Of a DNA stretch of 37,041 nt, positions 1-37,041 are shown in pieces. Location of the stretch: assembly GCA_027020785.1 (NCBI GenBank), contig JALUVI010000156.1, positions 1 to 37,041 on the forward strand, in the 5' to 3' direction. Position 1 is the first letter of the stretch. Every line of letters begins with the position of its first letter. Source of the DNA: Planctomycetota bacterium. GTDB taxonomy: Bacteria > Planctomycetota > UBA1135. Under the pieces are notes generated by a model. It ran no database searches and was not told the DNA's origin. It saw nothing but the letters and a program-made list of their open reading frames with translations. The position numbers and the translations under genes were made by a program.

Positions 1-447
1 CTGCTCTACCGCTACAAGCCCGAAGAAGGCCGCTTCGCCCGCCAGTCCGCGTTCTGGCTGGGCGTGGGCTGGATCTTCTACGGCTGCTACGCCCTGTCGG
101 GCGAGCTGACGCGGTGGGAGTCGCTGCGCGGTCCGGTCTCGACGGCGATGCCCGAGATCCCGCTGCTCGGCATCCCGCTCACCGGCGCCTTCCTGGTCTC
201 GACGCTGCTGTTCCTGGCCGGCGCCTTCGCCTACGTGCGCTGGCTGAGCCGGGACCAGGTCGCGCAGTACCTCATCGAGGTGGAGAGCGAGATGCGCAAG
301 GTGACCTGGCCGAGCTTCGAGGAGGCCGTCAACTCGTCGGTGGTGGTCATCTTCACCGTCCTCTTCCTGATGGGGTTCCTGGCCCTGGCCGACTTCGTCT
401 TCGGCTGGGTCTTCGACGTCGTGCTGTGGAGTCGCTATGGCGCTTGA
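1..447 (+). CDS. secE: Preprotein translocase subunit SecE (5' partial)
   Basis: SecE is the small clamp subunit of the SecYEG protein-conducting channel in the cytoplasmic membrane. The frame is open from base 1, so the true start lies upstream; the GTG at 64 is internal. Three hydrophobic segments are visible (about bases 52-105, 160-240 and 340-430). The conserved amphipathic SecE region lies between the second and third: 'EMRKVTWPSFEEA' is the family signature. The last 11 nt overlap nusG, giving the usual secE-nusG pair. The extra N-terminal membrane segments resemble longer SecE proteins rather than the single-span type. Identification is secure from the signature plus context. Confidence 0.9.
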   Translation: MLYRYKPEEGRFARQSAFWLGVGWIFYGCYALSGELTRWESLRGPVSTAMPEIPLLGIPLTGAFLVSTLLFLAGAFAYVRWLSRDQVAQYLIEVESEMRKVTWPSFEEAVNSSVVVIFTVLFLMGFLALADFVFGWVFDVVLWSRYGA

Positions 448-1006
448 GTGGTACATCGCCCGGGTCCTGACCAACCGCGAGGAAGGGGTTCGCGACAAGC
501 TGGTCCGCCGCATCCGCGAGGCCGGCCTGGAGCACCGCATCCCGCAGGTGCTGGTGCCCGTCGAGAAGGTGGCCCAGGTCCGCGGCGGCAAGAAGCGGGT
601 GGTGTCGAGCAAGCTCTACCCCGGGTACCTGCTCATCCAGGCCGACCTGGGCGATTGGCAGGGCGCCGACAAGCCGCAGGAGGAAGAGGACCAGAAGGTC
701 TGGTTCGCCCTGCACGAGACCCCGGGGTTCGGCGACTTCGTCGGCGGCCAGCGCCCGCCTGCTCCGATGACCGAGGAGGAGGTCCAGGGCATCCTGGGGC
801 GGATGGAGGAGTCGGAGGCCAGTCCGCGCTTGGCCGTCAACATCAAGCGCGGCGACATGGTCCGCATCAAGGAAGGCCCCTTCGAGGGCTTCGACGGCAC
901 GGTGGAGGAGATCGTGGAGGGCAAGGGCCAGCTCCGCGTCTCGCTCACCATCTTCGGGCGCGCCACCAGCGTGGAGATCGACCACTGGCAGGTGGAGCCC
1001 ATCTAG
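437..1006 (+). CDS. nusG: Transcription termination/antitermination protein NusG
   Basis: NusG binds the RNA polymerase clamp, increases processivity and links transcription to Rho or to the ribosome. The protein has 189 residues. The NGN domain occupies about residues 4-125 ('EWYIARVLTNRE' at the start, 'KLYPGYLLIQ' in the core). A KOW domain follows at about 138-185 ('KRGDMVRIKEGPFEGFDG'). An acidic stretch ('KPQEEEDQK') and a long linker before KOW make the NGN domain longer than in E. coli, a form I associate with Planctomycetota. The ATG lies 11 nt inside secE, so translation is probably coupled. It is the first gene upstream of the L11 operon. Confidence 0.95.
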   Translation: MALEWYIARVLTNREEGVRDKLVRRIREAGLEHRIPQVLVPVEKVAQVRGGKKRVVSSKLYPGYLLIQADLGDWQGADKPQEEEDQKVWFALHETPGFGDFVGGQRPPAPMTEEEVQGILGRMEESEASPRLAVNIKRGDMVRIKEGPFEGFDGTVEEIVEGKGQLRVSLTIFGRATSVEIDHWQVEPI

Positions 1007-1066
1007 AGCAACGACCACGCCCCTCGGGGCATCCCGTTCGGACCACCACGGTGGGAGGGAAGGAAA

Positions 1067-1492
1067 ATGGCCAAGGAAATCACCGCAAAGATCAAGCTGC
1101 AATGCCCGGCCGGGCAGGCGACGCCTGCGCCGCCCGTCGGGCCTGCGCTCGGCGCCGCCGGCGTGCCGATCGGCGACTTCGTCAACCAGTTCAACGAAGC
1201 GACGCGCGACAAGATGGGGATGATCATCCCCGTCATCATCACCGTCTACAAGGACCGGAGCTTCTCGCTCGAGTTCAAGTCGCCGCCGGCGGCGGTGCTG
1301 CTGAAGAAGGCGGCCGGGCTCGAGAAGGCGGCTCACGACCCCGGCAAGGAGGTGGCCGGCTCGGTCACCCGCGACCAGGTGCGTGAGATCGCCGAGCTCA
1401 AGAAGGCCGACCTGAACGCAGCCGACGTCGAGGCCGCGATGCGCATCATCGAGGGAACCGCCCGGAGCATGGGGCTGGAGGTGGTGTCGTGA
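1067..1492 (+). CDS. rplK: 50S ribosomal protein L11
   Basis: L11 forms the base of the L7/L12 stalk and, with 23S helices 43-44, makes the GTPase-associated centre. The protein has 141 residues, the usual length. The N-terminal '[10 protein letters not shown]' proline-rich motif and the C-terminal RNA-binding domain ('[27 protein letters not shown]') are intact. A good Shine-Dalgarno sequence (GGGAGGG, 1053-1059) sits 7 nt before the ATG. The stop codon overlaps the rplA GTG by 4 nt (GTGA). The 60-nt gap after nusG is the only place an L11/L1 operon leader could lie; only short, poor hairpins are visible there. Confidence 0.97.
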
Positions 1493-2178
1493 AGCACGGT
1501 CGCCGCTACCGCGAGAACCTGGCGCTGGTGGACCGCGAGCGGAGCTATCCGCTGGGCGAGGCCTTCAGCACCCTCAAGAAGATGCGCCACGCCAAGTTCG
1601 ACGAGACCGTCGAGTGCGCGGCCCGCCTCGGCGTGGACCCGCGCAAGTCGGACCAGATGGTGCGCGGCGCGGTCAGCCTGCCCCATGGGCTCGGCAAGGA
1701 CGTCAAGGTCATCGTCTTCGCCGAGGGCGATCCCGCCGACCAGGCCCGGGAAGCCGGCGCCATGGAGGTCGGCGGCGAGGACCTGGCCAAGCGCATCGAG
1801 GATGGCTGGACCGACTTCGACATCGTCATCGCCCACCCGGCGATGATGCGCGTGGTCGGCAAGCTCGGCCGTGTCCTCGGGCCGCAGGGCAAGATGCCCT
1901 CGCCCAAGTCCGGCACCGTGACCCCGGACGTCGCCAAGGCGGTCCAGGAGTTCAAGGCCGGCAAGGTCGAGTTCCGCGTGGACTCGACCGGCAACGTCCA
2001 CGTCCCGGTCGGGAAGGTCTCGTTCTCCGCCGACAAGCTCGAGGAGAACGCGCGCGCCTTCCTCGACTACCTGGTGTCCCTGAAGCCGGCGACGGCGAAG
2101 GGCGCCTACATCCGCAACGTCAGCGTCTCCACCACGATGAGCCCGGGTCTGAAGGTGGACCACGGGCACGGCCACTAG
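1489..2178 (+). CDS. rplA: 50S ribosomal protein L1
   Basis: L1 forms the mobile L1 stalk near the E site and in many bacteria represses its own operon. It has 229 residues, close to the usual length. The start is GTG at 1489, overlapping the rplK stop in a GTGA junction, which implies reinitiation rather than independent loading. Recognisable blocks are '[21 protein letters not shown]', shortened here to its L1 core, '[18 protein letters not shown]' and '[13 protein letters not shown]'. It is followed after 8 nt by rplJ. Confidence 0.97.
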
Positions 2179-2186
2179 CGAGGACC

Positions 2187-2717
2187 ATGGTCAGCAAGCT
2201 CAACGAATGGATCGTCAAGGACTACGAGAACCTGGTCCGTGACCAGGATGCGGTGGTCGTGGTGTGCATGGAGCCGCTCACCGTCCAGGAGGACGAGGAG
2301 ATCCGCGGCCGCATCCGCGAGGCCGGCGCCCAGCTGCGCATCACCAAGAACCGCCTGGCGCGGGTCGCCCTGAAGGAGGTCGGGATCCCGATTCCCGACG
2401 AAGCCTTCGACGGCACCTGCGGCCTGCTGGTCGGCGACGTGGAGAGCGCCATCGCCGCCGCCAAGGCGGTGGACCAGCTGTGGAAGAAGGCCGACGAGGC
2501 CAAGGTCCACTTCCGCGCGGCCTACCTCGAGGGCTCGGTCATGGGCCCCGACGAGGCCCGGCTGCTGCCGACCATGCCCGACAAGGACACGGTCCGCGCC
2601 ATGATGCTGAGCGCGCTGCTCGGCCCGGCGCGCCAGCTCGCCTCGCTGATGAGCGAGGTGCCCGCTTCGCTCGCCCGCGGCCTCCAGGCGCGGGCCGACC
2701 AGGAGGAGGCCGCCTAG
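2187..2717 (+). CDS. rplJ: 50S ribosomal protein L10
   Basis: L10 anchors the L7/L12 dimers to the ribosome. The protein has 176 residues. The N-terminal 23S-binding domain carries the 'RITKNRLARVAL' motif, and the C-terminal helix (about residues 135-176, Ala/Leu-rich) is the usual docking site for L12 dimers. The ATG at 2187 follows the rplA stop by 8 nt. In many bacteria a long L10-binding leader sits here and controls rplJL; this gap leaves no room for one, so any autoregulation must act elsewhere. Confidence 0.96.
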   Translation: MVSKLNEWIVKDYENLVRDQDAVVVVCMEPLTVQEDEEIRGRIREAGAQLRITKNRLARVALKEVGIPIPDEAFDGTCGLLVGDVESAIAAAKAVDQLWKKADEAKVHFRAAYLEGSVMGPDEARLLPTMPDKDTVRAMMLSALLGPARQLASLMSEVPASLARGLQARADQEEAA

Positions 2718-2771
2718 GTCATCCCCCGACCCCCATCCCGCAACCGCCCGACTCCCGAACCGAACCGCACC

Positions 2772-3179
2772 ATGTCCGAAACCACCCAAGAGACCGTCGA
2801 ACTCGACGGCGAACTCGAGGAACTCTTCACCAAGCTCGACGCCCTGCCCCTCGGCAAGGCGGCCCAACTCGTCAAGGCGATGGAGGAGCGCTGGGGCGTC
2901 AGCGCCGCCGCGCCGGTCGCCGTCGCTGCGGCTCCCGCCGCCGGCGGTGGTGAGGCCGCCGAGGAGAAGACCTCCTTCGACGTCGTGCTCGAGAACTTCG
3001 GTCAGAAGAAGATCGACGTCATCAAGGTCGTCCGCACCGTCACCGGCCTGGGCCTCAAGGAGGCCAAGGAGCTGGTGGAGTCCGCCCCCAAGGCCATCAA
3101 GGAGGGGGTGAGCAAGGACGAGGCCGAAGAGCTCAAGAAGCAACTCGAGGAAGCCGGAGCCACGGTCAAGCTCGCTTGA
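2772..3179 (+). CDS. rplL: 50S ribosomal protein L7/L12
   Basis: L7/L12 is the multicopy stalk protein that recruits and activates translational GTPases. It has 135 residues, slightly longer than usual because of an acidic N-terminus. The dimerisation domain is at about 10-42, the flexible Ala/Pro/Gly hinge at about 44-66 and the factor-binding C-terminal domain at 68-135, including '[20 protein letters not shown]'. The 54-nt gap from rplJ is C-rich and almost free of G, with no Shine-Dalgarno sequence. That is unexpected for a protein needed in several copies per ribosome and suggests an unstructured leader rather than SD pairing. Confidence 0.97.
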
Positions 3180-3217
3180 ACCGGCCCCCCCGGCTCCAGC
3201 CTCTGGATCCACGGCCG

Positions 3218-3240
3218 TCGGCCCCCCGCGTGGGGGCCGA
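3218..3240 (+). promoter_or_regulatory. Hairpin 1 in the rplL-rpoB intergenic region
   Basis: A perfect 9-bp G+C stem (TCGGCCCCC / GGGGGCCGA) with a 5-nt loop begins 38 nt after the rplL stop. There is no U-tract, so it is not a classical intrinsic terminator. In E. coli the equivalent gap holds a partial terminator and an RNase III site that set rpoBC output relative to rplL. A similar role is likely here, but that is inferred from position. Confidence 0.6.
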
Positions 3241-3258
3241 CCCGACCCTCCCCTGCGG

Positions 3259-3283
3259 CCGGTGTACCCTGGTGGTACACCGG
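3259..3283 (+). promoter_or_regulatory. Hairpin 2 / palindrome upstream of rpoB
   Basis: A perfect 10-bp inverted repeat, CCGGTGTACC then CTGGT then GGTACACCGG, lies 72 nt before the rpoB ATG. It is notable for its mixed base composition in a very G+C-rich window. As RNA it would form a stable stem-loop, as an attenuator or processing site. As DNA it could be an operator for a dimeric repressor. No T-run follows. Confidence 0.6.
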
Positions 3284-3355
3284 TGGGGGAATCTTCTCCG
3301 TTGAACGGCGCCGTCCGCCGTCCCAGGGACCCGGTCCCTCACGCCTTCTCATCCC

Positions 3356-6300
3356 ATGCCCGCTCGATTCGCCCCTGACGTCGCCGACTTCCCGGTCCGC
3401 GACTTCCGCAGCTTCCCCTTCCACGACGACGGTCTCCTGCCCGGGCTGGCCGACCTGCAGAAGAAGTCCTACGAGGCCTTCCTCCAGGAGGACACGGCCC
3501 CCTCGCGGCGCAAGAAGCAGGGCCTGGAAGCGCTGTTGAGCGAGGTCTTCCCGATCGAGAGCCACGACAAGACGTTGGCCCTCGAGTACCGGTCGTACCA
3601 CCTCGGTCGGCCGCGTTACACCCCGGACGAGTGCCGGAAGCTGAAGGAGACCTACGCGTATCCGCTCAAGGTGCGGATGGCGCTGACCAAGGGCGACCAC
3701 GCGGTCGAGGAGGAGATCTACCTCGGCGAGGTCCCGATCATGATGGGCGGGGGCGAGTTCATCATCAACGGCTCGGAGCGGGTCATCGTGGCCCAGTTGC
3801 ACCGCTCGCCGGGCATCGACTTCGCGGTGGAGCAGCATTCCGGCGAGAAGAAGCTGCACTCGGCGCGGATCATTCCGGAGCGGGGCTCGTGGATGGAGTT
3901 GTCGGTGACCGCCAAGGGCATCCTGCAGGTGCGCATCGACCAGCAGTCCAAGTTCCCGGCGGTGACCCTGCTGCGGGCGCTGGATCCGGAATGGGGCACG
4001 GACGACGCCATCCTGCGGCTGTTCTACTCCGTCGAGACCCTGAAACGGGGGCCACGGGCCAGCCGCGCCAAGTTCGCCCAGCAGTTGGAGGGACGGATCG
4101 CCCTCGGCGAGGTCCGCGACCAGCGGACCGGCGAAGTCTGGGCCGAGGCCGGCCAGGAGATCTCCGCCGAGGCTGCGGAGCGCATCGCGCAGAGCGACCT
4201 CACCGAGATCGAGGTCATCGAGGATCCGGAGGACCGGCTCATCCTCGACACCCTGCGCGAGGAAGGCAACGTCCACACCCATGAGGAGGCCATCGCGGCG
4301 ATCTACGCCAAGCTGCGCCCCGGCAACCCGATCCAGCTCGAGAAGGCGCGCGAACTGCTGCGTGACCGCTTCTTCGATCCGCAGCGCTACAGCCTGGGGC
4401 GGGTCGGCCGCTTCCGGATCAACCGCAAGTTCGGGCGTCCGGCGTCGGCCGACAAGGGACCGTTCACGCTGCTGCCGGAGGACTTCCTGGACACCATCCG
4501 CTACCTGCTGAAGCTGCGCCGCGGCGAGGGCGAGGTGGACGACATCGACCACCTCGGCAACCGCCGGGTGCGGCTCATCCAGGAGATGGCCGGGGAGGAG
4601 TTCCGCAAGGGCCTCCTCAAGGTGGCCCGGGCCGCGGTGGAGCGCATGTCCCAGGAGGAGGACACCGACACCCTCACCCCGCGCAGCCTGATCAACGCCA
4701 AGGCCTTCTCGACGGTGGTGGACCAGTTCTTCGCCCGCGGCGAGTTGTCGCAGGTCGTGGACCAGACCAACCCGCTGTCGCAGCTGGCTCACGAGCGGCG
4801 GTTGTCGGCTCTGGGGCCAGGCGGCCTCAACCGCAAGCGCGCCGGCTTCAAGGAGCGCGACGTCCACATCAGCCACTACGGGCGTCTGTGCCCCATCGAG
4901 ACCCCGGAGGGGGCCAACATCGGACTGATCAGCTCGCTGGCGCTGTTCGCGATGGTGGACGACTACGGCTTCCTGGTGACGCCGTACCGCAAGGTCGTCA
5001 AGGGCAAGATCACCGACGAGATCGCCTGGTTGCGCGCCGACGAGGAGTACGAACTGGTGTTCGCTCCGGCCGACGCGCCGATGGATTCCAAGGGACGGCT
5101 GATCCCCGACGAGGACGGCATGGTGATGTGCCGATGGCACGGTGAGTTCAGCAGGCAACCGCTGGACCGCGTGCAGTACATCGACGTGGACCCTGCGCAG
5201 ATCCTGGGCATCTCGGCTGCGCTGATCCCGTTCCTGGAGCACGACGACGCCAACCGCGCGCTGATGGGGTCGAACATGCAACGTCAGGCGGTGCCGTTGG
5301 TCGCGACCGAACCGCCGGTGGTGGCCACCGGCATGGAGCGTCCGGTGGCGCAGAACTCGGGGTGGGTGGTGCGCGCCCGCCGTGCCGGCACGGTCGAGTA
5401 CGTGGATGGTGAGCAGATCCGCGTCAAGGGCGATCCCGAGCCCTACGTGCTGCGCAAGTTCCAGGGCACCAACGAGCACACCTTCGTCAACCAGCGACCG
5501 CTGGTGAAGGTGGGGCAGAAGGTCAAGCGCGGCGAGATCCTCGCCGACGGGCCAGCGACCAAGCAGGGCGAGCTGGCGATCGGCAAGAACCTGCTGGTCG
5601 CGTTCATGTCCTGGGAGGGCTACAACTACGAGGACGCGATCGTGGTCAGCGAGCGGCTGGTCCAGGACGACGTGTTCACCTCGATCCACGTCGACGAGTA
5701 CGAGGCCGAGATCCGCGAGACCACCCTCGGCAAGGAAGAGTTCACGCGGGACATCCCCAACGCGGGGGAGCGCGCCCTGCGGAACCTGGACGAGGACGGC
5801 ATCGTCCGCATCGGCACGCGGGTCGGACCCAACGACATCCTGGTCGGCAAGATCGCGCCCAAGTCCAAGACCGAGCTGACGCCGGAGGAACGTCTGCTGC
5901 ACGCCATCTTCGGGCGCGCCGGCGAGGACGTGAAGAACGTGTCGCTCAAGCTGCCGGCGGGCGTCCACGGCATCGTCATCGGCGCCGAGAAGTTCAGCCG
6001 CAAGGTCAACATGAGCCCGGCCGAGCGGGCCAAGGCCACCGCCGAGATCCGGCGCATCGAGGCCGAGTACGACGAACTGTTCCGGCGCGAGCTGCAGGCC
6101 GCGGTGGAGGAGCTGCAGGAGTACCTCGGCGAGAAGCTGAAGGATCCGCAGACCAAGCGCCAGATCAAGATCACCGAGGCCACGCTGTTCGGTGACCTCG
6201 AGCGCATCCGCGAGTTCCTCAAGACCTACGTGGACGGGATCTCGCACCCGAGCCGGCGCGCCAAGGCCGAGGAGATCGTGCGCACCCACCTGATCCGGAT

Positions 6301-7108
6301 CGAGGACAAGGAGGCGTGGAAGGTCAAGATGGCCAGCCGCCTGACCCGTGGCGACGACCTGCCGAACGGGGTCCTCGAGATGGTCAAGGTCTACATCGCG
6401 ACCAAGCGCAACCTGTCGGTGGGCGACAAGATGGCGGGGCGTCACGGCAACAAGGGCGTGATCGCGAAGATCCTGCCGATGGAGGACATGCCGTACCTCG
6501 AGGACGGCACCCCGGTGGACATCATCCTCAACCCGTTGGGCGTCCCCAGCCGGATGAACGTCGGCCAGATCCTGGAGACCCACCTCGGTTGGGCGGCGAT
6601 GAAGAAGGGTTTCCGGGCCATCACCGCGGCCTTCGACGGGGCCAAGGAGGAGGACATCGAGGAGGCGCTGGAGGAGGCCGGGCTGCCGAAGCGCGGCACC
6701 ACGCCGCTCTACGACGGCCGCACCGGACAGCCCTTCGAGCAGGAGGTCACGGTCGGATACATGTACATGTTGAAGCTGCACCACCTCGTGGACGAGAAGG
6801 TGCACGCGCGCTCCACCGGCCCCTACAGCCTCATCACCCAGCAGCCGCTCGGCGGCAAGGCCCGCTTCGGCGGCCAGCGCTTCGGCGAGATGGAGGTGTG
6901 GGCCCTCGAGGCCTACGGCGCGGCCTATCTCCTCCAGGAGATGCTCACCGTCAAGTCGGACGACGTGGACGGACGGACCAAGATCTACGAATCCATGGTC
7001 AAGGGCAAGAACATCCTCGAACCGGGTATGCCGGTCAGTTTCGAGGTGCTGATGAACGAGATCCGGGGCCTCGCCCTGAACATCCAACTCGAGCGGCAGC
7101 AGGCCTAG
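3356..7108 (+). CDS. rpoB: DNA-directed RNA polymerase subunit beta
   Basis: RpoB forms one pincer of RNA polymerase and part of the active centre. It has 1250 residues, a compact form compared with 1342 in E. coli. The rifampicin region lies at about 459-490 ('[14 protein letters not shown]', '[10 protein letters not shown]'). The active-site block '[13 protein letters not shown]' carries K1025, H1030 and K1033. The C-terminus ('[17 protein letters not shown]') packs on RpoC. Relative to E. coli, residue 463 is Glu (Gln510) and residue 467 is Val (Phe514). The ATG at 3356 has no clear Shine-Dalgarno sequence. The 176-nt leader contains two strong hairpins. rpoC follows after 13 nt. Confidence 0.98.
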
Positions 7109-7121
7109 GACGACTCCAGCG

Positions 7122-11335
<4,214 letters not shown>

Positions 11336-11339
<4 letters not shown>

Positions 11340-11363
11340 CCCGTTCCGGCCCCACGGTAGAAT
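11336..11363 (+). promoter_or_regulatory. Promoter for the str operon (TTGACC-N16-TAGAAT)
   Basis: A -35 hexamer TTGACC (11336-11341) and a -10 hexamer TAGAAT (11358-11363) are separated by 16 nt. The -35 contains the TGA stop of rpoC. Transcription would start near 11370, leaving a leader of about 24 nt before the rpsL ATG. An identically spaced pair with the same hexamers precedes rpsJ, which strengthens both calls. A housekeeping sigma factor is implied. Confidence 0.75.
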
Positions 11364-11393
11364 CTGCCTCCCCCCATCCCGGGAACCCACCTC

Positions 11394-11765
11394 ATGCCGA
11401 CCATCAACCAACTCGTCCGCAAGGGCCGCAAGCCGCCGAAGAAGCGGTCCAAGAGCCCCGTGCTCGAGTCCTGCCCGCAGAAGCGGGGGGTGTGCACCCA
11501 GGTGCGCACGATGACTCCCAAGAAGCCGAACTCGGCCCTGCGCAAGGTGGCGCGGGTCCGTCTCTCGAACGGGAAGGAGATCACGGCCTACATCCCGGGT
11601 GAGGGTCACAACCTCCAGGAGCACTCGATCGTGCTGGTCCGCGGCGGTCGCGTCCGCGACCTGCCCGGCGTCCGCTACCACATCATCCGCGGTACCCTGG
11701 ACTGCGCCGGCGTGGACGGGCGCAAGCAGAGCCGCTCCAAGTACGGAACGCGCAAGGGCAAGTAG
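11394..11765 (+). CDS. rpsL: 30S ribosomal protein S12
   Basis: S12 lies at the decoding centre and controls accuracy and streptomycin response. It has 123 residues, the usual length. The decoding loops '[12 protein letters not shown]'-type (here '[12 protein letters not shown]', K43 kept) and '[13 protein letters not shown]' are present. In the second loop residue 88 is Arg (CGC at 11655-11657) instead of the near-universal Lys; K88R in this numbering is a well-known streptomycin-resistance change in mycobacteria. Asp89, the methylthiolation site, is retained. The leader is short and C-rich with no clear Shine-Dalgarno sequence. rpsG follows after 14 nt. Confidence 0.98.
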
Positions 11766-11779
11766 CCCGATTCCCGACG

Positions 11780-12250
<471 letters not shown>

Positions 12251-12284
12251 GGGCCTCCCCACTCCCGGCTCCCGCCGGAGGCCC
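12251..12284 (+). promoter_or_regulatory. Stem that sequesters the Shine-Dalgarno sequence of the Tsr3-like gene
   Basis: GGGCCTCC (12251-12258) pairs perfectly with GGAGGCCC (12277-12284) across an 18-nt loop. The right arm contains the only Shine-Dalgarno sequence (GGAGG, 12277-12281) for the GTG at 12294. A competing inner stem CCGGC/GCCGG (12265-12278) would also hide it in part. There is no U-tract, so a terminator role is less likely than translational coupling to rpsG. Confidence 0.5.
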
Positions 12285-12293
12285 ACCCCCGCC

Positions 12294-12773
12294 GTGAGCC
12301 CGCGCCCTCCCGTGGTCCTGCTGCGGCTGGACAAGGAGTCGCCGCGGAAGTGCTCGCTGACCCCGTACCGGGAACGTGGGCCCGCCGGGGTGCGCTGGAT
12401 CGACCACCGCCTGGGGCGCGAGGTCGAGGTCGGCGAAGTCACCCTGCTGCACCCCGAGGGCGAGCCGTTGGGGCCGGACGACGCCGTGCGGCCGCTGCTG
12501 CTCGTGGATTCCTCGTGGCGCGACCTGCCGCGGGTGCTGCGCGACGTGCGCGGTACGCTCCATCGGCGCCGCCTCCCGCGGGGTCTGGTGACCGCCTATC
12601 CGCGGCGCAGCAAGACCTACCGCGACCCGGACGCCGGGTTGGCCAGCATCGAGGCCCTGCACGCCGCCTTGGCGTTGCTCGGGCACCGCGACGATTCGGT
12701 GCTCGAGGGCTACCATTGGGCCGGGGAGTGGTTGCGGCGGAACGCCGAACTCCTCCCGGGGCCAGGGGAATGA
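12294..12773 (+). CDS. Tsr3-like (DUF367) rRNA aminocarboxypropyltransferase homologue
   Basis: In eukaryotes and archaea Tsr3 transfers the 3-amino-3-carboxypropyl group of S-adenosylmethionine to a pseudouridine or uridine in helix 31 of small-subunit rRNA. This 159-residue protein shows the family blocks in order: 'SPRKCS' at 16-21 (usual DPKKC[ST]), 'VTLLHPEGEPLGPDD' at 49-63 (usual VLSP...SP.D), 'LLLVDSSW' at 68-75 (usual VIDCSW), 'RRRLPRGLVTAYP' at 91-103 (usual RLLPYLVAANP), 'LASIEALHAAL' at 116-126 (usual LSCVEA) and 'YHWAGEWLRRN' at 140-150 (usual FKWG..FL..N). The NPVNYG stretch is altered. GTG 12294 is chosen because GGAGG lies 12 nt upstream; GTG 12312 is an alternative. It overlaps the next gene by ATGA. 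Family match is strong; the substrate is inferred. Confidence 0.75.
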   Translation: MSPRPPVVLLRLDKESPRKCSLTPYRERGPAGVRWIDHRLGREVEVGEVTLLHPEGEPLGPDDAVRPLLLVDSSWRDLPRVLRDVRGTLHRRRLPRGLVTAYPRRSKTYRDPDAGLASIEALHAALALLGHRDDSVLEGYHWAGEWLRRNAELLPGPGE

Positions 12774-14827
12774 CACCGAAAGCGCCGCTCCGCAACTTCG
12801 GCATCCTCGCGCACGTCGATGCGGGGAAGACGACGCTGAGCGAGCGCATCCTCTTCCTCGCGGGGATCGAGCATCGCATGGGCGAGGTCCACGAGGGCAC
12901 CGCGGTCATGGACTGGGAAGAGGAGGAGCGGGCGCGCGGCATCACCATCGGCGCCGCCGTCACCCACCTGGAGTGGCGCGACCACCGGGTCCAGCTGGTG
13001 GACACGCCGGGACACGTGGACTTCACGGTGGAGGTCGAGCGCTGCCTGCGCGTCCTCGACGGTGCGGTGGTCCTGCTCGACGGAGTGGAAGGGGTGCAGC
13101 CGCAGACCGAGGCGGTGGTGCGTCGTGCCCGGGCCCACGGGCTGCCGCTCCTCGCGATGGTCAACAAGCTGGACCGGCCGGGCGCCGACTTCGCCGCCGC
13201 GCTCGAAGACCTGCAGGAGCGGATCCACCCGGGGGCGGTGGCGGTGCACTGGCCGCTCTACGATGCGGAAGGGACGTTCCTCGGCGTGGTGGACCTGGTG
13301 GCGGAGCGCGGGCTGGTCTTCCCCGAGGGTGAGGAGCGCTCGCCCCGCATCGTCGCGCCCCCGGACTCGGGCGAGATGGCGGCGGCCTGGCGCGAGGCCC
13401 GCGACCGGCTCTGTGCGCTCGCCGCCGAAGGCGATGCCGAGCTCGAGGCGCGTTGGGTGGAGTGCGGACGGTTGGAGGCCGACGTGTTGCACGCCGCGCT
13501 CGGGCGGGCGACGCGCGCCGGGCGGCTGGTCCCGGTGCTGGCCGGTTCTGCGCTGCGTCCTTCGGCCGCCGGTCCGGTGCTGGACGCGGTGGTGGACTGG
13601 TTGCCGGGGCCGGAGGAGCTGCCGCCGGTGGTCGGCGTCGACCCCGAGGGGGAGACGGTGGAGCGCGCCCCCCGGCCCGACGAGCCCTGCGCCGCGTTGG
13701 TCTTCAAGTATCGCCACGACCGCCACGGCGGGCTCCTCTACCTGCGCGTGTATGCGGGCGTCCTCGAGGAGGGACGCCCGCTGGTGGTGGCGCGTACCGG
13801 TGCCCGGGTGCGGCTGCGCCCGCTCTACCGCATGCATGCGGACCACCGCGAGCGCGCCGACCGCTTCGGGCCCGGCGCCATCGCGGCCACGCCGGGGGTG
13901 GGGGAGGTCAGGACGGGCGACACCCTGCACGAGCCGGGGGCCCCCATCGCGCTCGAACCGCCGTCGTTCCCAGCGCCGGTCCTGCGCCGCGGGGTCGAGG
14001 TGCGTGACCCGGCCGACCGCGCCCGCTTGGAGGAGGCGCTGCGGGCCCTGGAGCGGGAGGACCCGACCCTGCGCGCCGAGGGTGATGCCGACAGCGGCAG
14101 CTGGATCCTGGCCGGGATGGGCGAGCTCCACCTGGAGGTGGCGGCCCATCGGCTGGAGCGCGAGTTCGGGCTGGCGGTGCGGCTCGGCGAGCTGCGCGTG
14201 CAGCACCTCGAGTCGGTGGCCGCGCCCTGCCGCGGCATGGGACGGGCCGAGACCCTGGGCGAGCGGCCGCAACGGCTGGAGCTGGACCTGGAGCTGGCCC
14301 CGCTCGAGCCGGGCGCCCCGAATCGGCTCGAGGCCACGGCCGCGGCCCTGGAGGTCCTGGGCCCCGAGGCCGCGGCGGAGCTGCGGGAGGAGCGGACGGC
14401 GCGGCAGCTCCACGGCGCCCACGGGCATCCCGCGGCCGGTCTTCGGATCCGGGTGGTCGGCGCCCGCCTCGAGCCGGCCTCCGGGACCGCCACCGGGGCC
14501 CTTTGCGTGGGGGCGCTCCAGGACGGGGTGCGGCGCGCCCTGGCGGAGTCCGGTGTGCTGCTGGAGCCGATGGCCGAGGTCGAGGTGGTCGCCCCCCAGG
14601 AGCACGTGTCGGCCGTGCTCGCCGACCTGCAGCAGCGCCGCGCCGACATCCGGGCCCTGGACATGGCCGGCCAGGACCGGCAGCGGGTCCGGGCGCGCGT
14701 TCCGTTCGCCCGCCTGCTGTCCTATCCGACGGCCCTGCGGTCCCTGACCCGGGGGCAGGCCGCCGCCGACGTCCGCCCCGGGGGCTTCCGGGCCCGGAGC
14801 GCGGATTCCGGGGCCGGAGGGCCTTGA
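12770..14827 (+). CDS. Divergent EF-G-like translational GTPase
   Basis: This 685-residue protein has EF-G architecture. The GTPase motifs are complete: G1 'AHVDAGKTT' (14-22), G2 'RGITI' (56-60), G3 'DTPGHVDF' (78-85), G4 'NKLD' (132-135). An EF-G type G' insert, domain II ('RMHADHRE') and domain III ('GMGELHLEV') follow. Domain IV is highly divergent: the 'GGRGQYG' block is gone, and the tip loop that normally reads H..DS is replaced by 'LEPASGT' (567-573). The 'APQEHVSAV' start of domain V resembles ribosomal-protection proteins. It occupies the fusA slot but is unlikely to be the main translocase; recycling, rescue or a specialised role is more plausible. It is coupled to the Tsr3-like gene by ATGA. 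Confidence 0.85.
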
Positions 14828-14851
14828 CCGCCCCGTCAGGGTGCGTAGAAT
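14824..14851 (+). promoter_or_regulatory. Promoter for the S10 operon (TTGACC-N16-TAGAAT)
   Basis: TTGACC (14824-14829) and TAGAAT (14846-14851) are separated by 16 nt, exactly as in the promoter before rpsL. The -35 again overlaps the stop codon (TGA 14825-14827) of the preceding gene. The predicted start is near 14858, giving a leader of about 125 nt before rpsJ, the longest in the window. Confidence 0.75.
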
Positions 14852-14856
14852 GTGCG

Positions 14857-14982
14857 CCCCTTTTCGGGGTCAGCCCCGGTGGAATCCGGACCGATCCCGT
14901 CGTCGTCCCCCCGCGCCTTACGGCCGGCCCCGGGACCGCGGCGGCAGGATGGAGGAAGCCGGGGCTGGAAGTGTTCGCAACG
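14857..14982 (+). promoter_or_regulatory. Structured leader of the S10 operon
   Basis: The leader contains mutually exclusive pairings. GGGG (14866-14869) can pair with CCCC upstream (14857-14860, loop TTTTC) or with CCCC downstream (14874-14877, loop TCAG). In addition CAGCCCCGG (14871-14879) is perfectly complementary to CCGGGGCTG (14959-14967), which lies just after GGAGGA (14951-14956) and just before rpsJ. Such switching could control rpsJ translation. In E. coli the S10 leader is bound by L4; whether L4 acts here is unknown. Confidence 0.5.
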
Positions 14983-15288
14983 ATGGCATCCCGCATCCAA
15001 ATCCGGCTCGAGGCCTACGATCACGAAGCGATCGACCAGGCCACCGAGAGCATCATCGAGGCCGCACGCCTGACCGGCGTGAAGGTCTCGGGCCCGATCC
15101 CGCTGCCGACGCGCATCGAGCGCTACACGGTGTTGCGTTCGCCGCACATCGACAAGAACGCGCGCGAGCAGTTCGAGATCCGGACCCACAAGCGTCTCAT
15201 GTACCTCCTCGAGCCGACCCCGCAGACCATCGACGCCCTCAACCGGTTGGTGCTCTCGGCCGGCGTCGACGTCCGCATCAAGGTCTAG
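14983..15288 (+). CDS. rpsJ: 30S ribosomal protein S10 (NusE)
   Basis: S10 is a 30S head protein that also acts as NusE, linking NusG to the ribosome. It has 101 residues from ATG 14983. The family core '[17 protein letters not shown]', '[19 protein letters not shown]' and the C-terminal '[16 protein letters not shown]' are intact. GTG 14971 is in frame, adds four residues and is closer to the purine-rich stretch, so it cannot be excluded; ATG is preferred because it gives the usual N-terminus. A 97-nt gap with a hairpin separates it from rplC. Confidence 0.96.
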
Positions 15289-15327
15289 GGCCTGCCGCCG
15301 AGCGAAGACCGTTCCCTCCTCCCGCAA

Positions 15328-15346
15328 GTTCCCCGTCACGGGGAAC
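15328..15346 (+). promoter_or_regulatory. Hairpin between rpsJ and rplC
   Basis: GTTCCCC (15328-15334), loop GTCAC and GGGGAAC (15340-15346) form a perfect 7-bp stem. No T-run follows. It sits 40 nt after the rpsJ stop and 39 nt before the rplC start, in one of the few long gaps of the S10 cluster, so processing or attenuation is possible. Confidence 0.45.
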
Positions 15347-15385
15347 CGCTGCGACCGTTCCCGACCTGGAAACCGGGAGAAACCG

Positions 15386-16030
15386 ATGACCGAAATCAAG
15401 TTCCTGCTGGCGCGCAAGAAGGGCATGACCCAGTTCTTCCGCGAAGACGGCACCGTCGTTCCCGTGACGGTGCTGGAGGCCGGCCCGTGCACCGTGACCG
15501 CGGTGCGGACCCCCGAGCGGGACGGCTACTCGGCCGTCCAGATCGGCTTCGTGCCGGCCAAGGCCAAGCACGTGGCCAAGCCGCAGCGGGTCGCCTTCGA
15601 GAAGAACGGCACCCAGGCGTTTCGGGTGCTGCGGGAGTTCCGCGTCCCCGATGCTTCCCAGTACGAGGTCGGCACCGAGTTCCGGGCCGACCTCTTCGAG
15701 TCGGGGGACGTCGTGGACGTCACCGGTCGGAGCAAGGGGCGTGGTTTCGCAGGCACCATCAAGGCGCACGGCTTCTCCCGCGGCCCCGAGAGCCACGGCT
15801 CGATGAACGTGCGAGCTCCGGGCGCGATCGGTCAGTGCGCCGACCCGGCGCGGGTGTTCAAGGGGCAGCGCATGGCGCGCCACTTCGGCAACGAGCGGCG
15901 GACCGTCAAGAACCTCGTCGTCGAGGGTGTGGACCCCGAACGCGGCCTGCTCCTGGTCCGGGGCGGCGTGCCCGGCCCGCCGAACGGCATCCTCCAGATC
16001 CGCAGCGCCAAGACGGCCCCGGTGAAGTGA
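15386..16030 (+). CDS. rplC: 50S ribosomal protein L3
   Basis: L3 starts 50S assembly and reaches close to the peptidyl-transferase centre. It has 214 residues. The basic finger carries 'GRGFAGTIKAHGF' and 'GAIGQCADPARVFKGQRM'. Gln150, the residue methylated by PrmB in E. coli, is kept, although the following residues (CAD) differ from the usual NQT. The start ATG 15386 follows a GGGAGA stretch at 15374-15379. rplD begins 2 nt after its stop. Confidence 0.97.
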   Translation: MTEIKFLLARKKGMTQFFREDGTVVPVTVLEAGPCTVTAVRTPERDGYSAVQIGFVPAKAKHVAKPQRVAFEKNGTQAFRVLREFRVPDASQYEVGTEFRADLFESGDVVDVTGRSKGRGFAGTIKAHGFSRGPESHGSMNVRAPGAIGQCADPARVFKGQRMARHFGNERRTVKNLVVEGVDPERGLLLVRGGVPGPPNGILQIRSAKTAPVK

Positions 16031-16032
16031 CC

Positions 16033-16668
16033 ATGGAGAACGTCCCCACCTACGATGCGGCCAGCGGCGCCGCCGGAGAGCGGGCCCTCGGGGCCGAGCT
16101 CGGCACCCCTCTGTACCGGACCCTGAAGGACGCCATCGTCCAGTACCAGGCCAACCGGCGCCAGGGTGACGCCCATACCAAGACCCGAGGTGAGGTCGCC
16201 GGGCACACCAAGAAGCCGTGGCGGCAGAAGAAGACCGGGCGCGCCCGCGCCGGCGACCGGCGCAGCCCCCTATGGGTCGGCGGCGGCACCACCTTCGGGC
16301 CGCGCAACGACCGGCGCTGGCACTACCACCTGCCGCGCAAGCAGCGCCTCGTCGCGCTGAAGAGCGCTCTCGCCGGGAAACTCGGCGACGGCGAGGTCCG
16401 CGAGGTCCTGAACCTGCGCTTCGAGGCGCCTTCCGCCAAACAGGCCCGCGCCGTGCTGGCGGCCTGCGCCGAGGGCGGCAGCGCGCTGGTGCTGACGGCG
16501 GAGTACGACCCGGTGGTGTGGAAGAGCTTCCGCAACTTCCCGCGGGTCCAGGTCCGCACCGCGGCCGAGGCCAACGCCTACGACCTGCTGGCGCACAAGT
16601 GGCTGCTGTGCCAGGAAGGGGCGCTCGACGTCCTGCTCCAGAGGATCGGAACCACCGTGGAGGCCTGA
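16033..16668 (+). CDS. rplD: 50S ribosomal protein L4
   Basis: L4 lines the exit tunnel and in E. coli represses the S10 operon. It has 211 residues from ATG 16033. The tunnel loop includes '[21 protein letters not shown]' in a form trimmed here to its recognisable core, '[21 protein letters not shown]'. The C-terminal globular domain ('[18 protein letters not shown]') is standard. No strong Shine-Dalgarno sequence is seen; with a 2-nt gap from rplC it is probably coupled. Confidence 0.96.
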
Positions 16669-16669
16669 C

Positions 16670-16957
16670 ATGCAGAAGACCGAAGCCCACGCGATCGTGC
16701 TCAAGCCGGTGCTGACCGAGAAGTCCACCTGGGAGCAGGAGAACCGCAACCTCTACCGATTCGAGGTCGCCGGAGGCGCCAACAAGGTCGAGATCAAGCG
16801 CGCCGTCGAGCTGTTGTTCGACGTGGACGTGCTCCAGGTCAACACCTTGATCCGCCCCGGGAAGCTGCGCCGCCGCGGCGCCCGCTACCACCAGACCCCG
16901 CCCCGCAAGATCGCCCTGGTGCGCCTTGCCGAAGACCAGAAGATCGAACTGCTCTAG
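16670..16957 (+). CDS. rplW: 50S ribosomal protein L23
   Basis: L23 sits at the tunnel exit, where trigger factor and SRP dock. It has 95 residues. 'IVLKPVLTEKST' is the N-terminal family signature, followed by 'YRFEVAGGANKVEIKRAVELLF'-type core (kept in order: strand, helix, 'DVDVLQVNT'). The internal loop is 'RPGKLRRRGARYHQTP'. The start is 1 nt after the rplD stop. Confidence 0.96.
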   Translation: MQKTEAHAIVLKPVLTEKSTWEQENRNLYRFEVAGGANKVEIKRAVELLFDVDVLQVNTLIRPGKLRRRGARYHQTPPRKIALVRLAEDQKIELL

Positions 16958-16969
16958 GAGGCATCGGAG

Positions 16970-17803
16970 ATGGGCATCAAGTACTACAAACCGACTTCGC
17001 CCGGACGGCGCGGGGCCTCGGTCCTGGACCGCAAGGAGGTGACCCGGCAGACCCCGGAGCGCAGCCTGCTGGCGCCGCTCAAGAAGACCGGCGGCCGCAA
17101 CAACCAGGGGCGGGTCACGGCGCGGCACAAGGGCGGCGGACACAAGCGCCGCTACCGCATCATCGACTTCAAGCGCGACAAGGACGGCGTGCCGGCGAAG
17201 GTCGCCCACATCGAGTACGACCCGAACCGGACCTCGTACATCGCACTGCTGCACTACGCCGACGGCGAGAAGCGCTACATCCTGTGTCCCAAGGGGCTGG
17301 AGCAGGGCGACGTCGTCGAGAGTGGTCCCGGCGCCGAGCCGCGGGTCGGCAACGCGATGCCGCTCGGCGACATCCCGCTCGGCATGGAGGTGCATGCGGT
17401 CGAGCTGCGGCCCGGACAGGGCGCCAAGATGGTGCGCGCAGCCGGCGCTTCGGCGCGGCTGGCGGCCCGCGAGGGCGACTACGCGTTGCTGGCGCTGCCG
17501 AGCGGCGAGCTCCGGAGGGTCCACGTCCGTTGCCGGGCCACCATCGGTGAGGTCGGCAACTCGGACCACCAGAACGTGCGGCTCGGCAAGGCCGGCCGCA
17601 TGCGGTGGCGCGGCGTGCGGCCGACCGTGCGCGGCGTCGCGATGTACCCCGCCGCCCACCCGCACGGGGGCGGTGAGGGTCGCACCAAGGGCAAGCACCC
17701 CGTCAGCAAGTGGGGCAAGCCGGCGCGCGGTCCCAAGACCCGCAAGAAGAACAAGCCGACCGACGTGTTCATCGTGCGTCGTCGCAAGACCAAGAAGAGG
17801 TAG
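16970..17803 (+). CDS. rplB: 50S ribosomal protein L2
   Basis: L2 is essential for subunit association and for organising the peptidyl-transferase centre. It has 277 residues. '[19 protein letters not shown]', 'EYDPNR' and 'GEVGN' are conserved. In the catalytic-centre loop the usual MNPVDHPHGGG reads [11 protein letters not shown]: His230 (E. coli His229) is kept, but Tyr226 replaces Asn and Ala229 replaces the near-universal Asp228. A strong Shine-Dalgarno sequence (AGGAGG, 16956-16961) precedes the ATG, overlapping the rplW stop. Confidence 0.97.
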
Positions 17804-17811
17804 GGCACGAC

Positions 17812-18072
17812 ATGAGCCGCAGCATCCGCAAGGGTCCCTGGATCGACGACCGTCTGGAGCGGAAGGTCCAGAAGGCCAAGGCTTCGGGGGATCGCAAGCC
17901 GATCCAGACCTGGGCCCGGGCTTCGACCATCACCCCCGACTACGTCGGGATGACCTTCATGGTCCACAACGGCAAGACCTTCCTCAAGGTCTTCGTGACC
18001 GAGGACATGGTGGGCCATCGCATGGGCGAGTTCGCTCCGACGCGAACCTTCCGGGGCCACGACAAGAAGTAG
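17812..18072 (+). CDS. rpsS: 30S ribosomal protein S19
   Basis: S19 lies in the 30S head and contacts S13 and the A-site finger of the 50S. It has 86 residues from ATG 17812. '[12 protein letters not shown]', '[18 protein letters not shown]' and '[16 protein letters not shown]' are family signatures. It follows rplB by 8 nt and precedes rplV by 6 nt in the standard S10 order. Confidence 0.97.
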
Positions 18073-18078
18073 GTCGCC

Positions 18079-18429
18079 ATGGAATTCCGCGCTTCCCACC
18101 GCTACGCCCACATCTCCGCCTTCAAGGCCCGTTCGGCGGCGACCTTGATCCGGGGGCTGGACGTCAATCGTGCCCTGGTCCTGCTGGAGCACGACCCGAC
18201 GCGGGGCGCCGCCTTCCTCAAGAAGGTGCTGCGTTCCGCCATCGCCAACGCGAGCCAGGACGAGAACGTGGACCCCAACCGCCTGTACGTCAAGGACGTG
18301 CGGGTGGACGAGGGGCCGTTGATCCACGGCCGGCCGCGTTTCCGTCCTGGGCCGATGGGGCGGGCCATGCCCCTCCGGCGCCGTACCTCTCACTTCCACG
18401 TCGCGGTCGCACCGCGGGAGAACGCCTGA
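18079..18429 (+). CDS. rplV: 50S ribosomal protein L22
   Basis: L22 lines the exit tunnel opposite L4. It has 116 residues. The globular domain ('RASHRYAHISAFKARSAATLI') and the tunnel hairpin ('VDEGPLIHGRPRFRPGPMGR' region, then 'RRRTSHFHV') are recognisable. The hairpin tip differs in detail from E. coli but has normal length. rpsC begins 1 nt after the stop. Confidence 0.95.
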   Translation: MEFRASHRYAHISAFKARSAATLIRGLDVNRALVLLEHDPTRGAAFLKKVLRSAIANASQDENVDPNRLYVKDVRVDEGPLIHGRPRFRPGPMGRAMPLRRRTSHFHVAVAPRENA

Positions 18430-18430
18430 C

Positions 18431-19063
18431 ATGGGACAGAAGATCCATCCCATCGGATTCCGCGTGGGCATCAGCGAGCCGTGGCGGTCGCGCTGGTTCG
18501 CCCGCGGCAGGGACTTTTCCGACAACGTCCTCATGGACTTCCGGGTCCGTGAGCTGATCCGGAAGCGCTTCCGCAAGGGGGTGATCTCGCGGATCGACAT
18601 CCAGCAGCGCGGCGGCCGCCTGACGGTCATGATCCAGGCGACGCGCAAGGGCGAAGTCATCGGGCGCGGTTACGCGACCCGTGACCAGCTGGTCTCGGAC
18701 CTCGAGAAACTGACCGGCTTGGAGGTCAAGCTGGACATCCAGGAGGTCCGCCACTGGGACCTGGACGCCCAGACCGTGGCCGAGAACCTGGCAGGCGCCA
18801 TCGAGCGTCGGGTCTCGCCGCGGCACCAGATGAAGCGCATCGTCGAGAACGCGATGAACGCCGGCGCCCAGGGCATCAAGGTCCAGGTCAGCGGACGGAT
18901 CGACGGCAAGGAGATGAGCCGGACCCTGGTCCAGCGACAGGGGCGGGTGCCGCTCCAGACGCTGACCGCGATCGTGGACTACGGTTTCAGCGAGGCCCAC
19001 ACCACCTATGGCGTGCTCGGCGTCAAGGTCTGGATCTTCACCGGAGAGTCGACGCGTTTCTAG
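18431..19063 (+). CDS. rpsC: 30S ribosomal protein S3
   Basis: S3 forms part of the mRNA entry site and contributes to mRNA unwinding. It has 210 residues. 'MGQKIHPIGFRVG' opens the protein and 'SEAHTTYGVLGVKVWIF' closes the S3 domain. In the KH domain the GXXG loop, usually G-K-K-G, reads G78-R79-G80-Y81, so the final glycine is lost. The helicase residues Arg131 and Lys135 are kept, while residue 132 is His instead of Arg. It starts 1 nt after rplV. Confidence 0.97.
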   Translation: MGQKIHPIGFRVGISEPWRSRWFARGRDFSDNVLMDFRVRELIRKRFRKGVISRIDIQQRGGRLTVMIQATRKGEVIGRGYATRDQLVSDLEKLTGLEVKLDIQEVRHWDLDAQTVAENLAGAIERRVSPRHQMKRIVENAMNAGAQGIKVQVSGRIDGKEMSRTLVQRQGRVPLQTLTAIVDYGFSEAHTTYGVLGVKVWIFTGESTRF

Positions 19064-19075
19064 GGAGGTCATGCC

Positions 19076-19597
19076 ATGTTGATGCCGAAGAGGACCAAGT
19101 ACCGCAAGCCGCAGCGCGGCAAGCTGAAGGGCACCTATGCCTGCCACAAGCCGGACGGCAAGGGCGTGGCCGGTCGCAACCTGCACCGCAAGGGGATCAA
19201 GTACTCCAAGAAGCGCCTGACCCGCGAGGTCGCCAGCCGCGGCAACCGGGTCGCCTTCGGCGACTTCGGCCTCCAGGCGTTGGAGTGGTGCTGGTTGTCG
19301 GCGCGCACCATCGAGGCCGGCCGCGTCGCGGCCAGCCGGGCCGCCGGCGAAGGGCGCGTCTACATCCGCGTGTTCCCGCACAAGGCGGTGACGCGGAAGC
19401 CGCAGGAAGTGCGGATGGGCTCGGGCAAGGGCGACGTCGACCGTTGGGTCGCCGTGGTGCGCCCCGGGACCATCATCTACGAGCTCGGCGGAGTGGACGA
19501 GAAGGTGGCGCGTCGCGCCTTCAACCGCGTGGCCCACAAGATGCCGGTCCGTTGCCGTCTGGTGGAGCGGAAGGAAGTCAAGGAGTTGAAGGCATGA
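19076..19597 (+). CDS. rplP: 50S ribosomal protein L16 with N-terminal-domain insertion
   Basis: L16 sits beside the A-site tRNA elbow and is needed for the final maturation of the peptidyl-transferase centre. It has 173 residues instead of about 136-144. The start 'MLMPKRTKYRKPQRGK' and the core from 'RVAFGDFGLQALE' on are standard, but about 33 extra residues (about 21-54, basic, including 'CHKPDGKGVAGRNLHRKG') separate them. There is no frameshift or stop. AGGGAGG at about 19062-19068 is the ribosome-binding site. The stop overlaps rpmC. Confidence 0.95.
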   Translation: MLMPKRTKYRKPQRGKLKGTYACHKPDGKGVAGRNLHRKGIKYSKKRLTREVASRGNRVAFGDFGLQALEWCWLSARTIEAGRVAASRAAGEGRVYIRVFPHKAVTRKPQEVRMGSGKGDVDRWVAVVRPGTIIYELGGVDEKVARRAFNRVAHKMPVRCRLVERKEVKELKA

Positions 19598-19812
19598 AGG
19601 CCGCAGAGATCCGAGGCATGCAGGACGACGAGATCCTGTTCGAGTTGGAGAAGCTCCAGGAGGAGTTGTTCCAGATGAGGTTCCGATCCCTCACCGAGGG
19701 CAATCCGGACCCGGCGAAGATCCGTCGCACGCGGCGGGACATCGCGCGACTGAAGACCATCCTCAACGAGCGCCGCGGCGCGGCGCAGGGTGGCGAGACC
19801 CAGGAGGCTTGA
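19594..19812 (+). CDS. rpmC: 50S ribosomal protein L29
   Basis: L29 is a small helical-hairpin protein at the tunnel exit near L23. It has 72 residues from ATG 19594, which overlaps the rplP stop (ATGA). The pattern '[20 protein letters not shown]' followed by '[19 protein letters not shown]' is typical of the two helices. ATG 19618 is in frame but would remove part of the first helix. Confidence 0.93.
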
Positions 19813-19813
19813 G

Positions 19814-20125
19814 ATGACGAGCGAGAGCCAGAACGCCACGAACGCAGCCGCCAACGCAGCGACCCAGGGGGAGCGCAGCGTGCGCAAGACCCTCCAGGGC
19901 AAGGTCGTCTCCGACGCCATGGACAAGACCATCACGGTCGAGGTGGAGCGTCTGAAGCGGCATCCCCTGTACCACAAGACCATCCGCACCCGGCGCAAGT
20001 TCCACGCCCACGACCAGGCCAACGAGGCCAAGGTCGGCGACGTGGTCGAGATCATGGCGACCCGGCCCTTGAGCAAGCTCAAGCGTTGGCGTCTGGTCAA
20101 GATCGTGCGCAAGGCCCCCCAGTAG
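19814..20125 (+). CDS. rpsQ: 30S ribosomal protein S17 with N-terminal extension
   Basis: S17 binds helices 7 and 11 of 16S rRNA early in 30S assembly. It has 103 residues. The usual S17 starts near '[19 protein letters not shown]'; here about 23 residues rich in Asn, Ala, Thr and Gln precede it. The start is set at ATG 19814 because CAGGAGG (19801-19807) lies 6 nt upstream. A start further downstream has no good signal. It follows rpmC by 1 nt. Confidence 0.95.
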
Positions 20126-20150
20126 TCAGGACACCGAGGAGGAACCAGCC

Positions 20151-20519
20151 ATGATCCAAATGCAGACCCGACTCACGGTCGCCGACAACAGCGGCGCCAA
20201 GGAGGTGATGTGCATCAAGGTGCTCGGCGGCAGCGGCCGCCGCTTCGCCAGCGTGGGCGACGTGGTCGTGGCTTCGGTCAAGAAGGCCGTGCCCGGCTCC
20301 GACGTCAAGACCGGCGACGTCGTCAAGGGGGTGATCATCCGCACCCGGCAGCCCTTCCGCCGCAAGGACGGGAGCTACGTGCGCTTCGACGGCAACGCTC
20401 TCTGCCTGGTGGACAACGACGGCAACCCGCGCGGCACCCGCATCTTCGGAGCGGTGGCGCGTGAGCTGCGCGAGAAGAACTTCATGAAGATCGTCTCCCT
20501 CGCCCAGGAGGTCGTGTGA
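20151..20519 (+). CDS. rplN: 50S ribosomal protein L14
   Basis: L14 lies at the subunit interface and is the docking site for the silencing factor RsfS. It has 122 residues, the usual length. '[19 protein letters not shown]', '[20 protein letters not shown]' and '[13 protein letters not shown]' are conserved. GAGGAGGA (20137-20144) gives a clear Shine-Dalgarno sequence. The following rplX start lies 2 nt after the stop. Confidence 0.97.
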
Positions 20520-20521
20520 CC

Positions 20522-20833
20522 ATGATGAAGATCCGCAAGGACGACGAGGTCCAGGTCATTGCGGGCAACGACCGCGGCAAGCGCGGACGTGTGCTCAAGG
20601 TGCTGCCCCGTGAGCAGAGGGTCATCGTCGAGGGCGTCAACGTCCGCGTCATGAACCTGCGTCGGACCCAGAACAACCCGGAGGGTGGGCGCGTCGAGCG
20701 CGAGATGCCCATCCACGTCTCCAACGTACTCCTCTGGAGCGACAAGGCCGGGCGCGGTGTGCGCGTCCGCCTCGTCGAAGACAACGGCAAGAAGGTTCGC
20801 GTCGGCGTGCCGTGCGGAACCCGCTTCGATTGA
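20522..20833 (+). CDS. rplX: 50S ribosomal protein L24
   Basis: L24 is an assembly initiator for the 50S subunit. It has 103 residues from ATG 20522. The KOW motif '[19 protein letters not shown]' and 'VIVEGVNVR' are clear. Three in-frame starts compete: GTG 20516 (overlapping the rplN stop), ATG 20522 and ATG 20525. AGGAGG at 20506-20511 is best spaced for 20522. The gene ends 2 nt before rplE. Confidence 0.94.
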
Positions 20834-20835
20834 CC

Positions 20836-21387
20836 ATGACCAGACTCCTCGAAGCCTACCGGGAGAAGATCGCGCCGCAGCTCGCGGAGCGGTTCTCCTT
20901 CGACAATCCCCACCAGATCCCCCGTCTGAAGAAGATCGTCCTCAACATGGGCGTCGGCAAGGCGGTGGAGAACAAGGCCCGCATCGATGCCGCGGTCAAG
21001 GACCTGACCCGGATCGCCGGCCAGAAGGCGGTGGTCACCCACTCCAAGGTCGCCGTGGCCGGGTTCAAACTGCGGAAGGACATGCCGATCGGATGCATGG
21101 TCACCCTGCGAGGGGCCCGGATGTACGAGTTCCTGGACCGCTTGATCTCGGTGGTGTTGCCCCGAATCCGCGACTTCCAGGGGGTCAAGGACAAGCTCGA
21201 TGGACACGGCAACTACTCGCTGGGTCTCACCGAGCAGAGTCTGTTCCCGGAGATCGAACTCGACCGCGTCGAGTACCCCCAGGGGATGGACATCACCATC
21301 GTCACCACGGCCCGCAACGACGACGAGGGGCGGGCCCTCCTGGAGGGCTTCGGCATGCCCTTCCGCCGCCGCCAGAACCAGAACTGA
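20836..21387 (+). CDS. rplE: 50S ribosomal protein L5
   Basis: L5 binds 5S rRNA and forms the central protuberance with L18. It has 183 residues from ATG 20836. '[19 protein letters not shown]' and '[19 protein letters not shown]' are family signatures, as is '[20 protein letters not shown]'. The start context 'GATTGACCATG' has no Shine-Dalgarno sequence; the 2-nt distance to rplX suggests coupling. Confidence 0.97.
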
Positions 21388-21389
21388 AC

Positions 21390-21695
21390 ATGGCCAAGAA
21401 GAGCATCATCGAACGCGAGAAGCGCCGTCGCAAGCTCGTGCAGCAGTACGCCGAGCGTCGGGCCGAACTCATGAAGATCGTCAAGGATCCCGAGACCGAT
21501 CTCGAGGAGAAGGCCGCGGCGTACCGGGAGCTGGCGAAGCTGCCGCGCGACTCGAGCCGGACCCGGGTGCACAATCGCTGCGCCATCACCGGGCGTTCGC
21601 GGGCCTACTACCGCCGTTTCGCCTTGTCCCGCATCATGCTGCGCGACCTCGCCCACCGCGGTGAGTTGCCCGGCGTGAGGAAGTCTTCGTGGTGA
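21390..21695 (+). CDS. rpsN: 30S ribosomal protein S14 (zinc-independent form)
   Basis: S14 is a 30S head protein. This is the long 101-residue form without the CXXC zinc motifs found in the short form. '[17 protein letters not shown]' and '[19 protein letters not shown]' are diagnostic. It lies 2 nt after rplE, in the normal spc order, with no visible Shine-Dalgarno sequence. Confidence 0.96.
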
Positions 21696-21717
21696 TGGCC
21701 GGAGGAGGAACGACATC

Positions 21718-22116
21718 ATGACCATGACCGACCCCATCGCCGACATGCTGACCCGGATCCGGAACGGAATCCAGGTTCGGCGTGATCACGTCGACGTCCC
21801 TGCATCCAAACTCAAGAGCGGTGTGGCCCTGGTCCTCAAGGAGGAGGGCTACGTGGAGGACGTCGAGGTCATCGAGGCCCGTCCGCAGTCCACGCTGCGG
21901 ATCCACCTCAAGTACGACCGGAACGGCGTGCCCGCGATCCAGGAGATCCGTCGCGTCAGCAAGCCCGGTTGTCGCATCTACACCCATGCCCGCGGCCTGA
22001 CCCAGGTCCGCGGGGGACTCGGGCGCACCATCGTCACTACCTCGAAGGGGGTGATGAGCGGCGCCAAGGCTGCAGCCGAGGGAATCGGCGGAGAGGTGCT
22101 CTGCACCGTTTTCTAA
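21718..22116 (+). CDS. rpsH: 30S ribosomal protein S8
   Basis: S8 binds the central domain of 16S rRNA and in E. coli is the repressor of the spc operon. It has 132 residues. 'TDPIADMLTRIRNG' and the C-terminal 'RTIVTTSKGVMSGAKAA' are signatures. ATG 21718 is preferred; ATG 21724 is a possible shorter start. GGAGGAGGA (21701-21709) is the ribosome-binding site. rplF starts 4 nt downstream. Confidence 0.97.
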   Translation: MTMTDPIADMLTRIRNGIQVRRDHVDVPASKLKSGVALVLKEEGYVEDVEVIEARPQSTLRIHLKYDRNGVPAIQEIRRVSKPGCRIYTHARGLTQVRGGLGRTIVTTSKGVMSGAKAAAEGIGGEVLCTVF

Positions 22117-22120
22117 CGAC

Positions 22121-22663
22121 ATGTCGCGCATCGGCAGCAAGGAAGTGACCCTGCCCTCCGGGGTTTCGGTCGACGTCCGCGAGGGCGAATTCGAGGTCAG
22201 CGGCCCCAAGGGCAAGTTGACGTTCCCGCTGTTCCCCGAGGTCGCCATCGAGCTCGAGGAGGGGGTCGCCCGCGTGGTCCGCACCGGCGTCGGTGAGCCG
22301 CGTCAGGCCGGCGCCTTCCACGGCCTGGTCCGCGCCCATCTCGCCAACATGGTGACCGGGGTGTCCCAGGGTTTCGAGAAGGCCCTCGAGATCCACGGCA
22401 CGGGCTGGAACGTCAAGCCCAAGGGGCAGGGACTGGAGCTCCAGGTCGGATATTCCCACACCGTGGTGATGACACCGCCCGATGGCGTCTCCGTCGAGTG
22501 CCCGAGCGCGACCGAGATCGTGATCCGCGGCATCGACAAGCAGCAGGTCGGCCAGTTCGCCGCCGACGTCCGGGCCGTGCGCCCCCCCGAGCCCTACAAG
22601 GGCAAGGGGATCCGCTACAAGGGCGAAATGGTTCGCCGCAAGGCCGGCAAGTCCGTCGCATAG
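22121..22663 (+). CDS. rplF: 50S ribosomal protein L6
   Basis: L6 lies near the sarcin-ricin loop and the factor-binding site. It has 180 residues with the duplicated L6 fold. '[19 protein letters not shown]' begins the first repeat, and '[27 protein letters not shown]', recognisable from its '[11 protein letters not shown]' core, ends the second. There is no Shine-Dalgarno sequence in the 4-nt gap after rpsH. Confidence 0.97.
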
Positions 22664-22665
22664 TC

Positions 22666-23040
22666 ATGGACCACCTCCAGCAGAAGAAGAAGTGGAAGAG
22701 GCGGCTCCGCAAGAGCCGTGGCGTGCGCCGCCGTCTGCGCCGCAACCTGGAACGTCCGCGCCTGTCGGTGTTCCGCAGCTCCAAGCACATCGCCGCCCAG
22801 GTCATCGACGACTTCGCGGGGCGTACCCTGGCTGCTGCCAGCTCCTACGAGAAGGACCTGGCCGACCAGCTCACCGGCAAGAGCAAGTCGGAGCGTGCCG
22901 CGGTCGTCGGACGGGTCCTGGCCGAACGGGCTCGTGAGGCCGGCGTCGCGGAAGTCCGTTTCGACCGTGGCTGGTACCTCTACCACGGCCGCGTCAAGGC
23001 CCTTGCAGAAGCCGCCCGAGAAGGAGGCTTGAAGTTCTAG
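22666..23040 (+). CDS. rplR: 50S ribosomal protein L18
   Basis: L18 binds 5S rRNA in the central protuberance. It has 124 residues from ATG 22666. The basic N-terminus ('[18 protein letters not shown]') precedes the core '[20 protein letters not shown]', and the C-terminus is '[20 protein letters not shown]'. It is 2 nt after rplF and 4 nt before rpsE. Confidence 0.96.
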
Positions 23041-23044
23041 CACC

Positions 23045-23557
23045 ATGCCCAGCACCCTCCCCGAATTCCTCGACCGTACCGAAGCGGAGAAGCTCGGTGA
23101 GCTCAAGGAGGAGCGCATCAAGGTCAACCGTTCGGCCAAGGTGGTCAAGGGCGGCCGCCGCTTCGCCTTCTCGGCCCTGACCGTCGTCGGCAACCAGGAC
23201 GGTGTCGTCGGCTTCGGCTTCGGCAAGGCCAAGGAGATCCCTTCGGCCATGCAGAAGGCCTTCAAGGACGGCCGCAAGCACCTCATCCGGGTGCCCCGTG
23301 TCGGCACCACCATTCCACACGAAGTGGAAGGGGTGTTCTGCTCGTCCAAGGTGCGGCTGATCCCGGCGGCGCCCGGCACCGGCATCATCGCCGGAAGTAC
23401 GGTTCGTGCGGTCCTGGAACTGGCGGGCGTCAAGGACGTCCTCACCAAGGCCTACGGCTCCACCAATCCCATCAACCTGGTCAAGGCGACCATCGTGGCT
23501 CTCGGCTCCCTGCGTAGCAAGGAGGAGATCGAGGAGCTGCGAGGAGTGAACCTCTGA
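23045..23557 (+). CDS. rpsE: 30S ribosomal protein S5
   Basis: S5 lies at the mRNA entry channel and affects fidelity and spectinomycin response. It has 170 residues. The N-terminal double-stranded-RNA-like domain has 'RSAKVVKGGRRFAFSALTVV', and the C-terminal domain has 'RLIPAAPGTGIIAG' and 'GSTNPINLVKAT'. The stop overlaps the rplO ATG by one base. rpmD (L30), which usually follows, is absent. Confidence 0.97.
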   Translation: MPSTLPEFLDRTEAEKLGELKEERIKVNRSAKVVKGGRRFAFSALTVVGNQDGVVGFGFGKAKEIPSAMQKAFKDGRKHLIRVPRVGTTIPHEVEGVFCSSKVRLIPAAPGTGIIAGSTVRAVLELAGVKDVLTKAYGSTNPINLVKATIVALGSLRSKEEIEELRGVNL

Positions 23558-24003
23558 TGCAGATCCACGACGTCACGCGACGCGGACAGAAGCACGACAA
23601 GCGCAAGCGGGTCGGGCGCGGTGTCGGTTCCGGCCACGGCAAGACCGCGACCCGGGGCCACAAGGGCCAGCGATCGCGCTCCGGAGACCATCCCCGACTC
23701 GGTTTCGAGGGCGGCCAGATGCCCCTCTACCGACGGATGCCGAAGCGCGGCTTCACCAATGCCCGCTTCAAGAAGCACTACACCCTGGTCAACGTGGGCG
23801 CTCTCGAGGTCTTCGAGCCCGGCTCCACGGTGGACCTCGCCGCGGTCCTGGAGCGGGGGCTCGCCCGGCGCACCGGCGACATGCTCAAGGTCCTGGGACA
23901 GGGCGAGATCGGCCACGCCCTGACCGTTCGAGCCCATCGCTTCTCCGCCTCCGCAGCGGAGAAGATCACGGCCGCCGGAGGCAGCGCCGAGACCCTGGAC
24001 TGA
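23557..24003 (+). CDS. rplO: 50S ribosomal protein L15
   Basis: L15 is a late-assembly protein deep in the 50S. It has 148 residues. The Gly/Arg-rich N-terminal tail ('KRVGRGVGSGHGKTATRGHK') and the 'GFEGGQMPLYRRMPKRGF' segment are diagnostic. The start ATG shares a base with the rpsE stop (TGATG). secY begins 1 nt after its stop. Confidence 0.96.
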   Translation: MQIHDVTRRGQKHDKRKRVGRGVGSGHGKTATRGHKGQRSRSGDHPRLGFEGGQMPLYRRMPKRGFTNARFKKHYTLVNVGALEVFEPGSTVDLAAVLERGLARRTGDMLKVLGQGEIGHALTVRAHRFSASAAEKITAAGGSAETLD

Positions 24004-24004
24004 C

Positions 24005-25315
24005 ATGCAGAAGGCCCTGGCCATCTTCCGAATCCCGGAGCTCCGGCAGCGGGTCCTGTTCACCCTGGGCATGCTCATGGTCTACCGGATCGGCTTCCAG
24101 GTGCCGCTTCCGGGGATCGACCTCTCCTCGGTCGCCGAAGCGGCGCGCAAGGCCGAGGAGTCGGCGCTGTTCGGGCTCATGAACGCATTCACGGGAGCGG
24201 GGATCGGCCAGGCGGTGCTGTTCTCGCTGGGCGTGATGCCCTACATCTCGGCCTCCATCATCTTCAGCCTGTTGGTCAAGGTGGTGCCGTCCCTCGAGGC
24301 GTTGTCCAAGGAGGGGGCCAGCGGCCAGAAGAAGATCAACCAGATGACGCGGCTGGCGACGATTCCGATCTGTCTGCTCCAGGGGTTCTTCTTGTTGCGT
24401 GGCGTCATCTTCAATCCGGCCTACGGCTTGGCGCCCGTGGGCGGAGGCGGCTTCTTCTACGGCCTGACCATTGTCATCGCCCTGACCGCCGGGACCATCT
24501 TCATCATGTGGCTGGGCGAGCAGATCACGGAGCACGGGATCGGCAACGGAATCTCCCTGATCATCATGGCCGGGATCATCTCCAACATGCCCTCGGTCTT
24601 GAGCCGGGCCTTCTCGCTGCGTGAGGATGCCCATCAGTTGGCGATCACGCTCGGCGTGATGTGGGTGGTGATGGTCGTGGTCGTGGTCTACCTGACGCGG
24701 GGCCAGCGTCGGATCCCCATCCAGCAGGCCAAGCTGACCCGCGGCCGCAAGGTGATGGGGGGGCAGCGCCACTACCTGCCGCTGCGGGTCAACCAGGCCG
24801 GCGTGATGCCGATCATCTTCGCCTCGGCGCTGTTCATCGTGCCGACCGTGCTGGCCACTCTGCCCGGCCTGACGTGGCTCGGGGCCTACTTCAACCAGCC
24901 CGGTTTCGTGTACATCACCCTCTACATGGTGATGATCATCTTCTTCTCCTTCATGTGGACGCGTCTGATGTTCCAGCCGGAGGAGATCGCGAAGAACCTG
25001 AAGGAGCAGGGGTCCTTCGTGCCGGGGATCCGTCCCGGACGGGCCACTGCGGAGTACCTCGCCTTCGTCCTCGACCGGATCACCACCGCCGGGGCCGTCT
25101 TCCTCGCCGGCATCGCAGTGATGCCCACCATCCTCATCGGTCAGATGCACGTGGATCCGATGGTGGCCTACTTCCTCGGCGGCACCTCGGTGTTGATCGT
25201 GGTCGGAGTCGCCCTCGACATGGTGGACCGTCTCAACGCGCAGCTGATGATGCGGAACTACGAGGGCTTCATCAAACCCGGCTCCGGGGGTTGGGCGCGG
25301 AGGAGGGGGGCGTGA
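24005..25315 (+). CDS. secY: Preprotein translocase subunit SecY
   Basis: SecY is the pore-forming subunit of the Sec translocon. It has 436 residues with ten hydrophobic segments. 'VYRIGFQVPLPGID' marks TM1 and the start of the plug region, and 'LGVMPYISASIIF' marks TM2. 'GEQITEHGIGNGISLIIMAGI' core residues mark TM4-5, and 'KEQGSFVPGIRPG' is the cytoplasmic loop. It closes the spc cluster and overlaps adk by 4 nt (GTGA). Confidence 0.97.
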   Translation: MQKALAIFRIPELRQRVLFTLGMLMVYRIGFQVPLPGIDLSSVAEAARKAEESALFGLMNAFTGAGIGQAVLFSLGVMPYISASIIFSLLVKVVPSLEALSKEGASGQKKINQMTRLATIPICLLQGFFLLRGVIFNPAYGLAPVGGGGFFYGLTIVIALTAGTIFIMWLGEQITEHGIGNGISLIIMAGIISNMPSVLSRAFSLREDAHQLAITLGVMWVVMVVVVVYLTRGQRRIPIQQAKLTRGRKVMGGQRHYLPLRVNQAGVMPIIFASALFIVPTVLATLPGLTWLGAYFNQPGFVYITLYMVMIIFFSFMWTRLMFQPEEIAKNLKEQGSFVPGIRPGRATAEYLAFVLDRITTAGAVFLAGIAVMPTILIGQMHVDPMVAYFLGGTSVLIVVGVALDMVDRLNAQLMMRNYEGFIKPGSGGWARRRGA

Positions 25316-25884
25316 TCGTCGTCCTGCTCGGTCCTCCCGGAGTCGGCAAGGGCACCCAGGCCGGGGTCGCCGCCGACTCCCACGGCTGGAAGCACCTCTC
25401 CACCGGCGAGATGCTCCGTGAAGAAGCGGCCTCGGGCAGCGAACTGGGCCGCGAGGTCCAGGAGATCATGGACCGCGGCGACCTGGTCCCGGACGCGCTC
25501 ATGGTCGAGATGGTGGCCGGCCGGCTCGCCGAGATCGGGCCGGACGAGGTCCTGCTGCTCGACGGCTTCCCCCGCACCGAGGCACAGGCCGAGGCCTTGG
25601 CCGAGCGGGTGGGTGGAAGTCACCCCTTGGTAGCGGTATACTTCACCGCGCCGGAATCCGTCCTCACCCAGCGACTCCTGGGGAGAGGGCGTTCCGACGA
25701 CACCCCGGAGGCGATCCGACATCGCCTCGAGGTCTATCGGCGCTCGACCCGGCCCCTGGTGGACTGGTTCCGCGCCCGCGGCGTCCTGCACGAGATCTCC
25801 GCCGATCGCCCGGTCGAGGAGATCCAGCGGGACTTCCTCCACGTCGTCCAGGACGCCCTGGCCGACGCTTCCCGTCCTTCCTGA
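25312..25884 (+). CDS. adk: Adenylate kinase (short, lidless form)
   Basis: Adenylate kinase interconverts ATP + AMP and 2 ADP. It has 190 residues from GTG 25312. The P-loop GPPGVGKGT is at residues 7-15, the AMP-binding 'STGEMLREE' and 'DGFPRTEAQAEAL' motifs follow, and the LID is reduced to 'GRGRSDDTPEAIRHRL'. No Cys4 zinc lid is present. GGAGGGGGG immediately upstream is a strong ribosome-binding site inside secY. The secY-adk-infA order lacks map, which often sits between adk and infA. Confidence 0.94.
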   Translation: MIVVLLGPPGVGKGTQAGVAADSHGWKHLSTGEMLREEAASGSELGREVQEIMDRGDLVPDALMVEMVAGRLAEIGPDEVLLLDGFPRTEAQAEALAERVGGSHPLVAVYFTAPESVLTQRLLGRGRSDDTPEAIRHRLEVYRRSTRPLVDWFRARGVLHEISADRPVEEIQRDFLHVVQDALADASRPS

Positions 25885-25890
25885 ACACGC

Positions 25891-26172
25891 ATGGCCAAGG
25901 AAGAGCCCATCACCATGACCGCGACCGTCCGGGAGACCCTCCCGAACGCGATGTTCAAGGTGGAGCTCCAGAACGGCCAGCAGATCCTCGCCCACATCTC
26001 CGGGAAGATGCGCATGCACTACATCCGCATCACGCCCGGGGACACCGTGACCGTGGAGATGTCCCCGTACGACCTGACCCGTTGCCGCATCGTCTTCCGA
26101 GGCGAGCGCAGGCCTCGGGGCGCGCGTCGCGGGGGCGCCCGTAGGTCCCGTTCCGCGAACAAGCGCCGATGA
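25891..26172 (+). CDS. infA: Translation initiation factor IF-1 with basic C-terminal tail
   Basis: IF-1 occupies the ribosomal A site during initiation. The OB-fold core is standard ('[21 protein letters not shown]', shortened to its core, then '[24 protein letters not shown]'). The core usually ends near residue 72. Here it continues for about 22 residues of Arg-rich sequence ('[20 protein letters not shown]'), for a total of 93. There is no Shine-Dalgarno sequence in the 6-nt gap after adk. Confidence 0.95.
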
Positions 26173-26185
26173 GCCCGTCGAAACC

Positions 26186-26302
26186 ATGAAGGTCCGCGCC
26201 TCCGTCCGTCCCATCTGCAACTACTGCAAGGTCATCCGCCGCCGAGGGGTGGTGCGGGTGATCTGCAGCCGCAACCCCCGGCACAAGCAACGCCAGGGCT
26301 GA
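26186..26302 (+). CDS. rpmJ: 50S ribosomal protein L36 (zinc-binding form)
   Basis: This 38-residue gene lies between infA and rpsM, its conserved place. The protein begins [20 protein letters not shown], and Cys11, Cys14, Cys27 and His33 form the zinc site of the C+ type. L36 stabilises 23S rRNA near helices 89-97. The ATG at 26186 follows the infA stop by 13 nt; no Shine-Dalgarno sequence is seen. Confidence 0.95.
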
Positions 26303-26324
26303 ACCCCAACCACCGCCGCCAGAC

Positions 26325-26708
26325 ATGCCCCGCCTGATCGGAGTCGACATCCCGGCCGACAAGCGCACCGTGATTGCGCTGACCTACATCTTCGGTATCG
26401 GCCGAACCACCGCCGAGAAGGTCTGCAAGGACCTCGGCCTGGACCCTGACCGCCGCGCCCGCGAGCTCTCGGACGAGGAGCTCGGTCGCTTGAGCAGCCA
26501 CATCGAAGAGAACTATGCGGTGGAGGGTGTCCTGCGGAGGCAGATCACCCAGGACATCAACCGCCTGCGCGACATCGGCTGCTATCGGGGGCTGCGGCAC
26601 CGTCGCGGCTTGCCGGTGCGCGGCCAGCGTACTCGGACCAACGCCCGGACCCGCAAGGGCCCGCGCAAGACCGTGGCCGGCAAGAAGTCGGTCAAGGCGA
26701 TGAAGTGA
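26325..26708 (+). CDS. rpsM: 30S ribosomal protein S13
   Basis: S13 lies in the 30S head, forms intersubunit bridges and reaches the P-site tRNA with its C-terminal tail. It has 127 residues. '[20 protein letters not shown]' and '[20 protein letters not shown]' are family signatures, and the tail is Lys/Arg-rich. The 22-nt gap after rpmJ is C-rich without a Shine-Dalgarno sequence. Confidence 0.97.
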
Positions 26709-26727
26709 GCCGAGCGAGGACCCCATC

Positions 26728-27114
26728 ATGAGCGCCACCAAGAGCACCCGTCGCAAGAGCAAGAAGGTCGGCAGTCGAGGCCTGGCCTACGTTCGCTCGA
26801 CCTTCAACAACACCATCATCACGCTGACCGACCCCAAGGGGAACGTCATCACCTGGGGGTCGCCCGGAGCCATCGGTTACAAGGGCTCCCGCAAGTCCAC
26901 TCCGTTCGCGGCGCAGCAGGCCGCGATCCGCGCCGCCGAAGCCGCGGCGAAGATGGGGCTCCGCGACGTCGACGTCAAGGTCAAGGGGCCCGGCAGCGGC
27001 CGCGAGGCCGCGATCCGAGGCCTCAACCAGGGAGGCCTCAACGTGCTCTCCATCGAGGACGTGACCCCGCTGCCCCACAACGGGTGCCGCCCGCCGAAGC
27101 GGCGCCGCGCTTGA
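26728..27114 (+). CDS. rpsK: 30S ribosomal protein S11
   Basis: S11 lies on the 30S platform near the mRNA exit and the anti-Shine-Dalgarno region. It has 128 residues. '[20 protein letters not shown]' and '[17 protein letters not shown]' are signatures. It ends in '[13 protein letters not shown]'. rpsD (S4), usually next, is absent, and rpoA follows after 48 nt. Confidence 0.97.
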
Positions 27115-27162
27115 CCGTCCGCTCCTCCTTCGGCCCCTTTCCCCGAGCCCATACAGACCACC

Positions 27163-28182
27163 ATGCGCATCCGCTGGCGTGATTTCGAGTTGCCCTCCGC
27201 CGTCGTCCAGGACCAGGAGTCGGCGACCGACTCCTACGGCAAGTTCACCATCGAACCCTTCGAGCGTGGCTTCGGCCACACCATCGGCAATGGGCTGCGT
27301 CGGGTCCTCCTCGGATCCATCGAGGGCGTGGCCGTCACCGCGCTCGAGATCGACGGGGTCGAGCACGAGTTCAAGTCCATCCCCGGCGTGGTCGAGGACG
27401 TGACGGAATTGGTCCTGGCCTTCAAGCGCCTGCGCATCCAGGCCCCGCACGCCGAGATGCCGGCCGAACTGGTGCTCGAGAAGGAGGGCGCGGGTGAGGT
27501 CACCGCCGCCGACATCCAATGCCCTTCCGGCGTCGAGATCGCCAACCCCGACCTCCACATCGCGACGCTGACCGCTCCCGACGCCAAACTCTCCATCCGG
27601 ATCCGGGTGCGCCGCGGGCGCGGCTACGCCCCGGCCGAGGAGACCGGCGAGCCGATGGACGAGATCGGCGTGATTCCTCTGGACGCGGCGTTCAGCCCGG
27701 TCCTGCGCGTGCGCTACGGGGTCGAGGCCACCCGGGTCGGCAAGTTCACCAACTACGACCGTCTGGTGCTCGAGATCTGGACCGATGGCACGGTGCGGCC
27801 CGAGTTCGCCCTGGTGGAGGCCGCGAAGATCTACCGCAAGCACCTGAACCCTTTCGTGCAGTTCAGCGAGTTGCTCCAGGGCGTGCCGGTGGTCGAGGAG
27901 GTCCAGCCCATCGACGCCGCCGCCGAGCGCCGTCGCGAGCGGGTCCTGCAGCTGCTCAACGAGCCGATCGAGCGGCTCGACCTCTCGACCCGCGCCCGGA
28001 ACTGCCTCGAGACCGCCGGCATCCAGGTCCTCGGCGACCTCGTCTTCAAGACCTCCGATGAGCTCCTGGCCATCAAGAACCTCGGTCAGACCGTGCTGAC
28101 CGAGATCGAGAACAAGCTCACCGAGCTCGAGCTCGGCATCGGCATGAACCGCGAGGAGCTGCTCGGCTCCCAGCAGAGCTAG
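27163..28182 (+). CDS. rpoA: DNA-directed RNA polymerase subunit alpha
   Basis: RpoA dimerises to scaffold RNA polymerase, and its C-terminal domain contacts UP elements and activators. It has 339 residues. The N-terminal domain includes 'TIGNGLRRVLLGSIEGVAV'. The linker is at about 240-260. The C-terminal domain has 'DLSTRARNCLETAGI', with Arg277 and Asn280 matching the DNA-contacting R265 and N268 of E. coli. The 48-nt gap upstream is pyrimidine-rich; no complete promoter is seen. Confidence 0.98.
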   Translation: MRIRWRDFELPSAVVQDQESATDSYGKFTIEPFERGFGHTIGNGLRRVLLGSIEGVAVTALEIDGVEHEFKSIPGVVEDVTELVLAFKRLRIQAPHAEMPAELVLEKEGAGEVTAADIQCPSGVEIANPDLHIATLTAPDAKLSIRIRVRRGRGYAPAEETGEPMDEIGVIPLDAAFSPVLRVRYGVEATRVGKFTNYDRLVLEIWTDGTVRPEFALVEAAKIYRKHLNPFVQFSELLQGVPVVEEVQPIDAAAERRRERVLQLLNEPIERLDLSTRARNCLETAGIQVLGDLVFKTSDELLAIKNLGQTVLTEIENKLTELELGIGMNREELLGSQQS

Positions 28183-28186
28183 AACC

Positions 28187-28588
28187 ATGCGTCACCGCGT
28201 CAAGACCCGCAAACTGTCGCGCACCGGCGCCCACCGCCGTGCGCTGGCCCGCAATCTCGTCTCCGCCCTGATCGAGCACGAGCGCATCGAGACCACCCTG
28301 ACCAAGGCCAAGGCCCATCGTCCCTTCGCCGAGAAGCTGGTCACCCTCGCCAAGGAGAAGAACCTCCACAACTATCGTCGTGCGCTCGCCCTCCTCGGCA
28401 ACGATCGCAAGGCAGTGGTCAAGCTCTTCGACGTGCTCGGGCCGCGGTTCAAGGACCGTCCCGGCGGTTACACCCGAGTCGTCAAGCTGGCCAAGCCGCG
28501 TCTCGGTGACAAGGCGCCGCGCGCCTTCCTCGAGTTCGTCGAACGGAGCGTGGTCGAGGAAGAGGCCGTTTCCTTCGACGAGGACTAG
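28187..28588 (+). CDS. rplQ: 50S ribosomal protein L17
   Basis: L17 lies near the tunnel exit. It has 133 residues. 'MRHRVKTRKLSRTGAHRRAL' and 'RPGGYTRVVKLAKPRLGD' are signatures. The acidic tail is 'EEEAVSFDED'. It is the last gene of the plus-strand ribosomal block; its stop lies 8 nt from the stop of the convergent dnaE gene. Confidence 0.97.
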   Translation: MRHRVKTRKLSRTGAHRRALARNLVSALIEHERIETTLTKAKAHRPFAEKLVTLAKEKNLHNYRRALALLGNDRKAVVKLFDVLGPRFKDRPGGYTRVVKLAKPRLGDKAPRAFLEFVERSVVEEEAVSFDED

Positions 28589-28590
28589 GC

Positions 28591-28651
28591 CCGTCTTCAG
28601 ACGGCGGCCTCTCCGACGCGCCCCCGAGCCCCCCGCTTCCAGCGGGGGGCT
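28591..28651 (+). terminator. Terminator region of the ribosomal block, inside the 3' end of dnaE
   Basis: AGCCCCCCGCT (28627-28637), loop TCC and AGCGGGGGGCT (28641-28651) form a perfect 11-bp stem followed by a weak T-rich stretch (TTCGCGTTT). A smaller stem CCGTC/GACGG (28591-28604) with loop TTCA precedes it. Both lie partly or wholly within the last codons of the opposing dnaE gene. Termination of the rplQ transcript is likely; its efficiency is unknown because the U-tract is short. Confidence 0.65.
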
Positions 28652-31600
28652 TCGCGTTTGGGCGGGCGGGAGCGGTCGCCGACGACGTGGGCGCGGTCCT
28701 CGCCGAGGAGCCTCCGCAGCTCGTCCATCAGCTCACCATCGAGGCGGACGCCCCATTCGGTGCCGAGGCGGAAGGAGCGGCGTCGTCCCTCGGAGTCGGT
28801 GACCACCAGGCGGACGCGGTGCTCGCCGGAGTGGCGGCGGAGGACTTCCTCGAGCTCGCGCAGGCGGCGGCGATGGGCGTCGAGGTCGGCTGCCGGCGGG
28901 AGCTCCACCTCGAGCATCCCGGCCAGGGTGACCTCGGCTCGTTCCGCGAGGGGGCGGATGCGCTCGACGAGCAGCTCGGGCTCGTCGCGGTCGAGGCTGA
29001 CGCGGCCCTCCCAGATCCCGACGAAGTCCTCGGTCAGGTGCTCTCCCACCTTCTCCAAGGTGGAAGGGAAGACGACCGCGCCGACGGAACCGTAGAGGTC
29101 CTCGATCTTGAGGCGTGCCATCTTGCGGGACGGATCCTTGCGGGTCGGACGGATCTGCAACTGACTCGCCACGCCGACGACGGCGACGATGGCGTCCTCG
29201 CCGGCTTCGGCCAGGTTGCGGCTGTTCCAGGGAGAGATGCCATCCAGCAGGTCGCGGTAGTCGTCCAGGGGATGGTGGCTCAAGTACAGCCCCAGCGCCT
29301 CCTTCTCGTGCTGCAGCAGGGTGCGGCGTTCCGCGGGGCCGGGTTCGTGAGGCGCTGCCGGGCGGCGCGGCGTGGGGACCGGCGCTTCGTCGCCTCCGAA
29401 CAGCATGCCCTGGCCCCGTGCCCGGTCGCGCGCCGTGGCGGCCGCCTGGCGGAGTCGGTCGTCGAGGTCCGCCAACAGCTCCAGGCGGGGCTCGCCGAAG
29501 ACGTCGCAGGCGCCGGACTTGACCAGGGCTTCGACGCTGGACCGGTTGAAGCCGGCGCCGGCGGCGAGTTCGAGGAAGGCGTCGAAGTCCGCTGGAGGGG
29601 GGGCAGCGGCTTCCCTCGCCGCGACCAGGGCGTCGGCGGCGGCGCCGCCCATCCCCTTGATCGCACGCAGGCCGAAGCGGATCGCATGGGGGGAGGCGAC
29701 GGTGAATCCGCTCTCGGAATGGAGTACGCAGGGGGGCAGGACCTCGATGCCGTGGCGTCGTGCGTCTTCGATGAGACTGCGCAGCTTGTCGGTGTCGTGG
29801 TCGGCCTCGAAGGTCAGCGAGGCGGCGAAGAACTCCGCCGGATGGTGGGCCTTCATCCACGCCGCCTGATAGGTGACCATGGCGTATCCGGCGGAGTGGC
29901 TCTTGTTGAACCCGTAGGCTCCGAACTTGAGCATCGCCTCCCAGACCTCCTTGGCCGTCGCCTCGTCCACGCCGCGTTCCCTGGCGCCGGCGAGGAACTG
30001 GGCGCCGAAGCTCTCCATGAGCTCCATGTCCTTCTTGCCCATCGCCTTGCGCAGGGAGTCGGCGTCGGCCAGCGAAAAACCGCCCATGCGCTGGGCGACC
30101 CGCATGATCTGCTCCTGGTAGAGCATGACCCCGTAGGTCTCCTCGAGCACCGGCTCGAGCAGCGGGTGGGGGTACTCCACCGGTTCGCGGCCGTGCATCC
30201 GTTGGGCGTAGCGGATGTGGAGGTCGGAACCGAGTGGCCCCGGACGGAACAGGGCGAGCACGGCGATCACGTCCTCGTAGCGTCGCGGCGCGATCTCGGC
30301 GAGCAGGTTGCGCATTCCCGAGGATTCCAGTTGGAACACCCCCTCGGTGTCGGCGCGTTGCAGCAGCCGGTAGGTGTCTTCGTCGTCGAGGGGCAGTTCC
30401 TCGAGGTCGATGTCCTCGCCGGTGCGCTCCCGCACCAGACGGGCCGCTTCGTGGAGGATCGTCAGGGTGCGGAGGCCGAGGAAGTCCATCTTGAGCAGAC
30501 CGACCCTCTCGCACGCCTTCATGTCCCATTGCGTGGTCACGGATCCGCCGATCTTGGCCAACGGCACGATCTCCTGCAGCGGGCGGTCGGCGATGATGAC
30601 CCCAGCGGCGTGGACGCTGGCATTGCGGGTCAGGCCTTCGACCTGCCGCGCCAGCTGGAACCACTTGCGGTGCTCGGGGGACGATTCCGCGATGGCCTTG
30701 AGCTCGGCGTCGTTCTCGAGGACCCGTTCCAGGCTCTCCCCCCCGGCGGTGTCCGGGATCTTCTTGGCGACCCGGTCCGCTTCGGCGAGCGGGATCTCGA
30801 GGATCCGGGCCATGTCCCGCAGGGCGTTCTTGGCCTTGAGCTTGCCGAAGGTGATGATCTGGCAGACCCGGTCGTCGCCGTAGCGCTTGCGGGCGTACTC
30901 GATCATCTCCTCGCGGCGTTCCTTGCAGAAATCGATGTCGATGTCCGGCATCGAGATCCGGGAGGGGTTGAGGAAGCGCTCGAACAGCAGGTCGTAGCGC
31001 AAGGGATCGATGCGCGTGATGCCGAGCACGTAGGCCACCAGCGAGCCGGCGGCGGAGCCGCGTCCCGGGCCGACCGGGATACCCTCCTCGCGGGCGTGGC
31101 GGACCAGGTCCCAGACGATCAGGAAGTAGGCGACGAAGCCCATCTCGCGGATCACCCGCATCTCGTAGTCCAGACGCTCACGGGCTTCAGGGCCGGCGTT
31201 GGGATAGAGGCGGCGGAAGCCTTCCTCGCACAGGCGGGTGAAGAAGGAGTCGGGGTCCGAGCCGTCGGGCGGTTCGAAGGCCGGCAGCAGCGGACGGCCC
31301 ATCTCGAGCTCCAGCTCGACCTGCTCGGCCACGACGAGGGTGTTGCGCAGGGCCTCCGGCAGGTCGCCGAAGATCCGGTTCATCTCGGCGCGCTCCCGGA
31401 AGTAGAGGGTGTCCGTGTCCATCCGCCACCGGTCCGGGTCGGACAGCCGTGAGTTGGTGTGCAGACAGATCAGGGCGTCCTGCGCGGCGCAGTCCTCGTG
31501 TCGCAGGTAGTGGATGTCGTTGGTCGCGACCAGTGGGGCGCCGATGCGGTCTTCCAAGCGCGCCATCGCCGTGGTCAACCGGTCCTGGGCGGCGATGCCA

Positions 31601-32133
31601 TTGCGCATGACCTCGAGGAAGAAGTGTTCGGGGCCGAACAGGTCGCGCAGGGTGCCGGCCATCTCGACCGCCGCCTCTTCTTCCTCGCGGCGCAGCAGTT
31701 TGTTGACGGGGCCGCTCATGCAGCCCGAGAGGCAGGTCAGTCCGGCGGTGCGCGACGACAGGTACTCCAGGTCCACCCGCGGCCGGAAGTGCTGGCCCTC
31801 CAGGTTGCCGGCGGTGACCAGGTCCATCAGGTTGCGCCACCCCTCGGCGTCGCGGCACAGCAGGGTCAGGTGCGAGTAGGGGTTGTCGCGCTTGTGGTGG
31901 GGCGCCCGCATCGAGCGCTCGGCGACGTAGACCTCGCAGCCGAGGATCGGCTTGATCCCGGCCTTGCGGCAGGCCTGGTAGAACTCGACCGCGCCGTGGA
32001 GGTTGCCGTGGTCGGTGATCGCCAGCGCCTCGTGGCCGTCGCGTACCGCGGCCTCGACCAGACGGTCCACCCGGTTGGCCCCGTCGAGCAAGGAGTACTC
32101 GGTGTGGACGTGGAGGTGGACGAAGGGCTCCAT
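28597..32133 (-). CDS. dnaE: DNA polymerase III subunit alpha
   Basis: DnaE is the replicative polymerase. It has 1178 residues. The N-terminal PHP domain has 'HLHVHTEYSLLDG' (H6, H8, H10), 'ITDHGN' (D41, H42), 'GCEVYV' (E67), 'YSHLTLL' (H88), 'CLSGC' and 'TNDIHY', so its metal site looks intact. The catalytic aspartates are in PDIDIDF (D397-D401). The clamp-binding motif is QGMLF (908-912). An OB domain follows at about 990-1070. ATG 32133 is chosen because upstream in-frame starts run into the tRNA-Arg gene and because TAGAGT lies 7 nt before it. Confidence 0.97.
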   Translation of the reverse strand: MEPFVHLHVHTEYSLLDGANRVDRLVEAAVRDGHEALAITDHGNLHGAVEFYQACRKAGIKPILGCEVYVAERSMRAPHHKRDNPYSHLTLLCRDAEGWRNLMDLVTAGNLEGQHFRPRVDLEYLSSRTAGLTCLSGCMSGPVNKLLRREEEEAAVEMAGTLRDLFGPEHFFLEVMRNGIAAQDRLTTAMARLEDRIGAPLVATNDIHYLRHEDCAAQDALICLHTNSRLSDPDRWRMDTDTLYFRERAEMNRIFGDLPEALRNTLVVAEQVELELEMGRPLLPAFEPPDGSDPDSFFTRLCEEGFRRLYPNAGPEARERLDYEMRVIREMGFVAYFLIVWDLVRHAREEGIPVGPGRGSAAGSLVAYVLGITRIDPLRYDLLFERFLNPSRISMPDIDIDFCKERREEMIEYARKRYGDDRVCQIITFGKLKAKNALRDMARILEIPLAEADRVAKKIPDTAGGESLERVLENDAELKAIAESSPEHRKWFQLARQVEGLTRNASVHAAGVIIADRPLQEIVPLAKIGGSVTTQWDMKACERVGLLKMDFLGLRTLTILHEAARLVRERTGEDIDLEELPLDDEDTYRLLQRADTEGVFQLESSGMRNLLAEIAPRRYEDVIAVLALFRPGPLGSDLHIRYAQRMHGREPVEYPHPLLEPVLEETYGVMLYQEQIMRVAQRMGGFSLADADSLRKAMGKKDMELMESFGAQFLAGARERGVDEATAKEVWEAMLKFGAYGFNKSHSAGYAMVTYQAAWMKAHHPAEFFAASLTFEADHDTDKLRSLIEDARRHGIEVLPPCVLHSESGFTVASPHAIRFGLRAIKGMGGAAADALVAAREAAAPPPADFDAFLELAAGAGFNRSSVEALVKSGACDVFGEPRLELLADLDDRLRQAAATARDRARGQGMLFGGDEAPVPTPRRPAAPHEPGPAERRTLLQHEKEALGLYLSHHPLDDYRDLLDGISPWNSRNLAEAGEDAIVAVVGVASQLQIRPTRKDPSRKMARLKIEDLYGSVGAVVFPSTLEKVGEHLTEDFVGIWEGRVSLDRDEPELLVERIRPLAERAEVTLAGMLEVELPPAADLDAHRRRLRELEEVLRRHSGEHRVRLVVTDSEGRRRSFRLGTEWGVRLDGELMDELRRLLGEDRAHVVGDRSRPPKREAPRWKRGARGRVGEAAV

Positions 32134-32140
32134 CCCGAGC

Positions 32141-32146
32141 ACTCTA
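32141..32146 (-). promoter_or_regulatory. Putative -10 element of dnaE (leaderless arrangement)
   Basis: On the minus strand TAGAGT is separated by exactly 7 nt from the dnaE ATG (32133), so transcription would begin at or next to the start codon. No convincing -35 is seen. The same -10/start distance is found at dnaX, which supports the reading. Confidence 0.45.
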
Positions 32147-32231
32147 GCCGACCGCCGGGGCCGCGCCGACCGCGCTCGGGCGCCTCTCGGGGCGGGCGAG
32201 GCCGCGGCGAGGTCGGAGGGCGGGGCGGGGC

Positions 32232-32260
32232 TTGACTCCGACGCCCGGCGCGGGTGGAAT
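32232..32260 (+). promoter_or_regulatory. Promoter of tRNA-Arg (TTGACT-N17-TGGAAT)
   Basis: TTGACT (32232-32237) and TGGAAT (32255-32260) are separated by 17 nt and end 14 nt before the tRNA. The likely start at about 32267 leaves a short 5' leader removed by RNase P. tadA may be cotranscribed. Confidence 0.65.
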
Positions 32261-32274
32261 ACCCGGCCGCGGCG

Positions 32275-32351
32275 GCGCCCGTAGCTCAACTGGATAGAGC
32301 ATCTGACTACGGATCAGAAGGTTGGGGGTTCGAATCCTCCCGGGCGCACCA
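32275..32351 (+). tRNA. tRNA-Arg (anticodon ACG)
   Basis: The acceptor stem GCGCCCG pairs with CGGGCGC (32341-32347), followed by discriminator A and an encoded CCA (32349-32351). The anticodon stem TCTGA/TCAGA holds loop CTACGGA, giving anticodon ACG. The T arm is GGGGGTTCGAATCCTCC. A34 of this tRNA is the classical substrate of TadA, and the tadA gene follows after 18 nt. Confidence 0.95.
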
Positions 32352-32369
32352 CCCCTCCGCGGCCGGAAC

Positions 32370-32879
32370 ATGGCCCTGGCCTTCCCCCTGCGGCCGCCCG
32401 CCGACCCCGAGGAGCGCGACCGGCGGCTCATGGAGCTCGCTCTGCGCGAGGCCCGCGACGCCGCGGCGCGCGGCGAGGTCCCGGTCGGGGCGGTCGTCGT
32501 GGTCGGTGACCACGTGGTGGGCCGGGCCGGCAACGCGGTGGAGCAGCAGCGTGACGCCACCGCCCATGCCGAGATGCTGGCGCTGACCCAGGCCTTCGCT
32601 GCGGTGGGGGACAAGCGCCTGCCCGACGCCGAGCTCTTCTGCACCCTCGAGCCCTGCCTGCAGTGCGCCGGCGCCCTGGTCCACGCCCGCGTCCGACGCC
32701 TGGTCTACGGTGCGGCCGACCCCAAGTTCGGCGGCGTCGAGTCGCTGGCCCGACTGCTCGAGCTGCCGGGGCTGAACCACCGCGTCGAAGTCCGGGCCGG
32801 GGTCCTGGCCGAGGATGCGGCGGAGCTGCTGCGGACCTTCTTCCGCGCGCTGCGGCGCCGTGGGTCCGGTTCGGGCTGA
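32370..32879 (+). CDS. tadA: tRNA-specific adenosine deaminase
   Basis: TadA converts adenosine to inosine at position 34 of tRNA-Arg(ACG). It has 169 residues from ATG 32370. The zinc and catalytic motifs are 'THAEM'-type (H66, E68; here 'ATAHAEML') and PCLQC (P95, C96, C99). 'EVPVGAVVV' is the family N-terminal block. The only nearby upstream element is the tRNA-Arg promoter, so the tRNA and its modifying enzyme may share a transcript. No Shine-Dalgarno sequence is clear. Confidence 0.93.
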   Translation: MALAFPLRPPADPEERDRRLMELALREARDAAARGEVPVGAVVVVGDHVVGRAGNAVEQQRDATAHAEMLALTQAFAAVGDKRLPDAELFCTLEPCLQCAGALVHARVRRLVYGAADPKFGGVESLARLLELPGLNHRVEVRAGVLAEDAAELLRTFFRALRRRGSGSG

Positions 32880-32918
32880 TTCGGCGTCCCGCCCCTTCCC
32901 GCCGCCCCGGGGCGCGGC

Positions 32919-32924
32919 TACGAT
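32919..32924 (+). promoter_or_regulatory. Possible -10 element for the tRNA-Ser/SRP RNA cluster
   Basis: TACGAT ends 15 nt before tRNA-Ser(CGA), the same distance as the -10 before tRNA-Arg (14 nt). The -35 region (about 32896-32902) is poor. Confidence 0.35.
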
Positions 32925-32939
32925 GTGCGGCCCTGCATG

Positions 32940-33030
<91 letters not shown>

Positions 33031-33047
33031 CCCTACCCAGGCAGATC

Positions 33048-33136
<89 letters not shown>

Positions 33137-33139
33137 CCT

Positions 33140-33272
33140 TGCGTCGTCGGACCCGGGGGTCCGGCGCCACGCGGCGCGTCCCCTCCGAACCGGGTCAGGC
33201 CGGGAACGGAGCAGCCCTAAGGAGAAGGACGCGGGTGCCGTGGCTGTCCGGGCCTCCGGCTCCGACGACGCA
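33140..33272 (+). ncRNA. ffs: Signal recognition particle RNA (small bacterial 4.5S type)
   Basis: The Ffh-binding domain is clear: GGTCAGG, a CCG-GGAA-CGG apical stem-loop (33200-33209, GGAA tetraloop) and GAGCAGCC, followed by GGACGCGGGTGCCG as in E. coli 4.5S RNA. The ends pair: TGCGTCGTCGGA (33140-33151) is perfectly complementary to TCCGACGACGCA (33261-33272), and further pairing continues inward. Mature ends are uncertain within a few bases. It is between tRNA-Ser and dnaX, as in Bacillus (tadA-scr-dnaX). Long open frames through it are artefacts. Confidence 0.9.
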
Positions 33273-33305
33273 TTCCCACCCCGGGCCGGAACGGCGCCCG
33301 GCCGC

Positions 33306-33311
33306 TAGGAT
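33306..33311 (+). promoter_or_regulatory. Putative -10 element of dnaX
   Basis: TAGGAT is 7 nt upstream of the in-frame GTG at 33319, the same arrangement as dnaE. If it is used, the transcript would be leaderless and start at GTG 33319 rather than ATG 33310. No clear -35 is seen. Confidence 0.4.
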
Positions 33312-34926
33312 GGTCGGCGTGGCCGAACCCGCCGCCGCCGGCACCTATCGGGTGCTCGCCCGCAAGTACCGTCCGCGGACCTTCGCCGAGGTCGTCGGGC
33401 AGGAGCACATCGTCCGCGCCCTCACCCGGGCCATCGCGCGCGGCCGCATCGGTCAGGCCTACCTCATGGTCGGGCCGCGCGGGGTCGGCAAGACGAGCAC
33501 CGCGCGGATCCTGGCGCGGGCCCTGAACTGCGTCCAGGGGCCGACCGCCGAGCCCTGCCTGGAGTGCGAGCCCTGCCTCGAGATCGAGTCGGGGGCCGAC
33601 GTGGACGTCATCGAGATCGACGGCGCGTCCCACAACAGCGTGGACGACGTGCGCCAGTTGCGCGACACCCTGGCGACCCGGCCCCTGCGCGACCGCTACA
33701 AGGTGGTGATCGTGGACGAGGTGCAGCGGCTGTCGGGGTCGGCCTTCGACGCCCTCCTGAAGACGCTCGAGGAACCGCCGTCCCACGCGGTGTTCCAGTT
33801 CGCGACCACCGATCCGCACAAGATCCCCGAGACCATCGTCTCGCGCTGCCAGGTCTTCGAGTTCCGCCGCCTGCGCGAGGAGGACGTCCGCCTCAAGCTG
33901 GTCGAGATCTGCGAGCGGGAGGGCATCGCCGCCGACGAGGCGGCGCTGGCGGCGCTGGCGCGGGGCTGCCGGGGCGGCTTGCGCGACGCCGAGAGCATGC
34001 TCGACCAGGTGGCGGCGGTGGCCGAGGACCGCATCACCCTGGACGACCTCGAACTGGTCGCGGGCCTGGCGCGCCCCGAGCGCTGGCTCGACCTCTTCGA
34101 GGCGGTGGCCGAGGACCGCGGCGACGACGTCCTGCGCGCCGTGGCCGGCTTCCTCGAGCGCGGCGGCACCGAGCGCGACTTCGTGGAACAGGCCGCCGAC
34201 GCGTTGCGCGACCTCCTGCACGTCGCCCTGCTCGGTGAGGACGCCCTCGGCGTGGAACCCGCGCCGGAGCGGCGCGAGCGGATGCGCGCCCTGGCCAAGG
34301 CGTTCGGCCGCGACCGGTTGGAGGCGATCCTGGGCATGTTGTTCGAACTGGAGGGGCGCCTCCAGCGCAGTCCGCTCGCCGCGCGGGCCCTGCTCGAGTG
34401 GACCCTGCTTCGGGCGGCGCGTCTCGGTCGCCTGCTCGACCTGGCCGAGCTCGCCGAGCGCTTGGCGGCAGCCGATGCGGGGGCGCCGGGTGGGACGGCG
34501 GCAGCGACCTCCGCGGCGCCGCCTCCCGTCGCGGCGCCGGCGTCCGCCGCTGCCGCCCCCGCTGCTCCCGCCGCGCCGGACGCCGAGCGGTCGTCCCGGA
34601 CCACGGAGCCGGTTCCCGCGGCGGCGTCCGACTTCGCCAGCCTCCTCGCCCGTCTCCGTGAGCGCCGCCCGACCCTCGCCGAGTGCCTCGAGCGCAACCT
34701 CCTCACCGGTCGCGTCGAATCGGATCGGGTGGTCGTCGAACTCCGTCCGCCGTCCGAAGGCGACCGCGCTATGCTGGAGGACCCGGTCGAGCGCGGCGCG
34801 CTCGAGCGGGTGCCGGGCAGCCCCGGGCCCTGGGAACTCTGCTTCCTGGAGGACTCCAGCGGCCCCCCCGACCCGGTCGTCCAGAGCCTGCTCGACACCT
34901 TCGGCGGCCAGGAAGAGTCCCCTTGA
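33310..34926 (+). CDS. dnaX: DNA polymerase III subunit gamma/tau
   Basis: DnaX is the clamp-loader motor that opens the sliding clamp. It has 538 residues from ATG 33310; GTG 33319 is an equally plausible start (see the -10 element). Walker A is GPRGVGKT (55-62), the zinc cysteines are C74, C83, C86 and C89, Walker B is 'VVIVDEV' (132-138) and the SRC arginine finger is at 178-180. A Pro/Ala-rich linker (about 395-430) precedes a C-terminal domain. No A-rich slippery heptamer for a shortened gamma product is visible. The open frame upstream of 33310 crosses RNA genes and is not coding. Confidence 0.95.
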   Translation: MVGVAEPAAAGTYRVLARKYRPRTFAEVVGQEHIVRALTRAIARGRIGQAYLMVGPRGVGKTSTARILARALNCVQGPTAEPCLECEPCLEIESGADVDVIEIDGASHNSVDDVRQLRDTLATRPLRDRYKVVIVDEVQRLSGSAFDALLKTLEEPPSHAVFQFATTDPHKIPETIVSRCQVFEFRRLREEDVRLKLVEICEREGIAADEAALAALARGCRGGLRDAESMLDQVAAVAEDRITLDDLELVAGLARPERWLDLFEAVAEDRGDDVLRAVAGFLERGGTERDFVEQAADALRDLLHVALLGEDALGVEPAPERRERMRALAKAFGRDRLEAILGMLFELEGRLQRSPLAARALLEWTLLRAARLGRLLDLAELAERLAAADAGAPGGTAAATSAAPPPVAAPASAAAAPAAPAAPDAERSSRTTEPVPAAASDFASLLARLRERRPTLAECLERNLLTGRVESDRVVVELRPPSEGDRAMLEDPVERGALERVPGSPGPWELCFLEDSSGPPDPVVQSLLDTFGGQEESP

Positions 34927-34950
34927 ACCCGCGAGCCCCTCGAATCGTCC

Positions 34951-35268
34951 ATGGCCGGAAGCCTCGGTGACCTCGGAGGCCTGCTGCGGCAGGCGCAACA
35001 GATGCAGCGCAAGGTCCAGGAGCTCCAGGAGGAGCTCGCCCGGCGCGAATGGGAGGGCGGCCACGGCGGCATCCGCGTCGTCGTCAACGGCCATCGCGAA
35101 GTGGTCTCGCTCACCATCCCGCCCGAGGTCGTGGATGCCGAGGACCCGACCATCCTCGAAGACCTGCTGGTGGTCGCCATGAACGACGTCCTGCGGAAGG
35201 TGGAGGAGGGCATCGCCGCCGAGACGAAGAAGGTGACCGGCGGACTCGGCCTGCCCGGCGTCCTCTGA
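34951..35268 (+). CDS. ybaB: YbaB/EbfC family nucleoid-associated protein
   Basis: YbaB/EbfC is a small dimeric DNA-binding protein found next to recR in many bacteria. It has 105 residues. The N-terminal helix ('GGLLRQAQQMQRKVQELQEEL') is shortened here to its family core, followed by 'VVNGHREVVSLTIPPEV' and 'EDLLVVAMNDVLRK'. It lies 24 nt after dnaX and 1 nt before recR, an order kept across phyla. Confidence 0.93.
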   Translation: MAGSLGDLGGLLRQAQQMQRKVQELQEELARREWEGGHGGIRVVVNGHREVVSLTIPPEVVDAEDPTILEDLLVVAMNDVLRKVEEGIAAETKKVTGGLGLPGVL

Positions 35269-35269
35269 C

Positions 35270-35872
35270 GTGGCCTTCCCCGAGCCCCTCGAGCGCCTGG
35301 TCCGACGGCTGGAGCGGCTGCCCGGCATCGGCCCGCGAAGCGCCGAGCGCATCGCGCTGCACGTCCTCAAGATGCCGCGCGAAGAGGTCGCCGAACTGGC
35401 CCTGGCGCTGCGCGACGCGCGCATGGAGACCCGGCGCTGCGAGGTCTGCGGCAACGTCACCCTGCGCTCGCCGTGCGCGATCTGCGCCGACGAGACGCGC
35501 GACCGGGGCATCCTCTGCGTGGTGGAGGGGCCGCGCGAAGTGGCCTCCATGGAGGCGAGCGGCGCCTTCCGGGGCCTCTACCACGTGTTGTTGGGGGGCG
35601 ACGCGCCGCGCGAGGGCGGGGCCCCGGAGCCGCAGGCCCTGGAGAGGCTGCGTCGGCGCGTCCTCGAGGACGGCGTGCGCGAGGTCGTCCTCGCCACCGC
35701 TCCCGACCGCGAGGGCGAGGGCGCCGCGGCCCTGGTGCGCGAAACCCTCGAAGGGACCGGCGTCCGCCTGACCCGCCTCGCCCGGGGCGTGCCGGTCGGG
35801 GTGCGGTTGGAGTACCTGCAGGGCGCGGTCCTGGCCGAGGCCTTCGAGGGCCGCCGCGACGTCGAGTCGTGA
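35270..35872 (+). CDS. recR: Recombination protein RecR
   Basis: RecR works with RecO to load RecA at single-strand gaps. It has 200 residues from GTG 35270. The helix-hairpin-helix is 'LERLPGIGPRSAERIALH'. The zinc finger is C57, C60, C69 and C72. The Toprim domain has 'LCVVEGPREVASMEASGAFRGLYHVLLGG'-like sequence, recognisable from 'VVEGPREVASMEASG'. The C-terminal block is 'LEYLQGAVLAEAFEGRR'. It overlaps truA by 4 nt (GTGA). Confidence 0.95.
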   Translation: MAFPEPLERLVRRLERLPGIGPRSAERIALHVLKMPREEVAELALALRDARMETRRCEVCGNVTLRSPCAICADETRDRGILCVVEGPREVASMEASGAFRGLYHVLLGGDAPREGGAPEPQALERLRRRVLEDGVREVVLATAPDREGEGAAALVRETLEGTGVRLTRLARGVPVGVRLEYLQGAVLAEAFEGRRDVES

Positions 35873-36708
35873 CCACCGCCCCCCGGCGATTCGCCTTGCT
35901 CGTGGCGTACCACGGCCGCGGCCTGCTCGGCTTCGCCCGCCAGGCCGGTGGGCCGACGGTCCAGCAGGCCCTGGAGGAGGCGTGGCTCGCCGTACGCGGC
36001 GAGACCGTCGTCATGCACGGCAGCGGTCGCACCGACGCCGGAGTCCACGCCTGGGGACAGGTCGTCCACTTCACCACCTTCCGACCGCTGCCGCCGCGGC
36101 GGATGCGCGACGCGCTGGACGCCCACCTGCCGCGGAACGTGACCGTCCGCGCCTGCGTCGAGGTGTCGCCCGGGTTCCACGCCCGTCGCTCCGCGGTCGG
36201 CAAGCACTACCTGTATCGCATCGCCCTCGGTCCGCACCGGCCGGTCCTGGACCAGGACGTCCGCGCCTTCCTGCCCGGCGCGCTCGACCTCGCCGCGATG
36301 CGCCACGCCGCCCGGGCGCTGGTCGGTCGCCGCGACTTCGCCGCCCTGGCTGCGGCCGGGCGCACCGTCCGCGACACCGTGCGCCGCATCGACGCGGTCC
36401 ACCTCAGCGAGGTCCGCGACGGGCTGGTGGTGCACGTCCGGGGCGAGGGCTTCCTCTACAAGATGGTCCGCAACCTGGTCGGGACCCTGGTCGAGGTCGG
36501 GCGGGGGCGTCGCGACCCGCGTTGGGTCGAGGCGGTGCTGGCGTCCGGCGACCGCCGCCGGGCCGGGCCCACTGCGCCCCCCGAGGGGCTGGTCCTGTGG
36601 CGGGTCCACTACCGCGAGGACCCGTTCCGCGGCCTCGCCGCCGCGCGTCGGCGTCCGTATCCTGGGGGACCGGGCGCGGCTCCCCCCGCCCCGGATCCCC
36701 AGGCATGA
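35869..36708 (+). CDS. truA: tRNA pseudouridine(38-40) synthase TruA
   Basis: TruA isomerises uridines 38-40 in tRNA anticodon stems. It has 279 residues from GTG 35869. The catalytic Asp56 is in 'GSGRTDAGVHA'. 'SAVGKHYLYRI' and 'GEGFLYKMVRNLVGTLVEVG' are family motifs. The usual N-terminal 'GWQ.Q' reads 'GFARQ', and a Pro/Gly-rich tail of about 20 residues follows the core. It is coupled to recR (GTGA) and to the next gene (ATGA). Confidence 0.94.
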   Translation: MTTAPRRFALLVAYHGRGLLGFARQAGGPTVQQALEEAWLAVRGETVVMHGSGRTDAGVHAWGQVVHFTTFRPLPPRRMRDALDAHLPRNVTVRACVEVSPGFHARRSAVGKHYLYRIALGPHRPVLDQDVRAFLPGALDLAAMRHAARALVGRRDFAALAAAGRTVRDTVRRIDAVHLSEVRDGLVVHVRGEGFLYKMVRNLVGTLVEVGRGRRDPRWVEAVLASGDRRRAGPTAPPEGLVLWRVHYREDPFRGLAAARRRPYPGGPGAAPPAPDPQA

Positions 36709-37025
36709 ACCTCGAGATCACCATCCGTCTGGACGGCGACCACGACGCCTTCCGCAACTTCGCCCGCGAACGCATCGAGCAGGTCACGTCGCTGATCGAC
36801 AAGGTGCGCTCCGCCCATCTCGTCCTGGACGGGCAGCGCGGCCGCTTCCACTGCGAACTCGTGGTCTACGTCGACGGCGTGGAGCAGCCGTTGGTCGCCA
36901 AGGGCGAGGGCGCCGAACTCCGGGTCGCCCTGGACCAGGCGCTGCAGAAGCTCGACCAGCAACTCCGCAAGCTCAAGGATCGGCGCGTCAAGGGACGGCG
37001 CGCCCCCGGGGAGAACACACCATGA
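36705..37025 (+). CDS. hpf: Short ribosome hibernation-promoting factor (HPF/RaiA family)
   Basis: HPF-family proteins bind the 30S A/P sites and inactivate ribosomes in stationary phase. It has 106 residues, the short type without the dimerisation domain. 'MNLEITIRLDGDHDAFRNFA' matches the first strand and helix of the S30AE fold. 'ELVVYVDGVEQPLVAKGEG' matches strands 3-4, and the C-terminal helix is 'QALQKLDQQLRKLKDRR'. The start overlaps the truA stop and its stop overlaps the next ATG. Confidence 0.8.
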   Translation: MNLEITIRLDGDHDAFRNFARERIEQVTSLIDKVRSAHLVLDGQRGRFHCELVVYVDGVEQPLVAKGEGAELRVALDQALQKLDQQLRKLKDRRVKGRRAPGENTP

Positions 37026-37041
37026 AGCACGAAGCACTCCT
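37022..37041 (+). CDS. Start of an unidentified gene (3' partial)
   Basis: ATG 37022 overlaps the hpf stop in an ATGA junction and follows a GGGGAG stretch (about 37008-37013), so a gene probably begins here. Only six complete codons (MKHEAL) are visible, and no function can be assigned. Confidence 0.45.

Follow-up and report, generated by a model that had tools for sequence, protein, structure and literature searches.

The nearest characterised relatives of the protein described here are the archaeal Tsr3 enzymes, whose substrate is U966 (PMC7694415), the same helix 31 base that is described in PMC11698992. In bacteria, according to PMC6259748, the usual state at this site is m2G966 together with m5C967. 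TapT/YfiP is the bacterial enzyme of the TDD superfamily with a proven target, which is tRNA (PMC6895100, PMC7026641). A further bacterial TDD family, "pc1599", is placed in the Planctomycetes, Verrucomicrobia, and Chlamydiae (the PVC superphylum) by Burroughs and Aravind 2014 (PMC4275035), where an RNase role was then predicted for the TDD superfamily. A literature search found no paper giving a substrate or a measured activity for any member of this bacterial branch.

A Tsr3-like gene in a planctomycete str operon

The window, by which is meant the whole stretch of DNA that was analysed (37,041 nucleotides), contains a gene for a protein related to these enzymes. The gene and its surroundings comprise the following features.

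11394 to 11765, + strand: rpsL (ribosomal protein S12), upstream; Pfam Ribosom_S12_S23, E = 2e-41
11780 to 12250, + strand: rpsG (ribosomal protein S7), directly upstream; Pfam Ribosomal_S7, E = 3.9e-55
12277 to 12281, + strand: GGAGG, candidate ribosome-binding site 12 bases 5' of the GTG start, read in the sequence
12294 to 12773, + strand: Tsr3-like, pc1599-type protein of the TDD superfamily, 159 amino acids, predicted SAM-dependent acp transferase
12504 to 12518, + strand: VDSSW, codons 71 to 75, with the predicted catalytic Asp72 and SAM-pocket Trp75 (PMC7026641), both invariant in 40 relatives
12770 to 14827, + strand: divergent EF-G paralogue, whose start codon overlaps the Tsr3-like stop codon; TIGR00484, 488 bits against a cut-off of 659

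A reading frame of 159 codons occupies exactly positions 12294 to 12773 of the + strand; it starts with GTG, and its TGA stop shares bases with the ATG that begins the following gene (ATGA, 12770 to 12773). The sequence blocks of Tsr3/DUF367 that were named in the initial annotation are all present, namely RKCS (residues 18–21), VDSSW (71–75), RRRLP (91–95), IEALHAAL (119–126), and HWAGEWLRRN (141–150). The protein has a single cysteine in its 159 residues. The placement of the gene between rpsG and an EF-G-like gene, alongside the genes for S12 and S7, was confirmed, the neighbours being rpsL, rpsG, and a gene for an EF-G-type GTPase.

Among the 80 nearest public loci, 60 have rpsG upstream and an EF-G-like gene downstream, and in 51 of the 80 both lie at a distance of 300 bases or less; several of the remaining loci end at contig edges. 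This position is kept within one planctomycete order-level group and not outside it, where no neighbour recurs beyond two or three genomes. The operon linkage, confined as it is to one order-level group, may reflect history instead of function.

Several observations were made on the EF-G genes themselves. The EF-G-like gene of the str operon gave no match to Pfam EFG_IV at E ≤ 0.001, and the best-scoring EF-G of the window's genome, at 936 bits, is encoded on another contig (G000:C9); relatives show this split between a divergent str-operon paralogue and a separate EF-G to varying degrees. A third EF-G-like protein (G000:C251:3281-5236), which is also found in relatives, matches in two separate portions, the G domain with 64 bits and the remainder with 415 bits.

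Relationship to Tsr3 and DTW proteins

Profile searches placed the protein with Tsr3, as had been proposed, and not with the DTW family. The C-terminal domain profile PF04034 (Ribo_biogen_C) scored 30.8 bits against a curated cut-off of 29.9 (E = 2.7e-7), and the DTW profile PF03942 remained below its cut-off with 10.9 bits against 33.7. Matches to the NCBI Tsr3 equivalog models were weak and far under both cut-offs (35.6 against 300 bits and 35.0 against 152 bits). Vulcanisaeta distributa Tsr3 (PDB 5apg) was matched with E = 8.7e-7 by the window protein and with E = 3.6e-11 by the family profile, which matches both solved Tsr3 proteins. The resemblance to Tsr3 is above chance.

An AlphaFold2 model built with the family alignment (mean pLDDT 93, pTM 0.89) was compared with solved structures by Foldseek. 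The only solved structures found at E < 0.001 were two archaeal Tsr3 proteins, 5apg with a TM score of 0.71 and 5ap8 with 0.59; TapT (9kz5) came next with a TM score of 0.47 and E = 0.11. By predicted fold, too, the protein is nearer to Tsr3 than to TapT.

A phylogenetic tree was built that took in two archaeal Tsr3 proteins, both from PDB, and 20 DTW proteins from the phylum to which the window's genome belongs. The bacterial proteins form one group, with moderate support (80/77) relative to archaeal Tsr3, and the DTW proteins form another (100/100). Assignment to DTW/TapT, which had been offered as an alternative, was rejected on the PF03942 score, the TM score to TapT, and this separate clade. 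Both archaeal sequences branch apart from the bacterial clade, at moderate support, and a sample of two allows no verdict on a transfer from archaea. A search for archaeal Tsr3 among plasmids found none, and a phage origin was rejected, viral contigs being without any relative.

Distribution and conserved residues

A sample of 246 genomes from across the phylum includes 53 with a relative of the protein, one of the 53 being a weak match only, and PF04034 matches were obtained in 21 of the 26 genomes of the window's taxonomic family. The same profile matches 35 of 40 aligned relatives at E ≤ 0.01. The nearest public contigs are from Planctomycetota, with single matches in Kiritimatiellae, Lentisphaerae, Opitutales, Myxococcales, and Deltaproteobacteria. 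Named carriers with complete genomes are the Planctomycetes bacteria Pla86 (CP036296) and Poly30 (CP036434) and Candidatus Uabimicrobium amorphum.

In the 40-sequence alignment E15, C20, D72, W75, R92, and E120 are invariant, among others. These include the features of the TDD superfamily, which, besides the core fold, are an acidic residue after strand 1 (E15), the D-s-S/T-W motif (D72 and W75), and a glutamate in the penultimate helix (E120). By alignment, D72 and W75 correspond to D70 and W73 of V. distributa Tsr3, the catalytic base and the SAM-pocket tryptophan, and S21 corresponds to its T19 (roles from PMC7026641). The invariance of the Asp, the Trp, and the penultimate-helix Glu argues for catalysis, and the conservation of the Asp and Trp of acp transfer makes a SAM-dependent acp transferase, as initially annotated, a likely assignment from sequence.

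The loop that follows the RRLP block reads YPRxSxxxxDPxxGLASxEA in the bacterial proteins versus NPxHYGxxxxLSxxEA in archaeal Tsr3. This unlike loop on the substrate side, and the overlap of the gene with that of the divergent EF-G paralogue, would suit a protein that has kept the fold but has another acceptor (either a base other than uridine or a protein, for instance the EF-G encoded next to it) or that serves as a non-catalytic assembly factor. Such a role is improbable, in view of the invariant catalytic residues in the 40 relatives and the missing conserved neighbour outside the order-level group.

Co-occurrence with DTW genes

The genome from which the window comes has no DTW-family gene. 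This, together with the proven tRNA target of TapT/YfiP, speaks for a protein that modifies tRNA, with acp3U formed at position 47, 46, or 20 or at a comparable uridine in a loop, the work done by TapT and DTWD enzymes. Across the 246 genomes, however, 13 carry both Tsr3-like and DTW genes where 11.2 were expected (Fisher p = 0.57). Because this co-occurrence is near chance, there is no sign of one gene replacing the other, and functional replacement of TapT was rejected. The lack of anticorrelation agrees with a separate function. Also against a TapT-like role are the absence of TapT's Zn-binding cysteine N-terminus from the 159-residue protein and a modelled structure that is closer to Tsr3 than to TapT. 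A tRNA substrate is regarded as a less likely but real possibility.

Position 966 of the 16S rRNA

It had been proposed that the protein makes an acp modification in helix 31 of the 16S rRNA, at the equivalent of E. coli position 966. In favour of this are the protein's nearest characterised relatives, which act on U966, and the linkage to the S12 and S7 genes. However, G occupies position 966 in each of the 24 genomes that carry the gene and have a readable 16S, a sample made up of relatives, nine of them from the window's taxonomic family, with the window's own genome and family f29 standing outside it. With numbering against E. coli rrsB, G is found in 22/22 gene-bearing and 23/23 gene-lacking genomes. 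In many complete genomes (L078, family f29) the 16S stretches consist of N or gave no match, so that these genomes fall outside the rRNA tests. The helix 31 loop of the 24 gene-bearing genomes is mostly AGCAAC, and most loops are without U at positions 965–970. One genus of the window's family (L094–L096; G249, G251, and G252) has U and not A at 16S position 968, giving the loop AGCUAC.

All 35 gene-bearing genomes tested have a strong RsmD-type match (PF03602), and Nep1 is absent from every one of them (0/35). The presence of RsmD-type proteins supports m2G966 without proving it, PF03602 being a broad family. No 16S uridine was found to be fixed in the 22 gene-bearing genomes yet variable in the 23 gene-lacking ones, a comparison of related sets that carries little weight. 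Because position 966 is G in the relatives, it is not supported as the target, and acp3U at this position in the window's clade is very unlikely. The base that is modified by Tsr3 being G in these bacteria, the enzyme probably acts on some other site.

Predicted activity and probable substrate

The best explanation, which we hold to be reasonably probable, is that this planctomycete TDD protein of the pc1599 branch uses SAM to attach acp to a uridine, in rRNA or tRNA, other than 16S position 966. SAM would be bound in the manner of Tsr3, with Trp75 holding it, and, with Asp72 serving as the base, its acp (3-amino-3-carboxypropyl) group would pass to the N3 atom of the uridine. The substrate would be an RNA of the translation machinery, position 966 (G) of the 16S rRNA excluded. 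The minimal, Tsr3-like architecture and the position among ribosomal-protein genes tip the balance slightly towards a uridine in rRNA over one in tRNA. Against this explanation stand the confinement of the linkage to one order-level group, with no conserved neighbour outside it, the active-site loop unlike that of archaeal Tsr3, and scores far below the NCBI Tsr3 equivalog cut-offs.

More speculatively, Planctomycetes and their relatives might carry acp-uridine in rRNA at a site for which no organism is known to have this modification; the enzyme would be a relative of Tsr3 with a different target, the bacterial position 966 being G. For this bacterial Tsr3/DTW branch, with its known motif and predicted fold, G966 turns a tempting annotation into the question of which RNA base is modified. 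The name "16S rRNA aminocarboxypropyltransferase", if transferred to these proteins, would probably give the wrong site. With complete genomes at hand for the named carriers, the target can be sought directly.

Comparison with known families

TapT/YfiP, DTWD1, and DTWD2 (PF03942; 9kz5) belong to the same superfamily as the window protein and share the D-x-S/T-W motif. The window protein differs from them in its sub-threshold PF03942 score (10.9 bits, cut-off 33.7), in its structure (TM score of 0.47), and in its separate clade (100/100), and the cysteine-rich Zn-binding N-terminus, a feature of TapT (PMC7026641), has no place in its 159 residues.

With archaeal and eukaryotic Tsr3 (COG2042, PF04034; 5apg, 5ap8) it shares the fold (TM score of 0.71), the catalytic Asp and the SAM-pocket Trp, the minimal core length, and the helix with a conserved Glu. 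Unlike them, it shows an identity of about 21–34%, a different loop after RRLP, scores far below the NCBI equivalog cut-offs, and a clade of its own; the U966 substrate is absent from its relatives, and there is no Nep1 partner.

The protein is most likely a member of the pc1599 family, judged by the description of that family. Like pc1599, it belongs to a bacterial, Tsr3-related family centred on Planctomycetes, Verrucomicrobia, and Chlamydiae, with a short catalytic core bearing D-s-S/T-W, and its clade of the PVC superphylum stands apart from DTW proteins (100/100) and from archaeal Tsr3 (80/77). In the accessible part of PMC4275035, linkage to ribosomal operons is given for archaeal Tsr3, and the planctomycete str-operon linkage does not appear there. 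This kind of protein was already described in 2014 and is not unprecedented; what is usefully added to that description is G966 in the relatives and linkage to the str operon.
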